In this document: piece after piece, positions 1-42,117 of the stretch
Layout of the letters: every line of letters begins with the position of its first letter
How positions within the stretch are numbered: position 1 is the first letter of the stretch
Assembly (NCBI GenBank): GCA_023664385.1
Contig: JAMPFU010000028.1
Coordinates: forward strand, 1 to 42,117
Source: Clostridium sp.
GTDB lineage: Bacteria > Bacillota > Clostridia > Lachnospirales > Lachnospiraceae
Direction: 5' to 3'
Length of the DNA stretch: 42,117 bases
Program-made: the position numbers and the translations under genes
The notes under the pieces: generated by a model
Database searches by the model: none
The model's input: only the letters and a program-made list of their open reading frames with translations
Told to the model about the DNA's origin: nothing

Positions 1-82
1 AAGACTACGAGGTAGATAGGTCAGAGGTGTAAGTGCAGCAATGCATTCAGCTGACGGATACTAATAGGTCGAGGGCTTATCC
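1..82 (+). rRNA. 23S ribosomal RNA, 3' end (partial)
   Basis: The first ~80 bases match the conserved 3' terminus of bacterial 23S rRNA, including the segment reading GTGCAGCAATGCATTCAGCTG and the closing GGTCGAGGGCTT. The gene begins outside the window. The 3' boundary is approximate. No 5S rRNA or tRNA gene is recognisable in the sequence that follows, so this operon copy either lacks a downstream 5S gene or carries it elsewhere. Confidence 0.95.
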
Positions 83-216
83 TCAAGTAAGGTAAGAACG
101 GGAAAGAGGTTTTCTGTAAGGCAGGGTAAAAGCTGTTTGTGAGATGAAGAAAACATAAATGGAAGCAAGGCTTCTCTGTGTGGAGTTCTGAAGGTGCATG
201 TGATATACAGAATTTC

Positions 217-243
217 AGTACACTTTATACGTGTACTTTTTTT
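217..243 (+). terminator. Intrinsic terminator of the rRNA operon
   Basis: A perfect 7-bp stem, AGTACAC (217-223) with GTGTACT (231-237), has a 7-nt loop and runs into seven T residues (237-243). It lies about 135 bp after the end of 23S rRNA and is the natural end of that transcript. Confidence 0.8.
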
Positions 244-477
244 GTGGGGAATAAGCGTGGCTTGGATATTTCTTTATTAGATTCTATTGTAAATAAGCTG
301 CTTCAAGGAATACCATTTGATGAAAAATATAAGGATCATTCATTAAAGGGAAATTGGGATGGATTTAGAGAGTGTCATATTCAGTCGGATTGGTTATTGA
401 TATATCTTATAGAAGATATTATATTGACATTAACATTAGTTGATACTGGAACACATGCAGATTTATATAAAAAGTAA
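244..477 (+). pseudogene. 5'-truncated YafQ-family toxin remnant
   Basis: The reading frame carries the C-terminal three quarters of a RelE/ParE-superfamily YafQ-type mRNA interferase. It runs from the KRGLDISLLD segment through the GFRECHIQSDWLLIY core to the terminal DTGTHADLYKK. Family members start about 20 residues earlier with a beta strand and helix that are absent here. In their place the frame runs back through the rRNA trailer and its terminator, which does not look like protein. The His and Asp residues used for catalysis in YafQ (KDH, ECHIQSD, THAD) are present. An in-frame GTG at 244 could initiate, but no good ribosome-binding site precedes it and no antitoxin gene is adjacent. 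I infer that recombination at the end of the rRNA operon cut off the antitoxin and the toxin N-terminus. A functional short toxin is not excluded but is unlikely. Confidence 0.75.
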
Positions 478-500
478 TTGAATAAGTTACAAATAATTAG

Positions 501-536
501 AAGACATTAATGAAAAATATTCGTTAGTGTCTTTTT
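501..536 (+). terminator. Intrinsic terminator
   Basis: A 14-bp stem (two T.G pairs) forms between AAGACATTAATGAA at 501-514 and TTCGTTAGTGTCTT at 520-533, and ends in a T run. It follows the toxin remnant and shields the next gene from rRNA-operon readthrough. Confidence 0.75.
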
Positions 537-554
537 AGCGACTATAAATATTAG

Positions 555-583
555 TTGCTAACATACGTAAATGCTGATAAAAT
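555..583 (+). promoter_or_regulatory. Sigma-A promoter for the DUF3737 gene
   Basis: TTGCTA (555-560) and TAAAAT (578-583) are separated by 17 bp. The site lies about 100 bp upstream of the DUF3737 start codon. Confidence 0.5.
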
Positions 584-684
584 ACAATATGGAATTTTAC
601 GCTGGAAGCTGCATAATATGTAATTAAGCAAACGGCTTATATACTTTAAAGCAATTAGCAAAATGGAGGAAGTGAAACAAAATC

Positions 685-1530
685 ATGAGCACATTGATAG
701 AAAACAAGCAATATGATGAGGAGAGAGCATTATATCATTCTATGGATTGTGTAATAAAAAATTGTGTATTTGCGGGACCTGCGGATGGGGAATCTGTTTT
801 GAAGGAATCAAGAAATATAACAGTTTCCGATTGTAGCTTTTCACTTCGGTATCCATTGTGGCACGTTAAGGGGTTTAAGCTGATAAACAGCGTAATGGAC
901 GAAGATACAAGAGCGGCTATCTGGTACGCCGATGATGGGGATATTGCGGATTGTACCTTAAATGGAATAAAGGTTGTCAGGGAATGTAACCGCATAAGCT
1001 TAAATAATTGTAAGATCATATCACCTGAGTTTGGCTGGAAAAGTGACGGTATAACGCTTACGGACACATTTGTGGAGTCGGAGTATATGCTTATGGACAG
1101 CAAAAATGTAAGTCTTAAGAATGTACAAATGAAGGGCAAATATTCATTTCAGTATATGGAAAATCTTGAAATAGAAAATTCCAACCTTGACACGAAGGAC
1201 GCTTTTTGGCACAGCAAAAATGTCGTTGTGAAAAACTCTGTTGTAAAGGGGGAATACCTTGGATGGTTTTCCGAGGGACTTACATTAATTGACTGCAAAA
1301 TCACAGGCACACAGCCTCTATGCTACTGTAAGGATTTAAAGCTTATTAACTGTACAATGGAGGACACTGACCTTTCCTTTGAGTATTCCGATGTTGAGGC
1401 TGACATAAAGGGGCATGTTGATTCAATTAAAAATCCAAGGTCAGGAAGTATAATGGTTGACAGCGTGGGAGATATTATATGGGATGACCCTGTTATGGAG
1501 TGTAATGGTCACGTGATTGTAAGAAAGTAA
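685..1530 (+). CDS. DUF3737 family protein, right-handed beta-helix
   Basis: A 281-residue protein built of repeated ~20-residue turns rich in Asn, Asp, Cys and beta-branched residues. Examples are the phrases IKNCVFAG, LINSVMDE, LNNCKIIS, LKNVQMKG, IENSNLDT, VKNSVVKG, LIDCKITG and LINCTMED. This is the pattern of a right-handed parallel beta-helix and matches the DUF3737 family, which has no assigned biochemical role. There is no signal peptide or membrane segment, so it should be cytoplasmic. The start is set by GGAGG at 665-669. It appears to be a single-gene unit. The family's occasional label as a hydrogenase-related protein is not supported by any cofactor-binding motif here. Confidence 0.8.
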   Translation: MSTLIENKQYDEERALYHSMDCVIKNCVFAGPADGESVLKESRNITVSDCSFSLRYPLWHVKGFKLINSVMDEDTRAAIWYADDGDIADCTLNGIKVVRECNRISLNNCKIISPEFGWKSDGITLTDTFVESEYMLMDSKNVSLKNVQMKGKYSFQYMENLEIENSNLDTKDAFWHSKNVVVKNSVVKGEYLGWFSEGLTLIDCKITGTQPLCYCKDLKLINCTMEDTDLSFEYSDVEADIKGHVDSIKNPRSGSIMVDSVGDIIWDDPVMECNGHVIVRK

Positions 1531-1615
1531 AGCTATAATATAGAAATTTAAAAACATAAAAAATCAACTGGAATTAACGTATAGAAAATCTGAAAACGTC
1601 AAATATATTGGGTTA

Positions 1616-3535
1616 TTATTGGGTATTATTTGCTTGAAGAAACGCAACAAACTCGGTGTCAGGTACAGCCTTTGAGTAAAGGAAGCCCTGTAAATAACCG
1701 ACACCCATATCAATAAGCAACTCCTTCATTTCCTCTGTCTCGACACCCTCTACAACAATTTCCTTATTCAGCGCCTTCAGCATACCGATTGTATGACGAA
1801 GAATTGTAAGTGCATCCACGTTTTCCATGGAGGACCATAAAATACTTTTGTCAATTTTGACAATACTTATTGGAAGGGTGATAAGGTAATTTGCGGTTGC
1901 AAAGCCTGTTCCGTAGTCGTCCATTGAAAAGCTTGCACCCTTGTCAATAAGGGAAGTTAAATTTTTCTGTAACGTGCTTTCATTTACTGTTTTGGCAGTT
2001 TCCGTAATCTCAAAATTAATCATATCGGCAGATACGCCATATTCCTTCATAATGCCAACAAGCTGGGCGGAAAGGTCCTCCTGCATACATTGAATGGCTG
2101 AAAGATTGATTTCAATATATTCAATACCAAGTGTTTTCACATCGTAATTTTTTAAAAATTCACACACAGTCCGAAAAACAATTTCTCCTATCTCCGTTAT
2201 CATTCCGTTTTGTTCTGCCATAGGAATAAACTCGTCAGGGCTTATAAATCCAAGCTCGTCATCAAAAAGACGTATCAGCGCCTCGGCGGATGTAAATTTA
2301 CCAGTCCTTGTGTTGTAAATCGGTTGATAGTAAACCTTAAAGCTTTGCTGTCGTATGGCATTTTTGATGCTGTCTATAATTTGAAGCTCACGCCTTTTCT
2401 GCTGTAAGGATTTTTCATTGGCAGCGATAACGGTTATATCACGGTTATGCTGCATTTCGTGGAAGGAGTATTCCAATATATCGCTGATATCCTCCGTCGT
2501 AAAGGTAAAGGAAGGATAGTCAATTACACAAAAGTAAGGGGTTAAAGGAATTTCTACATTGTCAATTTTGTATGGCTCACTGAAATATATGTTTATGACA
2601 TCTATAACCTCGTTGGCGGAAAGGATTGTTTTTGTATCAATCAGTATGGCATAGCGGCTGCCTGACAGGTGGTAAATGCGGGATTTGCCAAAAAGACCTT
2701 GCAGGTATGCTGCAATATTGTTTATAACCGTTTCACCAGCCTTTATTCCAAGCAGTCTATTTACAGCCTGAAAGTCATCCAAGGTAAATGCGATAATGCA
2801 AAACGGTGTCTTTTTTTTCAGATAGATGGCAGCCGTTTCATAAAACGCAGAGTTGTTAAAGCAGTTGGCAGTCTTATCTATGTAGTCATCAGGATTTTGC
2901 AGTGAAAAATAGATAAGCACAAAGAACAATGAAATAATGAAATTTTGTATGAGCAACTCACTGAAAAACTGCTGTACGACCACTACTATGGCAGTTGCCA
3001 AATCAAGTCCCATGATGGAAAATGCCTGCATTTTGTCAAGCTTGTATTTGAATTTGAAAAACAGTAAAAACACACCAAGAAGCATGGAAACGGAAACTGC
3101 ATAAAGCACGAAAAACAAAGGACCATGCGTGTACATGCCGTTGTCAAAATGTATGATTAGCTTGGTAAACGGAGTGGTTAAAATAAGAGCTACGACTATC
3201 ACAGAGGCAATATTAAAAAATTTTTTTCCGATATGGATTGTTTTTTCATCGTCAGATACATGGAGCACATACAAAAAGAACAATAATGCTGCACCGTTAT
3301 ATGCAAAAAGATAGCACATGTTGCATAGATAGTTAATCCAAAGGGGCAGTGTATCTATGTGCGCAAGCGTAAAAACCGAAATGATATTAAAGCCTGTGGC
3401 AACAATGCCACTGGACAGCATGGCGAAATAAAATTTGTTTGTAGCGCATGGAAAATTATTTCTGATGCAGTAGATGACTAACAGCATCAGCTCAAGACCT
3501 AAAGCTGCAATTTCAAATTCTATAATATAATTCAT
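1616..3535 (-). CDS. Membrane-anchored EAL-domain c-di-GMP phosphodiesterase with degenerate GGDEF domain
   Basis: A 639-residue protein. Residues ~1-235 hold about seven hydrophobic segments (a MASE-like sensory membrane domain). Residues ~240-390 are a GGDEF-like domain whose signature is degenerate (SGSRYAIL replaces GGDEF), so cyclase activity is not expected. Residues ~400-630 are an EAL domain with the catalytic set intact: EALIRL, the Asn of INLS, the Glu of FEITET, DDYGTG, the Lys of KIDKS, the Glu of VEGVET, and GYLQGF. It should hydrolyse cyclic di-GMP at the inner face of the membrane, with the GGDEF domain perhaps acting as a GTP sensor. The start at 3535 is chosen because GGAGA lies 5 nt upstream. 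A longer frame from 3580 would begin ahead of the likely transcription start. A -10 box (TATAAT, minus strand 3568-3563) places transcription about 20 nt before this ATG. Confidence 0.88.
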   Translation of the reverse strand: MNYIIEFEIAALGLELMLLVIYCIRNNFPCATNKFYFAMLSSGIVATGFNIISVFTLAHIDTLPLWINYLCNMCYLFAYNGAALLFFLYVLHVSDDEKTIHIGKKFFNIASVIVVALILTTPFTKLIIHFDNGMYTHGPLFFVLYAVSVSMLLGVFLLFFKFKYKLDKMQAFSIMGLDLATAIVVVVQQFFSELLIQNFIISLFFVLIYFSLQNPDDYIDKTANCFNNSAFYETAAIYLKKKTPFCIIAFTLDDFQAVNRLLGIKAGETVINNIAAYLQGLFGKSRIYHLSGSRYAILIDTKTILSANEVIDVINIYFSEPYKIDNVEIPLTPYFCVIDYPSFTFTTEDISDILEYSFHEMQHNRDITVIAANEKSLQQKRRELQIIDSIKNAIRQQSFKVYYQPIYNTRTGKFTSAEALIRLFDDELGFISPDEFIPMAEQNGMITEIGEIVFRTVCEFLKNYDVKTLGIEYIEINLSAIQCMQEDLSAQLVGIMKEYGVSADMINFEITETAKTVNESTLQKNLTSLIDKGASFSMDDYGTGFATANYLITLPISIVKIDKSILWSSMENVDALTILRHTIGMLKALNKEIVVEGVETEEMKELLIDMGVGYLQGFLYSKAVPDTEFVAFLQANNTQ

Positions 3536-3572
3536 ATGTATCTCCATGAAAATTTTATGTGCATTATACCAT

Positions 3573-3595
3573 ATCGCCAATCGAAGATTGGCGAT
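3573..3595 (-). promoter_or_regulatory. Palindromic operator over the EAL gene promoter
   Basis: A perfect 10-bp inverted repeat, ATCGCCAATC (3573-3582) and GATTGGCGAT (3586-3595), is separated by GAA. It sits directly upstream of the minus-strand -10 box TATAAT (3563-3568), where the -35 region should be. No good -35 hexamer is visible, which fits an activator-dependent or repressed promoter. A second inverted repeat, TTTGCGA/TCGCAAA, lies just upstream at 3602-3622. Confidence 0.55.
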
Positions 3596-3752
3596 GCGCT
3601 ATTTGCGATGTTTTTTCGCAAAGTATAATATGTGTTTGTGCATATATATTATATCATAGGGAATATTTTGTGCAATAGTCAAAATGCACTGTTATAATTT
3701 ACAACTTGTCAGAATATATTTTTATTAAATTGCTTACAGGATGGACAAAAGT

Positions 3753-4901
3753 ATGCTGATTCATGTTGTCACTGCGGGGGAAACGGTTTTTTCGATTGCA
3801 AATATGTATGGTGTTACTGAGGAAAGCATAGAAGCAGTAAATCAACTGCAATATCCCTATGATTTGGTGGTGGGGCAGTCCTTGCTCATTGAAAATGCCG
3901 GTCGGGAAGCAGAGCCAAGGACAAAGCGTTCCATTTATGTAAATGGTTACGCATATCCTTTTATAAGCAGGTGGGTTTTGGACGCTACATTGCCTTACCT
4001 GACATATTTATCGGTATTTTCCTATGGATTTACGCCAGAAGGGAATTTGGTATATCCAGAGCTTGATGATACGTTTATGATTACGGCTGCAAATAATTTT
4101 GGTACAGCGCCTGCCATAACGCTTACACCCTTTGGCGAGGATGGACAATTTAATAACACCCTTATTCATAAGCTTATCAGGAATGATGAGGCTGTCGCAA
4201 ATCTTACGGAACAATTAAAGCAGATTATGCAGAAAAAGGGATTTCGGGCATTGGATGTAGATTTTGAGTTTATATTGCAGGAGGACAGAGACGTATTTAC
4301 AAATTTTGTGGCGGGGCTTACAAGGCAGCTAAATCCTTTGGGGTATCAGGTTTATGTGGATTTAGCGCCAAAGACGTCGGCGACCCAGCAGGGACTTTTA
4401 TATGCAGGCAAGGATTACGGCGGATTGGGAGCTGCCGCAAATGGAGTTCTTATTATGACCTATGAATGGGGTTACGCATACGGACCTCCAATGGCAGTTG
4501 CGCCGATTGACCAGGTAAGGCGCGTGGTTGAGTATGCACTCACTGAAATTCCTGTGGATAAGGTTAGCTTGGGAATACCAAATTATGGCTATGACTGGAC
4601 GCTGCCCTATGAAAGAGGTGGTCCTAGGGCAACGACAATAGGAAATGTTGAGGCGGTAAGAATTGCCGCAGATAACAATGCGGTAATTGAGTTTGACCAA
4701 GTGGCGCAGGCACCGTTTTTCTATTACTATGAAAATGGGCAGCGGCACGTTGTTTGGTTCGAGGATGTAAGGAGCATGGGCGCAAAGTTTGATTTGATTG
4801 AGGAATATAATTTGAGGGGAGCAGGCTATTGGACCATCATGCAATGGTTTCAGGCAAACTGGACATTGCTTATGGACCGTTTTAATGTCATAAAATTATA
4901 G
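3753..4901 (+). CDS. LysM and glycoside hydrolase family 18 protein (spore/cell-wall hydrolase, SleL/YaaH-like)
   Basis: The protein begins with one LysM peptidoglycan-binding domain (IHVVTAGETVFSIANMYGV to SLLIENA). About 320 residues of GH18 catalytic domain follow. The catalytic DxxDxDxE-type motif is the segment LDVDFEF near residue 170, with Glu as general acid. The architecture matches SleL/YaaH, which cleave N-acetylglucosaminyl bonds of cortex or cell-wall peptidoglycan during germination. There is no N-terminal signal peptide, as in SleL, which is packaged in the spore coat. Two ATGs compete: 3741, with AGG immediately before it, and 3753, with AGGATGG 7 nt upstream. The second has better spacing and is used here, giving 382 residues. 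The upstream neighbour is divergent and the gene is probably monocistronic. Confidence 0.85.
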   Translation: MLIHVVTAGETVFSIANMYGVTEESIEAVNQLQYPYDLVVGQSLLIENAGREAEPRTKRSIYVNGYAYPFISRWVLDATLPYLTYLSVFSYGFTPEGNLVYPELDDTFMITAANNFGTAPAITLTPFGEDGQFNNTLIHKLIRNDEAVANLTEQLKQIMQKKGFRALDVDFEFILQEDRDVFTNFVAGLTRQLNPLGYQVYVDLAPKTSATQQGLLYAGKDYGGLGAAANGVLIMTYEWGYAYGPPMAVAPIDQVRRVVEYALTEIPVDKVSLGIPNYGYDWTLPYERGGPRATTIGNVEAVRIAADNNAVIEFDQVAQAPFFYYYENGQRHVVWFEDVRSMGAKFDLIEEYNLRGAGYWTIMQWFQANWTLLMDRFNVIKL

Positions 4902-5006
4902 CTGTATCAAAAAAAGGCAGGAAGTTATTGCGTAATTGAGCAAAAAAACGACAAATGGTTGTCCTTGATTAGGGTATGATGTTAGACGGTGCGATAAGAC
5001 TAAAAA

Positions 5007-5126
5007 TTTTTACGAAAGTAAAAACTATGTCTGTGGACGCACGGACATTTACTGGGGAGAGAACGGCAGCGTCAAAAGACGCACTGTTCTAAGGATACCG
5101 GTATCCTCTGTTAAAAATGGAGGATA
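5007..5126 (+). promoter_or_regulatory. Structured 5' leader with switchable Shine-Dalgarno, candidate riboswitch
   Basis: Four hairpins stack up before the start codon. The first is TTTTTAC-GAAA-GTAAAAA at 5007-5024. The second is a 9-bp stem, ATGTCTGTG with CACGGACAT, at 5027-5048. The third is a 12-bp stem with an AAAA loop at 5060-5090. The fourth is the 14-nt palindrome GGATACCGGTATCC at 5093-5106. The right arm of the palindrome continues as TATCCTC (5102-5108), the exact complement of GAGGATA (5120-5126), which contains the Shine-Dalgarno. The arm can therefore pair either with its own left half or with the ribosome-binding site, the usual geometry of translational switches. I could not match it to c-di-GMP-I, c-di-GMP-II or ydaO (c-di-AMP) consensus sequences from memory. 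Confidence 0.55.
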
Positions 5127-5128
5127 AT

Positions 5129-5761
5129 ATGAACAAAAAAAGGAAATTTGTAACTATGTCATTTATATCTGCCGTTTTTATGCTGGCGGTTATAATGGAA
5201 GAAGGGGAGATGGGAAGTTTACATAAAACCAATGCCGAAAATATTAAATTGCAGGCTGTGGGTACAACGACGGTAACCATGGTGGAGGAGAAAAGCATTG
5301 AAAATGTGGCGGCTGCGAAAAACAATATAACTGTGTATAGAAGCGCCAATCATTTTAAAGCATTAGAAACAAATGGAATGGTATGCAATATAAGCGAGCC
5401 CAAATATGTATATACTGCGCCTGCCGCAACTTATACAAGTGAACCTGGTACGCCTACTTCAGGCGTTCTTACTGCAAGCGGCGGGGTAAACTACAATGCC
5501 AACGGAAATAAGGAGACATACTATAACCTTGATATGGGAGGCGTTGTTTCAAATGCCTATTCCATGGGAGTAACAGGAGAATATTGGGTACGTGATGATG
5601 GCGTAAAAATGTTAGGTGATTATGTTATGGTTGCCGCATGCTATGACGTGTACCCAAAGGGCAGCCTTGTTGATACTTCTCTAGGGACAGGCATTGTAGT
5701 GGACACTGGAGGCTTTGCGGAAAGTAATCCGTATCAGTTGGACATTGCTGTTTCATGGTAG
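5129..5761 (+). CDS. Secreted 3D-domain protein
   Basis: A 210-residue protein with a Lys/Arg-rich N-terminus (MNKKRK) followed by a hydrophobic stretch of about 17 residues: a signal peptide or anchor. A low-complexity middle region follows, and the C-terminal ~85 residues resemble the 3D (Asp-Asp-Asp) domain of clostridial wall proteins. The recognisable pieces are YNLDMGGVVSNAY, WVRDDGVKMLGDYVMVAA and LGTGIVVDTGGFAESN ending in QLDIAVSW. The 3D fold is related to the double-psi beta-barrel of MltA and Rpf/Sps-type wall enzymes, so cell-wall remodelling outside the membrane is likely. The start at 5129 is set by GGAGG at 5119-5123; an ATG at 5117 overlaps that site and is not used. Expression is probably controlled by the structured leader just upstream, and a strong terminator follows. 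Confidence 0.8.
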   Translation: MNKKRKFVTMSFISAVFMLAVIMEEGEMGSLHKTNAENIKLQAVGTTTVTMVEEKSIENVAAAKNNITVYRSANHFKALETNGMVCNISEPKYVYTAPAATYTSEPGTPTSGVLTASGGVNYNANGNKETYYNLDMGGVVSNAYSMGVTGEYWVRDDGVKMLGDYVMVAACYDVYPKGSLVDTSLGTGIVVDTGGFAESNPYQLDIAVSW

Positions 5762-5804
5762 ATAAAATGGGTCGTAAGCATCGATAGTAAAAATAGCATA
5801 TTGC

Positions 5805-5845
5805 AAAATAGGGACAGGAGAAGGAAATTCAATTGTCCCTATTTT
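5805..5845 (+). terminator. Terminator after the 3D-domain gene
   Basis: A perfect 12-bp stem, AAAATAGGGACA (5805-5816) with TGTCCCTATTTT (5834-5845), lies about 45 bp past the stop codon. The symmetric A and T flanks would let it work in both directions. Confidence 0.75.
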
Positions 5846-5891
5846 AGTTGGATGTATAATGTTGAGGTGCATGAAAAGAATGCTTCTATTA

Positions 5892-5950
5892 TGACAAAAC
5901 TGTCACTTTCTTATTCACATTACTGTCATGTTCCCGTTTCATAATAAAAT
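5892..5950 (+). promoter_or_regulatory. BceR-like operator and promoter of the ABC/two-component operon
   Basis: The inverted repeat TGACA-AAAC-TGTCA occupies 5892-5905. It has the TNACA-N4-TGTNA form described for BceR-type response regulators of antimicrobial-peptide resistance modules. The half-site ACTGTCA recurs at 5922-5928, 23 bp downstream of the first, roughly two helical turns. CTGTCA (5923-5928) can act as a -35 element 16 bp from TAAAAT (5945-5950). The operator thus lies upstream of the -35, as expected for an activator, most simply the OmpR-type regulator at 9607. Confidence 0.5.
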
Positions 5951-6025
5951 CAGATAATCAAAGCAGTATCATAATGCGTTATTTGGATGATTATGCTATC
6001 ATTATATTGTGAAAGGAATGGGAGT

Positions 6026-6724
6026 ATGGAAATTTTAAGATGCGAAAATATTTGTAAAACCTATGGAGAGGGAGACGCTATGGTAAAGGCGCTTGACAAT
6101 GTTTCCTTCTCTGTTGAAAAGGGCGAATTTGTGTCAATCGTAGGACCGTCAGGAAGCGGAAAGTCAACGCTGCTTCACATTTTGGGCGGTGTTGACAAGC
6201 CTACAAGCGGTAAGGTGATTATCAGCGATACGGACATACATTCCTTAAAGGAGGATAAGCTTGCCATATTCAGAAGGAGGCAGATTGGACTTGTGTATCA
6301 GTTTTATAATCTTCTTCCTGTGCTAAATGTGGATGAAAATATTGTACTGCCACATCTTCTTGACGGCAGGGCGATGGACAGGGAGCGGCTTGACCTTATC
6401 GTTGAGCAGATGGGGCTTACGGACAGGAGAAATAATCTGCCAAGCCAGCTTTCAGGCGGGCAGCAGCAGAGGGTTTCAATCGGTCGTGCCATATTTAACC
6501 ACCCTGCCATTGTTTTGGCAGATGAGCCTACAGGAAATCTTGACCGCAAAAACAGTGCTGACATTATCAGCCTTTTAAAGGAGTCGAATCGAACCCAAAA
6601 GCAGACGCTGATACTCATTACCCATGACGAGAGCATTGCACTTTCTGCAGACAGAATGATTTGTATTGAGGATGGGCGCATCACGAGGGACGAGCGTATT
6701 CGGGTGCTTGGAGGTGAGGCATAA
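6026..6724 (+). CDS. ABC transporter ATP-binding protein, BceA/LolD-like
   Basis: A 233-residue cytoplasmic ATPase with Walker A (GPSGSGKST), Q-loop (YQFYNLLP), signature LSGGQQQR, Walker B ending DEPTGNLD, and the switch His in LITHDE. The GNLD after Walker B is typical of the LolD/MacB/BceA branch that partners FtsX-type permeases. These systems are mechanotransmission or peptide-sensing transporters rather than bulk importers. The start at 6026 follows AAAGGA at 6012-6017; an upstream frame from 5987 is too far from that site. The TAA stop shares its last base with the ATG of the permease, so the two are translationally coupled. First gene of a six-gene operon. Confidence 0.92.
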   Translation: MEILRCENICKTYGEGDAMVKALDNVSFSVEKGEFVSIVGPSGSGKSTLLHILGGVDKPTSGKVIISDTDIHSLKEDKLAIFRRRQIGLVYQFYNLLPVLNVDENIVLPHLLDGRAMDRERLDLIVEQMGLTDRRNNLPSQLSGGQQQRVSIGRAIFNHPAIVLADEPTGNLDRKNSADIISLLKESNRTQKQTLILITHDESIALSADRMICIEDGRITRDERIRVLGGEA

Positions 6725-9570
6725 TGAAGCATAATAAGAAGATAAATATTGTCCACCATGTTACAAAAAAATATATGCGCATAAATAAAAAACGTACATT
6801 TACGGCATTGATAGGAATAACCTTTATGGTGCTTCTTATGACCTGCGTTTTTGTGGGAAAGGATACGGCAATCAAGTATCTTGAGGATTTATCCTCCATG
6901 AAGCAGGGAAAGTGGCATGCAGTTGTGTATGACACAACAAAGGATAAAATGGAGCAGCTTCAAGGGATGGATATGGTGGAAAGCACCGTTGCTTCAGCAA
7001 GCCTTGGACTGACTGATTTTTCTTACTCGGAAAACACGGAAAGACCATATCTGAATATTAAAGCATATGAAAAGGACTGCTTTGATTTATATAATATTAA
7101 GCTTGCGAAAGGGCGTCTGCCGGAAAATTCGGATGAGATTGTTTTAAGCTATGCCTGCGTAAGCGACGGCGCAGAGCTTGAAATAGGAGATAAAATAGAT
7201 GCTGAGTACTTTAACCGTACCATTACGGGAAAGCAGCAGGACGGTGCAGAAGGCTCCATATTTCCCTTTTATGAGCTTGAAATAAAAAACGGCGAAACGG
7301 TTACGCCACCACAGGATTTCTTTTATCTCGGCGATGACGATAATTTTCAGGAAAACAAGGAATATTTAGGGGAAAGTGTCACCTATACTGTTGTCGGTTT
7401 TATGGAAATACCATTTTATGAGAAAGAGGAGGCAGCAGCCTATACGGGAATAACCCTGCTTGATGATAAGCTTTTTGCAGTCTCGGATTTATTAAACGTG
7501 TCGCTATTGTTTGATTTAGAGTATAAAAATTATGACAGCATAGAAAGCCATGCTGCTATCGAGGCAATCGTGGGAAAGGGCAAGGTTGAATTTAATAATT
7601 ATCTGCTTACGTTTTCAGGAAATTCCTCTGATACAACAATGAATATGCTTGTAAATATGATGACGGTATTTTTTGTGGCGCTGATTATTCTCGCATCTGT
7701 GCTTCTGATTTACAACGTATTTAATATGTCCTTTCGGGAACGGTGCCGCTATCTTGGCATGCTTTCCTCTGTGGGTGCAACTGCAAGACAGAAAAAGAGC
7801 AGTATTTATTATGAGGCATTTTCACTTCTTATTCCTGCAATTCCCATAGGGATAGGTTTGGGGTTTGGCGTTGTTTTAGGTGGGATGAACCTGCTTAAGC
7901 CCTTTATATTGAAGTTTATGTCTTTTTTAGGACTTGCGCATACGCTTCCTGTTACGCTTATGGTTTCAGGAAGGGCAATTGCAGTCATCATAATTATCAG
8001 TGTGCTTACTGTGCTTGTCTCAGCATTTCTGCCTGCTAAAAAAATTGCGAAAATCGGTGCAGTTGAAAGTATTAGGAATGGTGATAGTAATAAAAACAAG
8101 ACCTATAAAATGAAAAATAACAGCATAAAAATATTTGGTGCGGAGGGACTTCTTGCAGGGAACTCGTTGAAGCGTCAGAGAAGAAAGAAAAAGAGTATCA
8201 GTCTTGCCGTTGTTATATTTATGGTTATTTTGCTTGTGACTGCATTTGGCACAGGGGCAATCCATAGGGTTGCAGACGATAGGACAAGGGAGAGCGCTAC
8301 ATTTAACCTGAAGGAAAATCAGGGAATGATAGCCCTTTCTCCAAATTATATATCGGAGGACATGTCAAAGGAGGAGTACGAGGAAGGTCGTAAGGAATAT
8401 GATGCGTTAAAGGAGGAGCTTAGGGGAACAAAAGGTGTGTTAAGCGTGGAGGAACGATATGATGAAACTATGTTTGGCAGCGTAAGTGCTGATACCTTGA
8501 GCAGGGAGTATTGGGATGCATATTATGCTGTGTTGAACGAGTATTATGACGGGGCGCTTCCCATGTCAGAATTTGAAAGTGAATATAAGCCGCTTGCGTT
8601 TAATAGTGTGAGCGTATTGGCAGTAAATAATGATACGTTAAGGGATATCGCCGATAAAACAGGCTCCGATTATGAAGTGCTTGTGAATCCGCAAACGCCT
8701 TCGGCAATCATTATAAATGAATGCGCCATCTCAACGGATCATTATAGTGTTTACGGAAAAACGCCAAAAAGATATCGGTATTACGATATAGAAGCTGTTA
8801 CTGATTTAAAGCAGGGCGACCATTTCGATTTAGATGTATATTCGCCAAAAGAGGAGGCTGAAATTCCGTTTGATTTTCAGATAGCAGGCTTTGCTAAAAA
8901 TGAGCAACTTGCGGATTATTTATCTGTATATGAAGATATATGGATTATCATAAGCATTGACACGGCAAAGGAAATAGCGACTGCTTTAGGTTATTATGAT
9001 GTGGGGCAGATTTTTTCTGAGAGTGCCGTCATTACGGTTGATAAGGATAGTATGGATATTTTTGAGAGGCTTAAAACCTTCTCTGATGGCGACAGTGAAA
9101 TGTTTTTTGCAGATAAGGATTTTTTGGAAATGCAGATGACCATGAGTCAGGCAATGGTAAAAATTATAGATATTATGCTGATATGCTTTGTGCTTCTCAC
9201 ATCGGTTATCTGTCTGCTTAATCTCGGCAATTCAATAAGTGGAAGAATGGAAGACAGACGCAGGGAATTTGCAGTGATGCAGTCAATTGGAATGACAAGG
9301 CCCCAAATGAGGAAAATGCTGCTTATGGAATGTATGGGAATTTTGGCAGAGGGACTTGTGATTGCACTGGTAATTTCTTTCCTGTTGATGTATTTTATTA
9401 AGAGAACAATCATATCCATATTCGGCAATGTAGCGCTTACATTACCTGTTGCACTTATGGTTTTTGCCGTACTGTTTACGGCATTTGCAGTGGTTATCAT
9501 AACGATGCTTTCCTTTGGCAGGGAAAAGAAACAAAACCTGCTTGAAAGTATACGAAGTGAAAGTGTATAG
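6724..9570 (+). CDS. FtsX-type ABC transporter permease with two large extracellular domains
   Basis: A 948-residue membrane protein with two FtsX repeats. The first TM is at ~20-38, followed by an extracellular domain of ~270 residues and three TM helices between ~310 and ~445. A basic cytoplasmic linker (KRQRRKKK) precedes the fifth TM at ~495-515. A second extracellular domain of ~300 residues and three final TM helices complete it. This 8-TM, two-ectodomain layout is larger than BceB (about 650 residues, 10 TM), so it is a cousin rather than a BceB proper. It should work with the ATPase upstream. Linkage to an intramembrane-sensing kinase suggests peptide or cell-envelope stress sensing and detoxification. 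Substrate is unknown. Confidence 0.88.
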   Translation: MKHNKKINIVHHVTKKYMRINKKRTFTALIGITFMVLLMTCVFVGKDTAIKYLEDLSSMKQGKWHAVVYDTTKDKMEQLQGMDMVESTVASASLGLTDFSYSENTERPYLNIKAYEKDCFDLYNIKLAKGRLPENSDEIVLSYACVSDGAELEIGDKIDAEYFNRTITGKQQDGAEGSIFPFYELEIKNGETVTPPQDFFYLGDDDNFQENKEYLGESVTYTVVGFMEIPFYEKEEAAAYTGITLLDDKLFAVSDLLNVSLLFDLEYKNYDSIESHAAIEAIVGKGKVEFNNYLLTFSGNSSDTTMNMLVNMMTVFFVALIILASVLLIYNVFNMSFRERCRYLGMLSSVGATARQKKSSIYYEAFSLLIPAIPIGIGLGFGVVLGGMNLLKPFILKFMSFLGLAHTLPVTLMVSGRAIAVIIIISVLTVLVSAFLPAKKIAKIGAVESIRNGDSNKNKTYKMKNNSIKIFGAEGLLAGNSLKRQRRKKKSISLAVVIFMVILLVTAFGTGAIHRVADDRTRESATFNLKENQGMIALSPNYISEDMSKEEYEEGRKEYDALKEELRGTKGVLSVEERYDETMFGSVSADTLSREYWDAYYAVLNEYYDGALPMSEFESEYKPLAFNSVSVLAVNNDTLRDIADKTGSDYEVLVNPQTPSAIIINECAISTDHYSVYGKTPKRYRYYDIEAVTDLKQGDHFDLDVYSPKEEAEIPFDFQIAGFAKNEQLADYLSVYEDIWIIISIDTAKEIATALGYYDVGQIFSESAVITVDKDSMDIFERLKTFSDGDSEMFFADKDFLEMQMTMSQAMVKIIDIMLICFVLLTSVICLLNLGNSISGRMEDRRREFAVMQSIGMTRPQMRKMLLMECMGILAEGLVIALVISFLLMYFIKRTIISIFGNVALTLPVALMVFAVLFTAFAVVIITMLSFGREKKQNLLESIRSESV

Positions 9571-9606
9571 TAGAGGATAGAATAAATAGTATGTGAGGAA
9601 AGATGC

Positions 9607-10287
9607 ATGACGGTTTTGGTTGTTGAGGATGACAGCATTATATTGGACGGACTAAAATATTCCCTGATGCAGGAGGAATACGAGGTTCTATCTGCACAAA
9701 ACGCAGCAGGCGCAAAAAAGCTTTTGGAGAGTGGAAAGCAGATTGATTTCTGTCTCCTTGACGTCATGCTGCCTGACGGGACGGGCTTTGAAATATGTGA
9801 GGCAGTCCGTAAAAAAAGCAACGTGCCTATTTTATTTTTAACTGCATGTGATGACGAGGTAAGCACGGTGAGGGCGCTTGAGCTTGGCGCAGATGACTAC
9901 ATTGCCAAGCCCTTCCGCATCCGTGAGCTTCTTGCCCGCATGAAGGCGATATTAAGACGAACCCTGTCAAATGGGCAGTCCGACAACAAAATAGTTTGCA
10001 TTGGAGAAAATCAGTTTAACTTAAATACAGGCAGAATGTACAGAAATAATGAGGAGATACCCCTTACGGCAATGGAATACAAGCTTTTGCTCATCTTTAT
10101 CAACAACAGGGGACAGACAATTACGAGAAAGCAAATTCTTGACAGAATATGGGATGTTGCAGGCGATTTTGTAAATGATAATACACTGACGGTTTACATA
10201 AAACGGCTTCGGGAAAAGCTGGGTGATACGGAGGACAGCCAGCTTATTAAAACCGTCAGGGGGATAGGCTACAGAATGGAGAAGTAG
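9607..10287 (+). CDS. OmpR/PhoB-family response regulator
   Basis: A 226-residue regulator. The receiver domain (1-120) has acidic VVEDD, phospho-acceptor Asp52 in CLLDVMLPDG, Thr in FLTA and Lys in IAKPF. The winged-helix Trans_reg_C domain (~130-225) has the FNLNTGRM, LTAMEYKLL and RIWDVAGDFVNDNTLTVYIKRLREKL segments. It should bind DNA when phosphorylated by the kinase encoded 4 bp downstream and is the best candidate to act at the inverted repeat at 5892. GAGGAAAG precedes the ATG. Confidence 0.94.
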   Translation: MTVLVVEDDSIILDGLKYSLMQEEYEVLSAQNAAGAKKLLESGKQIDFCLLDVMLPDGTGFEICEAVRKKSNVPILFLTACDDEVSTVRALELGADDYIAKPFRIRELLARMKAILRRTLSNGQSDNKIVCIGENQFNLNTGRMYRNNEEIPLTAMEYKLLLIFINNRGQTITRKQILDRIWDVAGDFVNDNTLTVYIKRLREKLGDTEDSQLIKTVRGIGYRMEK

Positions 10288-10291
10288 GAAT

Positions 10292-11272
10292 ATGCAAATG
10301 ATGATTTTTCTGCAATGTGTCATGGCAATATCGGGAATTGTGGCTGTATTTATTTTGGGAAACGTAAATGCCAGCGTGGTTATAGCATGTATTTGTACCC
10401 TCGGCATACTTGCAGTTTCCATAATAGGGCATATTATACAGGAAAAAAGAATATCGGAGCTTATTGCCTATCTTATGAAGGTGCAGGATAACCTTTCCCT
10501 GCCTGCGCTTTCAAAGTGCAGCGAGGGGCAGCTCGGCATTTTGCAGAGTGAAATATATAAGGTGGTCGCTTTGCTGAATGAACAGTCAAATTATACTTCT
10601 AAGCAGAATAAATATATGGCTGACATGCTTTCTGACATTTCCCATCAGATTAAGACGCCCCTTGCGGCGATTACGATTATGACCGACCTTTTGGACAGCG
10701 AGGGGCTTACAGAGGAAAAGCGGGCAGAGTACATCGGAAATATTGAAGGTCAGGTAAAGCGGATAACATGGCTCATAAAAAATCTTCTTACCTTGTCGCA
10801 GCTTGAGGCGGAGGTTTTAAAGCTGAAATGTCAAAGGGTGACTGCAAAAGCCCTGCTTGAAAATTCCTGCGAGCCTTTTTTGGTTATGGCAGAGCTTAAA
10901 GGGGTTGCGCTTCACATAAAGGCAGACGAGGAAATGGAGTTTGAATGTGACATACACTGGACGACAGAGGCAATTTCAAATATCGTGAAAAACTGTATTG
11001 AGCATACGGATAGCGGGGGTGAGGTTCTCGTTTCGGCATCGCAGAATAATTTTGCACTTAGCATTGCCATTAGCGATAACGGAGCAGGAATTTCTAAGGA
11101 AAACCTCCCTCATATTTTTGAGCGTTTTTATAAGGCTGATAATACGGCAAGCGACAGCGTGGGAATTGGGCTTGCCATGTCAAAGCAGATTATTATGAGA
11201 CAGAACGGCACGATAACGGCAGAGAGCGAGGAAGGAAAAGGAACAAGGTTTTTGGTGAGGTTTTATGTGTAA
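10292..11272 (+). CDS. Intramembrane-sensing histidine kinase, BceS-like
   Basis: A 326-residue kinase. Two TM helices (~4-22 and ~28-47) are joined by an extracellular link of only a few residues, the hallmark of intramembrane-sensing kinases that read the state of a partner ABC transporter. The DHp domain has the phospho-acceptor His118 in DISHQIKTPL. The HATPase domain shows N (NIVKNCIEH), G1 (DNGAGI), F (FERFYK) and G2 (GIGLAMSK) boxes. It is the probable partner of the OmpR-type regulator just upstream and of the ABC pair. The gene overlaps the next one by 8 bp. Confidence 0.92.
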   Translation: MQMMIFLQCVMAISGIVAVFILGNVNASVVIACICTLGILAVSIIGHIIQEKRISELIAYLMKVQDNLSLPALSKCSEGQLGILQSEIYKVVALLNEQSNYTSKQNKYMADMLSDISHQIKTPLAAITIMTDLLDSEGLTEEKRAEYIGNIEGQVKRITWLIKNLLTLSQLEAEVLKLKCQRVTAKALLENSCEPFLVMAELKGVALHIKADEEMEFECDIHWTTEAISNIVKNCIEHTDSGGEVLVSASQNNFALSIAISDNGAGISKENLPHIFERFYKADNTASDSVGIGLAMSKQIIMRQNGTITAESEEGKGTRFLVRFYV

Positions 11273-11990
11273 ATTGGTATCGGTGGCGGTATGTGATGAC
11301 ATGCCCATAGAATGTGCTGACATTGCAAATCAGATTGAGCTTATATTAAAACAGATGAATGTACAATTTGTCCTTAAAAGATTTTTTGGAGGGCAGGAGC
11401 TGCTTGACAGTGAAGAAAACTTTGATATTATTTTTTTGGATATTCAAATGCCTGAAATAAATGGAATGAATTTGGCAAAAAAAATGAGGTCATGGGATAA
11501 GCAAAGTCTTATCATATTTATTACAGCATTTTCACGGTATGTTTTTGAGGCATACGACGTGGAGGCTTTTCATTATCTGGTAAAACCTATAAAGTATGAA
11601 ACACTTAAAAAGGTTTTGGAAAAGGCTGTAAAAAAACTGGATAATCATACTGAGGATTTTTTAATCATTTCCACGGGGCGACAGACAAAAAAGCTTCGGT
11701 TAAGGGATATTTTATATATTGAAAGCATCGGAAGAATTGTAAAAATTCACTGTAAGGACTGTGCGGTGGAAACATATGAGCAGATAGGCATATTGGAGGA
11801 AAAGCTGCGGGATAAATTTTTTTTCAGGTGTCATAAAAGCTTTCTTGTAAATCTCGCATTTATAGACACCTTTAATAAAACTGAGATATGTATGGAAAAT
11901 GATGATAAAATCATAATTGCAAAAAGACGGTGGGAGGAATTTCAGAAGGAAATTCTGTCATATATGAAGATGAGAGGCGGAATTTTGTAA
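11265..11990 (+). CDS. LytTR-family (AgrA-like) response regulator
   Basis: A 241-residue regulator with an N-terminal receiver (AVCDD, phospho-acceptor Asp59 in IIFLDIQMPEING, Lys in LVKPIKYE). A C-terminal LytTR DNA-binding domain spans ~135-240, with ILYIESIGRIVKIHC and FFRCHKSFLVNLAFID. LytTR proteins typically regulate bacteriocin, quorum-sensing or cell-envelope genes. It starts inside the end of the upstream kinase gene and its TAA overlaps the ATG of the following kinase, so all three are coupled. No agrB or agrD-like peptide gene is visible, so its signal is unknown. Confidence 0.92.
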   Translation: MCKLVSVAVCDDMPIECADIANQIELILKQMNVQFVLKRFFGGQELLDSEENFDIIFLDIQMPEINGMNLAKKMRSWDKQSLIIFITAFSRYVFEAYDVEAFHYLVKPIKYETLKKVLEKAVKKLDNHTEDFLIISTGRQTKKLRLRDILYIESIGRIVKIHCKDCAVETYEQIGILEEKLRDKFFFRCHKSFLVNLAFIDTFNKTEICMENDDKIIIAKRRWEEFQKEILSYMKMRGGIL

Positions 11991-13315
11991 TGAAAATTGA
12001 GATATACAGGCTGATTTTTACCGCTGTAGTTTATTTGATATGGCTTATGTGCCTTAATCAGCTTGGCTGTATGTTTTTACGAAAGGGCAAAAATAGGACA
12101 ATAAAATATTTTATTTTTTTATGCCTTCTTGTTATTGTGGAAATATTTACGATAGGTAATCATTTGGCATATTCCCTTATACAGCAGACATTGCTTATAT
12201 GCTACTGCGCTATGGTGCTTTGCGGCAATACATGGGAGAGGTTGGGACTCTCATGTGTACTTGTAGCTCTGTGGCAATTTTCATGGAATGGAATTGTATC
12301 CTTGTTATCCATATTTGATATAGTTTTATCTGACAGAATGCTTATGTCTCGTGGCAGAATTGATATAAATATCATAACATGGCTTGCTTTTTTGCTGACA
12401 TGGTTTTTTATGTACATAATTTTCAGAAGGACGGCACTTGTCCGTGGAAGTTTTTTGTTTGGCAGCGGGAAACTTCTTTTTTCTGTGACTGCTTTTTTGC
12501 TTATGCTTCTTGATATATGTAATTTCGGTATAACCCAAGGGGTTGTAATGGTGTTTTATAATGGGGCGGAGTATGGGAATATCTGCTATAATGAAATGCT
12601 CACTCATATAGAGGTGGCTATTATATCCATGCTTTGTATGGCAATATGTTTTCTTCTTTTGTTTGGAATGAACATGCTGGTAGAGTATGTAACCTTGGAC
12701 ACGACAAATAAAATGGAAATAAACCGTTACAAAACGATGCTCTTGCAATATAAAAATCAGGTAAATGTCCACCATGACATGAAAAATCATTTCATAAGCA
12801 TGTCTGCTCTTGCAGATAATGGACAATGGGATAAGCTGAAGCAGTATATGTCTAAAATATATGGTACGTATGACAATATGGAAATTGAAACAGGAAACAA
12901 CATTGTGAATGCCATTGTAAATATAAAGGCACAGGAGGCAGAAAGGCGAAATATAAAATTTGAATGTGACATAAATTTATCAAGACATCTTAATATAGAC
13001 GAATATGATTTATGCGTTATATGGGGAAATATTTTAGACAACGCCATAAATGCTGCCGGCATCGTAAATGGTGAAAGATATGTATATGTTCAGGGAGAAA
13101 TTGTAAAAAGAAATTTAATAATTAACATAAAAAACCCGATATATGGTACATACACGGAAAAATTTGGAAAGAAGAATTGGGGTATCGGTATTACAAATGT
13201 AAATAAAATTGTCAAAAGGTTAAAGGGTATTATGAATATTGAAATAAAGGATAATGTCTTTGAAATAACAATTATGCTTCCTGTTGCAGAGAATGCCGTA
13301 TATGACACAAAATAA
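11990..13315 (+). CDS. AgrC-like sensor histidine kinase (GHKL)
   Basis: A 441-residue kinase with about six TM helices in the first ~230 residues, no large sensory loop, and a short coiled DHp segment whose His lies in NVHHDMKNHF (~261). The GHKL ATPase domain has NILDNAINAA, a weak G1 box, and NWGIGITNVNKIVKRLKG as the G2 region. This is the AgrC/ComD/VirS layout, kinases that usually detect peptides at the membrane. The start at 11990 overlaps the previous stop. The frame open upstream of it is the shadow of the regulator gene. Last gene of the operon; I see no terminator before the next gene. Confidence 0.9.
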   Translation: MKIEIYRLIFTAVVYLIWLMCLNQLGCMFLRKGKNRTIKYFIFLCLLVIVEIFTIGNHLAYSLIQQTLLICYCAMVLCGNTWERLGLSCVLVALWQFSWNGIVSLLSIFDIVLSDRMLMSRGRIDINIITWLAFLLTWFFMYIIFRRTALVRGSFLFGSGKLLFSVTAFLLMLLDICNFGITQGVVMVFYNGAEYGNICYNEMLTHIEVAIISMLCMAICFLLLFGMNMLVEYVTLDTTNKMEINRYKTMLLQYKNQVNVHHDMKNHFISMSALADNGQWDKLKQYMSKIYGTYDNMEIETGNNIVNAIVNIKAQEAERRNIKFECDINLSRHLNIDEYDLCVIWGNILDNAINAAGIVNGERYVYVQGEIVKRNLIINIKNPIYGTYTEKFGKKNWGIGITNVNKIVKRLKGIMNIEIKDNVFEITIMLPVAENAVYDTK

Positions 13316-13402
13316 ACCGTTTATACCATTATTATAATATATGAATTTTCTGCTTCCGAAAGAAATGATATAAAATCACAGTAAAGAGGAAGGAGAATTT
13401 TT

Positions 13403-13834
13403 ATGAAATCAGGAAGTATGGAGGCACTGCTTGGAGCAAGCTATAGCGCAAAAATGGTTGATGTACCTATGAAATCCTATAAGGAAGCCAACCGAAACGG
13501 TGACATTGGAGGAATGGAGCGGGCAATGGGGTATGTTTCGGCTTTTACAAGCAAGGCGTATGATTATAAGGAAAAGGCACAGGAGGAGTTGGTAAAGGAG
13601 CAGAAGGAGGAGCGTAAAAAGCAGGAACTTGAGCGTGAAAATGCAGTTGAAAAACGTAAGAAGGAAGCAAGAAAAATTGAAAAAGGCTTACAGTCTCAAC
13701 GAACTTCGGACAGTAAAGACGTAAAATCAGAAACGGAATGTGCAGCGGAAACTTCGGATGTGAAAATTTACGATGGGGAAGGGAATGCTGTATTGTTGGA
13801 GGATAGCACCCCTAATTTAGTAGTCCGTGTATGA
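13403..13834 (+). CDS. Hypothetical coiled-coil protein, Lachnospiraceae type
   Basis: A 143-residue protein I cannot assign to a named family. Residues ~50-95 are a highly charged Lys/Glu/Arg coiled coil (QEELVKEQKEERKKQELERE region). The C-terminus ends in VVRV, and the N-terminal 45 residues are Met/Ser/Ala rich with no signal peptide. Gene start is supported by AGGAAGGAG at 13388-13396. Small proteins of this look are common in Lachnospiraceae next to similar charged proteins, and a decayed charged gene lies about 0.6 kb downstream at 14428. Confidence 0.7.
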   Translation: MKSGSMEALLGASYSAKMVDVPMKSYKEANRNGDIGGMERAMGYVSAFTSKAYDYKEKAQEELVKEQKEERKKQELERENAVEKRKKEARKIEKGLQSQRTSDSKDVKSETECAAETSDVKIYDGEGNAVLLEDSTPNLVVRV

Positions 13835-13894
13835 TTGTGTGTTAGTTTAGGGACTGCTGCATAAGCATAGTTACAGTGAATGGAGGACTTTAAC

Positions 13895-14368
13895 ATGCCA
13901 ATGATAGTTGATAATGCTCAAATTACAGATATTGATGAACTAACCGAGTTAAGATTAGCATATTTGGAAGAAGACAATGGTACATTAAGTGAGGATGACA
14001 GAGAGAAAATCAGGATGGAGTTGCCCGGTTACTTTAAAAGACATTTGAATAAAAGCATCTTTTGTTATCTTGCAAAAGAAGGTGGACAGATTGTTGCATG
14101 TGCTTTTTTACTATTGGTTGAAAAACCAATGAGCCCTTTATTTATCAATGGAAGAACAGGAACCGTGTTAAATGTCTATACAAAACCGAAATATCGGCAT
14201 AAGGGATATGGGAAAATGGTAATGGAAAAATTACTTTCCGATGCCGCTGAAAAAGACCTTTGTGTTGTGGAGTTAAAATCCACAGAGGAGGGATATTCGT
14301 TATATAAATCCGTAGGGTTTACGGATGATGTATCGAAATATCATTTGATGAAGTGGCATCATCAATGA
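13895..14368 (+). CDS. GNAT-family N-acetyltransferase
   Basis: A 157-residue GNAT protein. Motif A reads VLNVYTKPKYRHKGYGKMVMEKLL, of which the central RHKGYGK segment binds acetyl-CoA. Motif B contains VELKSTEEGYSLYKSVGF. The N-terminal DIDELTELRLAYLEE helix is typical of small-molecule or ribosomal-type GNATs. Substrate cannot be predicted. GGAGG at 13882-13886 fixes the start at 13895 rather than at the upstream ATG at 13880. Confidence 0.88.
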   Translation: MPMIVDNAQITDIDELTELRLAYLEEDNGTLSEDDREKIRMELPGYFKRHLNKSIFCYLAKEGGQIVACAFLLLVEKPMSPLFINGRTGTVLNVYTKPKYRHKGYGKMVMEKLLSDAAEKDLCVVELKSTEEGYSLYKSVGFTDDVSKYHLMKWHHQ

Positions 14369-14427
14369 GAAAAAGGTTTGTTTCGGTAAAAGGGCATAAT
14401 TTGTTGAAACAGAGAAAATATATTTAA

Positions 14428-14685
14428 GATGGTAAATCAAGAGAAAATCTTGAGAGAATACGGGAAGAAAAACGCACGAAGCAGAAGGAAGAAGAAAAAA
14501 GGACGGAAAGCAAAGCAGAAAAGGAGCTTTCCGACTATGCAAAAAGGAATGACAATATTAAGCATGTCAGCATACAGGCAGACAGCATGGATGAGCTGCT
14601 TGCAAAAATGAAATCGGTAGACTGGGACGTTGTTAAGGCAGAAGAAATACAAAACAGTGGAACAAAGTACGATTTTAGTATATAG
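14428..14685 (+). pseudogene. Remnant of a charged coiled-coil protein (C-terminal fragment)
   Basis: One frame, opened by an in-frame TAA at 14425-14427, encodes about 85 residues. It is a Lys/Glu-rich helix (ERIREEKRTKQKEEEKRTES) followed by an ordered tail with HVSIQADSMDELLAKM and VDWDVVKAEE, ending KYDFSI at TAG 14683-14685. The tail is the kind of conserved end seen in DUF6033-like Lachnospiraceae proteins, by resemblance only. No start codon or ribosome-binding site precedes the charged part, so this is a decayed gene whose 5' part is gone. The ATG frame at 14429 in the neighbouring frame is a shadow. Confidence 0.6.
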
Positions 14686-15027
14686 AATTTTAGTTTTTAT
14701 CAATAATAAATGTAAGTATAAAGGTTTTAGAGATACAGTTATATATCGGAGAAAGTTTAAGGAAATGTGTGTGTCGGGGTAGAATTGTCGTTCCTACCTT
14801 GACACCTTTTTTATGTCCTCTTGGCATGTTGCAAAATGTATACTTCTAAAGTGAATGGATTAAAAGGTCAAGATGCTTTAGGAGAATTTTTGTCTTGCTC
14901 TTGCTGTATAAAGTATGGTATGTTAATATAATAGAAAATATGTTCGGATGTGTTTGCAAAAGGTACTGTGAGAATTATTGATGAAAAGTTGTGAAAGATA
15001 AAGGTATGTAATTATTGAGGTAATGAA
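14686..15027. other. Intergenic region before the restriction-modification genes
   Basis: This 342-bp stretch holds a strong terminator at 14771-14812. A possible weak promoter for the vsr gene is TTGCTG-N17-TAATAT between 14897 and 14926. No coding frame with a ribosome-binding site was found. It marks the boundary between host-like genes and the AT-rich restriction-modification unit. Confidence 0.5.
14771..14812 (+). terminator. Strong intrinsic terminator
   Basis: A 12-bp stem with two G.T pairs, GTGTCGGGGTAG (14771-14782) with CTACCTTGACAC (14794-14805), is followed by six T residues at 14807-14812. Confidence 0.8.
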
Positions 15028-15474
15028 ATGGACCGACTCACAAAAGAACAACGGCATAAAAATATGAAAAATATTAAAAATAAAGACACTGGTATTGAAA
15101 TAACTTTACGCAAAGAGTTATGGAATAAGGGTTATCGTTACAGAAAAAATGATAAAAGATTGCCGGGAACACCAGATATAGTTATGTCAAAATATAAGAT
15201 AGCAATTTTTTGTGATAGTGAATTTTTCCATGGCAAGGATTGGGAGGTCTTAAAACCCCAGCTTGAAAAAGGAAAAAATCCTGAATTTTGGATAAAGAAA
15301 ATTTCTAATAATAGAAAGAGAGACGATGAAGTAAATAAACAACTTTTATATCTTGGTTGGACAGTGATACGTTTTTGGGGTAAAGATATTATGAAACGAA
15401 CGAATGAGTGTATTAAAGTAATTGAAGAAACGATATTTGATACGATGCTAGATACGGAAGATTATTATGAGTAA
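15028..15474 (+). CDS. vsr: Vsr-family very-short-patch repair endonuclease
   Basis: A 148-residue Vsr-type endonuclease that nicks beside T:G mismatches created when 5-methylcytosine deaminates at the partner methyltransferase's site. The start resembles the family (RHKNMKNIKNKDTGIE). The metal-binding catalytic Asp50 is in RLPGTPDIV, and the tail shows FWIKKISNNRKRDDEV and LGWTVIRFW. The zinc-binding segment of E. coli Vsr is replaced by IFCDSEFFHGKDWE, a variant I associate with Vsr proteins of CCGG-type systems. GAGGT precedes the ATG. It overlaps or abuts the methyltransferase gene and is transcribed with it. Confidence 0.92.
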   Translation: MDRLTKEQRHKNMKNIKNKDTGIEITLRKELWNKGYRYRKNDKRLPGTPDIVMSKYKIAIFCDSEFFHGKDWEVLKPQLEKGKNPEFWIKKISNNRKRDDEVNKQLLYLGWTVIRFWGKDIMKRTNECIKVIEETIFDTMLDTEDYYE

Positions 15475-15487
15475 AGGAGAATTTGTA

Positions 15488-16492
15488 ATGTATAGGTCGA
15501 TAGATTTATTTTCAGGAATAGGAGGAATTAGAAAGGGCTTTGATTACGCTTTTGAGGACAACATAAAAACGGTATTTGTGAGTGAGTGGGATAAATATGC
15601 ACAGATGACGTACAAATTAAATTTTCATGATAATTTTGAAATTGCCGGGGATATCACAAAGGTTGACGAAAAAGACATTCCTGAATTTGATATATGCTTA
15701 GCAGGTTTTCCTTGCCAGGCATTTTCGCTGGCTGGAAAACATATGGGATTTGATGATGATTATAAAGGAATATGTCGTGGAACATTATTTCAGGATGTGG
15801 TGAGGATTTGTGAATATAGGAAACCCAAGGTTATTTTTTGTGAAAATGTAAAAGGATTAACCATTCATGATAAAGGACGTACGTTTAAGGTTATTAAAAA
15901 GGCGTTTGAGCAGATTGGGTATAATGTATATGATAAAGTCTTGAACAGTAAAGACTTTGGTGTGCCGCAAAATAGGGAAAGAATTTATATCGTTGCTTTT
16001 CGTAATGACATTGAAAGTAGTTTTTTTAAATTTCCGACAGGAAACAATGCAAATACTTGTATAAGGGATATTTTAGAGAAACAAGAAGTAAGTGTGAAAT
16101 ATTATTTGTCAACGGTGTATATAGATACGTTGAAAAAACATAAAGAAAGGCATCAGGCTAAAGGAAATGGTTTTGGATATGAGATAAGAGATTTAGATGG
16201 GTATGCAGGTGCAATCGTTTGTGGTGGAATGGGACGTGAACGAAATCTTGTTATTGATAAAAGACTTACCAATTTTGTACCGGTTACTCATATAAAGGGG
16301 GAAGTCAATCATGATGGAATACGAAAAATGACACCAAGAGAATGGGCTAGATTGCAAGGGTTTCCAGATGACTTTAAATTGGAATTGGCTGACACGCATT
16401 TATATAAGCAGTTTGGAAATAGTGTAACCGTAAATGTAATTGAGGCAATTGCAAAGGAGATAAAGGTGGTTTTGGATAAAAATGGGAATTAG
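15488..16492 (+). CDS. DNA (cytosine-5) methyltransferase, probable M.HpaII type
   Basis: A 334-residue C5 methyltransferase. Motif I is DLFSGIGGIRKGF, motif IV is GFPCQAFS with catalytic Cys76, motif VI is ENVKGL, and motif VIII is QNRERIYIVAF. A short target-recognition region follows, then motif IX (RKMTPREWARLQGFP) and motif X (QFGNSVTVNVIEAIA). The start at 15488 follows AAGGAGA at 15474-15480; the frame open from 15467 overlaps vsr and lacks a site. Together with the HpaII-like endonuclease downstream it should methylate CCGG at a cytosine. The inner-C specificity is inferred from the M.HpaII analogy. Confidence 0.93.
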   Translation: MYRSIDLFSGIGGIRKGFDYAFEDNIKTVFVSEWDKYAQMTYKLNFHDNFEIAGDITKVDEKDIPEFDICLAGFPCQAFSLAGKHMGFDDDYKGICRGTLFQDVVRICEYRKPKVIFCENVKGLTIHDKGRTFKVIKKAFEQIGYNVYDKVLNSKDFGVPQNRERIYIVAFRNDIESSFFKFPTGNNANTCIRDILEKQEVSVKYYLSTVYIDTLKKHKERHQAKGNGFGYEIRDLDGYAGAIVCGGMGRERNLVIDKRLTNFVPVTHIKGEVNHDGIRKMTPREWARLQGFPDDFKLELADTHLYKQFGNSVTVNVIEAIAKEIKVVLDKNGN

Positions 16493-16556
16493 AGAATTGA
16501 CAGATGAATGGGAGATAAAAAGTTATGAAGATAGGTAAATAGGAGGGCGAGCTTAA

Positions 16557-17642
16557 ATGAAAAAAAATACGGATAAAAAAATGTCGGGAAACAAGGGCGA
16601 GTGGTCAGAACTGTACGCATTTATGAAACTGCTTAGTCAGGGTCGGGTATATGCTGCTGACGAAAAAGTGGAGAAAATTAATAGTGTATATTATCCGATA
16701 TTGAAAATAATGAGAGAAGAGGAAAAAGGGCAACGATTGGATTACATAATTAATGATGATACGGTGATTGTTGAAATGCAATCAAAAGAAGTCATAACTG
16801 TTGACAGAGATACATTGGAAAAGCAAGCGGAAATTCTTTTGGGTCAGATTGTAAAACACAATGGCAGTTTTGAATTAGAGGATATAGCGAAATTTGCAAA
16901 TGAAATTAAAGTTACAAAGATTAAAGCACCTTCGGATGATACAACAGATATTTCTATGCAAATACAGGATATACATACAAATTATGTTTGTGATGTGGGT
17001 TTTTCCATTAAATCAGAAGTGGGAAATTCACCTACGTTATTAAATGCAGGAAAAACAACTAATTTTATATATAGAGTTGAGGGTATTACAAATAAACAGG
17101 CAGAAGAAATTAATAATATTAATTCCAAAAATAAAATTATGGATAGGATGGCAAAAATTAGAGAATATGGTGGAATAATGGAATTTATTGATGTCAACCA
17201 TGATGGGTTTAGGAGAAATCTTATTATGGTCGATAGCAATATGCCGAAAATAATTGCAAATATGTTATTGTATTTTTATGCTGAGGATGTTAAGGAATGC
17301 AAAACTTTAGTAAAATTGGCAGGTGATCGTGACCCATTGATGTATGGAGATGCAGTTATGTATGAATACAAATTCAAGAAATTTTTGTGTTCATGTGCGT
17401 TGGGAATGAAACCGGCAAAACCTTGGGATGGCTTGGACGAAGCAAATGGTGGCTATATAATTGTCAAGGCAGATGGTGAGATACTTGCATATCATATTTA
17501 CAATCGTAATTTCTTTGAACAGTATTTACTTGATAATACAATTTTTGAAAGGGCATCAACTACGAGGCATGAGTATATGAGTTTATACGAGGAAAACGGA
17601 GAAATATATATTAAATTGAATTTGCAGGTGCGATTTAAATAG
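16557..17642 (+). CDS. HpaII-family type II restriction endonuclease
   Basis: A 361-residue protein resembling R.HpaII (CCGG). The N-terminus reads GNKGEWSELYAFMKLLSQGRVY, as expected for the family. Further recognisable segments are DIHTNYVCDVGFSIKSEVGN and TLLNAGKTTNFIYRV, the conserved core in which GFSIKS supplies likely catalytic residues. Length is close to HpaII. AGGAGGG at 16543-16549 serves the ATG at 16557; M9 is an alternative. It follows the methyltransferase by 64 bp in the same direction, completing a Vsr-methylase-endonuclease set. Gene composition is AT-rich compared with flanking genes, suggesting transfer. Confidence 0.88.
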   Translation: MKKNTDKKMSGNKGEWSELYAFMKLLSQGRVYAADEKVEKINSVYYPILKIMREEEKGQRLDYIINDDTVIVEMQSKEVITVDRDTLEKQAEILLGQIVKHNGSFELEDIAKFANEIKVTKIKAPSDDTTDISMQIQDIHTNYVCDVGFSIKSEVGNSPTLLNAGKTTNFIYRVEGITNKQAEEINNINSKNKIMDRMAKIREYGGIMEFIDVNHDGFRRNLIMVDSNMPKIIANMLLYFYAEDVKECKTLVKLAGDRDPLMYGDAVMYEYKFKKFLCSCALGMKPAKPWDGLDEANGGYIIVKADGEILAYHIYNRNFFEQYLLDNTIFERASTTRHEYMSLYEENGEIYIKLNLQVRFK

Positions 17643-17686
17643 AATATAGAATACAACAATACACTGTGTAGCAACCAGCATTCGTC

Positions 17687-17716
17687 TTGACATGAAAATT
17701 TATTTTGCTATATAAT
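17687..17716 (+). promoter_or_regulatory. Consensus sigma-A promoter
   Basis: TTGACA at 17687-17692 and TATAAT at 17711-17716 are separated by 18 bp. Transcription would start about 35 bp upstream of the small membrane protein at 17758. Confidence 0.8.
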
Positions 17717-17757
17717 TATTTGTATATGATTGGAATTTTCTACATAGGAGGACTACA

Positions 17758-18024
17758 ATGCGATTTTTAATTTTAAGGGAAACGGGTTTTTCAACCTTTA
17801 TGTCATGCGTAGCAATTGTTTTTGCTGTACCGGCGATTTTTCTTTGGATGGCAGTTTATGATAAGGATTATTATTGTCTTACACCGGCGATTGTCTGTAC
17901 GGTTATCTGCATCCCATGTTATATTCTTGCATTTGTATCGGCAAAAAAGTCGGTGAAAAAACGTGCAGAGGCGGAAGCACAGTATAGGGCTGAACATCCA
18001 GATTTCTTTAAGGATAAAAAATAA
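17758..18024 (+). CDS. Small membrane protein, two TM helices
   Basis: An 88-residue protein of unknown function. Two hydrophobic segments at ~10-32 and ~41-63 are followed by a basic, charged cytoplasmic tail (KKSVKKRAEAEAQYRAE). AGGAGG at 17746-17751 and a perfect-consensus promoter upstream make it clearly expressed, yet it matches no family I recognise. It converges with the beta-mannosidase gene, with 40 bp between the stop codons. Confidence 0.75.
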   Translation: MRFLILRETGFSTFMSCVAIVFAVPAIFLWMAVYDKDYYCLTPAIVCTVICIPCYILAFVSAKKSVKKRAEAEAQYRAEHPDFFKDKK

Positions 18025-18064
18025 AATGAATGGGGAAGTACAAATACCAGACGATTATTTAATG

Positions 18065-20533
18065 CTACCCAATATCATACACACTCCGCAGGGAAATTGT
18101 ATCAATATTACCCGACAGTATCTTTATGCGTTTCGTTTCCTTGTTTAAATCAAAGAAATTATTGTCGCAAATTAAGTTGTCATCTTCATTTCTGATTTCT
18201 ACACTTTTTGCATAGCAGCAGGAGGTAATGACAATTTCGTTGCCTTCTGCCGTAAAGGACAGTTCAGGATTTTCAAAATGAAAATGCGTTGGCTGGCAAA
18301 ATAGCACGGTGCCCTCTGATATGAGCTTGTCATTTTCAATAAGCGCATAGCTTACATAATCACTGTATAAATCTGCATCAGGAAAATAAACCTTATCAAG
18401 CCATTTTGAACAAAGGGGTTCTATAGTCAGGCTTTCGGAGGCCTGTTTTTTAATTTCTCCATTTGATGTGCGAAGCTGCCAATTGACAGTTACAAAATGT
18501 GTGCCTAAGGTTTCATTTGCAACATTTAATCTGATGGATTTCTCCACGTCAAAGGGTTCCTCATTTACATTCATGGATTGGGTCAAAAGCCCTTCCTCCT
18601 CGCAGGAAATCATAAGTGGTGCAAAAAAGCGTTTTGCATAGTAGTGAAGCGCTTTCCATCTGCCGTAATAATCAATGGAGGACCATGAGGCGACAGGCCA
18701 GCAGTCATTTAGCTGCCAATAAACAGTACCCATGCAGCGGCCCCTGTGTCTCCTGAAATGCTCCACACCGTAGCGGATTGCCTCAGCCTGAAGAAGCTGG
18801 GACGCATATATAAATGTATCAAGGTCTGTAGGATACAAATACATCTGCTGCATATAATTCATAAGCTTTCCGTTGGCAGATGCGTTTCGCTGATGCTTTT
18901 CCATAACATATGAAAATACATTGTGGTCACTTGGAAGCGTGAAGGCTTCAACCGTTTTTATGGAAGGAAAGGACTGAAAACCAAACTCGGAAAGATAACG
19001 GAAATAAAATTTTCTGTATTCCGTAAATGGCTTATTTCCGTGCCATACCTCCCAATAATGTACATCGCCCCTTGCCGTATCATCAGGGTTGTCAAAGCCT
19101 CCGCCCGAGGAGGGACTTGCCGGCCAATAAAAGGTTTGAGAGTCCTCTTCCGTTACTATTTTTGGGAAAATGTATTCGTACATTTTGATATAATCAGCCC
19201 GAAGCGCATCATCACAGCCCCATTCACCGACTGCTGCAAATTTTTCCATCTCATTGTTTCCACACCACAATCCGAGGCTTGCATGGTGACGCAGCCGTCT
19301 TATATTTTGGCGCAGTTCTCTTGTTATCTGTTCCTCAAATTCCTCAGTAAGGCGGTAGTTTGCACAGGCAAACATAAAGTCCTGCCATACGACAAGTCCA
19401 AGCTCATCGCATATATCATAAAAATCGTCCGCAGGGTAATAACCGCCGCCCCATACTCTGATACAGTTGAAATTAGCCATGACGCACTGCTCTAAGAGCC
19501 TTCTTGTGCGCTCTTTATTTACACGTGATAAAATATTGTCCTCAGGAATGTAATCAGCACCCATTGCAAAAATGCGGACACCGTTAATCTCATGTGCAAA
19601 GGATTCCCCAAATTCGTCCTTTTCTCTGGCAACTGTCATGGTGCGAAGTCCAATTCGTTTTTCCCATACGTCCAGTACTGTGCTATCGTACATAAGGGTT
19701 ACAATAATTTTATAAAGCGGCTGCTTTCCGTACCCGTTTGGCCACCAAAGCTCAGGGTTTGCAATTACTATCTTATCCGAATAAGAAATATCCTGATACA
19801 GCACATCATTTTCAGGTGACAAAACGGTAATCATTGCATGATAGGATTTGTTTTCTGCCTGTAGCATATTCAAATTTTCACGCACAGCTTCACTGCCTGA
19901 TAATACAAAAACCTCAGTAAAAAGCTCTGCCTGTCCATCAGAATGTGTTTGGGTAATATATACATCGGAAATACGTGCGTGATTATAGCCGATTAACTCT
20001 ATGGGACGCCAAATGCCTGCGTCAGGAAGCCGGGGACCCCAATCCCAGCCAAACATACAGTGGGCTTTTCTAAGAGACGGAAAGCCCCGCATGGCATCCT
20101 CCGTACCCCTTACAGGGTCAGCCTTAAAGCGCTCTGCTATGTATTTGGTAGGAGAGTGCAGTATGATTTTCAGCGTATTACATTCCTTCAGGAGTGGGGT
20201 TATCACATATTCCCATTCGCAGTGCATATTGCAAGTGCTGTCTAAAAGCGTGCCGTTTAAATAGATGTCGGCAATCGTGTCGATTCCATAAAATTTTAAG
20301 ACAACATAGTCATAGCTGCCGCAAAAATCCTCTGCGGTAAATTCTGTCTCGTATATAAAATCGTGCTTCATCAAATCAAGGGCAGCCAGTTCGTTATCTC
20401 TGTAATATGGGTCAGGCATTACATTGTTGGCAAGCAAATCATTGTACACGGAGCCGGGAATGGTTGCGGCATATTTTGTGCTTTCGCCTGCGATACACAT
20501 TGTCCAGCCTGTGCTTATTTCTTTTTTTGTCAT
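18065..20533 (-). CDS. Beta-mannosidase, glycoside hydrolase family 2
   Basis: An 822-residue cytoplasmic GH2 enzyme that releases terminal beta-mannose from manno-oligosaccharides. It has the N-terminal sugar-binding domain (GWTMCIAG, TIPGSVYNDLL, IDTIADIYLNG, FGWDWGPRLPDAGIWRPI). The immunoglobulin-like domain and TIM barrel follow, with the acid/base Glu in LWCGNNEME (~426) and the nucleophile Glu in LSEFGFQSFPS (~516). There is no signal peptide, so imported short mannosides are the likely substrate. AAGGAGA lies 6 nt before the ATG. No transporter or mannan-degrading partner gene is adjacent, and it appears to be a single-gene unit. Confidence 0.92.
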   Translation of the reverse strand: MTKKEISTGWTMCIAGESTKYAATIPGSVYNDLLANNVMPDPYYRDNELAALDLMKHDFIYETEFTAEDFCGSYDYVVLKFYGIDTIADIYLNGTLLDSTCNMHCEWEYVITPLLKECNTLKIILHSPTKYIAERFKADPVRGTEDAMRGFPSLRKAHCMFGWDWGPRLPDAGIWRPIELIGYNHARISDVYITQTHSDGQAELFTEVFVLSGSEAVRENLNMLQAENKSYHAMITVLSPENDVLYQDISYSDKIVIANPELWWPNGYGKQPLYKIIVTLMYDSTVLDVWEKRIGLRTMTVAREKDEFGESFAHEINGVRIFAMGADYIPEDNILSRVNKERTRRLLEQCVMANFNCIRVWGGGYYPADDFYDICDELGLVVWQDFMFACANYRLTEEFEEQITRELRQNIRRLRHHASLGLWCGNNEMEKFAAVGEWGCDDALRADYIKMYEYIFPKIVTEEDSQTFYWPASPSSGGGFDNPDDTARGDVHYWEVWHGNKPFTEYRKFYFRYLSEFGFQSFPSIKTVEAFTLPSDHNVFSYVMEKHQRNASANGKLMNYMQQMYLYPTDLDTFIYASQLLQAEAIRYGVEHFRRHRGRCMGTVYWQLNDCWPVASWSSIDYYGRWKALHYYAKRFFAPLMISCEEEGLLTQSMNVNEEPFDVEKSIRLNVANETLGTHFVTVNWQLRTSNGEIKKQASESLTIEPLCSKWLDKVYFPDADLYSDYVSYALIENDKLISEGTVLFCQPTHFHFENPELSFTAEGNEIVITSCCYAKSVEIRNEDDNLICDNNFFDLNKETKRIKILSGNIDTISLRSVYDIG

Positions 20534-20880
20534 GGCAAATCTCCTTCGCTTTTAAACTACTTTTAAATCAATATGTTATGCTTTTGGGTATTCGCTGCAA
20601 AGCAGGCGGTAAGGCGCTTCGTCCTCCTCAATTTCAGGAAAACGTCCGATTGGCTCGTAAAAACGATTATCTGTGTTATCATCATTGCATTATTTTTTGA
20701 GGTTTCATGTCTGCCTCCTTGAAAAAATGTTTTTTTATTTTATAATATAACCATAGGACTATTGCACGAAGGATATACATATGCTTCGTGTGGCAATTCC
20801 ATCTCTTATAAGAATACAAAACAATAAATGAAATGTAAATATGAAAACAAAATTTATCATAAATGGAGGTCTTTATACGA
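20534..20880. other. Intergenic region between beta-mannosidase and HAD genes
   Basis: This 347-bp stretch separates divergent genes. It holds a possible frameshifted small gene on the minus strand (20576-20708) and a 7-bp inverted repeat, CACGAAG/CTTCGTG, in the interval 20765-20790. AT-rich DNA that must contain the HAD promoter fills the rest, but I see no confident -35/-10 pair. Confidence 0.5.
20576..20708 (-). pseudogene. Possible small frameshifted gene
   Basis: On the minus strand an ATG at 20708 has an excellent AAGGAGG (20720-20714) five bases upstream but stops after eight codons (MKPQKIMQ). One base off that frame, a coding-like stretch of about 38 residues follows: NDDNTDNRFYEPIGRFPEIE continuing with EDEAPYRLLCSEYPKA, ending at TAA 20578-20576. 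Loss of one base near 20690 would join them into a ~45-residue protein. I recognise no family. It may be sequence debris only. Confidence 0.3.
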
Positions 20881-21570
20881 ATGGTAAGGCTGGACAAAAT
20901 TATAGGGGTTATATTTGACATAAACGGAACCATGCTTTTTGACGGAAAATACCATGTGGAGGCATGGTCGAAATATATAGAGGAGCTTACGGGCACATGC
21001 GTGGGTGCAAAGGCAAAGAGAGAGCATATCATAGGCAAATCGGGAAAGGATATTTTAGAGTATTTTATGGGCTGTGAGATTTCTGCCGATATGGCTGAGC
21101 AGCTTTGCGAGGAAAAGGAAAACATATACAGAAAGCTGATTGCAAAGGATAACATAGGACTTGCCAAAGGCCTGACTGATTTTTTGGACTATCTTGACAA
21201 ATATAACATTCCCAGAACAATGGCTACCTCTGCCAATCTGTCAAATGTAATGTACTATTTTGAAGCCTTTGACCTGTACAGATGGTTTGACCCGGACAAG
21301 CTTGCCTGCCATGATAAAAGGCTGAGGGATAAGCCTTATCCGGACCTTTACCTTGTAGCATGTAAAATGTTGGACATTCCTCCTGAAAAGTGTCTTGTAT
21401 TTGAGGATTCGGAGGCGGGCATACTTTCGGCAATCAATGCGGGAGTGAAAAATATTGTTGCCGTAACAGGCGACAGTGAAAAGCCTGATATAGACAATTT
21501 AAAATACATTAAGGCATGCATAAAGGATTTTACTGAGCTTAAGGATGAGCTTGAAATAAAAAATATATAG
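20881..21570 (+). CDS. HAD-superfamily hydrolase, beta-phosphoglucomutase-like
   Basis: A 230-residue HAD protein with an alpha-helical cap after motif I. Motif I is VIFDINGT: the nucleophile Asp13 is kept but the usual second Asp is Asn15. Motif II is the TSAN segment, motif III the Lys in RDKPYPDLYL, and motif IV FEDSEAGILSA. It should be a small-molecule phosphatase or sugar-phosphate mutase relative. A DxN motif I occurs in some HAD families, though it removes the usual general acid. The start at 20881 is separated from GGAGG (20865-20869) by 11 bp. The upstream frame at 20863 overlaps the ribosome-binding site. Confidence 0.85.
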   Translation: MVRLDKIIGVIFDINGTMLFDGKYHVEAWSKYIEELTGTCVGAKAKREHIIGKSGKDILEYFMGCEISADMAEQLCEEKENIYRKLIAKDNIGLAKGLTDFLDYLDKYNIPRTMATSANLSNVMYYFEAFDLYRWFDPDKLACHDKRLRDKPYPDLYLVACKMLDIPPEKCLVFEDSEAGILSAINAGVKNIVAVTGDSEKPDIDNLKYIKACIKDFTELKDELEIKNI

Positions 21571-21655
21571 CGTGTTAAAACGGAAGGAATATTTTAATAA
21601 AATATTTAATCTATTCTTGACTAAATAATAATGTTGTGCTACTGTTTATACAAAC

Positions 21656-21690
21656 AAAGGCGTTTTGCAGTTATGCAGAGCGCCTTTTTC
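21656..21690 (+). terminator. Terminator after the HAD gene
   Basis: A stem forms between AAAGGCG (21656-21662) and CGCCTTTTT (21681-21689), extended through T.G pairs to an inner TGCA/TGCA, and closes with T residues. It lies about 85 bp after the HAD stop and just before the ATP-grasp operon. Confidence 0.7.
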
Positions 21691-21734
21691 TTTTGTTTTT
21701 AAAAAGCATCTTGTTTTTGAAAGGAGGATTTGTC

Positions 21735-23054
21735 ATGGAAAATTTGGATTTGTATAGGCATACGGACACAGTAAATGAGCTGTTGGCAAGATACGGCGTT
21801 AAATTTGGTATTTATAAAAATAATGAATTTAAAGAGCAGCTTTTTCCCTTTGATACAATACCGAGGATAATTGAAAAGAAAGAATTTGAGCAGTTGGAGA
21901 AAGGACTAAAGCAAAGGGCAAAAGCTTTAAATTGTTTTATCAAGGATATTTATGGGGACAAAAAAATTATTCGGGACAAGGTTGTTCCAGAGGAATTTGT
22001 ATATGCAGGAAGCGGTTATCTTGTTCAGTGCGAGGGTGTAAGTCCGCCGAAGGAGGTATATAACCATATTTCGGGGATTGACTTGGTTCAGGGAAAGGAT
22101 AAGGAATGGTATATTCTTGAGGATAACCTAAGAGTGCCGTCGGGCGCATCATATCCCATGATTGCAAGAGAGCTTTGCCGAAGAAGCAGTCCGAAAACCT
22201 TTCAGGAAAATCACATTGAGGACAATCGCAATTATGCTAAATTGCTTAGAAAAACAATGGATTATGTGAATACAGGCGGTCACTCCGTTATTCTTACGCC
22301 GGGCAGATACAATGCCGCTTACTTTGAACATTCGTATCTTGCAGAAATGACAGGAGCACACCTTGTTACAGGCAGTGAGCTTGTCGTGGAAAATGAACAC
22401 TTGTATTTCATTGATTATGCAGGGCACAAGGAGAAAGTAGGCGTTGTTTATCGGCGTATATCCGATGACTATTTGGACCCGATGAATTTCCTTGAGGAGT
22501 CGGTAATTGGTATTCCGCATATCTATGACATATACCGCAAAGGAAATGTCGCACTTATGAATGCGCCTGGAAACGGAGTTGCAGATGATAAGGGTATTTA
22601 TTATTTTGTGCCTAAGATGATAACGTATTATTTGGGTGAGGAGCCAATTTTGAAAAATGCTCCGACCTATCTTCCGTATTATGAGGAGGATATGAAATAC
22701 GTTTTGGATAACTTTGACAACCTTGTACTTAAGGATGTTGCCGAGGCAGGCGGGTACGGAGTTGTTTTTGGAAGTAAGATGACGAAGCAGGAAAAGGAAG
22801 CTTTTGTTGAAATGCTGAAAGCGGAACCGAGACGGTTTATTGCACAGGAGGTAATTGATTTCCTTGATATTGATATTATGGACAAGGGTGAAATCGTACC
22901 GAGGAAAGCCGACCTTCGGGCATTCGTGCTTATGGCAGAGGAACCGATGGTTTGGAAAAGTGGTTTGACAAGATTTTCAAGGAATCCGGATTCATTTATT
23001 GTGAATTCATCACAGGGAGGAGGCTTTAAGGACACATGGGTATTATCTCAGTAG
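21735..23054 (+). CDS. Circularly permuted ATP-grasp amidoligase (COG2308-like)
   Basis: A 439-residue protein of the circularly permuted ATP-grasp family. Family signatures are present in order: the GSGYLVQCEGV segment, LEDNLRVPSGASYPMI, and VLKDVAEAGGYGVVFG (nucleotide-binding Lys/Gly region). Then come IAQEVIDF, PRKADLRAFVLM, and the C-terminal IVNSSQGGGFKDTWVLSQ. ATP-grasp enzymes activate a carboxylate as acyl-phosphate and ligate an amine; this family is predicted to build amide or peptide products, but the substrate is not established. GGAGG at 21723-21727 fixes the start at 21735. It is the first gene of a run with the alpha-E and transglutaminase-like genes, and overlaps the alpha-E gene by 19 bp. 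Confidence 0.9.
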   Translation: MENLDLYRHTDTVNELLARYGVKFGIYKNNEFKEQLFPFDTIPRIIEKKEFEQLEKGLKQRAKALNCFIKDIYGDKKIIRDKVVPEEFVYAGSGYLVQCEGVSPPKEVYNHISGIDLVQGKDKEWYILEDNLRVPSGASYPMIARELCRRSSPKTFQENHIEDNRNYAKLLRKTMDYVNTGGHSVILTPGRYNAAYFEHSYLAEMTGAHLVTGSELVVENEHLYFIDYAGHKEKVGVVYRRISDDYLDPMNFLEESVIGIPHIYDIYRKGNVALMNAPGNGVADDKGIYYFVPKMITYYLGEEPILKNAPTYLPYYEEDMKYVLDNFDNLVLKDVAEAGGYGVVFGSKMTKQEKEAFVEMLKAEPRRFIAQEVIDFLDIDIMDKGEIVPRKADLRAFVLMAEEPMVWKSGLTRFSRNPDSFIVNSSQGGGFKDTWVLSQ

Positions 23055-23698
23055 AACACATGGACAGATTATATTGGCTTGGAAGATATAGTGAAAGGGT
23101 ATATTCCACACTGAAATTTTTTTCAGAGCGATATGATACTATGATTGACATGGAAGAAAATGCATATGAGGAATATTGCAGAAGGCAGGAAATTCCCAAT
23201 ATTTATACCTCGTCAGAGGATTTTGTAAGCAGGTACTGCTTTGATAAGACGGATGTAAATTCAATATTTTCAAATCTTATGCGGGCATATGATAATGCAA
23301 TCGTGCTGAGGGAGGAAATAGGAAGTGAGACGCTTGCCTATATTCAGCTCGCCGTTTATGCCATGAATAAAGCTAAGGAATCAGATGCACCGCTTATCCC
23401 TCTTATGAGTGTTAAGGATGATATTGTTGCATTTTGGGGCATTGCAGACGATCAGATTGACAGTGAATATGTAAGAAATATTATCAAGGTTGGAAAGCGA
23501 ATTGAAAGAATTGATTTGTATGCAAGAATGCATTACAAGGCGTCAGAGCTTATTAGGGAGGTTCGGCGTCTGACAGGACGTATTGACCGGACCGGGTTAA
23601 GCTATAATCACGCAAACCTTATGAAGCTTAACTATTTTTGTGAGATGGATGAGCTTGATTACAAAGAAATAGTAAAAACAGTTGAGGCTTTGGTGTAG
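23036..23698 (+). CDS. Alpha-E domain protein (DUF403/COG2307-like)
   Basis: A 220-residue, nearly all-helical protein beginning GIISVEHMDRLYWLGRYSER. The WLGRYxER motif is the signature of the alpha-E domain. Further signatures are FDKTDVNSIFSNLMRAYDNA and ARMHYKASELIREVRRLTGR. In most genomes this domain is encoded next to, or fused with, the CP-ATP-grasp protein, and is thought to be its structural or substrate-holding partner. Here the two genes overlap by 19 bp, indicating coupled translation. Its activity is unknown. Confidence 0.9.
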   Translation: MGIISVEHMDRLYWLGRYSERVYSTLKFFSERYDTMIDMEENAYEEYCRRQEIPNIYTSSEDFVSRYCFDKTDVNSIFSNLMRAYDNAIVLREEIGSETLAYIQLAVYAMNKAKESDAPLIPLMSVKDDIVAFWGIADDQIDSEYVRNIIKVGKRIERIDLYARMHYKASELIREVRRLTGRIDRTGLSYNHANLMKLNYFCEMDELDYKEIVKTVEALV

Positions 23699-23728
23699 CA
23701 GTTTGTTTCTATAAAATGGAGGAGCGTT

Positions 23729-24514
23729 ATGAAAAACCTAAAATTTCATTACCGAATGAGGCTTTCTTTTGACGTGCCGATTAGGGAACACCGTTTTACG
23801 CTAAAATGTATACCCCTTGACAGTGACAGGCAGAAAATATATGACCTTGAGGTGGATATTTATCCAAATGAATTTATCAGTAAGGATTTTGACTCCTTTG
23901 GAAATTTCTGCTATTACGGCTATGCCAAAAACGAGCATAACAAATTTTACATTGATGTTATGGGGAAGGCAAGGACAGGGCTCGCTGATTGTGAGAAGGA
24001 GAGCCAAATACACAAAATAGGCTTCTATAAATATCAGACAGAGTACACAAAGCCCGGGCAGGAAATGAACATGTTTCATAATTCCGTATCATTTTCAGAG
24101 AACGCAGGAAGCTTAGATAAGGCACTTTTATTTATGGATAAGCTTTATAACAGCTTTTCTTATGTTCAGGGTGTGACGGGGATAGAAACAACTGCGGAGG
24201 AGGCATTAAGGCTTGGACAGGGAGTTTGTCAGGATTATGCCCATATTATGCTTGGACTTTGCAGGATGGAGCATATACCATGCCGTTATGTGGTTGGTAT
24301 GCTTATGGGTGAGGGATTATCCCATGCATGGGTAGACATATATGAAAATGGAAGGTGGATTGCCCTTGACCCTACAAATAATCTGATTGTAAAGGAAGAC
24401 CATATTAAAATTTCCAACGGAAGGGATTATAAGGACTGCAATATAAACCAAGGTGTTTTCTATGGAAATGCAAAACAGCTTCAGGATATATCCGTATTAG
24501 TTGAAGAATTGTAA
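23729..24514 (+). CDS. Transglutaminase-like cysteine peptidase (COG1305-like)
   Basis: A 261-residue protein with an N-terminal beta-rich domain (~1-120) of the type that precedes bacterial transglutaminase-like cores. The core shows the Cys-His-Asp triad: GQGVCQDYAHIMLGLCR, LSHAWVDIYENGRW and ALDPTNN. Such proteins usually cleave or transfer amide bonds. In CP-ATP-grasp/alpha-E neighbourhoods the transglutaminase-like gene is a regular third member, predicted to process or attach the amide product. There is no signal peptide, so it should act in the cytoplasm with its neighbours. GGAGG at 23719-23723 precedes the ATG. Confidence 0.9.
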   Translation: MKNLKFHYRMRLSFDVPIREHRFTLKCIPLDSDRQKIYDLEVDIYPNEFISKDFDSFGNFCYYGYAKNEHNKFYIDVMGKARTGLADCEKESQIHKIGFYKYQTEYTKPGQEMNMFHNSVSFSENAGSLDKALLFMDKLYNSFSYVQGVTGIETTAEEALRLGQGVCQDYAHIMLGLCRMEHIPCRYVVGMLMGEGLSHAWVDIYENGRWIALDPTNNLIVKEDHIKISNGRDYKDCNINQGVFYGNAKQLQDISVLVEEL

Positions 24515-24547
24515 GTATCAGAGTTGTGTAAAAAATGGGAGGAAAAT

Positions 24548-25504
24548 ATGATTGAGACAATTGCAAAGGCAGAATTACCAGTAGATGAGCTGCTTGAGAT
24601 AAAGAAAAACAGAATTGTTCCCCAAAATGGAATATCAAATGGAAAAAGAATATGTGTGGTGACAGGTATTCATGGAGATGAGCTGGAGGGACAATATGTC
24701 TGCTATGAGGTAAACAGGCGGATACGAGAAAATATTGAGTATTTAAAGGGAACTGTTGATATATATCCTGCACTTAATCCCTTTGGCATAGATTCCATAA
24801 CAAGAGGAATCCCTGCGTTTGATTTGGACATGAACAGACTGTTTCCGGGCAACAGTGACGGAGATATGAATGAGCATATTGCGGCACAAATTATTGAGGA
24901 TATGGTCGGAGCGGATGTCTGTGTTGATATACATGCAAGTAATATTTTTTTGACGGAGGTTCCCCAAATCAGAATAAACGAGCTTCATAAGGATTGGCTT
25001 GTTCCTATCGCAATGAATGCTAACGTGGATTTGATATGGGTACATGGTGCAAGTACGGTGCTCGAATCTACATTTGCCTATAGCTTAAACAGCAGAAAGA
25101 CCGCTACGCTTGTAGTTGAGGTTGGCGTGGGAATGCGCATAACGAAAGAATATGGTAATCAGATTACGGAGGGGATTTTTTCTCTCATGAAAAATTTGGG
25201 AATATGGGAGGGCCCTGTTGACGATATTAAGAAACCAGTGGTCGCCTCAGATGAAAATGGCGGGTGCGTATGCTATATGAATGCACCAGTTTCAGGAATT
25301 TACATTAAAGCGGTAAATCACGGTGAAATGGTGGAACAGGGAGCTCATATCGGTGATGTGGTAAATCCCCTTACAGGCGAGCTGCTTGCTAAAATTGATG
25401 CACCTGAAGCGGGATGGCTTTTTACGCAAAGAGAATACCCCATTTTAGAGGAGGGATCTCTTATGGGACGTATTCTAAAAAAGGATATACTGGAAAATCA
25501 ATAG
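24548..25504 (+). CDS. Succinylglutamate desuccinylase/aspartoacylase-type metallohydrolase, intact
   Basis: A 318-residue M14-type AstE/AspA protein. Zinc ligands are visible: His and Glu in TGIHGDELEG (~40-43) and His in VDIHAS (~127). Substrate-binding elements NPFGIDSITRG and DMNRLFPG are conserved, and the catalytic Glu is in VVEVGVGM (~190). A C-terminal beta-rich domain (ISGIYIKAV to MGRILKK) is typical of the YNLF-like AspA branch. The enzyme should hydrolyse an amide between an acyl group and an amino acid or related amine. GGGAGG at 24537-24542 sets the start at 24548. It follows the transglutaminase-like gene by 33 bp in what appears to be one operon. Confidence 0.88.
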   Translation: MIETIAKAELPVDELLEIKKNRIVPQNGISNGKRICVVTGIHGDELEGQYVCYEVNRRIRENIEYLKGTVDIYPALNPFGIDSITRGIPAFDLDMNRLFPGNSDGDMNEHIAAQIIEDMVGADVCVDIHASNIFLTEVPQIRINELHKDWLVPIAMNANVDLIWVHGASTVLESTFAYSLNSRKTATLVVEVGVGMRITKEYGNQITEGIFSLMKNLGIWEGPVDDIKKPVVASDENGGCVCYMNAPVSGIYIKAVNHGEMVEQGAHIGDVVNPLTGELLAKIDAPEAGWLFTQREYPILEEGSLMGRILKKDILENQ

Positions 25505-25525
25505 ACTTTTGCATGGAGGAGAAAA

Positions 25526-26458
25526 ATGAAAAAGGAAATTATATATGAGATAAAGGCACTATATAGAGATGATTTTCGTGTTACAGGATATTCCTTTGGG
25601 GAGGGAGAGAAAACCGTATGTATTGTCGGAAGCATGCGTGGAAATGAATTTCAGCAGATTTATGTATGCTCACAGCTTGTAAAACGGCTGGGGGAATTAG
25701 AGGAAAAAGGCAGGCTTGCTAAGGGGCATAGAATAATGGTAATTCCCTGCGCAAATCCATATTCGGTTAATATCAGAAAACGGTTTTGGAGCATAGACAA
25801 TACGGATATTAACCGTATGTTTCCGGGATATGATTTAGGGGAGACAACACAGCGGATTGCAGGAGGCATATTTGACGCAATAAAAGAATATCGGTTTGGA
25901 ATACAGTTTGCATCGTTTTACATGCCTGGAAATTTTGTGCCACAGATAAGAATGATGAAAACGGGAAATGAAAATGTTGAGCTTGCCTGTCAGTTTGGCT
26001 TACCTTATGTTGTGCTTCATCACCCAAGACCCTTTGATACAGCTACGCTGAATTATAACTGGCAGCTTTGGGGAACGGATGCATTTTCAATATATACATC
26101 AAGTACAAGTGACGTGGACAAGCAAAGTGCAAGACAGGCAGTGGCGGCAATCCTTAATTTTATGTCTAAACAGGGAATTATAAATTACAGGGGCTACGAG
26201 GGCTACATATCAAGGGTAATAGAAAGCACGGATATGGTTAATGTCAGGACGTCGGCAGCAGGCTTCTTTGAACGGCTTGTGGATGTGGAGGATAAGGTTG
26301 AAAAGGGACAGCCGATGGCATATGTAAACGACCCGTATCTAGGAGTAAAAAAGCTTGAGATTTGCGCACCGATAGACGGAACGGTTGCATTTGCACATAA
26401 TGAAACAATGGCTTACCAAAACACCGCAGTATTTAAGCTTATTCCTGAGGAGTATTGA
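25526..26458 (+). CDS. AspA/AstE paralogue with zinc and catalytic residues lost (pseudoenzyme)
   Basis: A 310-residue paralogue of the gene just upstream, clearly the same fold (CANPYSVNIRKRFW, DINRMFPGYDLGE, C-terminal GFFERLVDVEDKVEKGQ domain). The metal site is gone: the HxxE motif reads GSMRGNEF (His to Arg, Glu kept), and the second His position reads IQFASF (His to Phe). The catalytic Glu region reads AFSIYTSSTSDVDK in place of VVEVGVGM. It is full length and well expressed (GGAGG before ATG, 21 bp after the upstream stop), so it is unlikely to be simple decay. A regulatory or binding role beside the active paralogue is the natural inference; no catalytic function should be assigned. 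Confidence 0.85.
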   Translation: MKKEIIYEIKALYRDDFRVTGYSFGEGEKTVCIVGSMRGNEFQQIYVCSQLVKRLGELEEKGRLAKGHRIMVIPCANPYSVNIRKRFWSIDNTDINRMFPGYDLGETTQRIAGGIFDAIKEYRFGIQFASFYMPGNFVPQIRMMKTGNENVELACQFGLPYVVLHHPRPFDTATLNYNWQLWGTDAFSIYTSSTSDVDKQSARQAVAAILNFMSKQGIINYRGYEGYISRVIESTDMVNVRTSAAGFFERLVDVEDKVEKGQPMAYVNDPYLGVKKLEICAPIDGTVAFAHNETMAYQNTAVFKLIPEEY

Positions 26459-26536
26459 GGCAAAGAAAACTAATCCAGTTCTGAGTGGAATTTAATTTTG
26501 CAAATGAGAAAAAATTTAGAAATTTTAAAAAAGGGA

Positions 26537-26564
26537 TTGACATTTTAAAATTTAGGTGTATAAT
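26537..26564 (+). promoter_or_regulatory. Promoter of the glutamine synthetase gene
   Basis: TTGACA (26537-26542) and TATAAT (26559-26564) are 16 bp apart. Both hexamers are consensus. Transcription from about 26571 would meet the terminator hairpin at 26584 within 15 nt, leaving a 164-nt leader before the gene. Confidence 0.8.
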
Positions 26565-26583
26565 TTGAAAACGTAAAAGCAAA

Positions 26584-26620
26584 GGCGCTTTGGAGAATAA
26601 CTCTAAAGCGCTCTTTTTTT
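26584..26620 (+). terminator. Terminator hairpin inside the glnA leader
   Basis: An 11-bp stem, GCGCTTTGGAG (26585-26595) with CTCTAAAGCGC (26601-26611), has an AATAA loop and runs into seven T residues (614-620). It lies between the glutamine synthetase promoter and its coding region. It can terminate the upstream AspA operon and may also attenuate transcription from the promoter at 26537. Confidence 0.75.
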
Positions 26621-26654
26621 GTTTGAATAGTCTTAAGCTTCTGTTTTAGAGTTT

Positions 26655-26693
26655 TCGACTTACCTTGTAAATCGGAACATATTGTGAAGCAAA
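26655..26693 (+). repeat. Leader element shared with the gene at 37977, glnA copy
   Basis: A hairpin (CGACTTAC-CTT-GTAAATCG, 26656-26674) is followed by GGAACATATTGTGAAGCAAA at 26674-26693. The 20-nt string recurs exactly at 37919-37938, also about 40 nt before a GGAGG site. The stem is kept in the second copy through G.T pairs, which favours an RNA element over chance. Confidence 0.5.
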
Positions 26694-26734
26694 GCTTTAA
26701 ATGCGGCGATGTTCAAAGAAGGAGGAAAAAAGAT

Positions 26735-28834
26735 ATGGCAAATGAAATACCTGAATTATACGGAAGTCTTGTTTTTAATGATAAGGTAATGAGAACAAAG
26801 TTACCGAAGGATATGTACAAGGCGCTCAAGAAGACGATTGAAAATGGGACACACCTTGAGCTTGACGTTGCAAATTCAGTTGCAGTTGCAATGAAGGAGT
26901 GGGCTGTTGAAAACGGTGCTACCCATTACACCCATTGGTTTCAGCCGATGACGGGCTTTACTGCTGAAAAGCATGACAGCTTCATACAGCCTTCAGGTGA
27001 CGGAGAGGTTATCATGGAATTTTCGGGTAAGGAGCTTGTAAAGGGTGAGCCTGATGCATCAAGCTTCCCGTCAGGAGGACTTCGTGCAACCTTTGAGGCA
27101 AGAGGATATACTGCATGGGATCCGACCTCTCCTGCATTTATTAAGGACGGAACACTTTACATACCGACAGCCTTTTGTTCATATGGCGGTCAGGCACTTG
27201 ATAAGAAAACACCCCTTCTCCGTTCTATGGAAATGCTAAGCGAGAAGGCAGTCAAGATACTTCATCTTCTTGGAAATGATACGGTAACAGGCGTATCAAC
27301 AACAATAGGACCTGAACAGGAATATTTCCTTGTGGACAGAGAGCTTTACAATAAGAGAAAGGATCTTGTGTTCTGTGGAAGAACGCTTTTCGGAGCTCCG
27401 GCGCCAAAGGGGCAGGAGATGGAGGACCATTACTTTGGTTCTATCAAGCCTAGAATTGCAGCATATATGCATGACCTTGACAGAGAGCTTTGGAAGTACG
27501 GCATACCTGCCAAGACAAAGCACAATGAGGTTGCACCTGCACAGCATGAGATGGCACCGATATTTGAGACGGCAAACATTGCGGTTGACCACAACCAGCT
27601 TACCATGGATACAATGAAGAAGGTTGCCGAGAAGCATGGACTTGTATGTCTTTTACATGAGAAGCCGTTTGAGGGAATAAACGGAAGCGGCAAGCACAAT
27701 AACTGGTCCGTATCGACAAACGATGGTGTAAATCTTTTGAATCCGGGAAGAACACCTGCACAAAATATACAGTTTTTAGTATTCCTTATGGCAGTTATCA
27801 AGGCGGTTGACGATTATTCTGATTTGATGAGAATAGCAGCGTCGTCAGCGGGTAATGACCACAGGCTTGGAGGAAATGAAGCACCTCCTGCAATCATTTC
27901 AATATTCCTTGGAGATGAGCTTACGGCTGTTCTTCAGTCTATTGAAAATGACACATATTTTGGAAAGCAGGAAAAGGTACAGCTTGAGACGGGTGCAAAT
28001 GTACTTCCTCATTTCTTTAAGGATAACACTGACAGAAACCGTACATCACCGTTTGCATTTACCGGAAATAAATTTGAATTCCGTATGCTTGGCTCGTCGG
28101 CATCGGTTTCAAATCCTAACGTAATACTGAATACTGCTGTTGCCGAGGCACTTGAGCAGTTTTATCACGAGCTTGAGGGAACGAAGCCTGAGGATATGGA
28201 GCATGCAGTGCATGAGCTTATCAAGAGAGCCATCAGAAAGCATAAAAAGGTTATATTTAACGGCAACGGATATACGGATGAGTGGATTAAGGAGGCAGAG
28301 GCAAGAGGCTTATACAATCTGCCAACTACACCGGATTGTCTTCCTAAGTTTATTGAGGATAAAAATGTTGAGCTTTTCACAAAGCATGGCATCTTCACGA
28401 AGGAGGAAATTTTTGCAAGATATGAAATACTCCTTGAGAACTATGTTAAGACAATTGGAATTGAGGCACGTACAATGGCTGATATGCTTACAAAGGATTT
28501 CCTGCCTTCTATTTCAGCATATGCTGGAAAGGTAGCAGGCGATGCAGCAAGTGCAAAGGCATTTATGCCAAGCCTTTCAATGGAAACTGAGGAAGCACTT
28601 GTTAAAAAGCTTACGGATGCATATAAATTTATCACTGATAATGTGGCAGAGCTTAAAAAACTTACGGAGGAAACGCTTGCTATTGCTGAAATGCAGGAGG
28701 CTGCAAATGCATGTCGTGACAAGGTGCTTCCGAAGATGGATGCTCTTGCTGCCTGCGCAAATGAGATAGAAGCGCTTATTCCTGATGACATATTACCATA
28801 TCCGACATATGAAAAACTCTTGTTTGCGGTGTAG
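26735..28834 (+). CDS. glnN: Glutamine synthetase type III (GlnN)
   Basis: A 699-residue type III glutamine synthetase that joins ammonia to glutamate using ATP. The length and the N-terminal extension (SLVFNDKVMRTKLPKD) are those of GSIII, as found in Bacteroidetes and Clostridia. Active-site segments include GPEQEYFLVD (~192), HNEVAPAQHEMAP, and NGSGKHNNWS for metal and ATP binding, followed by SAGNDHRLGGNEAPP. The start at 26735 follows AAGGAGG; the longer frame from 26684 covers the leader. The gene is downstream of an amidoligase operon and upstream of purF and an ammonium channel, placing ammonia uptake and glutamine use together. Regulation is probably through the leader terminator. 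Confidence 0.95.
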   Translation: MANEIPELYGSLVFNDKVMRTKLPKDMYKALKKTIENGTHLELDVANSVAVAMKEWAVENGATHYTHWFQPMTGFTAEKHDSFIQPSGDGEVIMEFSGKELVKGEPDASSFPSGGLRATFEARGYTAWDPTSPAFIKDGTLYIPTAFCSYGGQALDKKTPLLRSMEMLSEKAVKILHLLGNDTVTGVSTTIGPEQEYFLVDRELYNKRKDLVFCGRTLFGAPAPKGQEMEDHYFGSIKPRIAAYMHDLDRELWKYGIPAKTKHNEVAPAQHEMAPIFETANIAVDHNQLTMDTMKKVAEKHGLVCLLHEKPFEGINGSGKHNNWSVSTNDGVNLLNPGRTPAQNIQFLVFLMAVIKAVDDYSDLMRIAASSAGNDHRLGGNEAPPAIISIFLGDELTAVLQSIENDTYFGKQEKVQLETGANVLPHFFKDNTDRNRTSPFAFTGNKFEFRMLGSSASVSNPNVILNTAVAEALEQFYHELEGTKPEDMEHAVHELIKRAIRKHKKVIFNGNGYTDEWIKEAEARGLYNLPTTPDCLPKFIEDKNVELFTKHGIFTKEEIFARYEILLENYVKTIGIEARTMADMLTKDFLPSISAYAGKVAGDAASAKAFMPSLSMETEEALVKKLTDAYKFITDNVAELKKLTEETLAIAEMQEAANACRDKVLPKMDALAACANEIEALIPDDILPYPTYEKLLFAV

Positions 28835-28870
28835 GCTGCGACAGTCTAAGGAGAAATCCGGGAGGAAGAT

Positions 28871-30253
28871 ATGGAACAGGAAATAAAAGAGGCATGTGGT
28901 GTTTTTGGAATTTATAATATTTCCGGCGGCGATGTTGCACAGCAGATATATTACGGACTGTCCTCGTTGCAGCATCGCGGGCAGGAATCCTGCGGGATTG
29001 CTGTTTCTGATACAAGCGGACCTATGGGAAACATGAACGTAGAGCGGGGTATGGGACTTGTAAGTGAAGTCTTTAAGGAAACTGTTTTAGCCTCGCTAAA
29101 GGGAAATATCGGCGTGGGTCATGTGAGATATTCAACAACGGGAGATACATCCATAAATAATGCTCAGCCTCTTGTACTGAATTACATCAAGGGAACATTG
29201 GCACTGGCACATAATGGTAATCTTGTAAATACGGAGGAGCTTAAATGTGAGCTTGCAAGAACAGGCGCAATATTTCAGACCACAACCGATTCGGAGCTTA
29301 TAGCCTACTTTATAGCAAGGGAACGGGTAAATACAAATTCCGTTGAGGAGGCTATCATAAAGGCGGCAGAAAAGATAAAGGGAGCTTATGGCCTTGTGAT
29401 CGCAAGTCCGAGAAAGCTTATCGGCGTCAGGGATCCTTTAGGGCTTAAGCCTCTTTGTATAGGAAAAAAGGACGATTCGTACATAATCGCTTCTGAGAGC
29501 TGTGCGCTTAGTGCCCTTGGAGCAACATTTATCAGGGATGTGCTTCCAGGTGAGGTTGTGACTGTAACAAGAGATGGTTTACACTCCTACAAAAACCTCT
29601 GTAATGGAAAATGCGCACATTGCATTTTTGAATATATCTATTTTGCAAGACTTGACAGCACCATAGACGGCATATCAGTCTATGATGCAAGACTGAAGGC
29701 AGGGGAGGCTCTTGCAAAGGCATATCCCATAGATGCAGATATTGTCGCAGGAGTTCCCGAATCGGGTGTTGCGGCTGCAATGGGGTATTCCAAGGCTGCG
29801 GGCATACCGTACAGTCAGGTGTTTTACAAAAACAGCTACGTGGGAAGAACCTTTATAAAGCCGACGCAGAAGGAAAGGGAATCAAGCGTAAGGCTAAAGC
29901 TAAGCGTGTTGGAGCCGTCCGTTAAGGATAAAAGCATTGTGCTTGTGGATGATTCCATTGTCAGGGGTACAACGATTGCAAACCTGATACATATGCTGAA
30001 AAAAGCAGGAGCAAAAAGCGTTCATGTGAGAATTTGCTCACCGCCGTTTCTTTATCCCTGCTACTTTGGGACGGACGTCCCATCAAACAAACAGCTGATT
30101 GCTTCCTCACATTCCGAGGAGGAAATAAGACAGCTTATTGGAGCTGATACACTTGGATATATGAAAATCGAGGACTTACAGACGATGGTAGGAGATTTGC
30201 CGATATGTCGTGCCTGCTTCGATAATGATTATCCGATGCGTATTCCGCAATAA
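28871..30253 (+). CDS. purF: Amidophosphoribosyltransferase
   Basis: A 460-residue enzyme catalysing the first committed step of purine synthesis: PRPP plus glutamine gives phosphoribosylamine. The N-terminal nucleophile is Cys9 (MEQEIKEACGVFG), so an eight-residue propeptide is removed, as in the Bacillus enzyme. The glutaminase domain includes GHVRYST and AHNGNL. The PRPP loop is VLVDDSIVRGTT (~357). Cysteines in CAHCIFEY, CSPPFLYPCYFG and CRACFDNDYP match the [4Fe-4S] ligands of the oxygen-sensitive class. It lies 37 bp after glnN, not in a pur operon, so glutamine supply and purine entry are co-transcribed. Confidence 0.93.
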   Translation: MEQEIKEACGVFGIYNISGGDVAQQIYYGLSSLQHRGQESCGIAVSDTSGPMGNMNVERGMGLVSEVFKETVLASLKGNIGVGHVRYSTTGDTSINNAQPLVLNYIKGTLALAHNGNLVNTEELKCELARTGAIFQTTTDSELIAYFIARERVNTNSVEEAIIKAAEKIKGAYGLVIASPRKLIGVRDPLGLKPLCIGKKDDSYIIASESCALSALGATFIRDVLPGEVVTVTRDGLHSYKNLCNGKCAHCIFEYIYFARLDSTIDGISVYDARLKAGEALAKAYPIDADIVAGVPESGVAAAMGYSKAAGIPYSQVFYKNSYVGRTFIKPTQKERESSVRLKLSVLEPSVKDKSIVLVDDSIVRGTTIANLIHMLKKAGAKSVHVRICSPPFLYPCYFGTDVPSNKQLIASSHSEEEIRQLIGADTLGYMKIEDLQTMVGDLPICRACFDNDYPMRIPQ

Positions 30254-30282
30254 TAATTACGAAAACCATATATAAAATAATT

Positions 30283-30338
30283 AAGCGATGCAATGGGGCA
30301 TTTACAAAAAAGTAAAGTAGACCATGTATCGCTTTTTA
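30283..30338 (+). terminator. Terminator after purF
   Basis: Arms AAGCGAT (30283-30289) and ATCGCTT (30328-30334) pair, with inner ATGG/CCAT pairing and a further TTTAC/GTAAA stem, ending in TTTTT. It closes the glnN-purF unit. Confidence 0.7.
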
Positions 30339-30377
30339 TATAGATTTTAGCATTGAAAGGATTTATGACAGGAAGGA

Positions 30378-30402
30378 TTACGATTTACATTAAAAATCGT
30401 AA
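30378..30402 (+). promoter_or_regulatory. Inverted repeat before the ammonium channel gene
   Basis: TTACGATTT (30378-30386) and AAATCGTAA (30394-30402) form a perfect 9-bp inverted repeat with a 7-nt spacer. It ends 8 nt before the ribosome-binding site AGGAGG. It could be an operator or an RNA hairpin limiting ribosome access. Confidence 0.5.
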
Positions 30403-30422
30403 CGTAAAAGGAGGAAAAAGCT

Positions 30423-32207
30423 ATGGCAGAAGAATTAATGCAGCTAGTATCTGACAATGTTTTTGGCGTCTGGTTTTTAATCGGAGCCGCACTTGTATTT
30501 TGGATGCAGGCAGGCTTTGCAATGGTGGAGACAGGCTTTACCAGAGCAAAGAATGCAGGTAACATTATCATGAAAAACCTTATGGATTTTTGTATAGGAA
30601 CGGTAATGTTTATCCTGATTGGTTTCAGTCTTCTTCTTGGAGAGGACATGATTGGTCTTATCGGAAAGCCGGGATTTGATATTTTTACGGCTTACGAAAG
30701 CTTTGACTGGTCAAACTTTGTGTTTAACTTAGTATTTTGTGCAACTACGGCAACAATCGTTTCCGGAGCAATGGCAGAAAGAACAAAATTTTTGTCCTAC
30801 TGTGTATACTCAGCAGTTATTTCAGGTCTTATTTATCCGATTGAAGCACACTGGGTATGGGGCGGTGGATGGCTTGCCGAGATGGGCTTCCATGATTTTG
30901 CAGGTTCAACCTGCATCCACATGGTAGGTGGCATCTGTGCCTTGATTGGCGCAAAAATACTTGGTCCCCGTATTGGTAAATTTTCAAAGAATAAAGAAGG
31001 AAAGATAACAAAGGTAAATGCATTTCCGGGACATAATCTTCCAATCGGAGCCCTCGGCGTATTTATCCTTTGGTTAGGCTGGTACGGTTTTAACGGTGCT
31101 GCTGCCACATCAGTAGCAGAGCTTGGCTCAATATTTGTTACAACCACAATTGCGCCTGCAATTGCAACGGTTGTATGTATGGTATTTACATGGATTAAAT
31201 ATGGCAAGCCTGATGTTTCAATGTGTCTTAACGCATCACTTGCAGGACTTGTGGCAATTACCGCCTCCTGTGACGTTACAGATGCCTTAGGCGCAACCAT
31301 TATCGGTGCGGTGGCAGGATTGCTTGTGGTGTTCGGTGTATGGCTCTTAGACCATAAGCTCCACATTGATGACCCAGTAGGCGCTGTTGCCGTTCATATG
31401 ATGAATGGTATTTGGGGCACGATTGCAGTTGGACTTTTTGCCACAGATACGGCGCCTGCTTATGCAAGAGGCTTTGGTGATGGAACAGTATTTGGTGCAA
31501 ATCAGATTGCAGGAAAGGGATTGTTTTACGGTGGAGGCTTTGAGCTTCTTGGAATACAGCTTGTAGGAATGGCGGCAATCATTGCATTTACGGCTGTTAC
31601 AATTACAATAACCTTTTATGCGATTAAGGCGATATTCGGTCTTCGTGTTACTGAGGAGGAGGAAATTGTAGGACTTGATTCAACAGAGCATGGACTTCCG
31701 TCAGCGTATTCAGGCTTCAGCCTTATGGATATTTCAAATATCATGGATGAAAATGAAAATACCGACCTTGGCGTGTCTGAGTACAGTGAGGCAACGGAGG
31801 CGCAGAAGGAGGCTGCCGTTAAGGTTAGCAAAGCTCCTGTAGCTTCTGCGTCAGGTATTTACAAGGTTGTTATTGTCGCCAAGCTTTCGAGATACGAGAA
31901 GCTTAGAAAGGCACTCAATGATTTAGGCGTAACGGGAATGACAATGACGCAGGTAATGGGCTGTGGTATTCAGAAGGGTGCAGGAGAGATGTACCGTGGA
32001 GTTGAGCTTGATGCAACACTTCTTCCAAAGGTTAAAATTGAAGTCGTTGTAAGCAAAATACCTGTAGATACGGTTATCGAGACTGCAAAGAAGACTCTTT
32101 ACACAGGACATATCGGCGACGGTAAGATATTCGTATACAACGTGGAGCAGGTTGTTAAGGTTCGTACCGGTGAGGAAGGCTTTGCAGCCTTGCAGGATGT
32201 AGAGTAA
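30423..32207 (+). CDS. amtB: Ammonium channel AmtB fused to a C-terminal PII domain
   Basis: A 594-residue fusion. Residues 1-~410 form an Amt channel with 11 predicted TM helices: AMVETGFTRAKNAG, EAHWVWGGGWLAEMG (first pore His region), FNGAAATSVAELG, and the second pore His in VHMMNGIWG. A ~65-residue acidic linker leads to a PII/GlnK domain (~478-594). Its parts are YKVVIVAKLSRYEKLRKAL, the T-loop with MYRGVEL (the uridylylatable-Tyr position), KIEVVVSKIPVD and TGHIGDGKIFVYNVE. In most bacteria GlnK is separate and plugs the channel when nitrogen is plentiful; here the plug is tethered. AGGAGG precedes the ATG. Confidence 0.92.
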   Translation: MAEELMQLVSDNVFGVWFLIGAALVFWMQAGFAMVETGFTRAKNAGNIIMKNLMDFCIGTVMFILIGFSLLLGEDMIGLIGKPGFDIFTAYESFDWSNFVFNLVFCATTATIVSGAMAERTKFLSYCVYSAVISGLIYPIEAHWVWGGGWLAEMGFHDFAGSTCIHMVGGICALIGAKILGPRIGKFSKNKEGKITKVNAFPGHNLPIGALGVFILWLGWYGFNGAAATSVAELGSIFVTTTIAPAIATVVCMVFTWIKYGKPDVSMCLNASLAGLVAITASCDVTDALGATIIGAVAGLLVVFGVWLLDHKLHIDDPVGAVAVHMMNGIWGTIAVGLFATDTAPAYARGFGDGTVFGANQIAGKGLFYGGGFELLGIQLVGMAAIIAFTAVTITITFYAIKAIFGLRVTEEEEIVGLDSTEHGLPSAYSGFSLMDISNIMDENENTDLGVSEYSEATEAQKEAAVKVSKAPVASASGIYKVVIVAKLSRYEKLRKALNDLGVTGMTMTQVMGCGIQKGAGEMYRGVELDATLLPKVKIEVVVSKIPVDTVIETAKKTLYTGHIGDGKIFVYNVEQVVKVRTGEEGFAALQDVE

Positions 32208-32225
32208 TAGAGCTTATAAAAATAT

Positions 32226-32286
32226 GGGACTGCCGCATGCGTGATGGATTTTACGTCCGTCCGTGCGGTAAGTCCTTTTTTATTTT
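32226..32286 (+). terminator. Terminator after amtB-PII
   Basis: GGACT (32227-32231) pairs with AGTCC (32271-32275), and the adjacent CCGCATG pairs with CGTGCGG. Six T residues and a TATTTT tail follow. Confidence 0.75.
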
Positions 32287-32347
32287 ATATTAGTGCCGAG
32301 AATTTTTTTTCTATTTGTGCGGTATTAAGGATTTGTTGATTTTGCTA

Positions 32348-32376
32348 TTGTAAGGCAAAAATAAAATGTATATAAT
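32348..32376 (+). promoter_or_regulatory. Sigma-A promoter
   Basis: TTGTAA (32348-32353) and TATAAT (32371-32376) are 17 bp apart. It reads toward the MGMT-type gene at 32527 and starts transcription inside the short fragment at 32366. Confidence 0.6.
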
Positions 32377-32494
32377 TAAGATTGACCTGATTACATTGTA
32401 TGGTAAATTGGGTTTGCCTTACTTTGATGAAACAGAGGAAGAATTTGAAGAAGATTTGGCAGTATTGAAGAAATTAAGGAGTGCGACAGTATGA
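32366..32494 (+). pseudogene. Short acidic gene fragment
   Basis: An open frame of 42 residues containing LPYFDETEEEFEEDLAVLKK, ending at TGA 32492-32494. Composition is protein-like (acidic amphipathic helix), but the only ATG lies inside the spacer of the promoter at 32348 and has no ribosome-binding site. It is probably the 3' end of a lost gene. I do not recognise the family. Confidence 0.3.
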
Positions 32495-32526
32495 TAGTTG
32501 TTTCAATAGACAGAGGTATATAAATT

Positions 32527-32823
32527 ATGGAAGAAGCACTGATATATGAAATACTTTCCGTCGTGGAGGAAATTCCAAGGGGAAAGGTTGCAACCTATGG
32601 GCAGATAGCAAGACTGATTGGCAGGGATAAAAATTCACGACTTGTTGGCAAGGTGCTTAGTATGGCAGAATATTATGGAGCATACCCATGTCATAGGGTT
32701 GTCAATCATGCAGGCAGGCTTGTGCCTGGATGGAAGGAGCAAAAGTATTTGCTGGAGGAGGAAGGGGTTAAATTAAAGGATGATACCCACGTTGACCTGA
32801 AAAAATATCAGTGGGAGTGCTAG
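32527..32823 (+). CDS. MGMT-type methylated-DNA cysteine methyltransferase domain protein
   Basis: A 98-residue stand-alone DNA-binding/catalytic domain of the O6-alkylguanine repair family. It contains IPRGKVATYGQIARLIG (recognition helix), the acceptor Cys55 in YPCHRVVN, and GRLVPGWKEQKYLLEEEGV. It lacks the N-terminal domain of Ogt/Ada. Because the Cys is present rather than Trp, it is not an alkyltransferase-like Atl protein, so it could remove alkyl groups itself. Start is supported by AGAGG 9 nt upstream. Confidence 0.88.
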   Translation: MEEALIYEILSVVEEIPRGKVATYGQIARLIGRDKNSRLVGKVLSMAEYYGAYPCHRVVNHAGRLVPGWKEQKYLLEEEGVKLKDDTHVDLKKYQWEC

Positions 32824-32867
32824 AAGCAGCATATAAAATGTTGGTAGAAGGAATGGTTTTATAATGC

Positions 32868-33146
32868 CTATTTTTCATAAAATTCATTTTTACTATATTC
32901 TGACCACTTCAAAAACATTTCACGATAATTTTTTTTGATGAATTTCTTGATCTTTAGTATTTCCCTGTCATTCAACTTCCCCTTATTCTGAAGTACAGTA
33001 TCCCCATTTTCTTTTACAAAAAATTTTGCAGAACTGCCTTCGGTAAGTTGTTTATCACTTGCATGTACATGCATGCACTCAACAGTACAAAATGATGTGA
33101 AATACAGAAAATATCCGGCAACCTTATAATCGTAGTATTTTGGCAT
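32868..33146 (-). CDS. DUF4160-like small protein
   Basis: A 92-residue protein starting MPKYYDYKVAGYFLYF. Its VECMHVHASD segment and its ending GKLNDREILKIKKFIKKNYREMFLKW match the layout of DUF4160 proteins (His-x-His core, short basic helix). That family is often found in toxin-antitoxin-like pairs. Its function is unknown. The start at 33146 is chosen from GGAGG in the overlap with the gene upstream, whose stop lies one base away. Last gene of a three-gene minus-strand set. Confidence 0.7.
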   Translation of the reverse strand: MPKYYDYKVAGYFLYFTSFCTVECMHVHASDKQLTEGSSAKFFVKENGDTVLQNKGKLNDREILKIKKFIKKNYREMFLKWSEYSKNEFYEK

Positions 33147-33147
33147 A

Positions 33148-33369
33148 TTAATCCTCCATAAATTCAATATTATTTGATAAATAATCTTTTACAATCTGGA
33201 TTTCTATATCACTCATTGTTGTTTCAATCACTTCAAAATTATTATTAAATACAACAGCCATTTCAGTATTATTTAGATTCAACACCCTTATATTTTTATC
33301 ATCTTTCGTAAAAGCATAACCATTAATAATCATGTTTGAATCCTCAGCAATGGTCTTATAATCAATCAT
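33148..33369 (-). CDS. Small hypothetical protein
   Basis: A 73-residue protein of unknown family (MIDYKTIAEDSNMIINGYAF, later NNTEMAVVFNNNFEVIE). It reads as a small alpha/beta domain with no signal peptide. Its start overlaps the end of the gene at 33362-33634 by 8 bp and its stop abuts the DUF4160-like gene, so all three are translationally linked. It could be the antitoxin-like partner, but nothing in the sequence proves it. Confidence 0.6.
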   Translation of the reverse strand: MIDYKTIAEDSNMIINGYAFTKDDKNIRVLNLNNTEMAVVFNNNFEVIETTMSDIEIQIVKDYLSNNIEFMED

Positions 33370-33634
33370 ATTGAATCCTCACTTTCTTTATTGGTACTAA
33401 AAATTCATATGCATCATAATATAAATCTTTCAAAATCGGAATAAGGTCTATATACTCTTCTTCTTCATCCTGATTATGAGAATACTTAGCCATAACTACT
33501 AAATATCCATTATCCCATTCCTTAACCCTCGTGTACCTTTCCAGCGAATACGGAGCACGAAATCTAATAATATGCCTATCATATTTAAAAATTGTATATT
33601 CATTTTTACTACTTAAAATTGCCTCATCAGACAT
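33362..33634 (-). CDS. Small hypothetical protein
   Basis: A 90-residue protein (MSDEAILSSKNEYTIFKYDR, GYLVVMAKYSHNQDEEEEYIDL, ending KKVRIQYD). Beta-strand-rich with an acidic loop. I recognise no named family. First gene of the three-gene set; a GAAAGGAAAG-type ribosome-binding site precedes the ATG. About 90 bp separate it from the NADAR gene upstream, in the same direction. Confidence 0.6.
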   Translation of the reverse strand: MSDEAILSSKNEYTIFKYDRHIIRFRAPYSLERYTRVKEWDNGYLVVMAKYSHNQDEEEEYIDLIPILKDLYYDAYEFLVPIKKVRIQYD

Positions 33635-33721
33635 CTTTTCTTTCCTTTCATTTCTGTAGTATTGGCGCTAACACCCTGTAACTATACTAAGACGGAATTT
33701 ACAGGAATATCAGACTATCAT

Positions 33722-34561
33722 TTATGCATCGTCATCCTGCAAATTGAAAATTTCATTTTCATATTTTCTGATGCGTTTTATTTCTTCACGTACTTCGGTT
33801 AAAGCAAAACCCAAAAGATTTGAACCATTCCATTTTTCAGGATGATACACATTCTCGTTGTTAGCATCCATGCCTATTCCCCATATCATGTCAAGGGGGC
33901 TTGCCTCAACAAGGATAGTATCGCCCGTTGATAAAAGAACTTGTCTGAGTTGTTTGTTTTGCGAGAATTTATAATAATTTCCCGTAAGAACAATGTGATA
34001 TTTTACGTCATTCCATATATTCTCATCAAAGTTTCTTACTTTTCGTCCGAGCCCCTTTATCTTATCCTGCATTGTTTCATCCATGATTTGCTTCGCAATT
34101 TCTTCATCTCCGAAAATGCGTGCCTTTTCCGCCATCATATACTGCTCCATACAACAATATCGAAAATGGTCTACCTGAAAATCAGCCTTATACCATTGGC
34201 TGAAGCATTCTTTTCCGATGTCTCTGCCCTTATTCCGATGTCCCCAAAAACAGATGATAGGTCTTTCTAACCCCGTTTTCTTTTCTTTGATAAGCGTATC
34301 AACACTGTAGCCCCGTATATGCTTCCATTTTCTTATGTGATGGTTGTTATAGGTACAAGTTTCATACATCATTGTATTCCACAAAAGTGGCTTAGGGAAT
34401 TTTTCTTCAAATTCTTTCCTTTTTTCTTTTGAAAGCGCATAAAACCAATCATAAAATTCTTCTGCATATGCCTCGCCATACCCCATGCGCCAGCCTATGC
34501 TGGCTTCAGATATTTCGGGATGCTTAATCCATAAAGGTGCCATATATTTTTTATCTATCAT
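33722..34561 (-). CDS. NADAR-domain protein (YbiA-like N-glycosidase fold)
   Basis: A 279-residue protein. The first ~110 residues are an unassigned N-terminal region (MIDKKYMAPLWIKHPEISEA). The remainder is a NADAR domain: CFSQWYKADFQVDHFRYCCMEQYMMAEKA with the conserved Glu, then GLGRKVRNFDENIW, KFSQNKQLRQVLLSTGD, LVEASPLDMIWGIGMD and NGSNLLGFALTEVREEI. NADAR proteins cleave N-glycosidic bonds of riboflavin intermediates or ADP-ribose adducts, and several occur in phage-defence or toxin loci. GGAGG (34572-34568) and a TTGTTT-N17-TATAAT promoter support the start. It may be co-transcribed with the three small genes downstream. Confidence 0.85.
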   Translation of the reverse strand: MIDKKYMAPLWIKHPEISEASIGWRMGYGEAYAEEFYDWFYALSKEKRKEFEEKFPKPLLWNTMMYETCTYNNHHIRKWKHIRGYSVDTLIKEKKTGLERPIICFWGHRNKGRDIGKECFSQWYKADFQVDHFRYCCMEQYMMAEKARIFGDEEIAKQIMDETMQDKIKGLGRKVRNFDENIWNDVKYHIVLTGNYYKFSQNKQLRQVLLSTGDTILVEASPLDMIWGIGMDANNENVYHPEKWNGSNLLGFALTEVREEIKRIRKYENEIFNLQDDDA

Positions 34562-34600
34562 TATAATCCTCCGTCAAATTCCCGATTTGTCTGTTGGTTC

Positions 34601-34629
34601 ATTATAACAAAATAAACTCTGAAAAACAA
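34601..34629 (-). promoter_or_regulatory. Promoter of the NADAR gene
   Basis: On the minus strand TTGTTT (34629-34624) and TATAAT (34606-34601) are separated by 17 bp, about 40 bp upstream of the start codon. Confidence 0.65.
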
Positions 34630-34792
34630 TCGCATTACAGAGGTTGCTTCATAACAAAATTAAAAATAAATCAGTTAAAAGGATAGTCTTTTGTTTTTTG
34701 TATAGGTTTTGTGATTATTATTCCGTATTTAATGGTTTAATGATATAATATGAGCAAGCTGAAAAATAGTAATTTGTTGAACGGAGGAAAAA

Positions 34793-34969
34793 ATGAATAA
34801 CAATGATAAAAAGAATTTTATAAAAGGTAGTAAGATTTTATTTGCCCTTTCAATTGTTTTAATTATATCTAGTTTAATACAAGCTATATTGGGATTTTAT
34901 GTTATAACTAATATAATAAGTATAATACTATGGTTGGCAGTATTAATATGCAGTATAAAGGGGTGGTAA
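34793..34969 (+). CDS. Small membrane protein
   Basis: A 58-residue protein: a short polar N-terminus (MNNNDKKNFIKGSK) followed by two closely spaced hydrophobic helices (about 15-37 and 38-54), ending KGW. GGAGG at 34783-34787 serves the ATG well, and TATAAT at 34744-34749 is a plausible -10. It matches no family I know. AT-rich, like the MBL gene that follows 32 bp later, so the two probably form one acquired unit. Confidence 0.7.
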   Translation: MNNNDKKNFIKGSKILFALSIVLIISSLIQAILGFYVITNIISIILWLAVLICSIKGW

Positions 34970-35000
34970 AATTACAATTTGCAGGGAGGATTAAATTATT

Positions 35001-35876
35001 GTGGAATTAGTAAAAGCTGGAGAAAAAACTTATTATATTAAAAATCCTACGAATATAGGAATTTATAAAATAGATGATGAAAATGTTTATTTAATAGATG
35101 CAGGAAATGATAAAGATGCAGGAAAGAAAATATTGAAGATTATTGATGAGCAAGGTTGGAAAGTAAAAGGTATAATAACTACTCATTCAAATGCAGACCA
35201 TATTGGAGGAAATAAAGTAATTCAAGATAGAACAAATTGTGAAATATATGCTTACAATATTGAAAAGTCTTTTACAGAATATCCTATATTAGAATCATCA
35301 TTCTTGTATGGTGGTTATCCCTTTAAAGATTTAAGAAACAAGTTTCTGTTAGCAAAGGAATCTAATGTTACAAATATAAATGATAATCTGCCAAGTGGAT
35401 TGGAATACTTTGCTTTAAAAGGACATTTTTTTGATATGATAGGAATTAGGACATCAGATAATGTTATATTTTTAGCAGATTCTTTATTTAGTGAAGAAAC
35501 AATAACAAAATACCATTTATTCTTTATATATGACATACGGGAATATTTGAATACTTTAGATTATTTACAAAGTATTGATGGAACTTTATTTATTCCTTCT
35601 CATTGTGAGGCAACAAATAATATAGACAGTTTAATTGAGCTAAATAGAAATAAAATAAATGAAATTGCAAATTTGATATATGTATATTGTAAAAATGAAG
35701 TAACATTTGAAGATGTGCTTAAATATATATTTGATAAATACGCACTAACCATGAATGCTAATCAATATGTATTAGTTGGAAGTACAATAAAATCATATTT
35801 ATCTTATTTATGTGATGAAAATAAAATCACTTATGAATTTAAAGATAATAAAATGATTTGGAAACAAAGCATATAA
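35001..35876 (+). CDS. MBL-fold metallo-hydrolase
   Basis: A 291-residue metallo-beta-lactamase-fold protein. The metal motif is TTHSNADHIGG: the first His, the Asp and the final His are present, but the middle His of HxHxDH is Asn. Other ligand regions are LKGHFFDMIGIR, FLADSLF and FIPSHCEATN. A C-terminal winged-helix-like segment follows (~215-290). Substrate is unknown. The start is a GTG behind GGGAGG at 34984-34989. Base composition is very AT-rich compared with the window, a sign of transfer. Probably co-transcribed with the small membrane protein upstream. Confidence 0.85.
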   Translation: MELVKAGEKTYYIKNPTNIGIYKIDDENVYLIDAGNDKDAGKKILKIIDEQGWKVKGIITTHSNADHIGGNKVIQDRTNCEIYAYNIEKSFTEYPILESSFLYGGYPFKDLRNKFLLAKESNVTNINDNLPSGLEYFALKGHFFDMIGIRTSDNVIFLADSLFSEETITKYHLFFIYDIREYLNTLDYLQSIDGTLFIPSHCEATNNIDSLIELNRNKINEIANLIYVYCKNEVTFEDVLKYIFDKYALTMNANQYVLVGSTIKSYLSYLCDENKITYEFKDNKMIWKQSI

Positions 35877-35884
35877 GGAGAATT

Positions 35885-35953
35885 ATGAAAGAAAAATGTT
35901 TGTGTTGTGAATATAAAACATTATCTGGAAAGCCTAAAGAAGATGAAATATAG
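35885..35953 (+). pseudogene. Truncated CPCC-type zinc protein
   Basis: A 22-residue frame, MKEKCLCCEYKTLSGKPKED then EI, with AGGAG just upstream. It resembles the first 20 residues of small cysteine-rich CPCC proteins (CPCCGYKTL), after which family members continue for 50 or more residues. Here a stop codon cuts it short, so only the 5' end survives. Confidence 0.5.
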
Positions 35954-35977
35954 CAATTCAATGGAGGAATAATTGTT

Positions 35978-36028
35978 ATGGATTTGAAAAGAGAAAATAG
36001 CTATAAGCTGATTGAATCACGCTTTTAA
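35978..36028 (+). pseudogene. Truncated 5' gene fragment
   Basis: A 16-codon frame (MDLKRENSYKLIESRF) behind a clear GGAGG (35963-35967). The reading ends where it meets the 3' end of the convergent gene at 36025. A good ribosome-binding site on so short a frame suggests the front of a gene whose remainder was lost at a recombination junction. Confidence 0.35.
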
Positions 36029-36726
36029 TTCCATATAAATTTCCCATTTGTTGAATCATCAATTACAAATATTCGCTCGTTGCTTAGATTATATGTCTTT
36101 ACAATATTATTAAATTCATCACGAAAGTTTCCAAGAACCGATGCCGCAATATAATAGTCGCCCTCAAAACCTTTCAATAGCTTATCCATTGCTCTTTTGT
36201 TCCACACAAACCCATAATTATAAATAGTAGATGACCCCTTTTTAAATACTTCTCGGATGTTTTTTGGATGATAACATCCAATTTCTGCACCCAGCTTATA
36301 CCTGATATTGTTGCTTGTTAATACATGTCTTTTGGGGCTTTTTATGCAGTATTGCAGAATTTCATCCTTCTCTCCACCAATAACAGTAACATAAGGAGTT
36401 TTTGTAATTGTGTAATTGCCCTGCGCATTTGAAATAATAATGCATTTTATATCTTGATAAAGTAATTTGTTTTTCATAAACCTATATTGAAAGGAAATGC
36501 CGTCCTCCAAAATAATATATCCTTCCCTCAATTTGAAAAAAGATAGTGTGACAGGTATAAACCATGAAGAAAGGCATAATCCAAAAAAAACACAGGCTAA
36601 ATCCCTGCTGTCAAAGATAAAATTAAATAATAAAAAACAAATGAAGAATACAATACCACAAATAATTAGTATTTTCTCTATTAAATAACTGTTAAATCGG
36701 GGATAATATTTTTTATTCAGGGACAT
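36025..36726 (-). CDS. Membrane protein with PH-like domain, unknown function
   Basis: A 233-residue protein. Two TM helices (~18-40 and ~45-66) are followed by a beta-rich domain (LREGYIILEDGISFQYRFMK onward) reminiscent of bacterial PH domains. A C-terminal part of ~100 residues contains YYIAASVLGNFRDEFNNIV and ERIFVIDD. No catalytic motif is recognised. The start at 36726 follows AGGAGA; the earlier ATG at 36744 lies before that site. It converges on gene debris at 35978. Confidence 0.65.
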   Translation of the reverse strand: MSLNKKYYPRFNSYLIEKILIICGIVFFICFLLFNFIFDSRDLACVFFGLCLSSWFIPVTLSFFKLREGYIILEDGISFQYRFMKNKLLYQDIKCIIISNAQGNYTITKTPYVTVIGGEKDEILQYCIKSPKRHVLTSNNIRYKLGAEIGCYHPKNIREVFKKGSSTIYNYGFVWNKRAMDKLLKGFEGDYYIAASVLGNFRDEFNNIVKTYNLSNERIFVIDDSTNGKFIWN

Positions 36727-36795
36727 AATTTTTCTCCTGTGCATTTAAACTATTTCCTCCACAAATCCGAATTTAAGGCGAATATCATAATGCTT

Positions 36796-37560
36796 TTACA
36801 TAGCAAGTCCACATTCAAAAGCAAGAACCATATATTTTTCTGCATTGGTAAGCCCATAAGACATTAAATCCCTAATTTCCCATGTATCAGAACTAAGATT
36901 ATCCGCTCCATATAAAAACTGGATAAAAGGAATGTGTCTATATTTTGAAACTGCTAACATAGCGGCACATTCCATTTCTACGGTAAGACAACCTTCTTGG
37001 CGACGTTCCTCAATGGCAGAGAGGGTTTCTCTGTAAATGGCGTCCGAAGTCCATGTTTTGCCTTTTGCATATGAATATCCACAGTTTATTAAAACATTTT
37101 CCAGTATCTGAATAGAATGTGTGTCTGCCTCAATTTCCTGAGAAGGTGCTATATAATGATAGCTTGTGCCTTCATCACGAACAGCAGAAACGGGGATAAT
37201 AATGTTGTCTTTTACCTTATTGTCGTCTAATACTCCACAAGAGCCGAACAAAACAAACTTTTTAGCTCCCATAGCAATGATTTCTTCAAAACAGGAAACA
37301 CAAGCAGGTGCGCCTACCATAGAACGGTAAAAAGCAATTTCTGTATTCTTGTAATTGATTTTGTAAACAGGCAATGTGCCGCTTGCTGAATAGAGTTCTG
37401 CTATTCTCTCTACATTATCCAACGAAGAAAATTTTTGAATGATGTTATCAGAAAATGTTGAAACACATATTTCAGGGAAATTTTCTATTCTTTTTGTTGT
37501 GTCTGATGGACTGAACAAGGCTGGCTCTAAAATTTCTGTTCTTTGAAATATTGTATGCAA
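36796..37560 (-). CDS. Nucleoside phosphorylase (PNP/UDP family)
   Basis: A 254-residue protein of the trimeric or hexameric purine-nucleoside/uridine phosphorylase superfamily. Visible motifs are VGAPACVSCFEEIIAMG, FVLFGSCGVLD (phosphate-binding GSCG), WTSDAIYRE, and the ribose/base-binding VEMECAAMLAVS. It would split a nucleoside with phosphate into a free base and ribose-1-phosphate for salvage; specificity is not clear. No ATG is available near the N-terminus. A TTG at 37560 with GAGGTG (37572-37567) six bases upstream is the best start; another TTG at 37611 has no site. Confidence 0.82.
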   Translation of the reverse strand: MHTIFQRTEILEPALFSPSDTTKRIENFPEICVSTFSDNIIQKFSSLDNVERIAELYSASGTLPVYKINYKNTEIAFYRSMVGAPACVSCFEEIIAMGAKKFVLFGSCGVLDDNKVKDNIIIPVSAVRDEGTSYHYIAPSQEIEADTHSIQILENVLINCGYSYAKGKTWTSDAIYRETLSAIEERRQEGCLTVEMECAAMLAVSKYRHIPFIQFLYGADNLSSDTWEIRDLMSYGLTNAEKYMVLAFECGLAM

Positions 37561-37742
37561 GTGATACACCTCATTTCTATTAATTTTCGGGATATATTTG
37601 GACAGATACAAGTATCAAATTTTCCATAATGCTTAATTCCCTCTATAAATCCGAATTTATTTTGCTAATAGAATATCATAATCCCAAGTGTATTTCTATC
37701 AAAATATTGTCCAAGCATTTACTTTTACACATCAGTCATGTA

Positions 37743-37915
37743 ACAATTTCCACTTACGTCAAAAACGCTTCCATTTACGTTAAAGCCGAAAATATTTCCA
37801 TTCCTGCTACCGATATATAAATTGATTTACTTAGTGGTGTATCATGTAGTATGTCCGGTAACAAAGTCGCCGAGACGAGTCGTTGCCGTTTTAAGGTGCT
37901 CGATTTACCTCGTAA
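37743..37915 (+). repeat. 173-bp direct repeat, copy 1
   Basis: Identical, by eye, to 39496-39668 in the same orientation, offset 1753 bp. It contains imperfect 20-22-bp sub-repeats built on TTACGTCAAAAACG and TTACGTTAAAGCCG. It also has a 7-bp stem, CGGTAAC/GTTGCCG (about 37856-37888), and a hairpin CGATTTAC-CTC-GTAAGTTG at its right edge. The open frame ending at 37820 gives VKAENISIPATDI in both copies. The sub-repeats resemble the multiple terminal repeats of IS21-type elements, but no transposase is present. Confidence 0.85.
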
Positions 37916-37938
37916 GTTGGAACATATTGTGAAGCAAA
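37898..37938 (+). repeat. Leader element shared with glnN, second copy
   Basis: The hairpin CGATTTAC-CTC-GTAAGTTG is followed by GGAACATATTGTGAAGCAAA at 37919-37938. The latter is identical to 26674-26693 before glnN, and both copies lead into an AAGGAGGAAAA ribosome-binding site about 25-30 nt later. Confidence 0.5.
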
Positions 37939-37976
37939 ATTAGGATGCGTTGATGCTAAAAAAGGAGGAAAATAGT

Positions 37977-38522
37977 ATGGGAATTGCAGGCATAGGAAAT
38001 AATACGGCTGTGGAAGAAAATCTAAATCATACAAAAAACAGGAAGGTAGACGGAGCTTTTAATAAAACGGTTATGGAATGTGTACGTGTAGGAAACCATG
38101 CTGTGTCCCTTCGTCAGGATGCGTTGCTGTCTTATGGAAGTCCTCAAACGGGAGAGTCAGTAAATATATATAGGGCAGACGATTATTCAGAGGACAATCC
38201 TGTGTATATCATAAAAGGACTTGATGCAGATGGAAATGAATTTGAAAAGGAAATAAATGCAGGTGAAATTAATCCCAATCATTGCAGCTATAATGAGCTT
38301 ATGGTACTGAACGTGGAGACAGGACACACCTCGCCGAAGGACATAATCCATGCAGTAGCTGCACGTGATAAGGCAAACATTAAAAGTTACTTTGACAAGA
38401 AGGATTACATTTCATATGCCAATGAGGTTATGAAGGATTATAAAACGATGGGGAACTGGGCTTCCTATCTTTCCATCAATAAATGGATTAAGAGCATTAT
38501 GGATTATGCTTTTGCAAATTAA
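37977..38522 (+). CDS. Hypothetical protein, Lachnospiraceae type
   Basis: A 181-residue protein starting MGIAGIGNNTAVEEN, with LNVETGHTSPKDIIHAVAARD and a C-terminal helical part (YANEVMKDYKTMGNWASYLS). I know no named family. Proteins with such MxIxGIG N-termini recur in motile Lachnospiraceae, but no flagellar gene lies in the window. The start at 37977 follows AAGGAGG; the frame from 37950 covers the leader. It is preceded by the shared leader element and lies inside the segment bracketed by the 173-bp repeats. Confidence 0.7.
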   Translation: MGIAGIGNNTAVEENLNHTKNRKVDGAFNKTVMECVRVGNHAVSLRQDALLSYGSPQTGESVNIYRADDYSEDNPVYIIKGLDADGNEFEKEINAGEINPNHCSYNELMVLNVETGHTSPKDIIHAVAARDKANIKSYFDKKDYISYANEVMKDYKTMGNWASYLSINKWIKSIMDYAFAN

Positions 38523-38589
38523 AACGACAGAAGAATTTGAATGAGGATATACTTAAAATCACGCAAAGCTATCGTGTTTGAAAAAATAC

Positions 38590-38618
38590 TTGCAAATTAT
38601 GTATAGATATGGTATGGT
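38590..38618 (+). promoter_or_regulatory. Promoter of the DUF3800 RNA and gene
   Basis: TTGCAA (38590-38595) and TATGGT (38613-38618) are 17 bp apart. Transcription would begin near 38625, exactly at the foot of the first hairpin of the RNA described next. Confidence 0.6.
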
Positions 38619-38629
38619 GCGAATAGAAT

Positions 38630-38704
38630 AAAACTGTAACGAGTTACAGTTTTGGTCTGGGCGAAAGCTCTTTGGACCACCGTAGGCGGGAAGAATTTCC
38701 CGCC
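38630..38704 (+). ncRNA. Three-hairpin structured RNA upstream of DUF3800 gene (DUF3800-motif-like)
   Basis: Three hairpins stand side by side. The first is AAAACTGTAA with TTACAGTTTT (38630-38653, CGAG loop). The second joins TGGTC and GACCA around a GGGC-GAAA-GCTC inner stem (38653-38679). The third is GGCGGGAA-GAAT-TTCCCGCC (38685-38704). The gene's AGGAAA site follows 20 nt later. Several families of structured RNA named DUF3800 motifs are known directly upstream of DUF3800 genes; which motif number this is I cannot say. The third hairpin lacks a T run, so it is not an ordinary terminator. Confidence 0.7.
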
Positions 38705-38733
38705 ATTTCTATTATTTATAAAAGGAAATAATA

Positions 38734-39408
38734 ATGAAAGAATTGAGTGTATTTATTGATGAATCAGGAGATTTTGGAGAAATAAAAGAGCAATCGGCAT
38801 ATTATTTAGTAACATTTGTTTTTCATAATCAGGATAATAGTATAGAAGAACAGGTTTCAAAATTGGAAGAGAGTATTCGCAGTTCAGGGTTTGATGTGGA
38901 ATATATACATACGGGTCCGGTAATTCGACGAGAGGAAGTATTTGAAAAATATTCCATAGATGAGCGAAGAAAATTGTTATATAAAATGCTTAATTTTGTG
39001 AATAGATGTCCAATTTCCTATTTGACCGTTGTTGTTGATAGAAAAGAAGCAATAGACAAAATTGCGTTGTCTGGTAAATTGGCAAAGGCAATCAATAGAG
39101 CGTTAAGCGAACATATTGAATTTTTCACGGAGTTCGACAAGGTTATTGTTTACTATGATAATGGTCAGGTTGAACTTAGCACAATTCTAAATGCAGTATT
39201 TTCGATACAATTTTCAAATGTAGAATTTAGAAAAGCTGAGCCACAGAAATATCGGCTATTACAGGCGGCAGATTTTATTTGCTCGATGGAATTGTTGAGA
39301 ATTAAGCGAGATGAAAAACGATTGAGTAAATCGGAAGAACATTTTTTCTATAAACCACAAGAGCTAAAGAAGACTTTTTTAAAAAGTGTTGAGAAAAAGA
39401 AATTATAG
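38734..39408 (+). CDS. DUF3800 family protein
   Basis: A 224-residue protein with the N-terminal family signature LSVFIDESGDFGE (Asp9, Glu10). A middle domain contains VVVDRKEAID, and YYDNGQVEL and YRLLQAADFICSMELL close it. The spread of acidic residues is like an RNase H-fold nuclease, and DUF3800 is suspected of RNA or DNA cleavage in defence or toxin roles; biochemistry is not settled. The upstream three-hairpin RNA in the same transcript resembles type III toxin-antitoxin arrangements (RNA controlling its protein). Codons remain open in the same frame for 54 residues past the TAG, into the second 173-bp repeat. Confidence 0.88.
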   Translation: MKELSVFIDESGDFGEIKEQSAYYLVTFVFHNQDNSIEEQVSKLEESIRSSGFDVEYIHTGPVIRREEVFEKYSIDERRKLLYKMLNFVNRCPISYLTVVVDRKEAIDKIALSGKLAKAINRALSEHIEFFTEFDKVIVYYDNGQVELSTILNAVFSIQFSNVEFRKAEPQKYRLLQAADFICSMELLRIKRDEKRLSKSEEHFFYKPQELKKTFLKSVEKKKL

Positions 39409-39495
39409 GATGACACGATTGCAAAATATTTGCAAAAAGTCCCAAAACGAGAAATTAAACCTGACAACAAAAACCTTCCACATATTCGCCATATG

Positions 39496-39668
39496 ACAAT
39501 TTCCACTTACGTCAAAAACGCTTCCATTTACGTTAAAGCCGAAAATATTTCCATTCCTGCTACCGATATATAAATTGATTTACTTAGTGGTGTATCATGT
39601 AGTATGTCCGGTAACAAAGTCGCCGAGACGAGTCGTTGCCGTTTTAAGGTGCTCGATTTACCTCGTAA
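39496..39668 (+). repeat. 173-bp direct repeat, copy 2
   Basis: Identical to 37743-37915, same orientation. It ends against the 3' end of the LysR gene (stop at 39680), and unlike copy 1 no plus-strand gene follows. The two copies bracket a 1.58-kb segment with the hypothetical gene at 37977 and the DUF3800 RNA-gene pair, which could be lost by recombination between the repeats. Confidence 0.85.
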
Positions 39669-39679
39669 ACTGGAACACC

Positions 39680-40546
39680 TTATCTGTAATCAAGGTAATC
39701 AAGAAATTTTTTGACTGCCAATGATGTTGTTTTGGTATTGCGCATCGCAATACCGATATTGCGGTAAGCGGGAACCTCCAGCTCCTTTGTGATGATTTTG
39801 TAGGGTACACGCTGTAAAATAAGCTGTGGCAGTATGCTGATGCCTAATCCACTTTCAACCATTGACATAATGGCATAATCATCCCACGTAGTAAAATGAA
39901 TTTTAGGAGCAATATTACATTTTTCAAATATTTCTGATACTTCTGCCTTTGCACCTTTTTCCAAAAGCATAAAGGGATAATCACATAGAGCACTCACGGG
40001 AAAATGAAGGCAGTCTTTAAGAGGATGGTTTTCAGGAAGGACAACAAGAAGCTTATCCTGCTCAAGGAATAAAGTGTCAAGCTCTGCATGCGCAGGAAGA
40101 CGAAGAAAACCACAATCAACACGGCCGCTTAAAATCCAATCCTCTATTTCCGTATAATCACCAAGCAGAAGCTCATAATCAATCCCCGGATAGTCTGCTT
40201 GAAAATGCTTTATAATGTTAGGCAGCCAGTGGGTAGCAACGCTGGAAAATGTCCCAATCCGTATTAATCCCGAATGAAGTCCGTTAAGCTCCGATACCTG
40301 CATTTGCAGCTTTTGGTATTCGTCACATACATTTTTTGCATATGGAAGCAGCTTTAATCCGTCAGAGGTAAGTCTGACGCCGCCTTTTCCACGTTCTAAC
40401 AAAACAACCTTCCATTCTTTTTCTAAATCATTTATCATACGGCTTATGCCTGATTGAGAGTATGAAAGAATTTCAGCAGCCCGTGTAAAGCTGCCACACT
40501 CTACTGTTTTTACAAAAGCCAAATATTTTTGAATACTTACATCCAT
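39680..40546 (-). CDS. LysR-family transcriptional regulator
   Basis: A 288-residue LysR regulator. The helix-turn-helix is at ~5-60 (YLAFVKTVECGSFTRAAEIL, then SYSQSGISRMINDLE), and the effector domain spans ~90-285, with GLHSGLIRIGTFSSVATHWLP and GRVDCGFLRLP. The start at 40546 follows AGAGGT; the frame from 40576 covers the leader. It is divergent from the tRNA-editing and proB genes, the usual geometry for a LysR protein controlling its neighbour. A proline-related signal is an inference. Confidence 0.9.
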   Translation of the reverse strand: MDVSIQKYLAFVKTVECGSFTRAAEILSYSQSGISRMINDLEKEWKVVLLERGKGGVRLTSDGLKLLPYAKNVCDEYQKLQMQVSELNGLHSGLIRIGTFSSVATHWLPNIIKHFQADYPGIDYELLLGDYTEIEDWILSGRVDCGFLRLPAHAELDTLFLEQDKLLVVLPENHPLKDCLHFPVSALCDYPFMLLEKGAKAEVSEIFEKCNIAPKIHFTTWDDYAIMSMVESGLGISILPQLILQRVPYKIITKELEVPAYRNIGIAMRNTKTTSLAVKKFLDYLDYR

Positions 40547-40683
40547 ATATACCTCTTTCACATCTGAAAATGTCATAGTTAATATGAAATATATTCGCTT
40601 TTCAAATTGATAGATATAGAATACACTAAAGGAGCAGTAAATACAAGGAGTTATGCTAAATTTTTATGAAAAGAGGATGAAAT

Positions 40684-41223
40684 ATGTTTTATGTAAGTGA
40701 AATCAAGAAAAATGCACCGACAGAGTATAGGACGCCTTTGCAGGAAAAAGTTTATAAAGTGTTAGACAGTCTGCAAATTGAATTTGAGCGTGTTGATACG
40801 GACGAGGCAATCACAATGGAGGATTGTAAGTGGATTAATGAAAGACTTGATATGAACATGGTAAAAACTTTGTTTTTATGTAATAGACAGCAGACAGAAT
40901 ACTATCTTTTTGTTACAAGAGGTGATAAGCAATTTCGGTCAAAGGATTTTAGTAATGCATTGGGAATATCGAGAATGTCTTTTGCACCGGCAGAAAAAAT
41001 GCAGGATATGCTCGGAACAATGATAGGAGCTGCGACCATATTCAGTATGCTTTTGGATACGGCAGAAGATGTAAGGGTTGTTTTTGACAGGGATGTGATA
41101 AATGAAGCTTATTACGGATGCAGTGATGGGACTACTACGGGATATATGAAGATAAAAACAGAGCTGATAACGGAAAAATTTTTGCCGTTTACAGGTCATT
41201 CCTTTGAGATTGTGGAGGTTTAA
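40684..41223 (+). CDS. YbaK/ProX-type aminoacyl-tRNA deacylase
   Basis: A 179-residue protein of the YbaK/PrdX (ProXp) superfamily, which hydrolyses mischarged aminoacyl-tRNA such as Ala-tRNA(Pro). Visible segments are EKVYKVLDSLQIEFERVDTDEA, VKTLFLCNRQQTEYYLFV (with the conserved Lys), RSKDFSNALG and LGTMIGAATIFSMLLD. The length is that of free-standing editing proteins. Location two bases before proB suggests a link between proline level and tRNA(Pro) proofreading. A weak GAGGAT site precedes the ATG. Confidence 0.88.
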   Translation: MFYVSEIKKNAPTEYRTPLQEKVYKVLDSLQIEFERVDTDEAITMEDCKWINERLDMNMVKTLFLCNRQQTEYYLFVTRGDKQFRSKDFSNALGISRMSFAPAEKMQDMLGTMIGAATIFSMLLDTAEDVRVVFDRDVINEAYYGCSDGTTTGYMKIKTELITEKFLPFTGHSFEIVEV

Positions 41224-41224
41224 C

Positions 41225-42049
41225 ATGAATTTGTATCATAATAGAATTGTGGTTAAGGTCGGCACATCCACAATTACGAATGAGCTGGGGCAAAGCAATT
41301 TTCGTGCCATCGACAGGCTTGCATATGCAATATCGGATATTCATAATATGGGCTATGAAGTGATTTTGGTTTCATCGGGAGCAATCGCCGTAGGTACAAA
41401 TAAAATCAATCTGCAAAAGAAACTAAATGGAATCAGGTACAAGCAGGCAGCCGCTTCTGTAGGACAGTGCAGAATTATACATTTATATAATAAGTATTTT
41501 GGGGAATATGATAAACAGATAGGTCAGATTTTGTTGAGTGGCGCAGATGTTATCAATGAAAAAAAGAAGGTAAATCTGATTAATACTTTTAACACGCTGT
41601 TGGAAATGGGAATTATTCCCGTGGTAAATGCAAATGATTCCGTAAGCTATGAGGAAATACAATCGGAGGAACGGCTGTTTGGAGATAATGATATGCTCTC
41701 GGCAATCGTTGCGGTTTTGTGTCAGGCAGGAAAGCTCATTATTTTTTCCGATATAGATGGGTTGTATGATAGTGACCCACATAAAAATATAAATGCAGCA
41801 TTGATTCCACAAATTGATAACATATCAGAGGATTTATATAAAATTGCGGGAGGAGCAGGATCTAAGCGTGGAACGGGCGGCATGAGGACAAAACTTGACG
41901 CTGCAAGGTATGCTACAGAAAATGGGATAGATACGATTATTACAAACGGGAAAAATCCAGAGGTCCTATATGACATAGTGAATGGTAAAAATAAGGGAAC
42001 ATTATTTGTAGGTAATGGTAAAAGTGTCAGGGCTTTGCCGGAGGGGTAA
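41225..42049 (+). CDS. proB: Glutamate 5-kinase, short form
   Basis: A 274-residue amino-acid kinase that phosphorylates glutamate at its gamma-carboxyl, the first step of proline synthesis. Motifs include VVKVGTSTIT, VILVSSGAIAVG, VVNANDSVSYEE, FGDNDMLSAIVA and GTGGMRTKLDAA. It ends without the ~100-residue PUA domain of the E. coli enzyme, a short form common in Clostridia. The start at 41225 follows GGAGG at 41214-41218; an upstream frame overlaps the deacylase gene. A proA gene would be expected just beyond the window. Confidence 0.92.
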   Translation: MNLYHNRIVVKVGTSTITNELGQSNFRAIDRLAYAISDIHNMGYEVILVSSGAIAVGTNKINLQKKLNGIRYKQAAASVGQCRIIHLYNKYFGEYDKQIGQILLSGADVINEKKKVNLINTFNTLLEMGIIPVVNANDSVSYEEIQSEERLFGDNDMLSAIVAVLCQAGKLIIFSDIDGLYDSDPHKNINAALIPQIDNISEDLYKIAGGAGSKRGTGGMRTKLDAARYATENGIDTIITNGKNPEVLYDIVNGKNKGTLFVGNGKSVRALPEG

Positions 42050-42117
42050 ACTTGCCAACAAAAAACTTGAGTTTCCGCAAAATGCAACCAAAAAGTGGTT
42101 AAATCTTCCCAAAGTAC

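Follow-up and report, generated by a model that had tools for sequence, protein, structure and literature searches.

We found that a five-gene amidoligase cassette in a Lachnospiraceae genome (Clostridium sp.) carries the same 5' leader RNA as the type III glutamine synthetase operon downstream of it, and that this element recurs in front of the cassette and of ammonia-assimilation genes across relatives. The cassette very probably belongs to the nitrogen regulon. We lean towards reading its five genes as one nitrogen-limitation module in which a bond of the isopeptide or acyl-amino-acid kind is both made and broken, for salvage.

The genes described here lie on the forward strand of the window, by which we mean the whole stretch of DNA analysed (42,117 nucleotides). 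The first, at 21735..23054, encodes a circularly permuted ATP-grasp ligase (ATPg; Pfam CP_ATPgrasp_2, 1.4e-137); at E<=0.01 a sequence search of the PDB matched it to 3n6x alone. An alpha-E protein follows (23036..23698; Pfam Alpha-E, 2.2e-19), which we call a short form because the match spans just profile positions 7-165 of 294; its AlphaFold model (pLDDT 92.8) gave no convincing fold match in the PDB. The transglutaminase-like thiol enzyme (TGL; 23729..24514; Pfam Transglut_core and Bact_transglu_N; PDB match 3isr) has the Cys/His/Asp motifs, with C167, H199 and D214 invariant in 14 sequences; L037, whose translation contains a stop, was left out of this alignment yet is counted among the 14 full cassettes. 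Two AspA/AstE-fold genes complete the cassette: Asp1 (24548..25504; Pfam AstE_AspA_cat), a zinc amidohydrolase with its catalytic residues kept, and Asp2 (25526..26458; same profile, with residue comparison), a putative pseudoenzyme. Downstream lie the type III glutamine synthetase GSIII (26735..28834; Pfam), the amidophosphoribosyltransferase PurF (28871..30253; Pfam, 506 bits where 350 is the cut-off) and an ammonium transporter fused to P-II (Amt-PII; 30423..32207; Pfam, with a second profile search). Every gene is thus backed by Pfam, and the identities, enzyme classes and common direction given in a first-pass annotation of this DNA all stand, as does its caution that the substrate is not deducible from sequence. 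With CP_ATPgrasp, Alpha-E and transglutaminase-like genes in one cluster, the cassette fits the amidoligase system reportedly described by Iyer et al. in 2009, in which the same three core genes stand together; the ligase activity is a predicted one.

The two AspA/AstE-fold proteins share their fold family with the N-acetyl-diaminobutyrate deacetylase DoeB/EutE, AstE, AspA and the cyanophycin dipeptide hydrolase CphZ. Asp1 has the zinc and catalytic residues of these enzymes: in the window and its relatives, the HxxE...H zinc ligands and the catalytic Glu are kept in 77/78, 78/78, 78/78 and 78/78 sequences. Its PDB sequence matches are 2qj8, 3cdx and DoeB (6twm/6twl), although it scores far under the curated DoeB cut-off (54.4 versus 402.7 bits). 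In Asp2 the DxNR motif is retained, and the two zinc histidines have been lost together with the catalytic Glu. Among 75 Asp2 sequences from the window and relatives, the first zinc histidine is replaced by Arg in 73, the third is missing in 73, and the catalytic Glu position holds Tyr in 73 and Met in 2. These losses support the earlier view that the second gene encodes an inactive protein, as far as residues can tell. The Asp2 model (pLDDT 90.8) has 3cdx, CphZ 8eip (8ein) and DoeB 6twm among its nearest PDB folds. Unlike the known enzymes of this family, Asp1 is followed by a putative pseudoenzyme in 72 of 80 loci.

Upstream of ATPg, at 21647..21693 (+), lies a predicted attenuator: a hairpin with hexaloop AAAGGC on an AAAC/GTTT stem, overlapping a terminator-like structure (21656-21687; fold z -5.9). 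The same element, again with hexaloop AAAGGC, precedes GSIII at 26572..26622 (+), where the terminator-like hairpin spans 26584-26612. Both were recovered by two covariance models: R1, made from 12 cassette leaders of relatives with no window sequence, and R2, for which other genomes supplied 24 GSIII leaders. R1 ranked the cassette leader first (49.5 bits, E 1.6e-9, whole genome) and the GSIII leader second (33.2 bits, E 6.3e-5) in the 3.17-Mb genome. With R2 these were the only two genome sites under E 0.01 (40.7 bits, E 2.9e-5 for the cassette; 44.1 bits, E 4.8e-6 for GSIII). The glnA and second GSIII of the same genome yielded no leader among the 150 of 1147 candidates scored, which contained these two sites only.

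A candidate cassette promoter read by eye, TTGACT-17-TACTGT with a weak -10, occupies 21617..21645 (+); for the window itself it is putative, and sites with at least 9 of 12 matches precede 49 of 70 aligned cassette leaders, compared with 17% in shuffles. GSIII has a sigma-70-like site of its own, TTGACA-16-TATAAT, at 26537..26564 (+), with 12/12 matches. With this site and the terminator in its leader, GSIII probably does not form one operon with the cassette but is transcribed separately. The first-pass annotation had the unit continue into GSIII; this holds for the genes and their direction, but probably not for the transcript, since the promoter-like site and the hairpin separate Asp2 from GSIII.

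Of 30 GSIII loci, counting that of the window, 26 have a sense R1 match directly in front of GSIII (E<=2e-4). In 62 of 80 named cassette loci such a match stands no more than 400 nt before ATPg, and in 10 more it is 0.6-5.9 kb upstream; two of these ten, L102 (where it is 5.9 kb from ATPg and 1.6 kb from GlnQ, upstream of both) and L160, may have nothing to do with the cassette. The other 8 of the 80 had no leader at E<=0.01; a smaller search gave weak upstream matches, up to E 0.5, in four of them (L098, L106, L136 and L139) and nothing upstream of ATPg at E<=0.5 in L177, L178, L179 or the Asp2-less L180-L182. Away from ATPg and GSIII we hand-picked 40 matches, dropped L245 as too short, and took the remaining 39, one of which (L252) turned out to be GSIII after all. 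Nitrogen genes were among the first three downstream ORFs of 28 of these 39 strong leaders from related genomes, while 11 preceded no nitrogen gene. The genes behind the element include amt/glnK, glnA, asnA/B, carA, pyrG, gltB, gdhA and amino-acid ABC genes. The cassette's tie to nitrogen, already proposed in the first-pass annotation, is therefore supported, through a common leader RNA rather than through neighbourhood.

The five-gene order itself is conserved far above chance, occurring in 72 of the 80 loci. Five of the eight deviating loci reach a contig end (L089, L094, L111, L113 and L117); two, L092 and L158, hold the trio without the AspA/AstE pair, their sequence continuing about 8.5 kb and 1.7 kb past TGL, respectively; and in L122 an insertion interrupts the cassette, with no Asp2 after Asp1. 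The expected conservation of linkage to glnN was not borne out. Of 150 family genomes, 148 have GSIII and 21 have the cassette. Among the GSIII matches listed for those 21 the two adjoin only in the window, although some contigs end too early for a verdict; in one other, L027, GSIII lies about 7.5 kb downstream. GSIII is within reach in only one of the 80 named loci (L137), 32 of which have about 10 kb on each side; the two samples overlap (L161/L027, L111/L026). An absence of conserved glnN linkage in relatives is what the earlier proposal had itself named as counting against it, and is what was seen. In Butyrivibrio and relatives the module sits behind a leader-bearing GlnQ-SBP-permease importer (L142, L144, L149, L159; also L028 and L030); the closest PDB entry to the L028 SBP is 2v25.

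In Clostridium saccharobutylicum, the glnA-ANTAR locus encodes a GlnR-type antiterminator. Here too, in the window's own genome and in L218, glnA is followed by an ANTAR gene; the difference is that the reach extends to an amidoligase cassette and that the own-genome glnA has no leader found. In a census of 150 family genomes (stricter filters, 41 candidates scored per genome), a leader at E<=1e-3 was present in 121 of 131 ANTAR-positive and 7 of 19 ANTAR-negative genomes (Fisher p 1.2e-7, phylogeny ignored). Ten ANTAR-positive genomes had no leader, and 3 of the 7 ANTAR-less genomes with an R1 match had it at E<=1e-4; the 22 leader-less genomes include G134 and G146, both deduced from a gap in the list. 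G114 is the sole cassette-positive genome without an ANTAR gene, and also the sole one of 21 without any leader. This co-occurrence makes the ANTAR protein a likely regulator of the leader.

The hexaloop carries A at position 1 in 97/110 leaders, A at position 2 in 110/110 and G at position 4 in 109/110, in leaders selected with R1, a model biased towards this motif. The hexaloop flanks pair over 3.23 bp compared with 2.55 in shuffles, the highest of 2000 being 2.95, for 64 distinct flank pairs uncorrected for relatedness and with the 18/110 leaders without the exact motif excluded. The C of the motif lies a median of 11-13 nt after the predicted -10. ANTAR target RNAs of the EutV, NasR and AmiR type likewise have, in the cited passages, a hexaloop with G4 and mostly A1 (PMC3369931, PMC8934654), a hairpin overlapping an intrinsic terminator, a position before nitrogen genes and an ANTAR protein in the genome. 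The leaders here differ in having one hexaloop, at the extreme 5' end, without the second upstream hairpin P1: 9 of 89 leaders show one, no more than the 9.8 that shuffles give by chance. EutV antitermination is stated to require two hexaloops (PMC3369931, PMC8934654), and a recent proposal sets the minimal ANTAR target at one (PMC8934654).

In Proteobacteria, the passages cited describe the trio as NtrC/sigma54-dependent under nitrogen limitation in B. cenocepacia (PMC5491218), and as nitrogen-induced and NtrC-dependent under nitrogen limitation in P. putida (PMC7801951). The cassette here is tied to nitrogen as well, with an RNA attenuator in place of NtrC.

Cells short of nitrogen normally raise the expression of their ammonia-assimilation genes, and because the cassette has its RNA switch in common with these genes, its job is probably nitrogen salvage in shortage. 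Under such conditions, the ANTAR protein whose gene follows glnA (L045) would stabilise the hexaloop hairpin at the 5' end; the terminator that overlaps it would then fail to form, and the cassette would be transcribed along with GSIII-PurF-Amt. CP-ATP-grasp enzymes activate a carboxylate with ATP and join it to an amine, with alpha-E as a partner. By family, ATPg and alpha-E would perform such a joining at ATP cost, TGL would cut or transfer the amide, Asp1 would hydrolyse a small N-acyl or isopeptide product with zinc, and Asp2, without catalysing a reaction, may bind this ligand too and serve Asp1 as a partner or sensor. Amino nitrogen would thereby pass from an isopeptide or acyl-amino-acid pool into glutamate and glutamine synthesis. 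That salvage of such a compound is the net role we suggest tentatively.

The same trio is found in the Anbu operon, for which protein tagging has been proposed (PMC6376114, PMC5666114). ATPg would then tag proteins, TGL and Asp1 strip the tag, and the tagged proteins be degraded and their amino acids recycled in nitrogen starvation, which the nitrogen regulation fits. However, no proteasome-family protein such as Anbu occurs in the cassette or, at E<=0.001, in the own genome, and the DoeB relatives of Asp1 act on small molecules. We regard tagging as unlikely. The cassette also differs from that operon in having an AspA/AstE active-inactive pair in place of Anbu and a shortened alpha-E. Rather improbable is a cyanophycin-like storage isopeptide, in which ATPg would build a polymer or dipeptide through side-chain amides, while Asp1 would act as a CphZ-like isoaspartyl dipeptidase. 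The fold does include the cyanophycin dipeptide hydrolase (8eip/8ein for the Asp2 model), and enzymes annotated as AstE are beta-Asp-Arg/Lys dipeptidases, those of Firmicutes being termed undiscovered in the cited passage (PMC10206079). Yet the 17 cyanophycin synthetase matches in the own genome are all sub-threshold (best 156 against a cut-off of 850 bits), Asp1 is nearer DoeB/2qj8 than CphZ by sequence, and storage build-up during nitrogen shortage would be the wrong direction.

The first-pass annotation suggested that the cell makes an acyl-glutamate or a glutamine-derived peptide while nitrogen is abundant and recycles it once nitrogen runs short. The enzyme classes permit making and breaking such a bond, but ligase and hydrolases stand under one leader common to ammonia-assimilation genes and would therefore be induced together, probably in shortage. 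We infer that the proposed direction is probably reversed, given the genes that the element marks and the NtrC dependence of the proteobacterial trio (PMC5491218, PMC7801951), and we consider that account very unlikely. Chance neighbourhood of a cassette unrelated to nitrogen, which the unconserved GSIII adjacency would allow, is already strongly disfavoured by the reciprocal R1 and R2 models and by leaders upstream in 72 of 80 loci.

The nitrogen-limitation reading matters beyond this genome. The amidoligase trio is widespread, and the cited passages give it no proven substrate or pathway. An ammonia-assimilation RNA on the trio in gut and rumen Lachnospiraceae provides a clear physiological condition in Bacillota, agrees with the independent reports from Proteobacteria, and points experimenters to the cells, growth condition and metabolites worth examining. 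The single-hexaloop leader also offers a test of the proposed one-hexaloop minimal ANTAR target (PMC8934654). It is possible, if rather doubtful, that the trio is a general bacterial nitrogen-starvation pathway wired to unrelated regulators by phylum, NtrC/sigma54 in Proteobacteria and a minimal one-hexaloop 5'-end ANTAR attenuator in Lachnospiraceae. The terminal step in Bacillota would then fall to Asp1, as a zinc isopeptidase kept together with a dedicated pseudoenzyme, Asp2, in a previously undescribed route that salvages nitrogen from isopeptides or acyl-amino acids.

The CP-ATP-grasp, alpha-E and transglutaminase-like (TGL) genes are followed by two genes for AspA/AstE-fold proteins, Asp1 and Asp2, and then by GSIII, PurF and Amt-PII in the same direction. 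Pfam and NCBIfam bore out the gene calls and coordinates of the first-pass annotation, and this observation as a whole is confirmed. On the forward strand, the start codons are ATG 21735 for ATP-grasp, ATG 26735 for GSIII and, most likely, ATG 24548 for Asp1 rather than an earlier TTG. The window also holds a Vsr, C5-cytosine methylase and HpaII-type restriction endonuclease row (15028-17642), a NADAR-domain protein (33722-34561, reverse strand), a DUF3800-XI RNA motif (38653-38700) and an LSU rRNA 3' end (1-84).

The first-pass annotation named a lack of conserved linkage between the five-gene cassette and GSIII as refuting it, and this linkage does not hold in related genomes. GSIII occurs in 148 of 150 Lachnospiraceae genomes versus 21 for the ATP-grasp gene (E<=1e-20), and among these 21 it is seen adjoining the cassette in the window only, and about 7.5 kb off in L027. 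We also examined 80 named loci from genome_contigs (the top 80 among 555 confirmed matches, mostly Lachnospiraceae, including Butyrivibrio fibrisolvens 16/4), 32 of which have about 10 kb available on both sides. Among these best 80, GSIII was seen only in L137, in the order cassette-Amt-PII-AsnB-GSIII, and Amt-PII matched in L096, L134, L137 and L160. Adjacency is thus not a conserved feature. The organism's 3.17-Mb genome carries a second GSIII (L184:5397-7649), 76-77% identical and lacking the leader described below.

The cassette and GSIII do share a leader RNA. Upstream of GSIII lie a promoter-like site and, in its leader (26572..26622, +), a terminator hairpin; a similar hairpin precedes the ATP-grasp gene, in the cassette leader (21647..21693, +), which is conserved across genera. 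A covariance model built from 12 cassette leaders of relatives, with zero window sequence (R1), found the window's cassette leader as its top match in the organism's own genome (E 1.6e-9) and the GSIII leader as its second (E 6.3e-5); below these ranked the reverse strand of the cassette leader and weak sites with no obvious nitrogen gene downstream. A reciprocal model from 24 GSIII leaders, all from other genomes (R2), gave E 4.8e-6 at the GSIII leader and 2.9e-5 at the cassette leader in the same genome; its one further site was the reverse strand of the former. Across the window and the 80 named cassette loci, all 35 R2 matches at E<=0.01 lay on the sense strand. R1 matched upstream of GSIII in 26/30 GSIII loci, and in the same best 80 it fell <=400 nt from the ATP-grasp gene in 62 and further upstream in 10. 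Among these 10, the leader directly precedes a GlnQ-SBP-permease importer block, itself ahead of the ATP-grasp gene, in L142, L144, L149 and L159, and lies 1.6 kb before such a block in L102. Two tandem leaders precede the ATP-grasp gene in L100, L134, L137, L146, L161, L163 and L164.

R1 matches occur in 128/150 family genomes. Downstream genes were read for 39 strong leaders picked at sites away from the cassette and GSIII, and 28 had a nitrogen gene among the first three ORFs: amt/glnK or Amt-PII (ten), amino-acid ABC operons (five), asnB (three), carA, glnA and gltB-type genes (two each), and asnA, gdhA, pyrG and GSIII (one each). Several leader-borne genes encode glutamine-dependent amidotransferases, which would account for PurF in the window's GSIII operon. 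In two genera (L236 and L240) the leader precedes an 856-aa protein, with a PPDK_N domain found in L236.

A candidate regulator is the single ANTAR protein of the organism's genome, encoded directly behind glnA and confirmed as an ANTAR protein. Leaders were present in 121/131 ANTAR-positive versus 7/19 ANTAR-negative family genomes (p 1.2e-7, phylogeny ignored), and at E<=1e-4 in 105/131 versus 3/19; G114, the sole cassette-positive genome without ANTAR, also lacks the leader. The hairpin loop fits the ANTAR pattern (A2 110/110, G4 109/110, A1 97/110, position 3 free) in leaders selected by R1, a model favouring the motif, and flank pairing exceeds that of shuffles (3.23 vs 2.55). Promoters were predicted for 49/70 cassette and 20/22 GSIII leaders, the motif lying a median of 11-13 nt after the predicted -10 box. 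However, ANTAR RNAs are described as two hairpins (PMC3369931), whereas an upstream hairpin occurs in 9/89 of our leaders versus 9.8 expected, not above chance. The 2022 EutV-RNA structure report gives one hexaloop, with G4 the key contact, as the minimal target, and still two for antitermination (PMC8934654), so the ANTAR protein is only the probable regulator.

All five genes stand in order in 14 of the 21 cassette-positive genomes (synteny of the window and 20 loci), counting L037, which has a stop inside its TGL match; in L042 all five are there but the ATP-grasp gene carries an internal deletion, L026 and L038 run off the contig, and L040, L041, L043 and L044 are scars with parts only. 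The scars keep the 5' end of the ATP-grasp gene but lack the middle of the cassette; three of four retain the leader, and three a 3' piece. Among the best 80 of 555 matches the order is complete in 72, and a contig end cuts five of the remaining 8. Two others hold the trio alone (L092:632-3386 and L158:2327-5096), with no Asp1/Asp2 match downstream though sequence continues, and L122 is split, Asp2 not being seen after Asp1. In L122:9884-17132 about 5 kb separates the ATP-grasp and alpha-E genes, and a leader precedes each half. At E<=1e-25, a sample of 398 genomes from the phylum yielded Asp2 in 6, all with the ATP-grasp gene no more than about 4 kb away; 9 carried the ATP-grasp family, three of them lacking Asp2.

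In Asp1 the zinc-binding and catalytic residues of the AspA/AstE family are intact. Asp2 has lost them, retains the DxNR motif in 75/75 sequences (window and relatives), and is modelled with the AspA/AstE fold (pLDDT 90.8); the nearest solved structures include 3cdx (succinylglutamate desuccinylase/aspartoacylase), 8eip (CphZ cyanophycin dipeptide hydrolase) and 6twm (DoeB). Two distant Bacillota (L178, L179) have an Asp2 that retains HxxE and H but carries Met in place of the catalytic Glu, so the pseudoenzyme may have decayed stepwise. An orphan Asp1'-Asp2' pair on another contig of the organism's own genome (C31, L183:9846-11715; 43-46% identical to the cassette pair) has one Asp1' zinc His replaced by Tyr and the DxNR Arg by Val, and lies beside an ORF judged CheY-like by eye.

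ATP-grasp enzymes build amide bonds via an acyl phosphate, proteins of the TGL fold act as thiol hydrolases or transferases, and AspA/AstE enzymes are zinc amidohydrolases, so the cassette is, by family analogy, a putative matched make-and-break set. A Yersinia bercovieri Anbu-operon homologue of the ATP-grasp protein is described as releasing phosphate from ATP (PMC6376114). Outside this family, two independent reports place the trio under nitrogen limitation: a table for a Burkholderia cenocepacia ntrC mutant gives -6.0 to -9.4 for I35_5080-83 (DUF404/407, DUF403 and two TGL genes; PMC5491218), and a Pseudomonas putida account covers PP_2685-2688 (PMC7801951), partly by our own reading Anbu, TGL, alpha-E and ATP-grasp. 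Correlations across marine metagenomes are reported to link these domains with urea metabolism (PMC3597751). Given the make-and-break set, the leader and the nitrogen-limitation reports, we favour the salvage of nitrogen by way of an isopeptide or acyl-amino-acid intermediate, with both the substrate and the direction in which the ligase works inferred. The main rival is protein tagging, but no proteasome-family protein to complete it was found in the organism's own genome (E<=0.001); a cyanophycin store is disfavoured, no cyanophycin synthetase there scoring over the cut-off.

The earlier interpretation thus survives in part: the tie to nitrogen is genuine, though of a regulatory kind, the GSIII linkage falls away, and the proposed synthesis at high nitrogen probably has the direction inverted. 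The amidoligase trio itself was already known; new here are a partner pair, Asp1 and Asp2, of a new kind and an unusual leader, from which the cassette is predicted to be switched together with ammonia assimilation.
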